Positions 1 to 64,000 of a stretch of DNA of 64,000 nucleotides are shown piece after piece. The position numbers and the translations under genes were made by a program. How positions within the stretch are numbered: the first letter of the stretch is position 1; each line of letters opens with the position of its first letter. Below the pieces are notes generated by a model. The model searched no databases. It was given only the letters and a program-made list of their open reading frames with translations, and was not told the DNA's origin. The DNA comes from Antedon mediterranea (Eukaryota; Echinodermata; Crinoidea; Comatulida; Antedonidae): contig NC_092677.1 in the NCBI RefSeq assembly GCF_964355755.1, forward strand, positions 17,516,101 to 17,580,100, read 5' to 3'.

Positions 1-700
1 TAAAATACTTAAATAAATCAACCATCACATAAATGTAATTCAATTAAAACATATTGCACATTTGGAAATTCTCCATAAAGAACCATGCTGGTCTAAAAAT
101 CCATCTGGATAAAAAAAATCAAAGATACAATGAACTAATATGACACATCTATCTATGATTTAATCATACAGGCGTATAAAAATAAAAGAGTAGCAGGAGC
201 CATTGTCAACACTGCAGTAGTAACACACAACACCCTCAACAACACAGAGGTGAAGCCAGAAAAGAAATTATACCATCAGTCTACTTTAGAGATGTAGTTT
301 GTGTACTTATTTATTTACTTTAGATTGATCAACAAGAAAAGGAACAGCATCTTTAAGATTAATTTCATCATTAAATGAATCCAATCATAAAATGAAATGA
401 TTTAGCTCTATTGATCTTCAAAATATTATAATATCATCATTCTCTCTTTACCATTTATTAATTCATGTTGTTAAACTTCACCTTTACGGGATTTTTTTGC
501 CGAATGGTTTATAGTCAACTCGGGAAAGAGTTTAACTCTCGCATAGTTTTTAGCAGAATTGAAATCAATACCACCATTTGGGATGTACAGATACTCCCCT
601 TCTCGGCTAATTGAGCAGCTCTCTTTTTATTTCGATAAGTATAAAGCTTTTTTTGTTTCAGACATGCAAGTGACCAATTTTTGTTGTTGTAATTCTAACC

Positions 701-874
701 TGCACCCATTGCATGGTCTGACATAATATGATTGTGTAGGTTTGTCATTCTGCACCCATTGCATGGTCTGACATAATATGATTGTGTAGGTTTGTCATTC
801 TGCACCCATGGTCTGACATAATATGATTGTGTAGGTTTGTCATTCTGCACCCATTGCATGGTCTGACATAATAT
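701..874. repeat. 50-bp tandem repeat, about 3.5 units
   Basis: Units begin at 701, 751, 801 and 846 with TGCACCCATTGCATGGTCTG; the third lacks 5 bp and the fourth is partial. The paralogous copy has one unit only, at about 39008. This is a local expansion specific to copy 1. Confidence 0.9.
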
Positions 875-875
875 C

Positions 876-1262
876 CTACTCCTACTGGCCAAACAATGTA
901 GGCATCGTACATGAGGTCTACCACTGCCTGACACACTTGCTTGATGAATCTGCATACATTAGACCTGTGCACATCAAACATATTTCCAATTGTGCAAAGG
1001 TCGCAACACGTTGAAAACCTCCATAGCGTTATGCCAACTACATGCTCTACGGTCATCCCATTTCCAAAGTTTGTTGTTTCTCTTTGTAAATTAGGCCCCA
1101 GTATTCCACATAGAACAAAGTGTCATAAAAAACAATATTAACTTAATTTTGTTGTAGTTTTTGTAATTTATTGATAATTTTGTACCTAAATTTGGCCCGC
1201 ATAGCATTCGACTGACAACTCCTCTTAGTTCACTTGTCACTCGTTTATTGACATCAAAATCA
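876..1262 (-). pseudogene. PIF/Harbinger (HARBI1-like) transposase fragment
   Basis: Minus-strand reading gives GPNLQRETTNF followed by MTVEHVVGITLWRFSTCCDL and a helix-turn-helix-like stretch FDVHRSNVCRFIKQVCQAV, which resembles the N-terminal half of Harbinger transposases (known family pattern). The frame then runs into the 50-bp tandem repeat at 874, so the DDE catalytic core is missing. A further open segment at about 1180-1262 follows a TTTCAG acceptor and reads FDVNKRVTSELRG. The better preserved paralogue at 40960-41290 retains the catalytic-region motif IDGSHIP. Clearly truncated; a non-functional remnant. Confidence 0.65.
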
Positions 1263-2155
1263 AACTGTCTGAAATTGCAAAAGCATTTAAATTTACCACA
1301 AAAAAAAAAAATCTAGAAAACTGAACCAGCTTTTTAAACAAAAATGTTGTCTTTCAATAATTAAAAATTATTTTAAAAACTATATGTATCATTGACATTT
1401 TGTGCAACCTATTGAAAAAAGAAAATTCTTTACTTGCAAGACAGTTAACTGAAACTTTCCCTCATAGAATATGATGCAGGCCACAGCTACCTTTTGTTTA
1501 CTGCGTTTGTTTACCTCATACATACATGCATAATGTAATGTAGATTTAGAAATTTCTAAAACTGCTATCCATTCCCTTTAGAGCTGTTGTTTGTTTGTAA
1601 AATACAGGGCTCTGTATTAAATTTTCCATGCTCTTGCCACAGGGTATCTCGCACTGTGCAGAAAATCCACCCTTATCTTGTCTTGTGGCATTAGAGGTGG
1701 ACCTCAAATTTTATGACTCTTTGATATATAATTAATACATAGTATGTCGAAAATTAACTAATTCAGTATTCCTTTAATATACTAAAGTAGACAAGTAAAC
1801 AAATATTGTTTGGTTTCACATCCCATAGTTGAAAGTCCAGTTGAATTTTACACATTTTGGAACACATGATGATACAGTATTTCAATTTTTTGCAAATAGT
1901 AAAACAAAATGTTGTGCGGCTCTAAATACAAACTTGCAGATAAATTATTAACACAAATTAAAAACTTGAAACCTATTTTATTAACATCTTAAAACTGCTT
2001 AATTTTAACCCAGCACTTCTCGAATCTGGTAGAACAGAAGAAATATCATTTTGGTTGTAAAACACATCTACTTGGATCAGTGTTGCTGATGGTAGCGCAT
2101 CTGACCTCTTTCTTTGATTCAAGTCTACTTGATATGCTGCACGCTTCATTGTCTT

Positions 2156-2632
2156 TTAGGCAAGACCATAATTCTTTTTGTAAAGTAGAGTTGCATACTT
2201 CTTCTTGACATGCAGAGTTGAGGCCAGCAGACGTTTCATGTATAGATCTTTTTCGTTTCTCTTCTTGTTAATCAAATCCAGATAGTAATCTTTAAAATAA
2301 AAATATTTATGTTTAATAATTTTGTGGTAAATAAATTCTAATCAAATTATACAACTGATGGTAAATATACAGTCATAGAGTCTGATGTATCAATTTAACA
2401 AATTGAACCGCCCGAACGACGATTATGAGTTACCATTTAAACAATGTTTTCAGGAATAGGCAATTCATGAAAAGTTAAAAAACAATTATTTACAAACCTT
2501 TAAAATCCGTGTTCTGTCTAAAACATAAAACTTCACCGCGCTAGAAACAATATGAATTTTTGTATCCATTGCCGTTGTATTTATTCCTGGTATATTTAAG
2601 TCCTCGGCCTCTTCCACTGCGGTTTTTAATTA
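2156..2632 (-). pseudogene. Two-exon fragment, family not recognised
   Basis: On the minus strand an open stretch (about 2632-2494, containing EEAEDLNIPGINTTAMD) reaches a GTAAAT donor. It joins in phase to a second stretch (2289-2156) after an ATTTTAAAG acceptor, which reads YYLDLINKKRNEKDLYMKRL and ends at TAA. The first exon is conserved in the paralogue at about 42155-42305 with slightly more upstream sequence. The second exon is lysine-rich and probably helical. I do not recognise the family; position next to Harbinger-like sequence suggests an accessory element protein, which is inference. Confidence 0.4.
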
Positions 2633-2735
2633 ATTACTTCATTAGAACTAAAATAAATATAATGATAATCTTTATAAGCTGTCTTTAATGATTATTAATT
2701 TACAAAATATGTTCTACCATTTTTAGTTAGTACCT

Positions 2736-2985
2736 CCAGATTTGATTTAAAAACGGAATGTGAATTAATGGTGTCTATATCATCAGAAAGAGGCAATTTC
2801 AAATCCCTCCCTTTCCCCTGGTCATATATTGTATTGTTGCCTCCTCTGAAGAAATGATTTCAGTTACTGAGCCTATGAACCAGTCCTGTTCATAGGCCAT
2901 AGCAACAAACAACTGCCTCAGAAAATTGGCCAGGTTAAGGCATATGAATCCTACTGTATAATTCATTTCCTCTGTATACCAGGTC
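2736..2985 (-). pseudogene. C-terminal small-domain exon of a transposon-type protein
   Basis: The minus strand encodes FVAMAYEQDWFIGSVTEI followed by SSEEATIQYMTRGKG. This resembles the 'FVAVAYDDGWYVGEV...VNFM' module that ends many invertebrate transposon and host proteins (recognised by pattern, not named with certainty). A G-rich run near 2815 shifts frame; downstream the other frame reads LPLSDDIDTINSHSVFKSNL up to a GTACT donor-like site. The 49-bp minisatellite begins at the exon's upstream edge. The paralogue at about 42560-42625 keeps only the upstream part of the exon. Confidence 0.45.
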
Positions 2986-4798
2986 AAGGGATATCAATCC
3001 TACTGTATAATTCATTTCCTCTGTATACCAGGTCAAGGGATATCAATCCTACTGTATAATTCATTTCCTCTGTATACCAGGTCAAGGGATATCAATCCTA
3101 CTGTATAATTCATTTCCTCTGTATACCAGGTCAAGGCATATGAATCCTACTGTATAATTCATTTCCTCTGTATACCAGGTCAAGGCATATCAATCCTACT
3201 GTATAATTCATTTCCTCTGTATACCAGGTCAAGGCATATGAATCCTACTGTATAATTCATTTCCTCTGTATACCAGGTCAAGGCATATGAATCCTACTGT
3301 ATAATTCATTTCCTCTGTATACCAGGTCAAGGGATATCAATCCTACTGTATAATTCATTTCCTCTGTATACCAGGTCAAGGCATATGAATCCTACTGTAT
3401 AATTCATTTCCTCTGTATACCAGGTTAAGGCATATCAATCCTACTGTATAATTCATTTCCTCTGTATACCAGGTTAAGTCATATGAATCCTACTGTATAA
3501 TTCATTTCCTCTGTATACCAGGTCAAGGCATATCAATCCTACTGTATAATTCATTTCCTCTGTATACCAGGTTAAGTCATATGAATCCTACTGTATAATT
3601 CATTTCCTCTGTATACCAGGTTAAGGCATATGAATCCTACTGTATAATTCATTTCCTCTGTATACCAGGTCAAGGCATATGAATCATACTGTATAATTCA
3701 TTTCCTCTGTATACCAGGTTAAGGCATATGAATCCTACTGTATAATTCATTTCCTCTGTATACCAGGTCAAGGCATATGAATCATACTGTATAATTCATT
3801 TCCTCTGTATACCAGGTCAAGGCATATGAATCCTACTGTATAATTCATTTCCTCTGTATACCAGGTCAAGGCATATGAATCCTACTGTATAATTCATTTC
3901 CTCTGTATACCAGGTCAAGGCATATGAATCCTACTGTATAATTCATTTCCTCTGTATACCAGGTCAACGGATATCAATCCTACTGTATAATTCATTTCCT
4001 CTGTATACCAGGTTAAGGCATATCAATCCTACTGTATAATTCATTTCCTCTGTATACCAGGTTAAGGCATATCAATCCTACTGTATAATTCATTTCCTCT
4101 GTATACCAGGTCAAGGCATATGAATCCTACTGTATAATTCATTTCCTCTGTATACCAGGTCAAGGCATATCAATCCTACTGTATAATTCATTTCCTCTGT
4201 ATACCAGGTTAAGGCATATGAATCCTACTGTATAATTCATTTCCTCTGTATACCAGGTCAAGGCATATGAATCCTACTGTATAATTCATTTCCTCGACTG
4301 TATACCAGGTCAAGGCATATGAATCCTACTGTATAATTCATTTCCTCTGTATACCAGGTCAACGGATATCAATCCTACTGTATAATTCATTTCCTCTGTA
4401 TACCAGGTCAAGGCATATGAATCCTACTGTATAATTCATTTCCTCTGTATACCAGGTCAAGGCATATCAATCCTACTGTATAATTCATTTCCTCTGTATA
4501 CCAGGTTAAGGCATATCAATCCTACTGTATAATTCATTTCCTCTGTATACCAGGTTAAGGCATATCAATCCTACTGTATAATTCATTTCCTCTGTATACC
4601 AGGTTAAGGCATATCAATCCTACTGTATAATTCATTTCCTCTGTATACCAGGTCAAGGCATATCAATCCTACTGTATAATTCATTTCCTCTGTATACCAG
4701 GTCAAGGCATATGAATCCTACTGTATAATTCATTTCCTCTGTATACCAGGTCAACGGATATCAATCCTACTGTATAATTCATTTCCTCTGTATACCAG
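2931..4798. repeat. 49-bp minisatellite, about 38 units
   Basis: The unit begins CAGGTCAAGGCATATGAATC and continues CTACTGTATAATTCATTTCC then TCTGTATAC. Units differ mainly at C/T in CAGG(T)(C/T)AAG and at a six-base core that is CATATG, GATATC or CATATC. One unit near 4294 carries a small insertion in CCTCGACTG. Both flanks match the paralogous locus at 42570-42765, where there is exactly one unit, so the array arose by expansion of a single unit inside a mobile-element copy. Confidence 0.97.
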
Positions 4799-4901
4799 GG
4801 AAAGTTCATAAAGAATTCCTGTGGTAAGAAGAGACAAACAGATAAGAAACTTTTAAGCTATGAACACAGTTTTTGCTTAAAATTTTTTTTTTTAAAGTAA
4901 T

Positions 4902-5250
4902 GGAAGACAATGCTATCCCTAATTTATATACGTTCAACAGTACATTACTGTATATGAAAGAAGTAAAAAAGTAACACACTGTCCGACCATTTGCCACTAA
5001 ACTGACCGACCATTTGCAAAGGAGATCATCGAAATTCCGCTCATCGTCCCCACTAAATTTATCGGTATAAATCATGACGGAAGACAATGCTATCCCTTGT
5101 TTATAATACGTTTTACAGAACATTACTGTATAATATGAAAGTAGTAAAAAAGTAACAGAAGACAATGCTATCCCCTGTTTATACTGTATATATTTATAAA
5201 TTAAAATGAAAAAAAAAAGTAAAAAAGACAATGCTATCTCTTGTTAATAT
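4902..5250. repeat. Degenerate 70-80 bp tandem repeat with an inserted fragment
   Basis: Four imperfect copies of a block beginning GAAGACAATGCTATCCCT start near 4903, 5080, 5158 and 5226. Between the first and second lies about 100 bp including AAAGGAGATCATCGAAATTC, which recurs at about 63508-63548 near the right edge. Nothing convincing is coded in 5250-5960; two short plus-strand frames there (5231-5446, 5522-5797) match nothing I know. Confidence 0.6.
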
Positions 5251-5968
5251 ATGTGCTACAGTAAATTATGGAAGTAAATTGAAAAAAATTGTGGCTCTTG
5301 CTCTTGAGTCTTGCTCTACTTTGGAAACCATTAATCTGAAATTGCAACATCTTTATCTGGCCGAAGGAAGGTTGAGCACACAGGTGGTGGTGGTGAACTT
5401 AATTCAGGAATTGAAAATGTTGCATCTGTCAAAATTGGATAGTTGATATTTTTATGTTAACTTTTAATATGCTATACCAATAGTAAGTGTAAGGATAAGT
5501 ACCTGCTTAACATGCCATTGTATGAATACCCACCCAAGCATTTTGGGTGTGAAATGTAGTATGGTTCCATGGAACACCTCTACTCCTGATGTTGAGCATG
5601 TGGACTTAATTTCTGAACATCCTTTCGTAGATGAGTACTTTCTAGCAGGTCTAGCTGCTTCTCACAAAAGCCTGTTGAAAATTTACACAATTACACAAAA
5701 CAGTACTAACAAATTATTAGTGATTTTAAAATGCACAAATAAATTAGTACCTGGTTTAAGCCATTTTTTTTCTGCCATCTGGTATGGGTGCATGTAGATA
5801 TTCTTTAAAATGCTTTTGAATCAGTTGAGCTTTATTAATATTGATACAGTAGGCCTACATCCACTGATGGGACCCCGACACTAAAGGCAACAATGAGATT
5901 TGTTTGGATAGATTAATGAAATAGGCCTAGGGGCAGGGGCCTAACTAGGCCTAGGAATGAATACTTAC

Positions 5969-6088
5969 AATAACATCCTGTCTCCGGTGTTTGACAGAAC
6001 TTGTCCTTTTGCCTTTCTCCGCAGTTTCACTATTTTAATTTTTTCTTATGGTCGGGACTGCATCGGCCTTAAGTTTTAGCGTGGATGG
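5969..6088 (-). pseudogene. 3' part of a THAP-domain exon split by the Copia insertion
   Basis: Immediately outside the 3' LTR the minus strand reads the end of a THAP domain, including the diagnostic AVPTI motif, then RKN and an in-frame TAA. A GTAAGT splice donor follows (exon end 5969). The frame is open across the insertion site if the Copia element and one copy of the GATGG duplication are removed: the other half lies at 15005-15201. The in-frame TAA after AVPTI, and a frameshift in the other half, suggest the gene was already decaying or belonged to an old THAP transposon. Confidence 0.65.
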
Positions 6089-6415
6089 TGTTAAGGTTGT
6101 AGGATTGTGAGCCATATCGATAACAGTATTTGACGCAGATACAAATGTTCTATCTAGAACTATAATAACTTTATTGTAATAAACTATACAAAGTACACAT
6201 CTACACAGTAGGAATAAATATGGAAGAGTGATTCACATAGAAGAATGTTATCATCTTAAGGAGTGAGCAAAGCAATGATGGATTGCTTTGTGGTCTGGGG
6301 ACAGTTCAGGTATATCATCTATTTCTTAGAACAGGAACTTTCACTTATCATCTATAGGTCAATGACCAGTAGGCTATTGGTAACATTTATTGTACAATGA
6401 GAGCACATTTTAACA
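6089..6415 (-). repeat. 3' LTR of the Copia element
   Basis: 327 bp, TG...CA ended. It matches the 5' LTR except at CAGTTCAGG versus CAGTTCCGG. An AATAAA signal on the minus strand near 6170 (also in the other LTR) is a plausible polyadenylation signal. Confidence 0.97.
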
Positions 6416-6424
6416 CTCCCACTT
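6416..6424 (-). other. Polypurine tract
   Basis: The minus strand reads AAGTGGGAG directly before the 3' LTR, the expected position and composition of the plus-strand primer in Copia elements. Bases 6425-6596 are untranslated. Confidence 0.8.
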
Positions 6425-6596
6425 GTTCTCATTTTTCTTAATTTTACAGTAATACTAATAATATTAAAAATCAAATATAATACAACATGCATATTCATCA
6501 AATTATAAAAGTATAAAAGTGTTTCTCTAATTTACCATATTAATTTTATAAAATGTATTACATTATTACATTGTACAGTGTGTGTATCACAACACA

Positions 6597-8017
6597 TCAT
6601 TGTCCAAAAATAAAATTCTTAAATTTACTTAACTTTAATTTTGTTGCTGGCTTAGTCATAATATCAGCAACCATTTCAGCTGTTGGACAGTAAACAACAT
6701 TTATTTTACCATCGTTTAATACATTTCGTATGAAGTGATATCGGATGTCAATGTGCTTGGACCTTTGTCGACTTACTGGGTTTTTAGTTAGGGCGATTGT
6801 GCCTTGATTATCTTCAAAAATTTGAATAGGCCCATATTGATATCCGCTAACAATTCCATCTAATAGTTGTATAAGGTACAAACATTCCTGAGTTGTTGCA
6901 GCTAGTGCCATGTATTCAGATTCACATGATGACAGTGCTACTGTGGTTTGCTTCTTTGATTTCCAGGAAATAAGTGGACCACAATTATTTAAACTAAAAC
7001 AGTAGCCAGTAGTACTACGTCTGTCCTCTGGGGATGATGCCCAATCAGCATCACTATAAGCTATCAATCTTAAATTTTCAGAGCACTTACTGTAACACAA
7101 CTCATGATTAATTGTACCTTTGAGATACCTTAACACATGTTTAGCTGCCACCCAGTGTTCAATTTTTGGATTTGACAAATATTGTGACAACTTTGTAACT
7201 ATCCAGCCTATATCTGGCCGGGTACATGTCATAGCATAAATTAAACTACCTACAACTTCACGATATTTTGTAGGGTCAATGGCCTCCTGGCTATTACATT
7301 CTAGTTTCTGTTCACATGGAGTAGACCTTGGTTTACAAGGTCTACAATCGGTCATTCCAAATTTGTCTAGCATTTTTGCTATATATCGACTTTGATTCAT
7401 TTTTACGGAACCTTTGGATTGTTTAAAATCAATACCAAGAAAATATGAAAGTTTACCAAGATCTTTCATATGGAATTTAGTTTTAACATTTCTTTAACTT
7501 TTGTCATCATGGACTCATTACTTGTCGCAATAATTAAATCATCAACCCATATGAGTAGTACAATCATCTCATTTTCTACATATTTAGTGTATACACAGTG
7601 ATCAACAGGGTTTTGTACAAAATTATTTTCACATAGAAAAGTATGCAATACATTGTTCCAATTTCTGCCAGATTGTTTCAAACCATACAGTGATTTATTT
7701 AATTTGTATACTAACTTTTTGTTAGAATTTGTAGGGACTTCAAAACCCTCTGCTTGCTCCATATAAATTTCACAGTCAATTGGAGCATTAAGATAAGCAG
7801 TTTTCACATCCATCTGATGTAAAATCAAATCATGTTGTGCTGCAATTTGCATCAAAATACGTACGGATGTCATACTGGCAGTTGGAGCAAATGTTTCATT
7901 ATAATCTACACCTCTTATTTGGCTATACCCTTTTGCAACATATCTTGCCTTATAGTTCTTTGAACCATCGGCAGTTTCTTTAGTAGTGTACACCCATCGT
8001 CCTCCCACTGAATTCAT
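6597..8017 (-). pseudogene. Copia reverse transcriptase and RNase H (RT 5'-truncated, one frameshift)
   Basis: RVT_2-type RT begins at VGGRWVYTTKE, about 15-20 residues into the normal domain. It contains QMDVKTAYLNAPI, the catalytic IWVDDLIIA and SLYGLKQSGRNW. RNase H follows with AYSDADWA, SCESEYMAL, EDNQGTIAL and RSKHIDIRYHFIRN, supplying the usual acidic and histidine residues. A single-base deletion near 7466-7480, next to an A-run, breaks the frame between RT palm and the MKDLGKLSYFLGI region, giving two overlapping reading frames. Upstream the frame is continuous with the polymerase sequence. Expected role: copying the element's RNA in cytoplasmic virus-like particles. As read, it is broken once. 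Confidence 0.9.
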
Positions 8018-11000
8018 ACCCCAAAAACTATTTAGCATTAATTTGGCCAGAGATCGAAGCCCAGGATTGTACGCAATGTCGTCATGATTCAAGTCGATAC
8101 CTTCTACGGTTCGATAGTCCGAAATGTATTTTTGTTTATCTTCGGGCGTTTTACACCATTCAGGCCAACCCGAAGCTTCTTGTTTCAATTTTAAAAATGT
8201 GTTAATGTAAGAGGCAAATAGACCGGACGAGGGAGAATCTGCAGAGTACGCGCTTTTATTTTTAAAGTGCCATACTACGTGAACTTTACGTATCTCGTAC
8301 CCAACCTCCACGGCTTTAGCGACCTCGATCGTTGCCCAAGAACCTGTAAATTCTCTATCTGTACCAGAATGATTGCAAGCGGTTTGTTGTTGAGAATCGA
8401 CGCATGTTCTACAGAGAGCAAACATTAATTTACCGTTTGATCTATAAGGTAAGACTGGATGGAATAAATTTTTAGGCGCTTCGATAGTACACTTTATCAA
8501 ACCGAAATATTCGTTGATATCTGTGGACAAGTCTTTGCGATCATCGATTTCAGGATGTCCTACGGGGTAGGTACCGTATTTATTTACATAAGGGTACAAG
8601 GAAGTATAATCGATGTAATTAATTTCTTCACCCGGTTTTACCTTATAGAACAAACAACTGGCATTAGTCCTCCCACCGAAAAACGCGTCTCTTGGATTCA
8701 AAGTTTGCCTAATGAAAGGAACTTTGGAGACGATAGATTTAATGTTAGGGGCCAGCGATTGTTTGATCCGTTTCCATTCGTGTTCCCAAATTTCGACGTA
8801 CTCAAAATCTGGAAATTGCTCCTTCAGAAACCGTGTTTTCTTACTTGTTTTGACAAAGCATTCCAACATGGCTTCGTTAGTGAAGGGGTTAATGGAATCG
8901 GGTCTATAACATTCTTGGCACCCGTGGAACAAACAGCCCATAAATTCAAAAATAATTTTGTTTTCTAAACATGCGCCGTCGACAAAGTAAGGCCCAAACA
9001 TTTTTTCCCCTCCATTTCTCGCATGATGGATAAAGACCCCCCTTTTATGCGACTCGTAGCACAACCATTCCATGCTAGAGTGAGAATGGTTAACGGTTGT
9101 TAGATACCCTGATGGTGGAAATAAAGCGATGGTGGATGGTTTTAAAAAATTTCTAGAAAAGACTACACGCCGAGGCAATTGTCATTAAATTATTTGAAAA
9201 GGGGTCAACGCCTCCGAGTAGAGGGTTTTTCGGCGATGTAGTTACTTTAAAAAAAAGATGCCTAAAAGTAAGACAACACTTTCTGAGAATATCTACATCG
9301 CTGATGCAATACTCGACGAGTTCTTTTTGGAGATTGAAAATTTGTTTAGTTACAATTTTCTGATTATACCATTTAAAGAATGATTCTCGGCCTGAAGTAG
9401 TCATTTTATCGGGGGAATAGGTGTTGAAATAATGAGGAAAGTAACCTTTTTTTAGCTCGGCGATGCCAAAAGTTTTGGGTAATTTGGATAGAGACATGGC
9501 TAGAAATGAAAGGGAATCAATGAATCGGATACTCGTTTCTTTAACCTTAATTGAAATAGGTTTACGACCGCGAGCAATAATATCTGGGACAATACAGTTT
9601 TTGTATAGGTACTCGAGCACGAAGTAACTATCGTAGCCCTGGAGGTTGTGAGCGATACACGTAATGTTATGATTATATTTGTATTCGTTAAAAACGTAAT
9701 TGCAAAAATCTACGCATGCAGTCTCCCCGTGAAAAGTCATTGATTTCTCCCCACACACGTCGCACTCGGCAGAGTCATTAGCACCATCGATACAATTAAG
9801 ACAAGTTTTTTGAAGAACGCATAAATTTGGTTTGTGTTCGCCAGTTTCTTGCGTGCATTCAAAATCAAAAAAGAAATATTTAGTGACAGCCTTTTTTTGG
9901 TCCTCCTGATTCTTAAACTTTTTTTCAGTATGTTTAGGGGCTACAACCGGTTCCATGTAGCATTGATGATCGTATGAAACGAAAGTCCGACAAATTCTAC
10001 AAAAACGGTTTTGACAATTGTGATCTTTTTGAATGATCCTATCACAAGTTGAACAATTTTTAATTTTGTCACATACTGAAACTTTTTTAGAATCAGGAGA
10101 TTTTTTATGATTGGTGAAGCATTGCAGGTGTTTAAAAAATCTATTGCACTCTTTACACTCTACAGTATTATTTACAGATACGTTAATAGAAGGGTCACAT
10201 TCGTGATGCTTACAGAGTACACACGTGTATTGACACTTGTGAGAATACTTGTGTGTATAACCTGTAAAACATCTATCACAAAAATAAAAAACTTTTAAAA
10301 AGCCTGTCATAGTCGTTATAAGATCATAATGATTAGAATGATGGTAAAGATAAATCTGCTTCTTACAATAATCGCCGCTAAAAATTACAGAATTTAAATT
10401 GTCTTTAGAAAGGACAATAATTTGATAATTTGGTAATTTGGATTGCATCTTTTTTAATTCCTCGATGCCGCAAGCTTGCTCCCTAACCCCCGAATCTCTA
10501 AGTAAATGAAGGGCGGCTGTCTTTTGCTGGTCATAGCTCTTCCTAATGTTATTCCACCTAGCCACGTTATTAATTTTATCTTCGAGCATAGAAATACCCG
10601 TGACAATTGCGCGTGCGCAGCAGATAGTTTCGTTACCATCATTCTTAATCTTAATTATGCTTTTAGCATTAATCATTTTGTCGATACCGTTTCTTCTATA
10701 GCCCCCACCCCTAGGCATTCTCATATGGAGAACGTTAAACTTAAATTTGTTGTTAATTAAAATATCCGTTTTGGACTGAAGGACCTTCATGATGGCTGCA
10801 AAAATAACATCAGCTGTCAGATGGGCCCTCCGACCAAAAGGAATAGAGATAGGTGTATCCAACCCCTCAGCTTGAATAACTATCCGAAGCATATCGTCGA
10901 CATGCACGTTAATGCAAAGATTATCAACGACATGTTCGAAAATTCTATATAGAGTGGGAAGGAACACCTCTAAACTTAAATGGTCTACATTAAAAAATTT

Positions 11001-11805
11001 AACCGTAAAATCGCTAATCGTGGCGTTAAAACGCTGGTTAAACCTATCAGCTAAGCGGTTAATACTACAAAAATGACTCAAATCTACCTCGTCAAGGTTC
11101 AATTCATCGCTGTCATTATCGTCAACTTCTTCTTCTTCGGCTATCCTTGGTCTTTTCCTGTTGGCTCCTTTCCCGTATTGTACCGGTACAGGCTGAAATA
11201 AAAAAGTATAACGGTAAAGAAATAGAAATAAACGATGTAATACAGTATCAACAATAGCAAAGAAAATAAAATGATAGTTACCTCATCAATAACCGAAGAC
11301 TCCTGAGAATCACTATCCTCGCCACATTCCCTCATTTTCAAACATTTGGTGTGTGCACCAATACCATACTAAAGAAAAAAAAAATTAAAAAATTAGAAAG
11401 GAAACGCATTGGAATTGTAAACGCAGAAGCACATTCGTTTACACAAGCTACTCTACGAGTTATATACGGTAATGAAAAAATTATTACGATAAAAATATAT
11501 TAAACAAAAACACTTACTTCTACGTGATCAATTATTAAACTTTCCGATAGATCTTGAACAATCTCTATGGCGTTATCACATATATCCGTAAGAGAAAGAC
11601 TACCGGTTTCAGAAATACTTTGACTGACCGGTAAATCAAAGTCCTGGTCTCCAAACACAAAATCCTCTAGTAAACCCACATCTGGGATATCATTGTCAGG
11701 CACATTATTAGCACGCGACAGATTAACTATAGCGTCAACAGCTCTTTGACACTCGATAAATAAACTATCGTTAGAATCAGTTGAGGAAGAAGCGAATTGA
11801 GACAT
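8018..11805 (-). pseudogene. Polinton/Maverick-type protein-primed DNA polymerase B, 3-exon gene, truncated
   Basis: Exons: 11805-11518 (ATG at 11805, acidic, donor GTAAGT), 11368-11282 (acceptor TTTCTTTAG, donor GTAACT) and 11192 onward (acceptor TTTATTTCAG). All junctions are phase 0, so the frame stays open. Exon 3 starts with a basic NLS-like KGANRKRPR, then a cysteine/histidine-rich zinc-finger region. The exonuclease motifs follow: DFEC (Exo I), HNLQGYDS (Exo II) and YCISDVD (Exo III). A frameshift at about 9165-9178 interrupts the frame. Motif A YIDYTSLYPYV and motif B KLMLNSFWG are present. Motif C (DTD) and the thumb are lost, because the frame enters Copia RT at about 8017. It would normally replicate the element from a terminal protein. 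Lacking motif C it cannot be an active polymerase. An organellar linear-plasmid polymerase is a less likely origin. Confidence 0.85.
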
Positions 11806-12209
11806 TGCAAAACTTTGAAGAAAAAAATCGGTACCAAAACTTTGAAGAATTAGTAAATGAATGATGAACTAAACAAGTAACACACGGTTATTAAAACCTT
11901 CCCGCGACGATTACGATTGGTCAGACATTCTTTAGTAATTAGGAAGCCCCCGCCCATAACAGTGACCATTAGAGCTAGCCTTCAACCGTGAATACGGGGG
12001 TCGGTAAACGGATTAATTAATAACAGTTGGGAGAATCGTTAAGGATTATTCAAGGTTTTGCAGTGGTCAAACAATATATACACGATTGGAAATTAATTAA
12101 CAATACCTATTCGAGTAACACTGAAACACTAAGTTATTAAACAAATTTAAAATAAAGCCGCCGTAAACTTTATTAAAATTCAAAAAATTAATCGACAAAT
12201 TAAGGCCTA
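11806..12209. other. Region upstream of the PolB gene, no coding signal
   Basis: AT-rich sequence upstream (minus strand) of the PolB ATG; presumably its promoter region. I see no other feature here. Confidence 0.4.
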
Positions 12210-12410
12210 TTAAGATGCAGGGTAGGGCCAGCCCAGGACCAACTCCCAATTCTGGTCCTCCATCTCCATTGCCCTACCCCGCAGCAGGTACCATAATGTA
12301 GTATCTGCCCTTGTTGTGAGCAGTAGTTCTCTAATGTTTTTGTACGAATCGATTCTCTTCACCAGATTCTCCAGGGCTTCAACTGTAATTGAGATTTTTG
12401 CTGAATCCAT
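12210..12410 (-). CDS. Small ORF of unknown function in the captured segment
   Basis: A 66-codon frame with ATG at 12410, reading MDSAKISITVEALENLVKRI and ending in GWPYPAS. The ATG follows TATAG; a GTAAGT donor-like site lies about 100 bp upstream (donor at 12513) and another at 12712, so the frame may be the last exon of a spliced transcript. It matches no family I know. Orientation is that of PolB and Copia. It could be one of the small accessory genes that Polinton-type elements carry, but nothing in the sequence proves it. Confidence 0.3.
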   Translation of the reverse strand: MDSAKISITVEALENLVKRIDSYKNIRELLLTTRADTTLWYLLRGRAMEMEDQNWELVLGWPYPAS

Positions 12411-12604
12411 CTATACATCAATACAATAACAATAATTAAAGAGGGTAACAATGATAATAAATAACAAAACAAACGAAAAAATACTAAGAATAAAAATATA
12501 AAAAGCAACTTACAGAAACGAATGAGCGATGAACAAAAAAAAAAAGCAAAAGAAAGATCTTCAACTCCGAGCAAAAAAAAACGGTTAATCAGTGGACTAG
12601 AGTG

Positions 12605-12624
12605 AGAGAGAGAGAGAGAGAGAA
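12605..12624. repeat. (GA)n microsatellite
   Basis: About ten GA units. From here to 13271 the sequence is AT-rich and noncoding apart from a poly-C tract. Confidence 0.9.
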
Positions 12625-12897
12625 CTATTAAAATCTATAACAAGAGAGAACTCCTCAAAAACAACAAAATACTAAATAAAGTCTACACCATGATAACAAC
12701 AACTGTACTTACATAACGTGGAAAAATCAGAAAATATTCTTTAAAGAGCAATGTACAAGGAACTACCGTAGCAGTGAATGGATGTACAGGCTGACAGATA
12801 TCAATGAGTTTTGAGATGATAATTTGGATGTAAAGATGCTTTTATAGGTTTTATAAAACAATCTTTCGATTGTTAAAAGAGGTTCCAATTACGTAAA

Positions 12898-12913
12898 CCC
12901 CCCCCCCCCCCCC
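12898..12913. repeat. Poly-C tract, 16 C
   Basis: An uninterrupted C run in AT-rich surroundings; exact length may be affected by sequencing error. Confidence 0.85.
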
Positions 12914-13271
12914 TAGCCTACACAGAAACCCTGAAATATTTTGAACGGTAACATTGGTAGCCTAGTGTTCAAAGAACAACAAATTTATTGTTAAAGGAAT
13001 GTTAACATGCCCTCTTGAACTAGTCTTAAAAACGTGTATAGGCTACAAAATAAATAAAACAAACATACTCCTTGAACATGTCTTAAAAACGGGTAACAAA
13101 ATAAATAATACAACGCATACCCTTAAATGTAGTAATCTACAGTATCTACATTAAAACTATAACCTTGTACCAAACAAAAAGAACAATGAACAAAGAAATT
13201 AGAAAATACTATACAAAAGTAACCTTTGCAGTGGACAAGTCGTCGAAATAAAACAATAGCACTCCTCAAAC

Positions 13272-13790
13272 AAAGAATGACCTTTCATTAATTTTTGTAA
13301 AATACAAATTCTTTACTAATTAGGAATATAACCTAGGTACCCAACAAAAACCTGTCAAAACAACAAAACCTTCTCAAGCAAAGAATGACCTTTCAATAAT
13401 ATTTTTAAAATACAAATTCTTTACTAATTACAAATATAACACAGGCCAAAACGAAAACCCCGCCAAAATAACAAACCCCCTTCTCTAACAAAGAATGACC
13501 TTTCGCTAATTAATATTACAATAACAGGAAATTAAACAATAGAAAATATAATATATACCCTGGGGATATGACATTCCTTTCGGGTCTGGTACAAAGAATG
13601 ACCTTTCACTAATTATTAATACAATACCTGGAAATTAAACAATAGAAATATGAAATATACCCTGAGGGTATGACATTCCATTCGGGTCTGGTACAAAGAG
13701 TGACCTTTCACTAATTATTATTACAATACCTGGAAATTAAACAATAGAAATATGAAATATGCCCTGGGGGTACATTACGGCCTGAAGTCC
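13272..13790. repeat. Diverged 102-109 bp tandem repeat, five units
   Basis: AAAGAATGACCTTTC (or one-base variants) recurs at 13272, 13381, 13490, 13593 and 13695. The later units share ACAATACCTGGAAATTAAAC and ACATTCC(T/A)TTCGGGTCTGG. The array ends almost exactly where the Copia protease stub stops, so it lies at the upstream junction of the foreign segment and could be the terminal or subterminal region of the donor element. Confidence 0.85.
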
Positions 13791-13798
13791 TACATCTA

Positions 13799-14704
13799 CT
13801 ACTTATGGGATGTTGCCCCGCAATCTACTAATAAATTACCATTACATAAATTACTATTAATACTTGCTTTGAATGCAAATTCAACTCCATCAGTTTCATC
13901 CTTTTCCAGCTGCACTGATTTTGCCGCAGTGACGTTACTTTTCTTCCTGCAAAACTTGGTGTCATGCGTTTTATTCTTGCATACTTTACACCACCTTCCT
14001 CGATCCTGTTTACTTCTGCATTCAAAGGATTTATGGCCTTGCTTCCCACATTTAAAACATACAATTCTTTCACTTTCTTGTGTTTTCATTACGCTGTCAT
14101 CTTTTGTCTCTCTTTGAGCCTTCTCCGACTCTTCGAAGCTTCTCAGCGCAATTTTAAAATCGGTAAAGTTTATCTCCTTTTCTTTTTGCATTATTACGGT
14201 CGCAAATGTCCGGAATCGCTGAGGTAGTCCTTTTAGGACCATAGCCACAAGCAAACTGTCGCTGATTTGTTCTTTAGCAGTTTTTAAACTTGTAGCTGCT
14301 GTTTCTGCACGAATAACGTAGTCAGTTACACGTTCGTGTTCGTCCATTTTTAATGAAGTAAGCTCAGTATATAGTGATATAATTCTTGGCTTACTTTTTC
14401 CCAAATAATGTTCCCGCAGGATTCCTAAAGCCTTTCTTCCATCATTCTTTGCGTCTCTCATTATCAAAGATAGACTTCTATCGTCCAGGTACTGCACAAG
14501 TTCGGCGAATGCATTACTATTTTTCGCCTCATCGGGAGCGGCTACTCCACCTTCGCTTTCCGGTACAATAATTTTACTTAATTTTTGTATGTGCAAATGT
14601 CCTAGGAACTTGACTTCCCACAACTCGTACTTAGTTTCGTCTCCATTAAATAAAAGCCGTTTACTGGGCCCATAACCTGTTAAGGTTGTAGGATTGTGAG
14701 CCAT
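13799..14704 (-). CDS. Copia Gag with truncated protease
   Basis: A 301-codon frame starting at ATG 14704. Residues up to about 200 resemble the Copia Gag (UBN2-type) fold, with RITDYVIRAETA-like text read here as HERVTDYVIRAETAATSLK. A CCHC zinc knuckle CFKCGKQGHKSFEC, for RNA binding, lies near residue 215. Near the end comes LLVDCGATSH, the protease active-site motif (normally DSGA), and the frame stops three codons later at the foreign-segment junction. The start codon sits 27 bp inside the LTR, and the tRNA primer-binding site is translated as part of Gag. Gag itself looks intact; protease beyond its active site is gone. Confidence 0.88.
   Translation of the reverse strand: MAHNPTTLTGYGPSKRLLFNGDETKYELWEVKFLGHLHIQKLSKIIVPESEGGVAAPDEAKNSNAFAELVQYLDDRSLSLIMRDAKNDGRKALGILREHYLGKSKPRIISLYTELTSLKMDEHERVTDYVIRAETAATSLKTAKEQISDSLLVAMVLKGLPQRFRTFATVIMQKEKEINFTDFKIALRSFEESEKAQRETKDDSVMKTQESERIVCFKCGKQGHKSFECRSKQDRGRWCKVCKNKTHDTKFCRKKSNVTAAKSVQLEKDETDGVEFAFKASINSNLCNGNLLVDCGATSHK
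14664..14677 (-). other. Primer-binding site for initiator tRNA-Met (anticodon arm)
   Basis: Directly after the LTR the minus strand reads GGTTATGGGCCCAG. This is complementary to CTGGGCCCATAACC, the anticodon arm of metazoan initiator tRNA-Met. Priming by an internally cleaved initiator tRNA half is the known mechanism of Drosophila copia. The match is 14 of 14. Confidence 0.88.
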
Positions 14705-15004
14705 ATCGATAACAGTATTTGACGCAGATACAAATGTTCTATCTAGAACTATAATAACTTTATTGTAATAAACTATACAAAGTACACATCTACACAGTAG
14801 GAATAAATATGGAAGAGTGATTCACATAGAAGAATGTTATCATCTTAAGGAGTGAGCAAAGCAATGATGGATTGCTTTGTGGTCTGGGGACAGTTCCGGT
14901 ATATCATCTATTTCTTAGAACAGGAACTTTCACTTATCATCTATAGGTCAATGACCAGTAGGCTATTGGTAACATTTATTGTACAATGAGAGCACATTTT
15001 AACA
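14678..15004 (-). repeat. 5' LTR of the Copia element
   Basis: 327 bp, same ends and length as the 3' LTR, one mismatch noticed. The near-identity means the insertion, or a gene-conversion event, is recent. The gag ATG lies within it. Confidence 0.97.
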
Positions 15005-15201
15005 GATGGTAGTCCCAATTTTCTTTTCATCATACAGGACGACTCAAAACATTCGTTTTCCACAAAGTGAACGCTGCATATTTTAGAATATTCATTAGTG
15101 CCTAGGAAAATCGGCTCTAGTAAACTGGACAAAACGAATCCACTGGCGTCTTATTCGTTTGAAGTTAGAACACAACCACCAACGACACAATTGACTGGCA
15201 T
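15005..15201 (-). pseudogene. 5' part of the THAP-domain exon hit by Copia
   Basis: ATG at 15201 is followed by MPVNCVVGGC, the start of a C2CH THAP zinc finger. Then, in another frame, comes RRQWIRFVQFTRADF, and after a further one-base shift EYSKICSVHFVENECFE, containing the C-x2-H pair. The text is unmistakably THAP, but the spacing is short and two frame changes are needed. It ends at the Copia target site; the AVPTI end lies at 5969-6088. THAP domains bind DNA in transposases and transcription factors. Probably an old transposase gene remnant. Confidence 0.65.
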
Positions 15202-15290
15202 AATATCGGAAAATAATGTAAAACTTCGATGAAAATATACTCGCTCAATAGAGATACAATACAACACAATAAGGATAGAGAAGATACTGT

Positions 15291-15440
15291 GGTACTGTCA
15301 CACCAAAATCAGTCCGGGCCAAAATCGGTCCGGCGGACCGGTTTTGGCTGCCAAAATCAGTCCGGTGGACCATTTTTGGCGGCCAAAATTGGTCCGGCCT
15401 GGATAAAATTTGGCCGCCAAATATGGTACGGTCTTACAAA
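15291..15440 (+). repeat. Left terminal inverted repeat and subterminal repeats
   Basis: The end reads GGTACTGTCACACCAAAATC and is followed by CCAAAATCGGTCCGGC. The reverse complement of the right end reads GGTACTGTCACGCCAAAATT then CCAAAATCGGTCCGGC. Further CCGGACC/GGTCCGG-CAAAA motifs follow inward, with another cluster at 15975-16065 inside the element. Confidence 0.9.
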
Positions 15441-16079
15441 TATATGGTGCGCAAAATGAGTCATAATGTATATATCATTAAAAAAAAAGGCCATGATTAG
15501 TCATTATATTGAAAACTACGGGGTTTTATTTGTTATTTTAATATTATAAATTAAGCCTGTTTTTTTTATTATTATTAGTAGTAATTGTTAGGCTTTTTGT
15601 ATACAATATGTATCTCTGCCAGTTTTTAATCCATTTTGTTCTTTTTTAACATCTTCGTTTCCCCATGATGTTAAAAACAATTTAATCAATATATCAATTC
15701 AATACAATTATTATAAAACAATTATCCAATATTGATTAGGCTGAGGAAGGAAAAAGGCCTCAATCATAAATAAAATCTAGCTGGCAATATCAGCATCTCA
15801 TACCCGTTCGTATGAGTGAATACCTAAGTCATGTTTTTAGATAAAATACATTTATTTATAGTATTTATCCAACAAGATAACTTACTAATATATATAATGG
15901 GATATTTTTCTAGCCATAAACAACTTAAAACAGCATCATAGGCCTAGTAATTCAATTAAAATCGACAGAAGAAAAGCCCGGACCGATTTTGGCAGTGGCG
16001 GACTGCTTTTGGCCACAATTTTAGAGCCAAAACTGGTCCGGCCGGACCGATTTTGATTGGCTAATAATAAGGCGGACCT

Positions 16080-18520
16080 GGTCTAAAGCATCCTTCTCTA
16101 AACACAGAGAATCACAACATCAATAATATGACAATTATCTAGGCCTAGGCTAGTAGCCTATGCCTGTACTATAATATATTCTTATTTTTAGGACATAAAA
16201 TTTAGAAGCGTCGACTTTTCTATAATACTTTAAATATTATTTAATGGTTCCAATCAACAATCAACTAGGCCTAGTATTTGATACAATGTAATTATAATTT
16301 TATTAAACCGTATTCTACCTTTCTCGGAACAAGGTATCAATCGACGGGTGTGTCCTCGAAAGCGAAGATAAATGGTAGTGTGCACAAAATCTGACAAAAA
16401 TCGATGACACCTTGAATTTACAGATTCTAAAAAAATATTTCGATTTTAATCGTTATGTTATCAAAAAACATGACTTTATCTGTGAACAAGCTCACGTTTT
16501 TTCGCCAATGGAGTTAATATGTGATATAGTTTTACGAACAAACACATTGCGCTATTTGCAAGGCGACGGACACACAAGAAGGACCTCGAATTGAATGCAA
16601 TATTAAATGTCACTTTTTCCGATAACTTTGTATTGTAGCACACGTCGCCTACAATTTAAAACCATAGCCAACTGTATAGAAAAGTATAGAAATAAACTAC
16701 AGTAAAGTAAATAAATTAAAGTAAGTAAATTGTAAGAAGTAAAGGATGGCGATAGGCTTATTTAGCCTAATTTTAGAGCCTATAGGCCTATAAAAAGTGT
16801 CCGTATCATAGATTTTACACTTGTTTTTAAAAATGTTATACGTACGCGTGAATACAACTTAGAGATCCTTTTTTTTGCCTTTAAATATTATTATGTTGTC
16901 TAAATGTATGAATAAATACAATAAGATATTTATTCATCCTTTAGTTATTCTGTATAGTATTTTAAACTTGTACATTTTCCCCATTGTAGCCAATACTACA
17001 GTATTACTGATTTAATTATTCGCCAGTTTAAAAATGTTTTTCTAATGTCTTCATAATGGACAAATAATATTATCAGTATCGGTTAGTGTGGTTGGTGAAG
17101 CGACAGCACTATGTAAAGAAGAAAAATGTAAAATAAATATTTCATTAACCAACGTATGAACTACTAAACATCCTACCGCAACGTATCGTATTGACGCGCG
17201 CGCAACATAAGAAAATACTATTTTTGCATCCCCTCTTCGATCGAGAATCATGATGAACGTAAAGCAGTCGGTGTTGAACACGTCGGTTCCAACTTGTGAT
17301 GACACGCAAGTTTGTTCTTAAGGCGCACTTTGCGTCGATCTGGAAACTAATTCCAGCTCTTAAAGTATTTCCCGGGCCAAATTTGGCAGAATATATTCAA
17401 ATTATGATTTGACAAGAAGTAAAAAGAACGAACGATATAGGCATCAGCGTTCTGCAAATTTTGGTTATAAATCGGTCGTTTCCTGCGACATATCATCTGT
17501 TTCACGGCTTCCATAATTCCGAATAATTATGCCATTATGTCAACGTTCACAAAGACAAAAGCCATTCAAAACAAAGATTGAAATAGAAAATATTCCCTCC
17601 AAAATTACAAGTTGCCGATTTTGTTACGGTTGCAATGTGATTAGTGACGATAGTGTGTTCACGTTTAATTTATTTTTTCGCTAAGACTATTACGAAACTC
17701 GTGTTCATCATTCGTCGTATAGCCAAATTCGTGAATGTGGGAACCGGTCGTTCCACTGTGGTGTCGTTTGTCGATTTTTGATCTTAGTATTGCTACCCAT
17801 ATCGATTGTTATTATCGTTGTTGTTTTATACTATTAATAATAAGAGGCCCTTGATGGCCACTTGCGTCCCAAAATGTGGACTGGGAAAAAATAAGGCAGG
17901 TGTAATTTCTTACAAAGGAAAAAAAAAAAAATACTGATAGCAGTAATGACAACAACCTAAAATAATTATACTAATAATAATTAACGTTCTATATTTTATT
18001 ATTAATCATTATTAAATACGCCCAAGACGTGCAACAAAATAAAATAAATATGGACTTATCTTAATACAAAATCAAATGCAACCATTTATAAAATATTATT
18101 ACATTAAAAAGTATATAAACACTAGGTTATAAAAATACATTCAATACATTTGAGCGAAAAGTAAAAGATTGTGTTATGGAAGGATATTATAAATTTCGTT
18201 GCGTTACTAGAGGGCGCTATTAGTTTTAAACGAACTGAACAATAGAATATCCCAAAATCCGTTTAGAGTTTCTTTAATTAGTGTTTCGATAATTTATTTT
18301 CGTTTGTACGGTAATATTTAGTATATTTACTTTAAGCTTAGTTTACTTCAACCATTTGGACTGTTTGCAGGCTTCTTAACACATTTTAAAGAATATCACA
18401 GATACACCTATATGAGTTGTTGATTTTTGAAGTACTTTTTGTGCTGAACACATATTTGATATAATTTTTTGTTTTTAACAATCGGAAATTGCCGAAAATA
18501 CATAATTTTAATATTTTTCT
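16080..18520. other. Left arm of the transposon, no clear gene
   Basis: AT-rich sequence with TAGGCCTA motifs. A 51-codon plus frame at 17529-17684 (containing CRFCYGC) and a minus frame at 17051-17305 match nothing I know. This may hold regulatory sequence, or a degraded third gene. Confidence 0.4.
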
Positions 18521-18523
18521 AAG

Positions 18524-18635
18524 CCCCGCCCCCGGCGATGTTCAGCGAAGCGCGTCCAAGCCCTGTGACGTCAAAGCAGTAACATAGCTTTCTTGGGATA
18601 TCGCTTGCCTCCTCTCCTGCATCGTGCGCTATATA
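18524..18635 (+). promoter_or_regulatory. Putative promoter of the P2X7-ballast gene
   Basis: In order: a GC box CCCCGCCCCCGG (18524-18534 region), a full CRE TGACGTCA (18566-18573) and a TATA-like CTATATA (18629-18635), about 55 bp before the chosen ATG. The arrangement is that of a simple core promoter. Function is inferred from motif order only. Confidence 0.5.
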
Positions 18636-18689
18636 CACACAACACAGTACTTTTTTATCAGCTATTCGCTATTTATCGTGTTGAAAGAG

Positions 18690-19841
18690 ATGGATTATAT
18701 ACAGCCGTATCAATTTGAGCCACTAGCAAATGAAGATGAGAGTGCTAGAAGTATTGCAGAAGATGCATTAGTAATCGAAAAACAGAAGAGACTGGAAAAT
18801 ACGGAATGGTAAGTTTCGATTTTAAATTAAAAAGCCCAGCCTCCCCATCCCATTTAACTATTATAGGCCTAGACCTAGCTAGGCTATGCTAAGCATGGAT
18901 GTATTATCCGTATTAAACCTCCATGGGCTTAGGCTGCCTTACCTTTGATTAGAGCCGGGCCTAGCTAAATAGGCCCTAGTTTAGGAATAATTTGTGACTT
19001 TTTAACCCCACTTCAACAGTACAACGAATCCAATCGGTTTTTAAATGTGTTGGAATGGTTTCCGAAATGACGACTACTACTACAGTACCGTACTACTACT
19101 ACTAGGCCTAGCCCTAATAAATAATACTAGGCCTCTAGGCTAGTAATAATCAAGCAACACTTTCTAGCCTATCTCTTAATTATATTATAATGGATAAAGC
19201 CATTGGATAAAGGGTAGTAGTACTGTAGTAGCTGTTATCGGTCACAATCGGTAAGACAATAGAGCCAATTTATTGTTATGTTACATGGTCTCCCTTTTTT
19301 AAAAAAAAACAATACTACCATTTTTGTTAAGGTGCACATGTGGGAATTGTAAAATAATGCAGTCCTTTGAAGAGTGCCTATGTTGCACCGAGGTAGCAGA
19401 TGTCATCAGCACCAGAGACCGTGATGCGGAGATTACAGGAGAATTTCAGTGCATCACCGACCACCCAGGATTTCATGCAAATTGTCTAGATGTGTGGGCT
19501 TTACAGATGGCAAGAAAAAATACACCCAAAAAATTCTTGACTAAAGAAGCTAAATCAATGCATGAGTAAGTATTTATGACAACTGTTTTAATAATCAACA
19601 ATTTTCAGCCAATTCTACAAAATAAATGTATATAACATTATATGGTTTCTGAAATTGACTACAAATCTATATTTTTTGTTATAGAAAGTACAGGCACACA
19701 AGTTACAGGAACTTCGTGAAATGGACACATGGATACATGGGTCGAAGCAATCGTGTAATTATCCCAGCATGTGTTGTTTCGAGAATCCGAAACACATTTT
19801 CATCCGAGCAATACACCGGTTTCAAATATCCATCTCTTTAG
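18690..19841 (+). CDS. Stand-alone P2X7 C-terminal (ballast) domain protein
   Basis: Three exons: 18690-18808, 19332-19565 and 19685-19841 (stop TAG), with donors GTAAGT and GTAAGT and acceptors GTTAAG and GTTATAG. Phases fit exactly (510 nt, 169 aa). The start MDYIQPYQFEP was preferred to an in-frame ATG at 18624 because the TATA-like box overlaps the latter. Domain signature in order: RLENTEWCTCGNC, ECLCCTEV, FQCITDHPGFHANCLDVW, YRHTSYRNFVKW, IIPACVVSRIRNTF. In P2X7 receptors this cytoplasmic ballast domain binds zinc and guanine nucleotide. Here no channel or membrane segment precedes it. Free-standing copies are known to be abundant in fish and invertebrate genomes. Its function in a transposon is unknown. 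It ends 20 bp inside the convergent transposase coding sequence. Confidence 0.88.
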
Positions 19842-22800
19842 GTTGAAAGCGTGTACGGTGAGCAGCTATTGCTTCAGTTTTGTTGGGACGGGCAAACTCG
19901 CTGCATAGTGGCGGTGGCACATCTTCAATTTGCATGATTTCGTTTTTACTGCAAGACATTACCAAGTCAACTAATTTACCAACATACTCTGCAAAATAAA
20001 AATTTCACCTTGATAATTTTGTTTAAATCATTTAAAACGTTAGTAATATTCAAAAAAAGTAAATAATTTACTGTACTTACCATAGGTTGGATTCACCATT
20101 ACACACTTTACAACTGATCCGCCTTTCTTGAACTTTGGAAAATTTATGGCATAACGCATCTCACCATCCTTGGTCTGGGCCTGACAACGTCCACCATTCT
20201 CATTGTAATGCAATGCAGCTAATAGTGTTCTGTAATTAACAAATAAACAAAAAGAAATAAAATTTGAAGACTTTTTTTTATATATAAATTGTATTTTAAT
20301 TATTATTATTTCATATTATTTACCTGCATTTTTGAACCCGAAATGTGAAGTGACATGCCTTTGGCGCATAATGGTTCAGAAGAGAGTGGAATGCTTCTAA
20401 TTTCGATGTCTGGTGCTTTTCGCTCATCTGTCCAATGTCTTTTACTAACCTCGGATTTGTGACGATGTCTTTAGTTTTGTTGGCAGCAATACTACCTGTT
20501 GAAAAAATATATAGTATTATTTGTTTTTTATCAAAACAAGAAAATATTTACATGCGGTTTAAGAAATAGAATATCTCACCTGGGATTAACCATTTCTTCC
20601 GTGGTTCACCATCACTGATTTCATCATGGAGGCAACAAGGGAAGAGATCACCATGACCTGTGTGCATATTCTGCATATGCCGCAACAACGAGTTCCACTT
20701 TGCAACCATGACTTCCCCGTCCCCGGACGGTGTTGACGTAGCGCACCAATATATGTGGTGGTTGATGCTCTTAGCCCATGGTCTCAAGTCTTGACCACAA
20801 ACCAACTTTGCTGCTGCGTCAATTTTTTTCTTGATTCCTTAAAAATGCAGAAATAAAATGTTACCAACACCCTATTAAAATAGCCAGATGTGAAATGTAG
20901 CGTTTCTAAACATTTGAAAGTCTCACCTTTAGCTATATGCCAAATGTCAAACTTGTGGGTTGTGCCGTCCATATTCTCACGAACCCACTTCTTGATCTGG
21001 GAGTGGCGGTCTGTCACCAACACATTAATTTTGACGTTTTCTTTCTTTAAACTCTCAACACCTCTTATAAGCCCTTCCTTTTCCATGGCGCTACTTGACG
21101 ATACTTCATTTGACTAAAGGACAACATCTATTTTTAATCAATACATGAAGATTTGGTTTAGCATTTATTAGCGATTTTTATAGTGAAATAATACCTACTT
21201 GAACAAGCTGTACGTCTAGAATTTTTCCACCACTTAGATCCATCAGAGTATAGCAGCCATACTTTGCAGAATGACCAGGAGAGTCGCACCTTCCATCACC
21301 TCCAACCACTAGTTTCTCATACTCCCTTGTATGCTGTATTCTGCACCTCCTATCCTCTTCCCATAGACGTTCGATACTTGGCAACAAAAAATTGCGCTGG
21401 TGAACAAAGAACGTCTGTTGGGAAATGGCAGCACATTGCATATGATTTAGCATCCGAAGTGCTTTTGATGGACTGGACCCTGAAAAAAGAATTGCTGCCG
21501 ATAACAGTAAATTGCCAGCTGGTGCATTCTGTATCTTTGGCTGTGACTCCCAATGTCGTGTGTAGTTGCAAGAAGGACATTGTTGCTTGACGCGGCAAAA
21601 GGTTCCTTGGACAAAACTTGTTGAACTGTCAGTTTCAGCACTACACATGGGACAAATTTGAAAAACAGCCAACAATCTGTCTTCGTAAACAATAAACTTT
21701 CGACCTCTAAAAGTATCTCCTGCTACATACTCCCTGAAAAATTGTATACAAATAAAAATGTTTAGGCTTACTTCAAATATTTGTTGGTAACTTTCATAGT
21801 ATTTAAACCATCACATGTTACACAAGTTGTAAGAGTTATTTGAAAACTCACATTTTCTCATCTTCATTTGCATCCATCCCTATGTCTTCCCATGGGTCAT
21901 AGTCTGGGTCGTTACAGTCATCATCATCGTTATCTTCTTCATCATCATCCTCCTCCTCCTCCTCTTCTTCTTCTTCTTCCTCCTCCTCTTCATCTTTTTC
22001 ACTGTCTTCTCCATCCACTTCTTCACGGCCTTCTTTAATGTTTGGTGTTCTAGAGGTAATTTTATAATCATTGGTGCTTTGGTCATCCTCTGGAAATATC
22101 TGTACTCCTAAAAAACATTAAAAAAAATAATCATTTAGTTTCATGAATTGTAAAATAGAGAGATTTTCCAAGGTGTGATATAGGCCTATAAAAAAAATTG
22201 TATTGGAACATGTACTGTATACTGGAATGAAATTTCTTTCCAGGAGAATAAAAAAGAAAATTACCTTTATCAAACATACGCGTCTTGAATTGAATACTTA
22301 AATTAGACGTCTTTACTTTAGGCTGCTTATGTTTGCAACAATCGCAATGAACAACAATTGGGTCCGTCTGGAAATGAAGGACATTGTTGAGATAATAAAA
22401 TTACATTCAAAAGTAAATACATTTTTATATTTGGTTGCTCATTGCATAATTTTTTTATATGTATCAAGTGTTAATTTGTTCCCAATTTACTCATTAAATG
22501 TTAATTGTAATCTTACCTGTACTTCTGCAACAGCTGTGTTATTTTCATCATCTGTAGTTTCAACTGATGATATCATGTCATCAAAGTCCATGTTGTCATT
22601 CTGTAGTAGAGGAATTTCTTGCAACACCTATCCATAAATAAATATACAGTAATTTATTATCCAATAATTATTAACTGACTACAGACTCAGACTCAAAAAT
22701 TTCATCTAAAATTGAATAGACTACCAAAAATGTACAGGCTAGTTAGGTAAGCCTAGGTTAATAGTAATACGAATCGTGTAGGTAGTGTAGGCTAGAGAGT

Positions 22801-23309
22801 AGTAGTAGGTCTGTACTAGTAACTTGAGTAGGTAGTGTGTAGTAGCATGTAGGCCTAGTACTAGTAGGCCTAGACTAGTAGGCCTAGACTAGTACTAGGT
22901 AGTAGTAGACAGTATCCTAGCTAGCCTAGCTAGGCCTATTTTATTTACTTACTCTTGCTCTCTCACGTTTTTCGTAGGCATTAGATCGTCTTTTCTTTTT
23001 GTTATTTGCAACCAGTTGCCCTGGAGGATCGGGCCGTTTAAAAACAGTTGGTATTGCTCCTTTTACCAGCCGCATATAATTGTTGCCACTCATCCCAATT
23101 GAACTTGCAAGTAAACTCCTTGCCTCGTAGTCCGTCTCCAGAAAATGATCGCTACATAGGACCGAATATGCCGAAGCTTGGAAATTGCTCCGTGTTCTCG
23201 AAACGGCATTAGTCCACTTCTTCCTCAAAATTTCATCTTTTGGGAACTTATGGAAGTTCACATTGTGTGTATGGTTGTTGTCACAACCAGCAGCTACACA
23301 ACGAGGCAT
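19822..23309 (-). CDS. THAP-domain DDE transposase, 10 exons
   Basis: Exons: 23309-22953, 22627-22517, 22367-22265, 22107-21852, 21733-21199, 21113-20927, 20837-20580, 20495-20324, 20229-20081 and 19988-19822. All introns are GT-AG and all phases join to one frame of 765 codons including TGA. Exon 1 is a THAP zinc finger (MPRCVAAGC, WTNAVSR, VLCSDHF, AIPTVF) for binding the element's ends. Exon 4 has a run of about 25 Asp/Glu, then DPDYDPWEDIG. Exon 5 has two CxxC pairs (CPMC, CPSC) and GDGRCDSPGHSAKYG, a likely first catalytic Asp (about residue 422). Exon 6 has VTDRHSQIKKW (second Asp, about 489) and FDIWHIAKG. Exon 8 has SKLEAFHSLLNHYAPK, a candidate catalytic Glu (about 636). No stops or frameshifts, so potentially active. 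Confidence 0.87.
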
Positions 23310-23437
23310 TTTAAAATGCTAAAATCTCTGTTTGAAAATGTGTGCTTTAAACTATCGATCGGTAAAATATGAATATGCACTATGTAATGAAACCACCGCG
23401 CCAAACACTGTTACTGCTTATGCGTCATTTCCGCTAA

Positions 23438-23454
23438 AGGTCATGTAAAGGTCA
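23438..23454 (+). promoter_or_regulatory. DR5 nuclear-receptor-type direct repeat upstream of the transposase
   Basis: AGGTCA, TGTAA, AGGTCA: two perfect half-sites spaced by 5 bp, about 130 bp upstream of the transposase ATG, with a CRE-like TGCGTCA at about 23420. A retinoid-type receptor could bind such a site; this is motif inference only. Confidence 0.4.
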
Positions 23455-23709
23455 TAGTCGGTAGGTGGGGCGTGCGGCGAAGAAAACCGTCAAAATCGGT
23501 GGTTTAAAAGTCGTTTTATACAACAATGCGATAAAAAAAAATAAAATAGAAGATGAAGATATGTTAATTTTGTAATAGTTTAATGATTTTTAATGAACTG
23601 AGTGAAGATTAGTATTGTCACCTTAATTATTCTTTAAAGAATAAATAAGCGAATTTAAAGGCCGGACCAGTTTTGGCCTAGCCGGACCTGTTTTAGCGGC
23701 TGTTCAACG

Positions 23710-23766
23710 CCAAAATCGATCCGGCCGGACCGATTTTGGCCGGATCAATTTTGGCGTGACAGTACC
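23710..23766 (-). repeat. Right terminal inverted repeat
   Basis: Mirror of the left end; the sequence closes with GCGTGACAGTACC. An extra run of CCGGACC motifs starts at about 23660. Confidence 0.9.
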
Positions 23767-25340
23767 TATTATGCATCATACATACAGTTATACATTGTAG
23801 CATAGCATGTTCTAATTTGTTGGTATGATGACGTTATCAAAATAAACTTGAAGATGAAAATTTCGAAAGAATGAATGTAGCAAAAAAAAAATATAAGGTT
23901 TGGAAGAAAATTTGGCGTGTACATGTGCAATGCGCGCTCTTTAAAATTGTTATGAATGTGACGAAAGAGATGAAAAAAATTTTTTAATTCAACTGGCCAT
24001 ATCACAACATCCGATGTGAATTTTTATGTGAATTCATATCTAAATTTCAGCAGCTATCAATTTATTTTCACGAATCATTCTATTCCAACTCAAGTTCCAT
24101 CTTTGCTATATTAACAGTCCAGTCAACATTAGGGGATAGTGAATGAAAACTAACTATACCCTATATTACATAGTAATTTTTATATTAAAAGTCTAGACAC
24201 AATAATTGACAAATGAGTTTTAAGTCAATTACCAAACCAATGTTTATTAAAGAAAAGCAATAGAAAATAAAAATGCATTTCAACTTTTAAAATCCAAAAG
24301 GAAAACGAATTATACGGTCTTTTCATCGTTTTCGATAAATGTCATGGCGGGACATGTGTTATTTAAATTTTTTGGTTGGGAAATCTTTTTTTTTGTGAAG
24401 GCTAATGAAAATGTCAATGGTTATAATTATAATTTAATTGGTAAACAATGTAACATAATTGCAAAGAATGGTGAAATTAAACCAGCTAATTTAATGATTA
24501 TATTGCATTATTTTTTAGGGCAGTCGCATATGTGTATAAAAAGAAGGAAGTATTAAAAAATAATGTATTATAAATATAATAATAATCAATTTACTTACTT
24601 CTGAAACAGTCCCACGTACTGAAATCCTATGTTTTGTAGGAATTCGTGGGATATCGGCAATTTTGAGTACAGGGGAAATTGGTAGGCATCAATGAAAAAA
24701 AACTGCAAATATAAAAAAAGAAAGAAATGAATGAATGAACTAATTCTGTGATCTTTGTCGGTATGAATTTATGCATTACCGTACATTGAAAATGCTCAAA
24801 CTAAACAAGAAGCTGTTGTTGATACCAATGAAGGAAAAAAAAGAAAAAAAGGAAACATGGCTTCACAGATGATGGAAATAATTTATATTTGGCTAAATCC
24901 TTTTCCATCAATGATTGTGTAATATATTGGTATGAGGTTTCTGACTTGTAATGAAGACTCTTACTCGCTTAACTGTCGTAACACATATTGTTTATTCAAT
25001 AATACTTGATGCAATAATGATACAGTACAATATACAACTATAACTATAAGTTGATACAGGGGTGTTTAAGTGGGAATGATTGATCTTATCTGGGGAGGTT
25101 ACAATGATGAATTGGCCCTGTCGAATCTCTGCTTAAAACTGTCAATATCTAATTGTTTTACAATGGGAACGGTTAGAGAGGTCAAATAAACTGTTTACTT
25201 TTTGGATTTAATTATGAACTAAATGGACTAAATGTACTTGAAACATCTGGACAATTTCTCCTCTGGTCTTTCTGGGCCAAGTTTGTGAACTTAGTTGAAT
25301 TCTAATACAAAGGTTGATTTCTTAATTATAAAAGTATATC
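23762..25340. repeat. Paralogous block B, copy 1
   Basis: Matches 61827-63170 closely; copy 2 has an extra local duplication and one precise 23-bp inversion. It contains a minus-strand exon-like stretch at 24599-24705 with TTTGCAG acceptor and GTAAGT donor. One frame reads HRISVRGTVSE (OB-fold-like) but a second frame is also open, so the protein is uncertain. The early part, with TGATGACGTTATC and GCGCGCTCTTTAAAA, is a distant relative of the repeat at 52670-52900. Confidence 0.8.
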
Positions 25341-25351
25341 ATTATATTACA

Positions 25352-25727
25352 ATTGCTTCTTCCATCAAAACTCGAAACTCCCCTGGGTCTTGGTTACCTC
25401 TTGGGAGATGTTTAGCAGTTACAATTTATATTTGGCTAAATCCTTTTTCATCAATGATTGCTTCTTCCATCAAAACTCGAAACTCCCCTGGGTCTTGGTT
25501 ACCTCTTGGGAGATGTTTAGCAGTTACAATTTATATTTGGCTAAATCCTTTTTCATCACTGATTGCTTCTTCCATCAAAACTCGAAACTCCTCTGGGTCT
25601 TGGTTACCTCTTGGGAGATGTTTAGCAGTTACAATTTATATTTGGCTAAATCCTTTTTCATCAATGATTGCTTCTTCCATCAAAACTCGAAACTCATTTG
25701 GGTCTTGGTTACCTCTTGGGAGATGAA
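25352..25727. repeat. 105-bp tandem repeat, 3.6 units
   Basis: The unit begins ATTGCTTCTTCCATCAAAAC. It is a multiple of three and open in two plus frames. On the minus strand each unit reads HLPRGNQDPGEFRVLMEEAI, which looks more like real protein. The paralogue at 63186-63375 has 1.8 units. Confidence 0.92.
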
Positions 25728-25886
25728 GTTCCAAAGTTGAGGCAGTTAGGTATTATCCTTTTAAAATGTGACGTCTAGAGAAAAATCGGATCCTTATTTT
25801 TTCATAGAAACCCAGTGGAGGAATGGTATCTGCTCCGCTAACAAATATGAGGAAATCTTCTAGGTTGTTCTTGCCAACAAATCAAG

Positions 25887-26405
25887 TTACATTATGTACT
25901 TGCATAGATCTTCATCATTAGTGTTTTGCTCTTGTTCAAAGTTTACTTTTCCTTTTTCCGTCTCATCAGATATCTCATGAATCCAAGCAGCTGCCGTTAA
26001 AACAATCTGTTCATTGCAGACACCAGGCGTCTTTACATTACTGTGAACTGATCCCACTTTAAATCCATATCTGAAATATCTTGTGTAACTTTCTCCTGAA
26101 ATTAAAACAATTTATTTAAATGATTTCAAATGATAAGATGTATACAATTGATATCTATTTGATTTGAATAGATTAGCCGTCTTGTTGTAAAGCATTAAAA
26201 ACTCACTTGCCATTGTATCTTGTGTGCCTCAAGGAATTCAGCAATCAAATGTTCACAAATCTATGTGCTTGACACCAGTCCATTTCAGACAGGTATTAGC
26301 TTGATATGCGAGGGTATGGTAAAGGCAGTTTTCATCACCTGGTGTTGCGTGTATTCCTACCCTAATGTCAGCATGTGAAAAACGTACTTCAAATGAATTT
26401 TTTTA
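25887..26405 (-). pseudogene. OTU-like cysteine protease fragment
   Basis: On the minus strand a frame from about 26405 to 26253 reads ADIRVGIHATPGDENCLYHT then LAYQANT. It resembles the OTU catalytic block (GDGNCLF..., with adjacent Asp and Cys). A second exon (26095-25887) after a TTTCAG acceptor contains CNEQIVLTAAAWIHEISDE and ends at TAA. OTU domains occur in deubiquitinases and in several transposon proteins. The catalytic His could not be placed, and no ATG was found. Likely a remnant of a mobile-element ORF. Confidence 0.45.
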
Positions 26406-26555
26406 GGAATTGAATATCTCTTACTCGTGATCTGTGGAGTTGTTCTGCAACTTGTGAATTTCGCATTTCTTTTTTTAAATTAAATTGGAGCAAGGTATCG
26501 AAGAGGCAAAGCAGTGTCCTCGTTTGGCTGCATTATATTTTCCTCTGTTGGTTCT

Positions 26556-26836
26556 GCATGTCTTATCGTTTGGGTAGAAACCATTTGGGGCATATGGCAT
26601 ACAACATAATTCTCTGTGTGATGAGTAAAATAGAAAGGAATGTCAATAATGTTTGGGTTTAATTAAATCTCCTCTCCCATCTCACCTGACGTTATTATTT
26701 ACACTATTTAAATATACCCAATTGAATATATGAAATGACATTTGATTAGTGTATGTACAGTATTCTTTAATGTCACTTAAGTCTAAGACAACAGTAGTTT
26801 GCTTAGACTGTCTGGCCTTTCTTCCACCTTCTTTAT
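26556..26836. repeat. Paralogous block C, copy 1
   Basis: Near-identical to 49068-49356, beginning GGTTCTGCATGTCTTATCG. No coding signal. Copy 2 starts beside a long poly-T. Confidence 0.85.
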
Positions 26837-26982
26837 CTTTAGCAGACGTTCCAACCCTCCCGATTTATCCGGGAATCTCCCGAATTTTAACATCACCTCC
26901 CGGTCTCCCGAATTTTTAAATATATCTCCCGATTTCACACATTCCTATAAAATTCAGTATTAAATTAAATCTCTAATCACTT

Positions 26983-27029
26983 AGAGAATTGGTAAGGTAT
27001 AGATCTAATCTATACCTTACCAATTCTCT
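26983..27029. repeat. Perfect 21-bp hairpin
   Basis: Arms AGAGAATTGGTAAGGTATAG(A) and (T)CTATACCTTACCAATTCTCT pair over 21 of 21 bp around a 5-nt loop. It lies after CTCCCG-rich repeats at 26860-26935 that are typical of dispersed elements. Confidence 0.95.
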
Positions 27030-27510
27030 ATCGATTGCACACTATTAGTGTGTGGTAACGGGAACTAGAGTGGGCGTTGAGGACAGGTGGTTGAAACACG
27101 AGGTTGAGAAAGAAAGTAGACAATAAAGTGTTGATTCATAAGACTGTGTTTCTTGCTCTTATTTAAATTGTGTGGATACTACAAACTGTATTTTTAACTC
27201 AATTTAAATTTTAAAAAAGTAACCGTTTTCATGTGAATTAGCCTGACAAAAACCAACAAATACCTTAATCTGCGCTGCCAACATTTTAAACATTATTGCA
27301 CATTATTTTTCTCTAACTGAACCCAGGTCGAATACACTGTAAAGCTACAATAAAATACCAAAAGACCTTTTATTAGAATTTTTTCAAGGTCAAACCATAT
27401 ATAGCCTCTACTATAAGTACTCCGTTAACTTGTGCTTTTACAAAAACGAAATTTGTCATCTATTTAAAAGAATCATTTTACAATAACTTCTTCCAATAAT
27501 TAACTTTTTA

Positions 27511-27617
27511 ACAAAATTTTTATGGGTATATACAACATAATTCATCTCAAGAAGTTGAATTGAATATATTGAAAATGACAAGAATGATTATGTTGTATAT
27601 ACCCATAAAAATTTTGT
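27511..27617. repeat. Perfect 31-bp inverted repeat with 45-bp spacer
   Basis: The left arm 27511-27541 (ACAAAATTTTTATGGGTATA...) is the exact reverse complement of 27587-27617. It may be a very short palindromic element or a hairpin RNA source. Confidence 0.95.
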
Positions 27618-28009
27618 AATTACACAATTCACATGCATGAACTTGTATTTCTGTGTAGGCCTACCCTATCTAAGTATATGTATACATTTATATTAATTTC
27701 TTCTATGTACATTTTATGTTTAATGCTAGTAATACTGTAGGTCTAATCAAATTGTCTGACATTGTGCGAGATATTATGCGCGATCCAGCGTTTAAAAGAG
27801 ATCTTGCTGAGCGGTTGCCGCACCTCGAGAAGCAGCACGTTGTACACGCGTCAGATCTTCCCTGTATACCAATTCAGCAGTAACTGCAACCTGCTCACTT
27901 TCCTCGTGCAATACTTCTAAAAGTAAGTACAGTTGAAGTTTAGCTGAAAGAAAATCGACAAGGTAATGGTTACAGTGTTGCAATGTTAGGCATAGTTGAA
28001 TTCCGCCCT

Positions 28010-28110
28010 ATACTCAACTTGCGATATTCCTGTCCCACATTCTCTATGTTGCCACAAGTCACATCCATCGCACTGTACAGCTTCTTGGTTATCTGTTACT
28101 TTGAGATCGC
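28010..28110 (-). pseudogene. PHD zinc-finger fragment
   Basis: Minus-strand frame reading VQCDGCDLWQHRECGTGIS, a clear PHD-finger half (C-x2-C, W-x2-H-x2-C). It lies directly downstream of the integrase fragment in another frame, as if two domain remnants had been joined. Confidence 0.65.
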
Positions 28111-28115
28111 ATTCC

Positions 28116-28567
28116 TTAAATGTAAATGTAAGCGTTGTCGTTTGATGACAGTGGTAATGGTCCGACAAAATCCACCCCTACATGGTACCAAGGGCTTTTG
28201 ACAGGTATTGGATGCAACTCTGGTCTTGTTACTGTCATTTTACGATTCATCTTTTGACATGTATCACAGCTAGCAATCTGAAATAACATAATGTTTATTT
28301 GAAATAGAGAATGCTTTGCTTATACCCCGTTAAGAGTTAATTTATTACACATATTAACCCAATAGGGGAATTGTACAACCATTGTACAAGTAAGCTCACC
28401 ATTTCTTTAACATCTTTCACCATTCCCATCCACATGAAACGTTCACTTATACGGGCCAGGGTACGTTTAACAGCCATGTGTCCAGATGTTGGATCTCGAT
28501 GACAAGCATGCGCAATTTTTTGCTGTTCTTCTTTATCTCTGACAAACTGGAGTTTCATATCATGCAT
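28116..28567 (-). pseudogene. Retroviral-type integrase fragment (zinc-binding domain and start of core), two exons
   Basis: Exon 28567-28400 reads the H2C2 integrase zinc-binding domain: HRDPTSGHMAVKRTLARI then WMGMVKDVKEM, donor GTGAGC. Exon 28277-28116 (acceptor TTTCAG, phase 0) continues with CDTCQKMNRK and the core start YHVGVDFVGPLPL, including the first catalytic Asp, then stops at TAA. The rest of the catalytic core is missing. The sequence is of the Gypsy/Ginger/KRBA2-like type; the spliced form argues for a Ginger-like transposon or host-derived gene over a retroelement. Confidence 0.75.
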
Positions 28568-28967
28568 GGAACGGACAATTGATAAAGTGGTTTCATAGGG
28601 AAAGGAATGTTTTTTATAAATTTACCTGTGAAATGCAACAAGCTATTTTATTTAGTGAATTGGATAATAACAAAAAATCTTCTCTTCTGTACAGAGGCTT
28701 CAATTAGTAATATTTAAGTTGTGGTGGAGTAGTATTTCACTAAATGAACAAATAGAGTTGTTTTGTTGTAATTTAATTGCTGCAGCGAACTTAGAGATGC
28801 TGTCAGCTGCTGTATTTGAATAAGAAAAAAGTATATCTTACCGAATATCGGTAAGAATATTATTTAACTGCAGTTGCAGTTAAAAGACATTGAAAGCAAT
28901 TTTCCAACTTTGAATGTATCTTCACCGTTCCTTCTCATTTTTTTTGCTAACTCAAAATCAGTTGTTA

Positions 28968-29620
28968 ATTTGCTTATTTTTCTGATTTTGAATAATTTCC
29001 ATTTTTCTCTATCCGGTTGTTCGTGTTTATATGGCAATTTTAAAATGTTTGATTGGCCAACCGGCCAATCACCGCTCTGACAATTTTTTTTTCAAAAAAA
29101 AAAAAACAATTGCATTTTTTATTTTTCTGTGCCAAAACAAAAACATTACGAAAACTTTCTGGCTACACAACTACAGCGCCCGTTGCCATTAGACTACCAA
29201 CCATTTGCTATTCAACAGTGAATCTAATGGCAAATGGTCAGTTTAGTCTTTAGCACTAACTGATACACAAGCTACACTAGCATGCCTTGACCGTTAGACC
29301 CTAAATTTTTGAATTGGCCCCTAAGTTTTTTAGTATTTTGACAGTCAATATAAGCTGTACAATTCTTACCCTCATAACAGGCCCTAATAGGCACTTCCAG
29401 CTTTTGATGACCCCACTCCTCCAATCCGAATCATCTTCATTTATGACGATTTCCAGCTTAATATGGGCATGGGCTTTTTCTTATCTTCTGAATTTTCGGC
29501 CATATCCTGCAGGAACAGCGCTTGGCCATGATTTTTAGAAACAATGAAACAGGGTCAATTGATTTGGGTTCACAGAATTCACCATGGCTTCAATCCCTGT
29601 AAAAGTTTTGTACAAGGGAA
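28968..29620. repeat. Paralogous block D, copy 1
   Basis: Matches 58972-59510, with extra sequence near 29215-29360 that copy 2 lacks. It includes the palindromic GGCCAACCGGCC and poly-A. Not recognisably coding. Confidence 0.8.
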
Positions 29621-30068
29621 GGTGGGGCACATCCTAAGGTTCAAGGAAGATTTGTTTCATTTCTGTGTGCCTGAAGGCCCTAGGGGTGTGGGTTCACAGA
29701 ATGCTCAATAGAAATTTTATAAAGAATAATCAGTTATGACATATCTCCATCGTAAGTCAGTTGGATGGCTCATATTTCTGTAGCGTTCATGGCCACAGAT
29801 TCAAAACCCAACGATGCCTAAATTTTGTTTGTAAACGCCATCTTCTTTCTTGACCATTGTCTTTTCTCACCATTTGGCAAGAGGGATTGGTCTATTTTGT
29901 TCCTACTTAAAGGTGTAGGCTACATTTTTGTCCCCCAAAAAAATGAAAAATGAAGTTAGACAGTTATGTAATATCTATTATTAATTGTGGACATGGTATG
30001 CGCCTTCATAATGGATTTCGTTCTGGTATTCTCATTGTGCATACCCCAAAATGATCGTTTCCTTCTGT

Positions 30069-30236
30069 TGATTGAGGCATGTATGGACTCTCCTCCCTGC
30101 TCTCCTAGCAGTCCTAACCCTCCCTGATTGAGGCATGTATGGACTCTCCTCCCTGCTCTCCTAGTAGTCCTAACCCTCCCTGATTGAGGCATGTATGGAC
30201 TCTCCTCCCTGCTCTCCTAGCAGTCCTAACCCAAGT
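30069..30236. repeat. 56-bp tandem repeat, 3 units
   Basis: The unit begins TGATTGAGGCATGTATGGAC. Partial echoes occur at 31147 and 31173, next to a second copy of the sequence CTGGTATTCTCATTGTGC. Confidence 0.9.
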
Positions 30237-31219
30237 CCCCACTCCTTTATTGATAGTAGCACATGATCCTCAAGTAAACACCCTGCAATGGTTGATACTG
30301 TTCTGCACGGCTTAGTATTTAGAGTTGATGTACTTTACTTCAATCTCTGCTGCCTTCGTTGTGAGCTTACTAATGGAAAAGAGATCTACTTCTATACTAA
30401 ACACTCTAGAAACATTCTTGCATAGATTATGTATGACATAAGACTTTATAAAAATAAATAATACAGTATTATTATAAGTAGTCACCAAACCAAAACACTC
30501 ACAGATTATACTCTCTATGAAAAAAAATAATAATCTACATTTATAGATAAAGATATTAGTGTATTTGTTACTCTGTTGTAATACATGGTATCTTATCCAT
30601 GTTTTTAAAAACTGAAACAATAAAACTACATCCACTGTAGACCTACGTGCCAACTGGAATAAACAACAGTAGCTCATTTTTTTATTCCAACTCGCAAAAC
30701 AGTTCCTTCTAGCGTTCTCTCATTATCATTGCCAGGGCCATCAACTGTGATGCTTACTTGCAGTGATGCTTGCAGCCTGCAATGTTTTGGCTGGTGTGGA
30801 TTTTAGTTAGGTAATCTCCTGCTTATCTGAACAAGTATTGCTGATCTTGTTTGTGTATGCCCGTATGTCATCACATCTGTTTTTGAGTGTCTTTTTACTG
30901 CATTTTACACTCAACACTGATGGATTGGAAATGAATCCAATTTTCCTAGGCTGTAAAACAGGCGTGTTTGAAAAGTTTAGTTTATAGATTTGATTACCAG
31001 ATAATCTATTGGAAGACTTTTTAGACGAATTTAATGCACTTGTCAATTGTATGACCCACCGTTGGGTCATACAATAGCAATAGTAATTTCTGATTCTATT
31101 CTGGTATTCTCATTGTGCATACCCCAAAATGATCGTTTCATTCTGTTGATTGAGGCATGGAGTTGTTACAACTCCCTGATTGAGGCATGTATGGAAATAC
31201 ATCATTTCACGGAAGAATG

Positions 31220-31680
31220 TTGTTGATGTTACATGTTCACCGCGCATATAAAAGTGACATGTAACGCGTAGGAAGTTGATTACAGATTAATTTTGCGCAA
31301 TTTGAAATTTGAAATGTGCGTTTGCACGTAAGTTGTCGTAAAAAATGTCATTTTTAGTGTACAAAAATTGACGTCAATCAGAAATATGAGATGCACCAGT
31401 TCACATAAATTTCCATATGCTGACTAAGTTATGAAATTGAATATTTACAAGTTGTGAGTTGCGTGCCAACGCGACTTTGCAGCTCAATTATGTCGGTTGG
31501 TAGATTGGTTGGTCAGTGAACACAAATTTCTGCAGCTGACTGCAGCTATGGCCTTGGTGACATACGCAAGACACAACAAGGCCATATACATGGCTGCAGT
31601 CACGTGCTCAAACTTTAATTAGTGTTTACCGACCGACATTGTGAGCTGTAGAGTCGTGTTAGCACGCGACTAAAATGGAG
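31220..31680. repeat. Dispersed CRE/CpG-type repeat (family H and I)
   Basis: 31220-31470 resembles 51880-52200 and 53400-53760 (GTAGAAAGTTGATTAGAAAT-type core). 31570-31670 resembles 46130-46240 (CATGGCTGCAGTCACGTGCT). Noncoding. Confidence 0.65.
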
Positions 31681-31846
31681 GAGAAAGAAAGAATAATGTT
31701 GGTCTCGGTTTCAGGTTTAGGTTTATTTTGGAATTGGCAATAGCCTACAACATAACATTTATCGGTTTTATACTTTACTATCTGTTACTTCAGCAACCGC
31801 GTTGTAAGAAATTGTTGCCGACAACGGTAGATATCGGTTACTGTAA

Positions 31847-32040
31847 ACGATAAGTCTTCAGGAACCTTATAAGTTTTCCCATCGTCAGTCACGATATCTA
31901 CTGGGTACCTGAAAAAGGGAAATGTAATAAGAACGATAAGTCTTCAGGAACCTTATAAGTTTTCCCGTCGTCAGTCACAATATCTACTGGGTACCTGAAA
32001 AAGGGAAATGTAATAAGAACGATAAGTCTTCAGGAATTCC
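31847..32040 (-). repeat. 86-bp tandem duplication of an exon-like unit
   Basis: Units start at 31847, 31933 and 32019 (partial). Read on the minus strand each unit contains a strong acceptor (CCCTTTTTCAG) followed by an open stretch YPVDIVTDDGKTYKVPEDL. In the first unit this runs on to a stop at about 31785. It looks like a terminal exon and its acceptor duplicated in tandem. The protein is not recognised. Confidence 0.6.
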
Positions 32041-32451
32041 ATGGTCACTCGCATTACACATTAGTCATTTTTGTTAGTCTAAGCTTTGTACTTTCTATAC
32101 TAATTGGATTTTTAAGTCAATGTTTTATATGAACATACTTACGTCAGCATTCACACGAGGAGCGAGCTAGACACCGTGACGCTGGTAGTTTTAGGAGCGC
32201 GTGTGTTTTGAAAATGGGTATTTTCCGAAGATTGTAAATCGTGTTTTCTTTTTAAACTCTTGAATTCATAATAGTAATTGAACTCTTAGCTCTTTCACTG
32301 TCTAGGCCTATTTACACACAACTATTAATGCTAACCCTAGCTCTAGTAAGTAGGGCCTAGCTAGGCCTACTCTTCTTAATTAAAAGATTAATCCACGTCT
32401 AGCGACGGTCAATCGCGATTAGGTTACATCTTTTTTTTTTTAGAATTAAGT

Positions 32452-32496
32452 GGGGTGGCTAGCCACCCTATTCACCCCCCCCTAGATCCGCCACTG
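32452..32496 (-). repeat. hAT-like terminus
   Basis: The minus strand reads CAGTGGCGGATCTAGGGGGG and then GGGTGGC, the usual look of hAT-type transposon ends. It sits exactly where copy 1 and copy 2 of block E begin to agree (ATGAATGG). The other end was not found. Confidence 0.4.
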
Positions 32497-32498
32497 AT

Positions 32499-33440
32499 GA
32501 ATGGGGTTGCAATTTACCGTAAATTTGGTGGATGCCGTGCTTGAGGCATGGCCTTCTTGGGTAATTACTACTGCGCTCACGATAATGTTATCAGTAAGGG
32601 TTGCGACATTTTCCGCCGCAGATCCCCATAGCGTTATACTCATGGGGGCCTCTCTTGTCCCCATGGTCAGTGTTCTTCTGGTGTAGGTTGGTGCCTGAGT
32701 CAGTTGGCCGATCTAAAAGAGAAATATAATTATTTTAAGGCAACATTGTGATTTTTATTTTAGAATGAGAAAGTGAAATTGTATGTTTTAACCAAAGATG
32801 TAAAAAGATTTAATTGGAAAATTATGAAAACGAAACTCTAACGCATTGATTTTTCTCCGCTTTTTCGTACATCCCGAATAATTTCGTTGTTACGTAATAA
32901 TAATGAAACTAGCGTTTAAACGAGCACTCTTTTTAGTAGGCAGGTCTTGTTTGTGAGTTTGTTAGGGAAAGTTAAAGGAAAAGTATCTAAGTATATTTAT
33001 ACATTTATATTAATTGTTCAATAGTTCGTTTAAGTGGTATAAGTAAACTATCAATATGTATAGAAAAGTTGTATACATCGTTTGGTTTCTTGAAAAGGAA
33101 AATGTATATAGGTGGAAAAATATTAAATGTAATAAAATGACTGATTATATTATTTGATTCAGAAGAGGAATATATGGATTAAAATTTAAAAATAACTTGT
33201 GCAGAAAAGTCATAGCTTATTAAGCTATTTTATTGATAAAAAAAATAAAATTGCTTATTCAATATACAAATTGAACACAACCATACTGCGAATAAAATAA
33301 TATAATCAGAGTCTTCACTCCATGCATCGCCATCAGAATCACTCGATTCTTTGATCTCTGCTTCTTCCGTTTCACTGTCATTTTCCACCTCATCATGTGT
33401 GTCATCATTTGAAAACATTGTCCATGTCTTTCTTAATTAC
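32499..33440. repeat. Paralogous block E, copy 1
   Basis: Matches 59799-60720. A segment of about 150 bp (about 33165-33309) is inverted relative to copy 2. An acidic minus-strand frame (33230-33418; EVENDSETEEAEIKESSD) is present in both copies but unassigned. Confidence 0.85.
32500..32712 (-). pseudogene. OB-fold (RPA-like) exon, copy 1
   Basis: After a CTCTTTTAG acceptor the minus strand reads IGQLTQAPTYTRRTLTMG then SITLWGSAAEN and ASTKFTVN. This is close to the LTLWG...AEN...S(S/T)STKFxxNP pattern of RPA70-type single-strand-DNA-binding OB folds. A close copy lies at 59805-60013. No ATG-initiated full gene is visible. RPA-like genes are carried by some Helitrons, but host RPA fragments are equally possible. 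Confidence 0.5.
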
Positions 33441-34170
33441 ACTGTATCCTAATCTCATTATGTATTGGTTTAATTATTTTGTTATGTATTGTATAATGCA
33501 TAAGGACATATTTAGAAACTGACTGATCTCTATAATGGTTCCCTAGAGAATAATGTTATGTTGATATCAACATTTCAACACAAAGGCTAATTTTTTTTTG
33601 TCTGTGTTTCCCCTTGCCTCCTGGGAGGGGCCTCATTATCGCTGCCCTTAAAAGGCGGGTCAGGCGCCTCGATTCCTCCTCTGCAATGGTTACTGAGCCT
33701 TGTTGCTGACTGTGCAGATTGTATATACATGTGATCGCCTGTGTTGTGTATGGTTTTCTGTTAAAAGGTTAAAACAAATGGATAAACAACAAATCAGTGG
33801 GTAGATGGGCCACAAGTTATAACCAATTTGCATTTTCTGCAACATTTGACATTTGTGAGGAACAAACAATTTCAGAATATATTTTGCATTGGCAAATACT
33901 TTTGCCGTTGAGTAGTTAGTGTACTTGTCTAGCATCTTTGTGGTCGACTCCCATTTGGTGTTTTACAAAGTTATCTTTTTTCGGATTATTTGTAACTTTT
34001 CCACTAACATAAATGTTTTTTTATGAGCTCCCATGCTAGCCGCAGCGGCCAGCGATGAGGATCCTGGCGCCGATCTCGGTTTCCCTTGAGCTTCATGGGC
34101 TTTTCACGGTGGTGGAGGACACAAGTCTCTATCTGTTGATGGTGCCTTCCAGTTGACTGCTGCAGCCGTA

Positions 34171-34400
34171 ATTGCTAGTTGCCTCAACCAGCTCTCAGAT
34201 GGTACTGTCGCAGGAATTCGATGGGATGGGAGGGGGAGGGGGAGAGGCATTTTATAGCGGTGTCATGAAAACAGGCCCTTCAAATATACTATTTCTGATA
34301 TGTTAAAGCACCAGGCTAAAAAATTCTCTGAGGTCCTTGGTTAATGGCGTCAGTAAAAAGTATGGATAGCTTCTTTGATGGGCTAAATGATTTCCTTTTG
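34171..34400. repeat. Paralogous block F
   Basis: Matches 41638-41895 (TGGTACTGTCGCAGGAATTC, then a GGGAGGGGGAGG run). Also 33596-33672 matches 42828-42905. Noncoding. Confidence 0.85.
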
Positions 34401-35600
34401 AGGCTCAGAACAGCTCCGTTAAAAACGTTCGACCGACAGATATTGAACATGGATTTTCCGCTCATTTCATCTATAATTGATCGGAATAAATCCATTTAAC
34501 AATCTATATCTTCGTTCCTAAAAAATAAATAAGAATTGGATTAGCAAATAACAGAACTCAATCTTCTTTAGTAAACTCGTTTTAAACTTTTATTTGCAAA
34601 TTGTTAGTTTATTTATATATAAAAAGAATATTTATTATTATTTACAAACTTTATTTTTCATTTTTACATTTACTTCATTGGAGCCTTCATATGTCGCCGG
34701 GCTGTATCAATTGATTTTTTCGCGCAGGTGCTGGACATATATTAAATGTTTCGGTTTTAACTAATTGCATATGTTTTGGATCTAGAATAAGTGCTCCATT
34801 TTTCCAGATATATTAACCTATCGCTAAAGAACTTACGTAATTCAAAAAATACGTCACACGAGTACATCAACGAATTACTGCGTACAAACAGTCCTTCCGG
34901 TCCTTGGCCTAGGCAATTAATTGATGTTATGACTGTGTATTTTTGTGAATGGCCTTGTATTAATAATATCAGTCGGCGTGACTGATGCCATCTTCCTGTT
35001 TTTCGCCATGGATTCTTGTGGCTTCCTCCCTTTTTTCCCTGCCCTTCCTTTGGCATTTGCACAAGACTGGTTCTAGATGGGTTCTTGCTTTAGGAGGTCG
35101 CTGTATATATTTCAAATGTTTCTATAATATTTCTTCTATTTCAGCTACACAAAGACTGTGCTTACATAAAGGACATGAATATTTAACATGATCCTTAAAA
35201 ATGGTACTATGATACATCCTATTTTTACATGACTTTGCTGCAACACGATATGTAACTCTGTTATTAACCTCCACTGTAGGCATTCTCAACTGCTTGTTTA
35301 TTGTTTAATAATTTTGTTGCAAGAGATCATCTGACCAGGCACCATCATTTTCAAAGATTTTCATCTGTGTTTTGAATATGTGTACCTTTTATTTCTTTTC
35401 TTTGTAATGCTTCATCCACTGACATGTTGTTGAATTTTTTCACATATTTCCTTCTTTCATTTTCATTCATCATGAATGAATCTGTAAATAGTTTACAATA
35501 TGTGAAAGTTCATAAATTTCACTTATTCCACATATCGCTAACTGAATCTCATGCTGCTGCTGATGATAGTCAACTTCTTTGTCCCATACATTTTTTGTAA
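34400..35600. other. Region without a recognised gene
   Basis: AT-rich. Opposed frames at 34757-35062 (minus) and 34791-34985 (plus) overlap and match nothing I know; at most one can be real. Confidence 0.35.
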
Positions 35601-35612
35601 ACCTTGGCTTTC

Positions 35613-36220
35613 TCATTCTTTTTTATTGCCTCCTTTTTTTCTGGTTAGTTTGTTGTTAATACTTTCTGATTGGTTTGTGTAGCATTTTAATGGTATGCCC
35701 TTACTGTTGAGCGGCATGCCAGTCTTTTTTCTTGCAAATTTGAGCATACATTTGACAATCATTCGAGTGTGCTTGTGAATGTAGTTCCAAAATGCACTTG
35801 TCATTTACCTGTGAGCCAAGTCTCTTCTAAATCCATAACAGTTTTACATTCTAGTAACATAGATGCAAATTCTTCTTCATCACCTGCATCCATTAGGCCC
35901 TTTGAAAGGCCATTTCTAAAGACAATATCCAGAAAAAAAAATTGTTTGGATTTCTTTTGTATACCCAGATTTTTCAACTTGTCTTTGATATTTTGTATCT
36001 TTAATACTAGAGTTAAATCTCTTCCATAGAAAAATCGGTTGACTTCACTCAATTTGACTTTTGTTTGCTTTAAATTACAGTTTTTGTTTAGGTAAATCAT
36101 TTCTTTTTTTTCCATCAAGTTTTTTACGATATGTGTCATTAAAATGGCATATTGAACAACAATTTTACAATTTTTGTTGTTCAATATGCCAAGAATTATT
36201 TTTTCAAGGGGACAATACAT
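35613..36220 (-). pseudogene. MULE-type transposase C-terminal fragment
   Basis: Two successive minus-strand frames. The upstream one (36220-35801) includes HIVKNLMEKKEM, GLMDAGDEEEFASML and an E-rich end. The downstream one (35804-35613) includes FWNYIHKH and TNQSESINNKL. This order (CxxH-like, GLVDA..EEF, then TTN.SESIN) follows the C-terminal half of MULE-like transposases seen in invertebrates. The catalytic N-terminal half is not visible, and lysine-rich drift suggests decay. Confidence 0.5.
36146..36192. repeat. Perfect 18-bp hairpin
   Basis: TGGCATATTGAACAACAA and its exact reverse complement at 36175-36192 flank an 11-nt loop. It lies inside the MULE-like remnant. Confidence 0.95.
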
Positions 36221-36703
36221 CTTAATACTTATACATAGTGAAATTTTAACTTACATTTTCTGTATATTTATTCTTCATTATTTGCAATTTCTTGTTGGAT
36301 GGATGATGATGGCTGGCGCTGCGTGGTTCCTTTATATCATCATAATTGTCAATAATAACAAAAAAAGTTAAAAGCCTATAGATATTTTGATGTTCCATTG
36401 GTCCACTTATTATGCTATCTGAAGTATGCAAATTTGGTTAATATATTACCAAAAATACTCAATAATCATAGTCTATTTCACAAATGTCTTTTTATGCCCC
36501 CATAACTGCTCAGTTGGCTGATTATGAACTGAGGACCAAACTGAAGTGGACATTTTGTTCCATTTTTTTAGCATTAACTGCCACACCTTTTATTTTCAAC
36601 TTTGTTGTCAGGCAATCCATCCTTGATTTTTTTTAAATTATTTTTGGTCAGAAGATGAACAATTTCATAATTTTCTTTTCTTTCCTTCATCATCTTTTCT
36701 TGA

Positions 36704-36886
36704 CCCTCCAGTATCTACAGCCCCTCCAGTATCTACAGCCCCTCCAGTATCTACAGCCCCTCCAGTATCTACAGCCCCTCCAGTATCTACAGCCCCTCCA
36801 GTATCTACAGCCCCTCCAGTATCTACAGCCCCTCCAGTATCTACAGCCCCTCCAGTATCTACAGCCCCTCCAGTATCTACAGCCCC
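36704..36886. repeat. 18-bp tandem repeat, about 10 identical units
   Basis: The unit is CCTCCAGTATCTACAGCC; units are almost perfectly homogeneous. It is translatable as a 6-residue repeat in either strand, but no convincing gene surrounds it. Confidence 0.97.
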
Positions 36887-36889
36887 TTT

Positions 36890-38183
36890 TTTATAATGTT
36901 GTTATTTACTAAAGCTGCCGTTTATGGCGTTAAGGAAATTTAGATCTCCATAGATCTTGGCCATCAATTATGAATGGTTTTGGAAGCATGTTTTTTTTAG
37001 TTGATTCAATCAAAACTAAAGAACAAGGTACTAAAATATGAAACTTCATTTCACAAATAGACTGGTGATGTTATTTCAAGTGTTTTCTGACATCACGTTG
37101 TTGTTGAGGTCGCTATGTTACACTGTGTCATCAACAATGCCTTTGTGGGAATAGATGTCTTGCTTCAACTCTGTTCATTGTATCTTAGGACAATACGACC
37201 AATTATTCACAACATAAACACAGCAAGCGTCAACATTTTGAACCCATTAATAAGAATATTGTGTGTTTGAATAAATTTGCACAAGAAGTGTTCAGTATGT
37301 ATGTAGACTATGGTTTCACGTATTTCATGTTGCATAATTGAAAACAAGAACAAACTTCGAAGTAGAAGATGTCATAGAACTGTATTAAACAGGTATTGAA
37401 TATTGTCTATTATTTTAGACAAGAGAAAGAGATGGAAAACCCAGCAAACATACCTATGGATCGAAGAATTTCATTTAACTTCTAAATTATGGATAATAAC
37501 ATTTCGTTTTTGAAAAGCTATATCAATCTCTAGAGAATATTATAAGCCTATTGCACTTGCTGGTCATTACATCTGTTCATAATGACGTCATATGCCTCTT
37601 CTGGTAGTATATTTAATTATTATATATGGAAACACGCAAGAATCAACCAAGCCCACATACTTTAAAAGATGTCGATTACATAAGCAGCCATTACAAAGAA
37701 TGTAGGTGCATCAAGACCTAGATTTCAACTCTCACTGGCCATCAACGTTCATTTCAACGTGCTCATAAGACAATGTAGGTTGAACTTCTTCCATTTGGAA
37801 TTCCTCGATAAATTTAGTTGCAACACGTTGGAAGAGATTCAACAAATCAAGTGTTAATTGTTAATACATCAGTAGTGTGGTATGGAAATGAACTGTAACA
37901 ACAAGAGAAGATATAATACAAAAAAAGAGGAAGAAATTGGTACCCAGATTGGCATAAAATCCTCCAAAACAAACAACAATTAAAAAGGCTGGATGATCAT
38001 GGAGATCTGTTTCTACAAACAGCAGAACAAAATCAATCAAATATTCAAATTGAAAATAATTTTTTCGTTCTAATCTGCAAACATGTTTACCTTGGAGAAA
38101 CTGGAATTGAACAATAAGATGCAAGTCCCTGGGATGCCTGTCTGGGGTCCAGAAGATTACAAAGTATATTCAAACCTGATACA
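36890..38183. other. Region without a recognised gene
   Basis: AT-rich unique-looking sequence up to the start of Harbinger-like copy 2. A minus frame at 37861-38124 is not convincing. Confidence 0.4.
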
Positions 38184-40689
38184 AGTTAAAATACTTAAAT
38201 AAATCAACCATCACATAAATGTAATTCAATTAAAACATATTGCACATTTGGAAATTCTCCATAAAGAACCATGCTGGTCTAAAAATCCATCTGGATAAAA
38301 AAAATCAAAGATACAATGAACTGATATGACACATCTATCTATGATTTAATCATACAGGCGTATAAAAATAAAAGAGTAGCAGGAGCCATTGTCAACACTG
38401 CAGTAACACACAACACCCTCAACAACACAGAGGTGAAGCCAGAAAAGAAATTATACCATCAGTCTACTTTAGAGATGTAGTTTGTGTACTTATTTATTTA
38501 CTTTAGATTGATCAACAAGAAAAGGAACAGCATCTTTAAGATTAATTTCATCATTAAATGAATCCAACCATAACATGAAATGATTTAGCTTTATTGATCT
38601 TCAAAATATTATAACATTATCATTCTCTCTTTACCCTTTATTAATTCATGTTGTTAAACTTCACCTTTACGGGATTTTTTTGCCGAATGGTTTATAGTCA
38701 ACTCGGGAAAGAGTTTAACTCTCGCATAGTTTTTAGCAGAATTGAAATCAATACCACCATTTGGAATGTACAAATAAAGCTTTTTTTGTTTTGTCCTTCT
38801 TAAAACCTGTATATATTTTTGCTTTCATACATGCAAGTGACCATTTTTGTTGTTGTAATTCTAACCTATACCTTCAAATTATTTTATTCCTTCTGAACAT
38901 TTTTGAATGCTCTTCCCAAATATATATATATTCATCATTTGGCATTAAAGTAATTTCTTCATATGCATCACATGAACTTTTTCCATGTTTTGTTGCAAAA
39001 AATGCCATTCTGCACCCATTCCATGGTCTGACATAATATGATTGTGTAGGTTTGTCATATTCATGTGGTTTTTGTTGGCTTTCAAAACCATCACTTAAAA
39101 TAAATTTATTTTACTTTTCCTGGAATTTGCTCTGCTTGTATGAAATGTATGTTTTGATGAATTCATCAAAAGTATTTATTTAATATAGTCCAAGATTAAT
39201 ATTTTAACACTTGCAGATTTTCATGTTTTAAAGGCAATCTTTAAAGGTTTGAAAGTTGTTTGCAATCTTCAAATGAGTGTGGGGTAATAAGGAAGCGTTC
39301 GCTTTCATCCTCGTCTAGCAGGGGTTTTGTGAACTGCTTCTCCAATGATACCATTTATGAAATCCGTTTAAACTCCTGAACTGTATCATTATGGACAGGT
39401 CACTGCAATTTGGTCAATAACGTTTCAAAGTGCTACACATCCTCGCTATGGAATCATGGGCTGAATGCAGTGCGTGTTCTGGTGCGATGTCGGGATATTT
39501 GTCTACAAATCTCCCATATGCTGGAATACTTTGTTGTACATGCTTCCTGTTCTTAATGGCTGACACATCCCAAAATCTTGTGCGATTGTCTTAAAACTTT
39601 AATCTTAGTATAAGTATATTTCTTGAAGCCAAGTCATTGTGCAGTAATCCCAGACTATGCATTTTCTTAATCCTTGAGCCACGGCCAGTGTAATGTCAAT
39701 TAACTTGATGGCATTGAAGTTTCCATCGTATACTCTCTTCCTTTCGTAAAACTGCATACACTTGTGAAAATGTTAATCATTCTCCAGATATACTTGAGGC
39801 ATCTGCATCTTTGGTGTCTTTATTATATTTCAATATTTTATTTTATATACATTGAGACATGCCAAGCTCCTCTCTCGACTCGCTTTTTTTTTTCCTTCTC
39901 TTTCAAAATTTCAAAACAGTTGAAAGTGAGGTGTAAAACTTCTTTCATTGTGACTTTAATTATCTACCAAATAAGTGAAATCAAAACTACTACATGTTTA
40001 TCGGGAAAGCGGACAATGCAACCACCAAATGTGTGTGTGAAGATCGAGTTGTGAGAAGTTACCTTGTTCTGTGTATTATCCTTTCCTCTTCCATGAGTAA
40101 TGCCCGCTTTAATATTTAGTGACTGTATTTTAGTGTAGGTCACAAACAATTTGACAGCTGCAACAGATTCCATTTCAGGGGGCAATCTGGAATTGAATAA
40201 AACTCAAACAATATAATTTTAAGTTCAACTATATAATAATCTCACAAAAGTAAGTTAACGTTATAATTCGACAGTAAATATATTTGATACGCTCATGTGA
40301 CTTATTTATAGTCTGCTGTCCGGTTGTTTATATATAGCTCGTAATAAGCTCTACTCCTCCCTCAAGCGTTAATCAAACATCAATCGGTCAAATTAAAAAA
40401 TACAAAACTTAAAGAATAATATATTACATTGAACGTACATGAAATTGTGCGACAACTTATCGCATTCTATTGGCCTTCGAACAGAAATCAATCAAATTAA
40501 AACATAAAACTCTGTGGCTGATTAGCCTAAAATCAATAATTGACTCAAAATATCAAACTTAATAACTTGAAACTTTAAAGAAACAAATGTGTGTGTTCCG
40601 TTAACACAACTTTATCGATTTAAGCATTTATACTCACAGGTAATTACGATTTCAATCGGTCGACAAATTCGACTTTTGTACTCAATGGA

Positions 40690-40755
40690 AAAAAAATAGA
40701 GGAGAAAAAGCAAGGGTCCCAATATAGACCCTGTGGGATCCCACATATACTGTAA
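40690..40755 (-). pseudogene. Non-LTR reverse transcriptase motif fragment
   Basis: The minus strand carries the CR1/Jockey RT block (G)IPQGS, interrupted by one base, then ILGPLLF. A near-identical fragment is at 44397-44458. Only about 20 codons survive. Confidence 0.55.
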
Positions 40756-40943
40756 GAATATATTTAAGAATTAAATTTACCATACCAATTATCATCTAAA
40801 ACATAAAAATATACATTATGTAAATATACATATAAAATGAAAATATTTTTTAGTTAATTTTGTTGTAGTTTTTGTAACCTATTGAAAATTTTGTACCTAA
40901 ATTTGGCCCGCATACCATTCAACTCCTCTTAGTTCACTTGTCA

Positions 40944-41312
40944 CTAGTTTATTGACATCACAGCTTTTGACTGTTTAGGTGCAAGAATAGGGATGTGTGA
41001 TCCGTCAATGGCACTTGCACATTGAGGAAAGCCATGCAGTACATTGAAGCCTGGTACAGTAGTAGTTAAGCGATCTCCTACTGGCCAAACAATGTAGGCA
41101 TCGTACATGAGGTCTACCACTGCCTGACACACTTGCTTGATGGATCTGCATACAGTAGACCTGTGCACATCAAACATATTTCCAATTGTGCGAAGGTCGC
41201 AACACGTTGAAAACCTCCATAGCGTTATGCCAACTACATGCTCTACGGTCATCCCATTTCCAAAGTTTGTTGTTTCTCTTTGTTCTATGTGGAATACTGC
41301 GGCCTAATTTAC
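40944..41312 (-). pseudogene. PIF/Harbinger transposase fragment with catalytic-core start
   Basis: Minus frame from 41252: MTVEHVVGITLWRFSTCCDL, then FDVHRSTVCRSIKQVCQAV, then GFPQCASAIDGSHIPILAP. The last block carries the first catalytic Asp of the Harbinger DDE domain. The frame collapses after SKAVMS near 40955. At 41282-41312 a 31-bp inversion destroys the reading that copy 1 still has (GPNLQRETTNF). A transposase remnant, not functional. Confidence 0.75.
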
Positions 41313-43591
41313 AAAGTGTCATAAAAAACAATGTTAACTTAATTTTGTTGTAGTTTTTGTAATTTATTGATAATTTTGTACCTAAATTTGGCCCGCATAG
41401 CATTTGACTGACAACTCCTCTTAGTTCACTTGTCACTCGTTTATTGACATCAAAATCAAACTGTCTGAAATTGCAAAAGCATTTAAATTTACCACAAAAA
41501 AAAAAAAATCTAGAAAACAGAACATCTTGGGAGGACATTCCTTCCTGATCTTCTTCAGTGCTGTTAAGAACATTATAGGTGAAGAAATGGAAACATTAAC
41601 ATGGTTGAATGTATTGTCATCCCGGTTTTTGTAATTGCTAGTTGCCTCAACCAACGGTCGCTCAGCCCCCAGCTCTCAGATGGTACTGTCGCAGGAATTC
41701 GATGGGATGGGAGGGGGAGGGGGAGAGGCATTTTATAGCGGTGTCATGAAAACAGGCCCTTCAAATATACTATTTCTGATATGTTAAAGCACCAGGCTAA
41801 AAAATTCTCTGAGGTCCTTGGTTAATGGCGTCAGTAAAAAGTATGGATAGCTTCTTTGATGGGCTAAATGATTTCCTTTTGAGGCTCAGAGCAGATAGTA
41901 ATCTTTAAAATAAAAATATTTATGTTTAATAATTTTGTGGTATACTGTAACTGTGCTGGAGTGATAAAATTAGTTTTCATTAATATAAATAAATTCTAAT
42001 CAAATTATACAACTGATGGTAAATATACAGTCATAGAGTCTGATGTATCAATTGAACCGCCCGAACGACGATTATGAGTTATTATGTTACCGTTTAAACA
42101 ATGTTTTCAGGAATAGGCAATTCATGAAAAGTTCAAAAACAATTATTTACAAACCTTTAAAATCCGTGTTCGGTCTAAAACATAAAACTTCACCGCGCTA
42201 GAAACAATATGAATTTTTGTATCCATTGCCGTTGCGTATGTATTTATTCCTGGTATATTTAAGTCCTTGGCCTCTTCCACTGCGGTTTTTAGTTTGTCTA
42301 ATGTCGTTGCAGACTCGTTGCTCTATGCTTCTGGACTCTCTTTTTTGTTAACTCTCTGTACTTTTTTTTTTCAAGTCAAGATTGTCTCTGTAGTCTATTC
42401 AATGCATTTATATTTTTTGTCTGATAATAATAATTATTTCAAATTATATATCTTCATTAATTACTTCATTAGAACTAAAATAAATATAATGATAATCTTT
42501 ATAAGCTGTCTTTAATGATTATTAATTTACAAAATATGTTCTACCATTTTTAGTTAGTACCTCGCCAGCCTATGAACCAGTCCTGTTCATAGGCCATAGC
42601 AACAAACAACTGCCTCAGAAAATTGGCCAGGTTAAGGCATATGAATCCTACTGTATAATTCATTTCCTCTGTATACCAGGGAAAGTTCATAAAGAATTCC
42701 TGTGGTAAGAAGAGACAAACAGATAAGAAACTTTTAAGCTATGAACACAGTTTTTGCTTAAAATTGCAATATTGTATTTGTTTTAACCCCTTTTAACAAA
42801 TTCTGCAACACGCTGGAAGCCGCACCCTTGTCTGTGTTTCCCCTTGCCTCCTGGGAGTGGCCTCATTATTGCTGCCCTTAAAAGGCGGGTCAGGCGCCTC
42901 GATCAGAGCAGCTTGAGCTCTAAATACACATGCCAAGCTTATTGCCCATGCAATAGTTGGTGAAGATGTGTGCAGTAATTCTCATTCAAGAGGGCATCCT
43001 TATATTCTTTGTCTGCTAAAGCATGGTCCCATTTAATTTAAAACAAGTTTATTTACACGAAAGTGGCAATAGGTCAGGAGAAGCTACCTGCATTTTTGCA
43101 CAAGTTTGTTCATGGCCATTGTTTATTGTGTGCATTTGGAGTTATAAAATTGAGTTATCCACCTAGTGCGGAACCAGTTCATCATCCTAACTATACAAAA
43201 TCACTTCAAAGATCTTCCTGAAGCTGTATGATTCAATTTCGGTAGCCAGTATCCTTTTCAGTGTCATCCAAAAAATAAGGGAGAAAAGTTGGAAATGTTT
43301 GCATCCCATACCTCATATGGATGCATTGGTGCCTTGAATTTGACATGAATGTACAGGTATTTTCTTTTAGCACTGGATATAGTCCAGCCTCTAATGGCCA
43401 GAGCTAACTTTTCTGCATCTTTGATGGCTTCTTGTATTTCAAATTAATGTTGAATTTATGCCAAGCACCTCTCTCATCTCACCTGATTCCCTTATAATGC
43501 CAATTGCTCTTTTTCTTTCACAGAACTTTTAATGGCAAATGTTTTTCTTTTCTTGTTTTTTCTTTATTATTATATATTATATTGGCCTAGA

Positions 43592-44090
43592 CTAAACAGT
43601 ACCTGATTGTCTGTCGTTGATTGTAGCTGGCCTAGGTCTAGGCATTGGCCGCCGATTGCCAGCCATCCCAACCTCATTTGGTGCAAACGAGTCTCTAATA
43701 GAAACTAGGGCTGGATTGATACTGGGACGCCTACCTAGTATAGCATTCAATACAGCATAATGTTTGAAGTCTATTTCTTCCGTCCCAGCACCTGATTTGT
43801 TTGATTTGTCTTTAGCTGCCTTGAATGCAGCTTGCAGACATTTTATTTTGGTCTGGACATAATGTCCTTCTTTTTGGCTATGACCAAGATTTTGGAGTTT
43901 CAACGCAATTTCCTTGAAAACAGCCATCTTGTTGCCGACGCTAGCTTTCCAGTTTTTTTATTTCAAGCCTGTCTATATATTCAGGTCTGCCCCATAATGC
44001 AATCAAATCAACCACTTCTGTACTCTTCCATGTAACATGTTTAGTTTTGTTATTTTCGAATATTGCTGTTGATTGTAAAAAACTGGCCAT
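43592..44090 (-). pseudogene. Myb/SANT-like DNA-binding protein, one frameshift
   Basis: The ATG at 44090 starts MASFLQSTAIFENN, then HVTWKSTEVVDLIALWG, the first Myb/SANT helix. After a one-base shift in an A7 run near 43957 the frame continues GNKMAVFKEIALKLQNLGHS and KIKCLQAAFKAAKD, then KHYAVLNAILGRRPSINP. This is the typical 'Myb/SANT-like' protein encoded beside Harbinger transposases, which helps bring the transposase to the ends and the nucleus (family knowledge). A CAG|GTACTG donor near 43603 suggests further exons. It lies just beyond copy 2 of the Harbinger-like block, as expected for the second gene. The frameshift may be a sequencing error in a homopolymer. Confidence 0.75.
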
Positions 44091-44339
44091 GCTAGCTCGA
44101 GAAACCGCGCGAATAGACTGGCTGCTGATTGCGGTCGTGTCTTTTCATTGGCTGACGTTGACTGGAGGTTGAAATCACTGATGCATCAATGAATGAGCGT
44201 TATGAAATCTACCCTCTTCCGCTAGGGTTATTAACGCCACTGGCGCGGAGTAACAGCTCCCTAACGCTAATCTGCAGCCTGGTTCAGACAAAAAAGTATG
44301 TAGCTGCTTACATAACTCTACCTTAATGCCGTGAGTCTG

Positions 44340-44460
44340 AACATACCCATAGAAACAGTAGATTTATCAACAGCTGTAGGTAAATCATTCACATAGAGGA
44401 GAAAAAGCAAGGGTCCCAATATAGACCCCTGTGGGATCCCACATATACTGTGACATTCAT
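44340..44460 (-). pseudogene. Non-LTR reverse transcriptase fragment
   Basis: Minus frame reading SICGIPQGSILGPLLFLLYV then NDLPTAVDKST, RT motif B' of the CR1/Jockey type. It abuts a plus-strand RT fragment head to head at 44462. Confidence 0.7.
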
Positions 44461-44464
44461 CAGA

Positions 44465-44768
44465 ACTTTTGCACTTGTGGCATTAGAGAAATTGCGTTAA
44501 ACTGGTTTGAAAGTTATTTAGTAAACCGTAAACAATATGTTGCGTTATAGGCTCATTTAAATCATCAGTGGAGGCTGTGAATTGGGTCGGTTTTAGGACC
44601 ACTACTATTTTTAATTTACGTAAATGATCTTTCTAGATCAAGTGACACTCTGAAAGTCATATCCTTTGCTGATGATACTACGATTTTGTATTCTCATTCT
44701 GATATCAATGTCTTATATAAAACCGTCAACACTGAACTAAATCAAATGACTGACTGGTCAAAAACCTA
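44465..44768 (+). pseudogene. Non-LTR reverse transcriptase fragment (palm)
   Basis: Plus frame with IREIALNWFESYLVNRKQYV, two in-frame stops, then GPLLFLIYVNDL and the catalytic ISFADDTTILY. It ends at TDWSKTY, where it joins an endonuclease-end fragment of the same general type, i.e. in the wrong order. Confidence 0.75.
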
Positions 44769-45721
44769 TCTTGTTATACTAAAAAATTAATTGATATTGC
44801 TAAAAATTTTCATCTAACTCAATTAATAACTGAGCCAACGAGAATCACAGAAAATAGTAGTACTTTAATAGACCATATTTACACAACAGTTCCTAATAGT
44901 ATCTCCAAATCAGGTGTTTTACATACAGGTATCAGTGACCATTCTGCTATCTATGTAATTGTTGGTAAACAAGAAAAGTGTAAAGCTCATAAGCATAAAT
45001 ATAAAACAAGTAGAAACTACAAACATTTTAATGAAAATGAATTTAAAAGGGATATTGAAAAAATAAACTGGCAAGAAATTCAACATTATAATGATATTGA
45101 TGACGCTACATATTTTTTCGAATCTAATTTTCTTAAAATTGCTAATGATTATGCCCCGCTAAAAAAGAAGAGGGTGCGAAACAAAACTAGTCCTTGGCTA
45201 ACAGATGATCTAGTTAGGTCTATTCGTAAGCGTGATGTACTAAAAAAGAAAGCATCTAAAACTAATACACCTGAAATGTGGGCTCAATACAAACTAAGTA
45301 AAAATAAGGTAAATGCTGAAATAAAGAAATGTAAAAAAGAATATTTTTCTAAACAATTAGATACAAAAGATTAAAGAAAATATGGGAAACTTTAAGATAT
45401 ATTGTCCCAGCAAAGAGTATAAACACTGAAATATCAAACTTAAAAACAAATGATAACAAACTAACAGCAGACTCTTCTAAAATAGCCAACAATTTAAACA
45501 AATATTTTTCTAAAATAGGACCTGACCTTGCAAAAAACATCCCACCAGAAATTCCTAGATTACTTATTGTAAATAATACTAATCAAAGTAGGGACCTACT
45601 TAAATTTAGTTTTGTTAATCAGGAATATATTTATAAACAATTAAACGCACTCGATGTTAGTAAAGCGACAGGCTTAGATGAGCTTCCAGCTAAAATGTTT
45701 ACCATTGTATACCCACTCTAA
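44769..45721 (+). pseudogene. Non-LTR retrotransposon ORF2 fragment: endonuclease end to RT start
   Basis: Plus frame reading HLTQLITEPTRIT, STLIDHIYTT, TGISDHSAIYVIV (the SDH motif closing an APE-type endonuclease). The linker follows (TSPWLTDDLVRSIRKRDVLK; KNKVNAEIKKCKKEYF) to a stop at 45374. In a shifted frame NNLNKYFSKIGPDLA, then ALDVSKATGLDELPAKMF, the RT start. Truncated at 45721. CR1/Rex/Jockey-type by pattern. At least one frame break. Confidence 0.8.
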
Positions 45722-48620
<2,899 letters not shown>

Positions 48621-49049
48621 GTAAGTATTGACAAAATACCAAGTAGGGGACACTCTTAGGATCCAACAAAGTGTCTCTTTTAATGGGGGTGTCCCCTGAA
48701 AAAATGTTATAGTGTTAAAACCCCTTATACGTTTTTAGGAAAAGTGTACCCACTTGAATAGGGGTGTCCCTTAGGAGAGTATTGATAACAATGTTAATGG
48801 TAGTCAGTGTTTATAGTAATAACAGTGTCATAGAAGTCTTTTGCTTGTAGTTTGGTTATTTCTATTGAGATAATACAGTACAATGGTTAGGGGTTTTTGT
48901 TATTAGTTTCGATAGGATTTCAAAAATAAAAGAAACTGAATTGAATAACCCATATAAAAATAATAATCATTTTACAGTAGGCCTATTAGACATTACCAAT
49001 TCTTAATTTTGATTCATACAAATTTCAATTTAATTAAAATAACTTACTC

Positions 49050-49356
49050 TTTTTTTTTTTTTTTTCTTGGTTCTGCATGTCTTATCGTTTGGGTAGAAAC
49101 CATTTGGGGCATATGGCATACAACATAATTCTCTGTCTGATGAGTAAAATAGAAAGGAATGTCAATAATGTTTGGGTTTAATTAAATCTCCTCTCCCATC
49201 TCACCTGACGTTATTATTTACACTATTTAAATATACCCAATCGAATATATGAAATGACATTTGATTAGTGTATGTACAGTATTCTTTAATGTCACTTAAG
49301 TCTAAGACAACAGTAGTTTGCTTAGGCTGTCTGGCCTTTCTTCCACCTTCTTTATC
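49050..49356 (-). repeat. Paralogous block C, copy 2, with poly-T start
   Basis: Starts after about 17 T and matches 26556-26836 to CTTTATCT. The poly-T looks like a poly-A tail on the minus strand, so this copy may have been retroposed. Confidence 0.75.
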
Positions 49357-49357
49357 T

Positions 49358-49720
49358 AATAATAATAATAATAAACAGTATTTATATAGCGCCTAATGGA
49401 TCACTGACCCCTCTAGGTGCTTTACATAGGACCTTAACTAATGGTAATAAACTATCCCCCGCCGGACACCATTCCGGTATTTCTTAGTCGAGGTTTCGGG
49501 GATGGAGATAATCAATAATGTGAGAAAAAAAATGTAACAAAGCTTAACTATGCTTAACTATGCTTAACTAAGGTAAAACTATCCCCCGCCGGACACCATC
49601 CCGGTATTTCTGAGTCAAGGTTTTGGGGCCAGAATTAACAATAGAGAGTAAATGAAGCATGCACAACTTAAGCTAGGGTTAAACTATCCCCCGCCGGACA
49701 CCATCCCGGTATCTAGAGTT
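49358..49720 (+). repeat. Retroposon (SINE-like) with (AAT)n and triplicated motif
   Basis: An (AAT)n run, then ATTTATATAGCGCC and GGTGCTTTACAT, a common 3' module of invertebrate non-LTR/SINE elements. AACTATCCCCCGCCGGACAC recurs at about 49450, 49579 and 49682, so part of the body is repeated. Confidence 0.55.
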
Positions 49721-50169
49721 GTAAAGATATGTTTTGACAGCTGCAATTACTTCCTCATTTGTGGAATCCTTTGAATTTGGGTTTTTTCGAACCCCTCCTT
49801 TAAAAAAAAAAGGAGGACAAATCAAATTGTGTTAAAAGATTTCTACCTTGTTTTTCCCAACAGAGATCAAACTGGTACCCACTGCCATTCGAACCTACGG
49901 TTAGAAAAAAAGGCAGATTTGGTACTTTATTTTTATATATATATATTTTTTTTAATTTATTTCCTTTATTGCATCAAGTAAGCAGTGATGAAGTTGACAT
50001 AAATATAATAGTAAATATGTAAACACATAGTATAACACAGTCCAAACAAGTGTATACTAAAATATATCATAGTCCACAAATCAGTCTTTCAATGGCCATC
50101 ACAGTACATCCAGTAACACAAACCAATAGAGGTTCACAATTTACTTATCATAACTCAGTTACTGATCAT

Positions 50170-50968
50170 TCACCAATCATTGAAAACTCCGTGGAAAGTA
50201 ATGAAGTTTTTTGTGCGTTGTGTCCGGACTTTGGGGAGGGTGAACGATCTAACGCGTTGGAGCTGATGGTTGTGTGTGGGAGGTTTAGGTAAGAGAGAGT
50301 GTAATATATGATCTTCTTTTTTCATTTTATCAAAGAATTTTCTTGACAACTTCTCGCGGTGTTCAGATAGAGTGATGATGTTAAGGTATCTGCGGGTATC
50401 AGCATACAAGGTACCATCAGGGCATATTATGTTACACGCTCTTCTTTGGACATGTTCGATTTGGTCAGATTGTGCTTTGGATAAACTCGGGGACCAAACA
50501 GCACAGGCATATTCAAGAACTGGTCGTATCACTGCTTGATAGTATCGGAGCAGTTCCAGTCTATCTAGGCCAGACCTCTTGAGTTGCTTAAGAAAAAACA
50601 ACCTTGGTACAACGCGCTTGGTTAAACAGTCAACATGCGTCTGCCACGGCAATTTACGGTCAAGATTGACACCTAGTAACTTTGCATGTTCAACACACTT
50701 GACTTCAGATCCATTCACAGTGATTGGGTCAAACTCAGTTGGTGTTCTCTTACATGTAATGCGCAGTTCAACCGATTTTTTTCTCATTCAGTTTCATACT
50801 ATCTTGAATTTTGCACTCGGAGTTCTTATTATATCTTTGGTAAAAGGTGGTATCGTCCATATATTTCATAAGCGGCAGATCGACCTGGAGGTCATCAATG
50901 AAGGCAACAAACAGGATTGGACCAAGCCATGATCCTTGTGGGATTCCTCCATTTGGTTTTAACACCAA
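50170..50968 (-). pseudogene. Non-LTR reverse transcriptase, C-terminal half
   Basis: Minus frame: NGGIPQGSWLGPILFVAFID, YMDDTTFYQ (catalytic pair), then, after a one-base shift in a homopolymer near 50779, VELRITCKRTPTEFDPITVN, KLLGVNLDRKLPWQTHV, YYQAVIRPVLEYACAVWSPS and IEHVQRRACNII. This is the RT palm, thumb and C-terminal region of a CR1/RTE/Jockey-type element. The stop lies at about 50170. 5'-truncated, as usual for such elements. The frameshift could be a sequencing artefact. Confidence 0.88.
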
Positions 50969-51459
50969 ATGTTGGTCAGTCAGTTAATTCTTGCTGAGAA
51001 TATAGGTTCTGTTTTAGCCCTAAATCTCCCACAGGCCTTTTGGGTAGATAGAGCTAAATATTATATGTTTGGAGTTCATCTCCTGTAGTAGAAATCTGAA
51101 CAAAGTGTTGATGTAATTTGTTTAGGTGTAAGTACTGATGTATATTTGCATATGACCTTCACCGATTATTTGTACCATAACACAAATAGATTCAGATTGA
51201 AACGTAGGCCTAGGGATGGTAGGCTAGGCTAGGATACCTAATTTGTCTATAGAAGATACAGTATTTAACGCTATATCTAGCCTACTGACTACATATTATT
51301 TGATTTTGTGTTTTGGTAATTTCATTGTAGCAACATTGTTTTTTTGCTTTTACTTTTTAATTATGTGACCCAAATTCATCCTATCCAATCAAATGACAAG
51401 AATCCACAATTGTGCTTGATGTACCTCAATTTTTGGTTGTTGAAGCTACATCAGATATT

Positions 51460-53800
51460 AGGATTGACACGGTTTTGATTGACCTAGACAATATTAAAAT
51501 CTCGGAGAAAAAGGAATACAGACAAGCGTGATGCGCTCCATTTAATGTGATGAGCAATAAACGAAAGAGACAAAAATCATATATTTTACATTCGTGTGGC
51601 CATAAGATGATGTCACAATGTCCGGTTAGCCATATTGATTAATGATCCGATATCTACAACTCATCACCTTCCAGAATATGTAAGTAAAAAAAAGTTTACC
51701 TCGTAGTTCAGAATCTATGATTGTTTTAAAAAAGGCATAATTTTGACGAATTGTTTTAAAATTTGATACAATTACTATAAAAGGCTGGAAAGACATAATT
51801 CACGCAAAAAAAGATGTTTTTAGCGCTACGTGCGGACCACGCGCGTAAAATTGTTCGCGCGCGTGGGAATTTTTGACATGCTCAAAATGTCATGATCAGC
51901 GTAGAAAGTTGATTAGAAATTAATTTTGCGCAATTTAAATTTTAAATGCGCGTGCGCGCGTAACTTCGTTTAAAAAATGCCATTTTTAGTGCACAAAAAT
52001 TTAGCGCAAGATATAAATTAAACTTTTGCTAAGTTTCAACTTACATAGTTATATGGTTTTCAATCTATGTTGAATACGGGAAATTCATAAAATCACACGT
52101 AAGTCACGTTACGCATTTCTGACGTCATTCACAATAGTAGGTGCACAACTTCACGTCAATGCCCATATGTTGACAAAGTTATGAAATGTTATGTTTACAC
52201 ATTTTTGATATAAGCGAGACACAAAAATAGAGGAGAAATGCGTGTGCGCGCGTAACGTCTTGTAAAACATGGCATTTTTAATCCACAAAAAGTTGATATG
52301 ATCAATCATAAAAAATCATAAAATCGCACGTAAGTCACGTTGCGAAACTCTGACGTCATTCAAAATAGGAGGTGCACAACTAGAAAGAAAGAAGAATAAT
52401 ACTAGACATGAAACTCGTCACTTTGACGAGTTAGTTATCCGCACGACAAACGCCACGTGCACGTCATACGTTGGAATATTGCACACAGAAAAAGATTATG
52501 GCATTATGACCTGAAAAATATGATATGTTGTTAGTGCTGAATTCTGTCAATTTTGTGTCATATTATACAGTATAAACAGTATAATATGTATACATATTAC
52601 ATACAGTGCAGAATAGGTGAAATTATGGGACCCGCCATTTATTCATATTTTTAACATGGCTACGGTATCAAAATTAAACTCTAAGATAGCAATTTCGGAA
52701 GGAAATTATCTCAGCAACAACATATTAACATGTAGAAGGAATTTGAATACGTAAAATATAGATGCGCGCTCTTTTAAATGTGATAAACTATGACGCAAAA
52801 GGTGGAAATACGACATTTTTTAGTTAACTGGCCATATGATGACGTCATAACATCTGATTAGCAAAATTTTCACATGAATTCGTATCTACAATCCAATAGC
52901 TTCCAGAAAACGTTTTAATCATGATTATCACTTTTTATTCTTACGAGCTATAACAGATTGAAATTTACTGTAAAGATGAAAATAAGTGACCCACGTTATT
53001 TACATTTTTAGACATGATGACGTTATAAAAATTTAAATATTTTTAACTCATTGGAAAGATAGTTGATTGACCTAGACAGTATTAAAATCTTGCAGAAAAT
53101 GGAATACGGATAAGCGTGATGCGCTCCATTGAATGTGATGAGCAATAACGAAGAGAAAAAATTCCTATATTTTGCATTCGTGTGGCCATACGATGACGTC
53201 ACAATGTCCGGTTAGCCATATTGATCCATCATCCGATATCTAAAACTCATTAACTTCCAGAATATGTAATTTAAAAAAAAGTTCACCTCATAGTTTAAAA
53301 TGGTAAAATTACTCTAGAAGGCTGGAAAAACATAATTCATACGAAAAAAAGATGTTTTTCACGGTACGTGGCAACCGCGCGCGTAAAAAAATGCGCGCAC
53401 GTGGGAATTTTTGACATGCTCAAAATGTCATGAAACGCGTAGAAAGTTGATTAGAAATTGATTTTTCGCATTTTGAAATTTTAAACACGTGTGCGCGCGT
53501 AACTTCGTGTGAAACATGCCATTTTTTCCCCACAGTCAGTTAGCGCAAGATATAAATTACACTTTTGTTAAGTTTCAATTTAAATTGCTATATGGTTTTC
53601 GATCTATGTTAAATACGCGAAATTCGTTAAAACGCGCGTAAATCACGTTGCGCAATTTTGACGTCATTCACAATAGGAGGTGCACAATTTCACGTGAATG
53701 CCCACATGTTGACAAAGTTATAAAATGTTTTGTTTACAAGTTCTTGAGATACGCGAGACACAAAATTGACAGAAAGAAAGAATAATACAGAAAAAAAAAA
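51460..53800. repeat. Tandemly duplicated CRE-rich repeat (period about 1.6 kb)
   Basis: 51478-52420 and 53068-53790 are diverged copies (TTGACCTAGACA...; GATGCGCTCCATT; GTAGAAAGTTGATTAGAAAT; TGACGTCATTCA...GGAGGTGCACAA). Both are rich in TGACGTCA-type and GCGCGCGTAA motifs. Each copy is followed by a hairpin and GTTATCCGC. No protein coding seen. A related piece lies at 31220-31470. Confidence 0.8.
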
Positions 53801-53828
53801 AAAAGATGATTTCATACAGTTACAAGGA

Positions 53829-53917
53829 GTTATCCGCTACTAAGCGGATAACTAATAAAGAAAAGAAAAAAAGATCCAGGACGATTACAAGGAGTTATCC
53901 GCTACTAAGCGGATAAC
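53829..53917. repeat. Two identical 10-bp hairpins in a 65-bp direct repeat
   Basis: GTTATCCGCT, loop ACTA, AGCGGATAAC at 53829-53852 and again at 53894-53917, both preceded by TTACAAGGA and followed by TAATAA. A Helitron-style reading would end each at ...ATAACTAA. Confidence 0.95.
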
Positions 53918-53919
53918 TA

Positions 53920-54980
53920 ATAAGAGATGAAAGATAAAAAATGTTTTCAATACTAATATTCTGTAATACTGAAAAACATTAAATATAGTACAGTAGTATA
54001 GCATGTATAATACTATAAAACTATTGCGGCGAATGTTTATATTTTGCATCCAGGGTCATCGCAGTTTGTATATCATCGTCTGACATAAACCCAGTCATAT
54101 GAATTGTGTGACCTTTGGGCCTTTCAACACTCCATGAATTATAGGCCTACTGTATAAAAAGTACCAAAAAACTGATTTTCATTCGATTACAAAGTGATAC
54201 CCAATATTTATAATTGGTAGCACACACATACCAAAATACTATCATTTTTATTATTTAAAGTGGAGCTACACTCAGACTTTCTCAGCTTATATTATGTTTA
54301 AGTATGTTTAATTGAAAGTGATTACATAAAAAAAACAGGGAAAACACGGAAATATTTTTCAAAAACCCATTTCTAAAAAATCGGTCAGAAAATAGTGTTT
54401 TTTAATACATTACACTTTTTCAGTAACTTAGAGGTTATTAGTTTACAATACGTCACGAAACGCGTTAATACACTTATGTGTCGAAAAATGGGGAATAAAT
54501 TTTATACACACAATTAATACGATTTGTTTAGGCCTAAGTAATATTTCCGATAAAAATGTCAGTATAATTTACATGTATAACCTCATGATTTGCAACAGCA
54601 TAATAATCTTATGAGATTGCTTATTAACTTATTGCTTATTGCTTATTAACTAGGCCTAGTCCTAGCTAAGCCGTCTGCTCAGCCTAGCTAGCCTTGAATT
54701 TTTGTGTAAGCCTATAATGGCATTCATGGGTTTAAAAATGCTTGGTCGTTTCGCCCCAACCGGATCAGGTGCCGTTTTCGGCCACCTCGACTATTCCATT
54801 ATTATGATAGGGGTGTGGTATATTATGTTTTATGTAGAGAAGGGTGTGTCTATTGAATAGGAAGACAATACAATGAACAGTTGAATAAAATTAGGATTTA
54901 ATTAAAACATCTGAAAATATACTATATTAATGATATATATATATATTACAATCGGTTCTATAAATAACTAAATTAAATAC
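53920..54980. other. Region without a recognised gene
   Basis: AT-rich with TAGGCCTA clusters (54530-54715) and a short TA run near 54935. Confidence 0.4.
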
Positions 54981-54984
54981 TACA

Positions 54985-55315
54985 GTTTAATAAAGCTTTA
55001 GAGAAAATAGAGAGGACAGAGATGGGGCGATAGTTAGAGAAATCAGATTTGTTTCCAGATTTGTAGATGGGGGTAACGCGCGCAAACTTCATCCTGTCTG
55101 GGAAAACACCCTTTAATAAAGCAAGATTAAAAATATGGGTAAGTGGAAAAGAAATGAGATCGGCAATATGTTTGATGGGCTTGGTTTGGAAATCATCAAT
55201 ACCGGGTGATTTGTTGTTTTTAAAGGTAGAAATGATTTTAAAAACTTCGGCCTCATTGACTGGAGTAAAGAATATTGAGTTAGGGGTAGGGTTGGGTAAA
55301 AAGACTTTAATTTAT
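54985..55315 (-). pseudogene. Non-LTR reverse transcriptase fragment (fingers)
   Basis: Minus frame reading NEAEVFKIISTFKNNKSPGI, then DLISFPLTHIFNLALLKGVF, PDRMKFARVTPIYKSGN and NYRPISVLSIFSKAL: RT motifs 1-2 of a CR1/L2-like element. Open throughout, but both ends are truncated. Confidence 0.85.
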
Positions 55316-55439
55316 TTTTTTTTTTTTCGTTTTTGAGGAGAGGAAAGTGTTTGAACTTATATTAAAATCAATATATGATAAAGTGTGAATAAGCCTTATT
55401 TGGGTCATCAGTGTTAATAACATCAGTCCAATGTTGGGT

Positions 55440-55868
55440 GGAAATTTCAAGACGATTATTTTCCAATATCTTCTGCTGTTGCACTCTCATCACTAATTGA
55501 CTTGGATAACTGTTCCTTGGAACTACGAATTTTCTTCAGAAGATTAGTTTTTCCTTGGCCAAATATGGCAGATGTCGTATCGCAGCCACTCCAAGCATGA
55601 GCGAATTACAAATGTGATGTTACATCATTGCCAGTATTCTTGACAAGATCACAACTTTTCTACAACTTTAGCTCTTTAATATATGACTGTTTCGCTTCAG
55701 TATATATCTGCCATAGTTGGGTTTAAAGTGGTACATCAGCAACACAAGCACGTCTGTGTCATCGGCTACCACATCAACAGTTTGCCCTTGCCGTGCGTAC
55801 TCTAGATCAAATGAAACAGTACTTGTATGAACTACATGCCCATCTTTTTTGAGGTAGCAGCTTAACAA
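55440..55868 (-). pseudogene. Fragment of an unnamed invertebrate element protein (GCDTTSA family)
   Basis: Minus frame 55868 downward reads FDLEYARQGQTVDVVADDTD and VLVLLMYHF. Then, in another frame, AHAWSGCDTTSAIFGQGK and SSKEQLSKSISDESATAED. The pair 'D-D-TDVLVLL' and 'HA-x-GCDTTSA-x-G-GK' marks a widespread invertebrate family of unknown function often associated with mobile DNA (recognised by pattern only). A nuclease-like acidic cluster is suggested by the DDTD motif. Broken by a frame change between the two blocks. Confidence 0.5.
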
Positions 55869-55889
55869 TTCAATTACCGCCCATACTTG

Positions 55890-56470
55890 GGTATAAGCCC
55901 ACCCCCGACTTTTGATTAATTTTCATGAAAAATGAGGCACTCGGGTATAAGCCCACCCATTAATTCGAAGATCTACAGTGTGTGTCGTAATACATTATTT
56001 TGTATTTGGCGACGTCCATACACCGAATACACCTACCTTTGATCATAACCAAGCTAGGCTAATATACGCTAGGCCATATGAGGCCTAGCGGTCCTGTTTT
56101 GTTTACACTCCATCGCGGTCGAAGATCGCTTCACACACGACGCTACAAACAAGTCGCCAAAACGGAAAACCACTAGGCCTATTTGGTATCGGCTGCCATA
56201 AACAAGCTTATTAAATTTCTTTGGTACATTTCTATTTAACGAACATTGTATACTTGCTTTTCTGCTTGATAAATTCTTGTTCAATTGATGTTTAAAATAA
56301 AATAAATTACACAAACTATAAGCTTAATTTTCCGACACTCTACACCTCGCGTATTATATTAGAGGCAACGTTGTACACGTGAGGGCGCTCGCTCGCATGG
56401 TGGAATACACAGTGTACATGTGCTGTTTTTTACGATCTGCATTTTTGGATCCTCGGGTATAAGCCCACCC
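55890..56470. repeat. Element with three GGGTATAAGCCCACCC motifs
   Basis: Exact copies at 55890-55905, 55943-55958 and 56455-56470, all in the same direction, probably terminal/subterminal repeats of a short element. Coding is not apparent; minus frame 56069-56314 is unassigned. Confidence 0.6.
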
Positions 56471-56489
56471 CCCAAACTTGACGTGATTT

Positions 56490-56631
56490 CATGTTCGAAA
56501 AAGGAAGGACTACAGAAAAGGAAGTGAAGAACTTGCTGGATGGAGTAAAGAAAAAAGGAACAAATTGGAACATCATTCTGTACAGCTACGACTTCCAACC
56601 AGGAAGAACAAATGTAGACCTGAAATATAAG
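56490..56631 (+). CDS. Telobox-type Myb-domain exon (TRF-like), orphan
   Basis: Plus frame reading TEKEVKNLLDGVKKKGTNWN, IILYSYDF and RTNVDLKYK, ending at a GTATAA donor. The spacing (W/G-x-NW-x2-I-x4-F-x4-RT-x-VDLK-x-K) is that of the Myb/telobox domain of TRF1/TRF2-type telomere proteins. An AG precedes it (GAAAAAG), but the acceptor context is weak. It could be a single exon of a host gene or a domain captured by the surrounding element. Neighbouring exons were not found. Confidence 0.45.
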
Positions 56632-57009
56632 GTATAAGAACTGGAAAAATAAATTCACGATTATTGTAGCTACATTCAATTATACCATACCTTTTTGGAC
56701 GGAAAAATTTATTTTTGAAGGGAAATTATTTTTAGTACTAAATTACAAAATAAAATAATATAAATATAATGCAAAACTTGCTTGGGGCCTATAAAATTAA
56801 ACAATTATACCTCCCCATCATGCACCGGTTCTCATTTCAAAAAGTTTTTAATGAAAAGTGTGCGAATAAATTGTTAATGTAAAAATGAGTTTATTTCGAT
56901 TCGGATTTACCGAGGTTCGGCCTAGGCCTAATGCTGTGATGAAGAAGGGCAGATAGGGGATATTGAAGCAGAGGGCATACGTAAAAGACATGGGTAAAAA
57001 GATCGTCAT

Positions 57010-57140
57010 TATAATAGAGAATGGCTCAGTTACAATGAAGAGAAAATGTTTTGTCGTGACTGTCTAGCGCATCCAGTTACAGCGAGGCAAGCTGGATTTG
57101 AACAAAGAACGGGCTCATGTCCATTGCAAGAGCCACATAA
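57010..57140 (+). pseudogene. TTF-type zinc finger fragment (hAT-associated)
   Basis: Plus frame reading REWLSYNEEKMFCRDCLAHP then GFEQRTGSCPLQEPHKH, matching the TTF/ZMYM-type finger (W-L-x-Y-x6-M-F-C-x2-C ... G...H.) found at the start of hAT transposases. Spacing is slightly altered. Nothing of the transposase follows. Confidence 0.5.
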
Positions 57141-57281
57141 ACACACATCATTATTTAGTCACTTTAAGTCACTACTCAAAACTCACCTTTTATGATTTTT
57201 TTTTTTTTTTTTTACAGCGCCATGAGCAATGAATGTTGGAATGGCGCTATATAAATCGAACGATTGATTGATTGATTGATA
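57141..57281 (+). repeat. 3' tail of a non-LTR element with (ATTG)n
   Basis: SLFSHFKSLLKTHLL-like coding end, poly-T, GGCGCTATATAAAT and ATTGATTGATTG: the usual 3' end of CR1/L2-type elements. Confidence 0.65.
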
Positions 57282-57289
57282 GCTTATTA

Positions 57290-57667
57290 AGTATTGTTAT
57301 GTACAATTAAATCTTGGAATCGAGACAAAATATTTTAGTAAAAATTTATACTCAAATTATGGCTGGGATTTTGATGTAAGAAGTAGTACCGTAATTGATT
57401 GAAATTACAATAATTTGAATATAATTTTACTCGACTAGACCTAGGCTATTGCAATTGAATTGACGGTACCTATCTATTGTATGGTAACAACAGCGAAAGC
57501 TCATGACGTAAATTTCGCTATGCTCTTCTGACGTCACAGCAATTTACGGCGGCGGCTGTACGGCGAGCGCGTGCGGCGATATCCTCGATTTCGCGATGGT
57601 TCTGAAATCATATGTATACCCCTAATACGTTTTTAAAATATGGTCCTCGGTACAGTTGTCCTTTAAG

Positions 57668-57698
<31 letters not shown>

Positions 57699-58510
57699 TG
57701 TATAAGTATCCAATATAAGTAAGTATACAGTATGTCAATAATATGACAAATAGACAATCAAATCACGTACAATTGTTTCATCTACCGATGTTCACGCTAG
57801 GTTACAAAGTTTCCCGGACGAGCCCCCATAAATGTCACACAGCCGCAATTACGGCTCTTTCGGCCATGTAATATCTGGTAACCACCGGTAAACAACAGTA
57901 AATAGCCACAACTGTACACATATAAATGTAAAAAGTAAATTTAATAACAATCTTTGACAAACAATTCTTCCTTTATAATCCAAACCCCCAAAAAAAAACC
58001 CACAAAAAAAACCAACCAATTCTCAAACAATGATACAGTATCCCTATTCCCCACACAATTTATACACTTTCCCAAATTCCCAATCCTTCCAGACAAAATA
58101 TCAACAATCTTCTTATTGTCAAATAAATCCCAGAACCCCCCTTCCAAATACAATAATATCACAAGATGAATAATTAAACAATAATAAATGTCCACAATAT
58201 TGTTCCTTCTTGCCTTTTCTCCTACGCTGACACAAAAACAAATTCGAAAGATAAAAGTTAAAATGATTCTGCTTGTATTCCCAGTTATAATTCTTCTCAA
58301 ACTGCAACTATTTTCTGACATATAAATAAATGAAATATAAAGTTAAAATGTTTCCTGATGTCCTTCTGCACTGCAATCCGCTCCCCGATCAATTATTTCT
58401 TTCTCCTTTTCCACGTAACATAATATCAGTATCAATAAAGTCAGTCTTCGATACTTTCAACAATTCTTTAAAAGCAATTAATTCTGCTATTTCCAACAGT
58501 TATTATTCGA
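57290..58510. other. Noncoding stretch with (TA)n
   Basis: A (TA)n run at 57673-57698 and CpG-rich sequence with CRE TGACGTCA near 57530-57600. No gene seen; frames at 57941-58321 are antisense shadows of each other. Confidence 0.45.
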
Positions 58511-58511
58511 T

Positions 58512-58710
58512 TTATTAACTTCCTGTATATCACTTTATTTCATTTCTGCTCCAGCTCTATATCACCATAATTATTTCCAACTCACAATTTACTAACTTCA
58601 TGTATATCACCTTATTTCCTTTCCGCTTCAGCTCTATATCACCATAATTCTTTCCAACCCACAATTTATTAACTTCATATATATCACTTTACTTCCTTTC
58701 TGCTTCAACA
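58512..58710. repeat. About 77-bp tandem repeat, 2.6 units
   Basis: Units begin AACTTC(C/A)TGTATATCAC at about 58517, 58593 and 58671; pyrimidine-rich on the plus strand. Confidence 0.8.
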
Positions 58711-58971
58711 TAACATAACCCTCCTTCTCTGTCTCCTCTCAATTTTCATTTTCATCTCCCTCTCAACCTTCCCTCAATTGCACACATACCACCACCTTAT
58801 CCTTCTCAACCAATCAGCAACTCACACACCAACTCAACTCTTACACCTCTCCTCCAATCAGCAACCTCCACACACTCCTTCTCTGCACACAAACACTCTG
58901 CTCCACTGGCTTCAAACAATAGTTTCCTAAAACAAAAGAAAGGTTCAAATAATGAAAACACTTGTGACACC

Positions 58972-59510
58972 AACTCAAAATCAGTTGTTAATTTGCTTAT
59001 TTTTCTGATTTTGAATAATTTCCATTTTTCTCTATCCGGTTGTTCGTGTTTATATGGCAATTTTAAAATGTTTGATTGGCCAACCGGCCAATCACCGCTC
59101 TGACAATTTTGTTTTCCAAAAAAAAAACAATTGCATTTTTTATTTTTCTGTGCCAAAACAAAAACATTACGAAAACTTTCTGGCTACACAACTACAGCGC
59201 CCGTTGCCATTAGACTACCAACCATTTGCTATTCAACAATAAGTTGTACAATTCTTACCCTCATAACAGGCACTTCCAGCTTTTGATGACCCCACTCCTC
59301 CAATCCGAATCATCTTCATTTATGACGATTTCCAGCTTAATATGGGCATGGGCTTTTTCTTATATTCTGAATTTTCGGCCATATCCTGCAGGAACAGCGC
59401 TTGGCCATGATTGTTAGAGAAACAATGGAACAGGTCAATTGATTCAATTGGGTTCACAGAATTCACCATGGCTTCAATCCCTGTAAAAATTTTGTACAAG
59501 GGAAGGTGGG
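58972..59510. repeat. Paralogous block D, copy 2
   Basis: Partner of 28968-29620; shorter in the middle. Confidence 0.8.
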
Positions 59511-59798
59511 GCACAATTGCCACGATTTCGACATGGCATTTACTTGCACCATTTGTCTGGAAAAGTAAAAATTTGTTATTGGAATATAAGTTACAATAAA
59601 TAATTTGTTTTGTATTTTTGATTTGATGTTGTACGGTATTTTTAATGATTAGTAGGTTGTCGTAAAGTGTATTGTTAGTTGAAGATGTAGACGTTAATAA
59701 GGTATTTGATAGTTTAGTGGTATTGGATATCTGGTTATGTGATTTTACGATAGGCCTACTTTTAAAAGTTTATTTGTATATTGATTTGTTTTGGTATA

Positions 59799-60720
59799 TG
59801 AATGGGGTTGCAATTTACCGTAAATTTGGTGGATGCCGTGCTTGAGGCATGGCCTTCTTGGGTAATTACTACTGCGCTCACAATAATGTTATCAGTAAGG
59901 GTTGCGGCTTTTTCCGCCGCAGATCCCCATAGAGTTATATTCATGGGGGCCTCCCTTGTCCCCATGGTCAGTGTTCTTCTGGTGTAGGTTGGTGCCTGAG
60001 TCAGTTGGCCGATCTAAAAGAGAAATATAATTATTTTAAGGCAACATTGTGATTTTTATTTTAGAATGAGAAAGTGAAATTGTATGTTTTAACCAAAGAT
60101 GTAAAAAGATTTAATTTGAAAATTATGAAAACGAAACTCTAACGCATTGATTTTTCTCCGCTTTTTCGTACATCCCGAATAATTTCGTGAAGTTATGAAA
60201 CTAGCGTTTAAACGAGCACTCTTTTTAGTAGGCGGGTCTTGTTTGTGAGTTTGTTAGGGAAAGTTAAAGGAAAAGTATCTAAGTATATGTATACATTTAT
60301 ATTAATTGTTCAATAGTTCGTTTAAGTGGTATAAGTAAACTATCAATATGTATAGAAAAGTTGTATACATCGTTTGGTTTCTTGAAAAGGAAAATGTATA
60401 CATAGGTGGAAAAATATTAAATGTAATAAAATGACTGATTATATTTTTTTATTCGCAGTATGGTTGTGTTCAATTTGTAGATTGAATAAGTAATTTTATT
60501 TTATTTATCAATAAAATAGCTTAATAAGCTATGACTTTTCTGCACAAGTTATTTTTAAATTTTAATCCATATATTCCTCCACTCCATGCATCGCCATCAG
60601 AATCACTCGATTCTTTGATCTCTGCTTCTTCCGTTTCACTGTCATTTTCCACCTCATCATGTGTGTCATCATTTGAAAACATTGTCCATGTCTTTCTTAA
60701 TTACACTGTATCCTAATCTC
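59799..60720. repeat. Paralogous block E, copy 2
   Basis: Partner of 32499-33440, with the segment at about 60434-60582 in opposite orientation. Confidence 0.85.
59805..60013 (-). pseudogene. OB-fold (RPA-like) exon, copy 2
   Basis: Close copy of 32500-32712 with the same acceptor; reads NITLWGSAAEKAATLTDNI. Here the possible upstream exon (62619-62710, minus) lies on the correct side, unlike in copy 1. Confidence 0.5.
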
Positions 60721-60839
60721 ATACAATACAAAACAAAATAATTAAACCAATACATAATAATGCATAATACTTAGACTTGCCTAAAGCTTAATTAATGACA
60801 TGGTTGAAATTGCTTGGGAATAATCTCGGCAATTTTGAC

Positions 60840-61092
60840 AGCCTCCTCCGATGGCTCAGCTGGAGCTGAACTTTTACCTTTTGCCATTTTCTTACGAGTT
60901 GACATCACAACTTTTTTTGCTTTCGGCCTCTTTTGTTTTCGTAGCTGGGCTGCCGACCGTTAATCCTGCAACTGAACATTGAACTCTTGTTCAATCATAC
61001 GAAAATTATTTTCCTTGCTTTCTAAGGTACCCTCGTATTTCTCAACAAGGGCTACCAATGTACATCTTTCGAATTCAGAAATTTTCGGCATT
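60840..61092 (-). pseudogene. Myb/SANT-like (MSANTD-type) fragment
   Basis: Minus frame from the ATG at 61092 reads MPKISEFERCTLVALVEKYE and NNFRMIEQEFNVQLQD, then a stop. In another frame downstream RSAAQLRKQKRPKAKKVV and SEEAVKIAEIIPK follow. The pattern fits the first helices and the basic tail of Myb_DNA-bind_5-type proteins. The central part is missing and the frame is broken. Probably an element-borne or decayed copy. Confidence 0.45.
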
Positions 61093-61826
61093 TTGATTTT
61101 ATGAATAGTGAGTGTAATTTCAAAAAGGTATAGGTGCCTATTGCGGTGAATGTTTAGAATTTTGCGCTTCAGTAAATCGAGGGACATCCAGAGTTGTCGC
61201 ACTGATAACTTTAACAGGAAACAATTCCTGCCATCTTTTCTCCAATCCAATCTTTTCAGGTATGCACTTGCTAGATTGACAATACCAATGCGTATGAGAT
61301 GATATGCATATTTGTTATGAAAGTTCCAGATCAATGGGTAGGCCTTCATAAAATCATCTAGGTCAATGTGTTGATGTTATAACATGCTGATGTCCAACTT
61401 CATTTGTTGCTTCTTCATAGTAACGCAGAAAGTCCAGTAGGGTTTCATAGTCTGTTTACACTGTCAATATTTTATTAATAATAAATACAAATCAAATTCA
61501 GACAAATAAAAATATTTGACTGTACCAGTCCAATTAAATTGTCTTTGCCACAGCTGGCTTGATTAGACAGTCCAGAATGCATTTTGTTCCTGAATTACAA
61601 TCTTTACCCCCAATGAGTAAAGTAAATGTAAAATGTTGATGTACGCCAACCTATGACATGATGCATATTCGCTTATGTATATTGTTTGAATGTTGGCGTG
61701 TCAAAATCAATTGTTGATATACTACTATATTCTCGACGTAACAACGTAAACTGAACAGTTCTTTTCAGAACTTATACACGTGGTGTACCACAAACTTTAT
61801 ATCAATATACGCTTATAGTGCTGAGT

Positions 61827-63170
61827 TGTACCTATTATGCATCATACATACAGTTATACATTGTAGCATAGCATGTTCTAATTTGTTGGTATGATGACGT
61901 TATCAAAATAAACTGGAAGATGAAAATTTCGAAAGATAATGAATTGAGCAAAAAAAAAAATGTAAGGTTTGGAAGAAAATTTGGCGTGTACATGTGCAAT
62001 GCGCGCTCTTTAAAATTGTTATAAATGTGACGAAAGATATGAAAAAACTTTGTTAATTCAACTGGCCATATCACAACATCCGATGTGAATTTTTATGTGA
62101 ATTCATATCTAAATTTCAGCAGCTATCAATTTATTTTCACGAATCATTCTATTCCAACTCAAGTTCCATCTTTGCTATATTAACAGTCCAGTCAACATTA
62201 GGGGATAGTGAATGAAAACCATTAGTTTTTCATTTACTATACCCTATATTACATAGTAATTTTTATATTAAAAGTCTAGACACAATAATTGACAAATGAG
62301 TTTTAAGTGAATTACCAAACCAATGTTTATTAAAGAAAAGCAATAGAAAATAAAAATGCATTTCAACTTTTAAAATCCAAAAGGAAAACAAATTATACGG
62401 TCTTTTCATCGTTTTCGATAAATGTCATGGCGAGACATGTGTTATTTAAATTTGTTTGTTGGGAAATCTTTTTTTTGTCAAGGCTAATGAAAATGTCAAT
62501 GGTTATAATTATAATTTAATTGGTAAACAATGTAACATAATTGCAAAGAATGGTGAAATTAAACCAGCTAATTTAAAAAATAATGTATTATAAATATAAT
62601 AATAATCAATTTACTTACTTCTGAAACAGTCCCACGTACTGAAATCCTATGTTTTGTAGGAATTCGTGGGATATCGGCAATTTTGAGTACAGGGGAAAAT
62701 TGGTAGGCATCAATGAAAAAAAACTGCAAATATAAAAAAAGAAAGAAATGAATGAATGAACTAATTTATGCATTACCGTACATTGAAAATGCTCAAACTA
62801 AACAAGAAGCTGTTGATGATACCAATGAAGGAAAAAAAAGGAAACATGGCTTCACAGATGATGGAAATAATTTATATTTGGCTAAATCCTTTTCCATCAA
62901 TGAAAAAAAACTGCAAATATAAAAAAAGAAAGAATTAGTTCATTCATTCATTTCTGTGATCTTTGTCGGTATGAATTTATGCATTACCGTACATTGAAAA
63001 TGCTCAAACTAAACAAGAAGCTGTTGATGATACCAATGAAGGAAAAAAAAGGAAACATGGCTTAACAGATGATGGAAATAATTTATATTTCTCCTCTGGT
63101 CTTTCTGGGCCAAGTTTGTGAACTTAGTTGAATTCTAATACAAAGGTTGATTTCTTAATTATAAAAGTAT
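61827..63170. repeat. Paralogous block B, copy 2
   Basis: Partner of 23762-25340. 62709-62900 and 62898-63090 are a local tandem duplication absent from copy 1. Confidence 0.85.
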
Positions 63171-63185
63171 ATTTATTATATTACA

Positions 63186-63375
63186 ATTGCTTCTTCCATC
63201 AAAACTCGAAACTCCCCTGGGTCTTGGTTACCTCTTGGGAGATGTTTAGCAGTTACAATTTATATTTGGCTAAATCCTTTTTCATCAATGATTGCTTCTT
63301 CCATCAAAACTCGAAACTCCTCTGGGTCTTGGTTACCTCTTGGGAGATGTTTAGCAGTTACAATTTATATTGGGA
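63186..63375. repeat. 105-bp tandem repeat, 1.8 units
   Basis: Same unit as 25352-25727 but fewer copies. Confidence 0.9.
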
Positions 63376-63500
63376 ACATCTTCAATGCAGAAAAATATAG
63401 TTGCTTTGATCTATGAAAGTGGTCAATTCACGTGCACGTGAGAACATCACGTCGGCTGTATATTCACGCGTTTCAGATTTGTAAACAACTTGCTTGATGT

Positions 63501-63963
63501 TCAGCAAAAGGAGATCATCGAAATTCCGCTCATCATCGTCCCCACTAAATCTAGGAATGGTCCTATAGACTTGTACTGCGCGCCGCAACCATCAGTAAAA
63601 CGCACTATCTTAGTAAGTTGAGTTGGACACACTTCTTTCACATGCTTTATTGCATGGCATGAAAATGTGTGGACATGGTGGTCATGGTTTAAATCATTAG
63701 ATATGTAGACAATGGAATGGGATATTGTTTTCTCGCAGGGATTATGACAGTTGTAATAGCATGATTGGGTGAACTGATACTTGCTCTTGTGTCCAGTGAG
63801 CCGATTGGACCTCATCTTGAGCTTTACATGTGTAATTTTCGGGGTAGTCGAGCACCATTACACAAATACCTTCTGGAAGTTTGGAAGTTAATTGAGAGAA
63901 TTGTTGCTGTTGCCAATTCTTCATGAATATATGATGTGACATTGTGTTCAGTTCATCTTTCAA
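63501..63963 (-). pseudogene. Transposase-like protein of an unnamed invertebrate family
   Basis: Minus frame 63963-63742 contains VMVLDYPENYTCKAQDEVQS and AHWTQEQVSVHP. After a frameshift at about 63757, frame 63815-63501 contains YISNDLNHDHHVHTF and IVRFTDGCGAQYKSIGPF. The blocks 'LDF(A/P)ENY..QDE.QSAHW' and 'FTDGC.AQYK' are a conserved pair in a large family of invertebrate proteins with transposase character; the Asp residues may be catalytic. The downstream part (63382-63588) is in yet another frame. Broken at least once, and the 5' end lies beyond the window. Confidence 0.6.
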
Positions 63964-64000
63964 CTCCTCTGTTAACTTACTAATTGTCCCATCCTTAGGC

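Follow-up and report, generated by a model that had tools for sequence, protein, structure and literature searches.

An in-frame joint between a Polinton-type DNA polymerase and a Copia reverse transcriptase in Antedon mediterranea, most likely a product of nested transposons

In the genome of the crinoid Antedon mediterranea, a single reading frame runs from a protein-primed DNA polymerase B of the Polinton type into a Copia reverse transcriptase (RT). This raises the question of whether the locus holds a chimeric element that transposed as a unit, or what is left after one mobile element landed in another and part of both was lost. The preliminary description of this DNA had offered both models. 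The window analysed here is the whole stretch of 64,000 nucleotides, within which a Copia-type LTR element occupies positions 6089-15004 on the minus strand. Inside the element, 5.8 kb with the polymerase lies in the place of the missing Copia integrase and RT start. What looks like a fusion protein is, as set out below, most likely ordinary debris of nested transposons.

The Copia part of the element consists of the following features, the two target-site copies having been read directly from the sequence.

6084-6088, unstranded: target-site duplication GATGG, left copy
6089-6415, minus strand: Copia LTR, the 3' LTR of the minus-strand element, 326/327 identical to 14678-15004
6597-7493, minus strand: frame with the end of the Copia RT and RNase H (end of RVT_2, E 1.6e-12; tblastn with P0121, 68% over 292 columns)
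7484-8020, minus strand: Copia RT with its start missing (RVT_2, E 1.6e-55; tblastn with P0121, 77% over 179 residues)
13799-14821, minus strand: Copia gag with zinc knuckle and the protease start DCGATSH (Retrotran_gag_2, E 6.5e-21; zf-CCHC)
14678-15004, minus strand: Copia LTR, the 5' LTR of the minus-strand element, adjoined at 14664-14677 by the primer-site candidate GGTTATGGGCCCAG
15005-15009, unstranded: target-site duplication GATGG, right copy

The LTRs are 327 bp long, have TG..CA ends and differ by one mismatch, and GATGG stands on both flanks; the near-identical LTRs and perfect target duplication claimed earlier are thus borne out. The primer-site candidate GGTTATGGGCCCAG beside the 5' LTR would pair with the anticodon region of initiator methionine tRNA, the primer type of Drosophila copia. 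A purine-rich tract candidate is present in the element as well. A tRNA scan of the window returned 0 genes, and G+C by segment within the element, at 0.331 to 0.394, was uninformative.

In Copia order, the element retains gag with its zinc knuckle and the protease site (Retrotran_gag_2, zf-CCHC, DCGATSH), followed at its other side by RT and RNase H (RVT_2; C-terminal residues 587-873 of P0121). The latter protein, a Copia polyprotein piece from Oculina patagonica, matches the window at E <= 1e-5 only from residue 406 on, and its residues 1-405, the integrase side, have no match in the window at that threshold. With no integrase upstream of the RT, this copy is a truncated Copia and not a complete one. 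In the relatives P0126, P0131 and P0213, the protease site is separated from VGGRW by 569, 552 and 569 residues, respectively. About 550-570 Copia codons are gone from the present copy, comprising the end of the protease, the integrase and the start of the RT, and the remaining portion of the Polinton is gone too.

The polymerase and its joint to the RT, here called the near junction, are made up as follows.

8018-8020, minus strand: near junction, one codon (G) common to the P0001 alignment, which ends at 8018, and the P0121 alignment, which starts at 8020
8018-9181, minus strand: palm region of the Polinton polymerase B as far as motif B, open in the fused frame (DNA_pol_B_2, E 4.5e-17; P0001 283/284 identical, 8018-8869)
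9153-11192, minus strand: Polinton polymerase B exon 3, the N-terminal, cysteine-rich, exonuclease part, with a frame break near 9170 (DNA_pol_B_2, E 9.9e-19; P0241)
11282-11368, minus strand: polymerase exon 2, with GT-AG introns on either side (P0241 29/29 identical)
11518-11805, minus strand: polymerase exon 1, MSQFASSS.. (P0241 residues 1-96 identical)

The fused minus-strand ORF, 7466-9181 (571 aa), reads ..LAKLMLNSFWG and continues directly into MNSVGGRWVYTTKE.. with no stop between the DNA polymerase B and the Copia RT. Pfam domains were found on both sides in the same frame, DNA_pol_B_2 at residues 164-337 (E 4.5e-17) and RVT_2 at residues 389-567 (E 1.6e-55), which confirms the stop-free passage from KLMLNSFWG to VGGRWVYTTKE described at the outset. 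The polymerase side ends at motif B (..NSFWG; motif C is YYDTDS), and the RT side begins MNSVGGRWVYT... In alignment with Copia relatives, the Copia side of the joint reads (G)MNSVGGRW in the window versus GKNSVGGRW in P0121. A deletion repaired by end-joining would be expected to leave a one-codon overlap like the one at 8018-8020.

Neither parental start is connected to the fused frame. A shift in the polymerase frame at about 9170 separates it from the polymerase start codon, and the RT frame is also shifted, at about 7480, inside the Copia half. The polymerase half stops short of motif C and everything beyond it, while the RT half is startless and frameshifted, so no working enzyme would be expected from this ORF. 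No PDB sequence matched the fused ORF at E <= 1. Among random break pairs in both frames, 6481 of 20000 joints (32%) were open for at least 100 codons, about the plain expectation of one in three and in agreement with the one-in-three chance of an in-frame landing that had been put forward.

The polymerase itself has a close relative in the same species. P0001 from Antedon mediterranea is identical in 283 of 284 residues up to FWG, then continues KFGQREN..YYDTDS, and since it runs past FWG to YYDTDS, an unfused relative of this polymerase exists. P0001 represents a cluster of 15 sequences, not all of them necessarily separate genome copies. Near the start of the polymerase gene lie two canonical GT-AG introns, 11193-11281 and 11369-11517 on the minus strand, which agree with the exons of the NCBI Antedon gene model P0241. 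Both are retained, in sense with the Copia transcript. P0241 may have been modelled on this very locus, since its last 20 residues correspond to window positions 9996-9937 in another frame. As it possibly comes from the same locus, it was not counted as an independent copy.

A protein-primed family B polymerase of the Polinton kind is thus present (DNA_pol_B_2 in both frames; P0001 and P0241), cut at motif B. Pfam scans of the 13 ORFs of at least 80 aa within 6089-15004 found gag, the zinc knuckle, RVT_2 and DNA_pol_B_2 and nothing else; capsid proteins, a packaging ATPase and a retroviral-type integrase were not among the matches. The Polinton part is a remnant, not a whole Polinton. In viral_contigs, from which the window's own or a near genome was possibly left out, the joint as a 29-base pattern had 0 matches, and related loci were confirmed in 0 of 2 stretches found by P0001 and in 0 of 75 found by alignment A3.

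At the far junction, on the other side of the insert, the Copia frame meets a sequence resembling a Polinton end.

13262-13772, unstranded: tandemly repeated units of about 100-108 bp, lying between the Polinton terminus and the polymerase and close to the former
13798-13803, minus strand: Polinton terminus by its sequence, (AGT)2 on the minus strand, an end motif published for vertebrate Mavericks
13804-13809, unstranded: TATGGG, 6 bp beside the terminus, in the place of a Polinton target duplication, without a counterpart at the near joint

The far junction falls at 13803/13804. On the minus strand ..GATTGCGGGGCAACATCCCATA is joined to AGTAGTAGATGTAGG.., so that the Copia protease site DCGATSH gives way to the (AGT)2 end; with a longer right side, GATTGCGGGGCAACATCCCATA is followed by AGTAGTAGATGTAGGACTT, which starts AGTAGT. 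The gag frame stops inside the Polinton terminus (..LLVDCGATSHK, then a stop), and the protease codons are interrupted there. The polymerase reads inward from the (AGT)2 end, and the insert extends 2 kb upstream of the polymerase start to reach this Polinton-type DNA end. Both joints that the preliminary description had placed at about 8017 and 13795 are therefore present, but their positions had to be refined to 8018-8020 and 13803/13804.

PMC8097293 gives 5'-(AGT)2//(ACT)2-3' as the commonest end motif of vertebrate Mavericks, a motif published for vertebrates and not for crinoids, and describes gene modules directed towards the middle of the element in most of them, with 6-bp target duplications in intact Mavericks. 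With 41 instances of AGTAGT or its complement in the 64-kb window, the hexamer is weak by itself; its weight comes from its position at 13798-13803 on the minus strand, exactly where the Copia frame breaks off. No full Polinton with the same end as the terminus at 13803 was seen. Of the six occurrences of TATGGG or its complement in the element, none lies at the near joint, and the second target copy has therefore been lost. Likewise, a second Polinton end was not found in the element. The insertion is read from one end only, and because just this end remains, ends and target copies cannot be paired.

Elsewhere in the window, a long minisatellite with a 49-bp unit occupies 2783-4800; a 300-nt reference fits 39 register positions, 94-98% alike in the middle of the array. 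Another tandem array, at 25295-25740 (plus strand), contains ORFs built of the in-frame repeat ..IASSIKTRNSPGSWLPLGRCLAVTIYIWLNPFSS... An ORF at 22941-23318 (minus strand) carries a THAP domain (E 4.9e-18) and probably derives from a transposon or a host gene. At 21178-21810 (minus strand) there is a weak match to a Mutator-like transposase (E 0.0014, below the curated cut-off), and at 43592-43957 (minus strand) a Myb/SANT-like DNA-binding domain is weakly matched (E 1.7e-05, slightly under the curated cut-off). Two overlapping frames at 44754-45721 (plus strand) may be a broken LINE; the first has a weak match to Exo_endo_phos_2 (endonuclease-RT; E 0.0013, below the curated cut-off) and the second has no match.

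The locus is very probably explained by insertion of a Polinton into an integrated Copia, with a deletion, subsequent or part of the same event, that joined two genes in frame by chance. In this sequence of events, a Copia copy would already have been integrated when a Polinton (Maverick) landed in its protease gene. A deletion from inside the polymerase to inside the RT, later or at once, would then have taken out the Copia integrase, the RT start and the far portion of the Polinton, and the two leftover genes would have come to lie in one frame by chance. The (AGT)2 at the far junction, the unfused Antedon polymerase, the one-codon overlap at the near junction and the roughly one-in-three odds of an open frame all support this one of the two models first offered. 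The order of events given here is the probable one, end-joining is the probable mechanism of the deletion, and this copy of the element is presumably inert. Because the LTRs are nearly identical, insertion and deletion would be young, or would have been one event. The one-event form, which is counted within this explanation, is possible but doubtful: broken or replicating Polinton DNA would have joined the Copia, one end by its own integrase and the other by host end-joining, with Copia sequence deleted at the same moment. A single event would cover the one canonical end, the internal break with its one-codon overlap and the young LTRs, but on this copy alone it is indistinguishable from insertion followed by deletion, with no second locus for comparison.

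The other model has the composite arising within an earlier copy of Copia and being carried on as a unit by the proteins of intact Copia copies. It found no positive support and is highly improbable, although the LTRs, the target duplication, the primer-site candidate and the purine-rich tract candidate are all in place. The fused frame lacks a link to a parental start, and the two retained introns, lying in sense with the Copia transcript, argue mildly against passage through RNA. Furthermore, NSFWG and VGG[RK]WVYT were found together in 0 of the 357 proteins among the matches listed, a weak test, as these represent the best 120 of 3659, 2221 and 213 matches in three homology searches. Among these same listed matches, 90 have NSFWG and 91 the shorter VGG[RK]WV; in the 88 with three further residues after NSFWG, the next one is K or R in 87 (55 of them KFG), MYH follows in one and MNS in 0. 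A literature search brought no Copia-Polinton polymerase fusion to notice, and absence from print is not claimed. That the composite acts as a retroelement which is non-autonomous, depends on intact Copia copies in trans for its movement and spreads a viral-type polymerase gene fragment fused to RT through the crinoid genome is rated a little lower again. Even less credence is given to a false assembly of a Polinton with a Copia copy. Polinton polymerases are likely to be repetitive in the genome, P0001 standing for its cluster of 15 sequences, but the same 5-bp duplication at both element ends (chance about 1/1024) and LTRs that pair at 326/327 agree across both joints, and misassembly was judged unlikely on these grounds. 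Least credible of all is a template switch by RT between Copia RNA and a Polinton polymerase messenger. It would yield same-sense joints and flanking LTRs, but it was rejected since the introns are unspliced and the insert extends 2 kb beyond the polymerase start, on the upstream side, to the Polinton-type DNA end.

Two kinds of mobile element can thus, through nested insertion and deletion, yield a long in-frame chimeric ORF that resembles a new enzyme. Copies of the composite at several sites, each with its own target duplication, would instead make it a retroelement with part of a viral-type DNA polymerase, which would bear on the spread of such genes.

Compared with known systems, the insert resembles Polinton/Maverick elements, including adintoviruses, in having a protein-primed PolB that points inward from an (AGT)2 end. 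Its best protein matches, among those listed, are the crinoid polymerases of Antedon (P0001) and Anneissia (P0002); P0015, the PolB-C of a coral adintovirus, covers 67% of the query with a match of 49%. Unlike such elements, it has one end, a polymerase cut at motif B, and no capsid, ATPase or integrase match. Its polymerase also has two introns, in contrast to intact Mavericks of vertebrates, which PMC8097293 describes as intronless. The surrounding element shares with Ty1/Copia its TG..CA LTRs, 5-bp duplication, gag zinc knuckle, protease site, and RVT_2 and RNase H end in Copia order, and its RT is 77% identical to P0121 of Oculina patagonica. It differs in that the integrase and RT start are replaced by the Polinton part, and its primer-site candidate is distinct from the PBS TGGTAGCAGAGC given for GalEa1 and CoRex1 in PMC3587641. 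Finally, fusions of pPolB are described for polinton-like viruses in PMC12721341 (the helicase-pPolB of Oxyrrhis OmPLV, and Tlr1), the OmPLV fusion occurring in ten elements. In contrast to the OmPLV fusion, the polymerase here is cut within its catalytic part and one copy of the joint is known; what the two have in common is a protein-primed polymerase frame joined to another enzyme.
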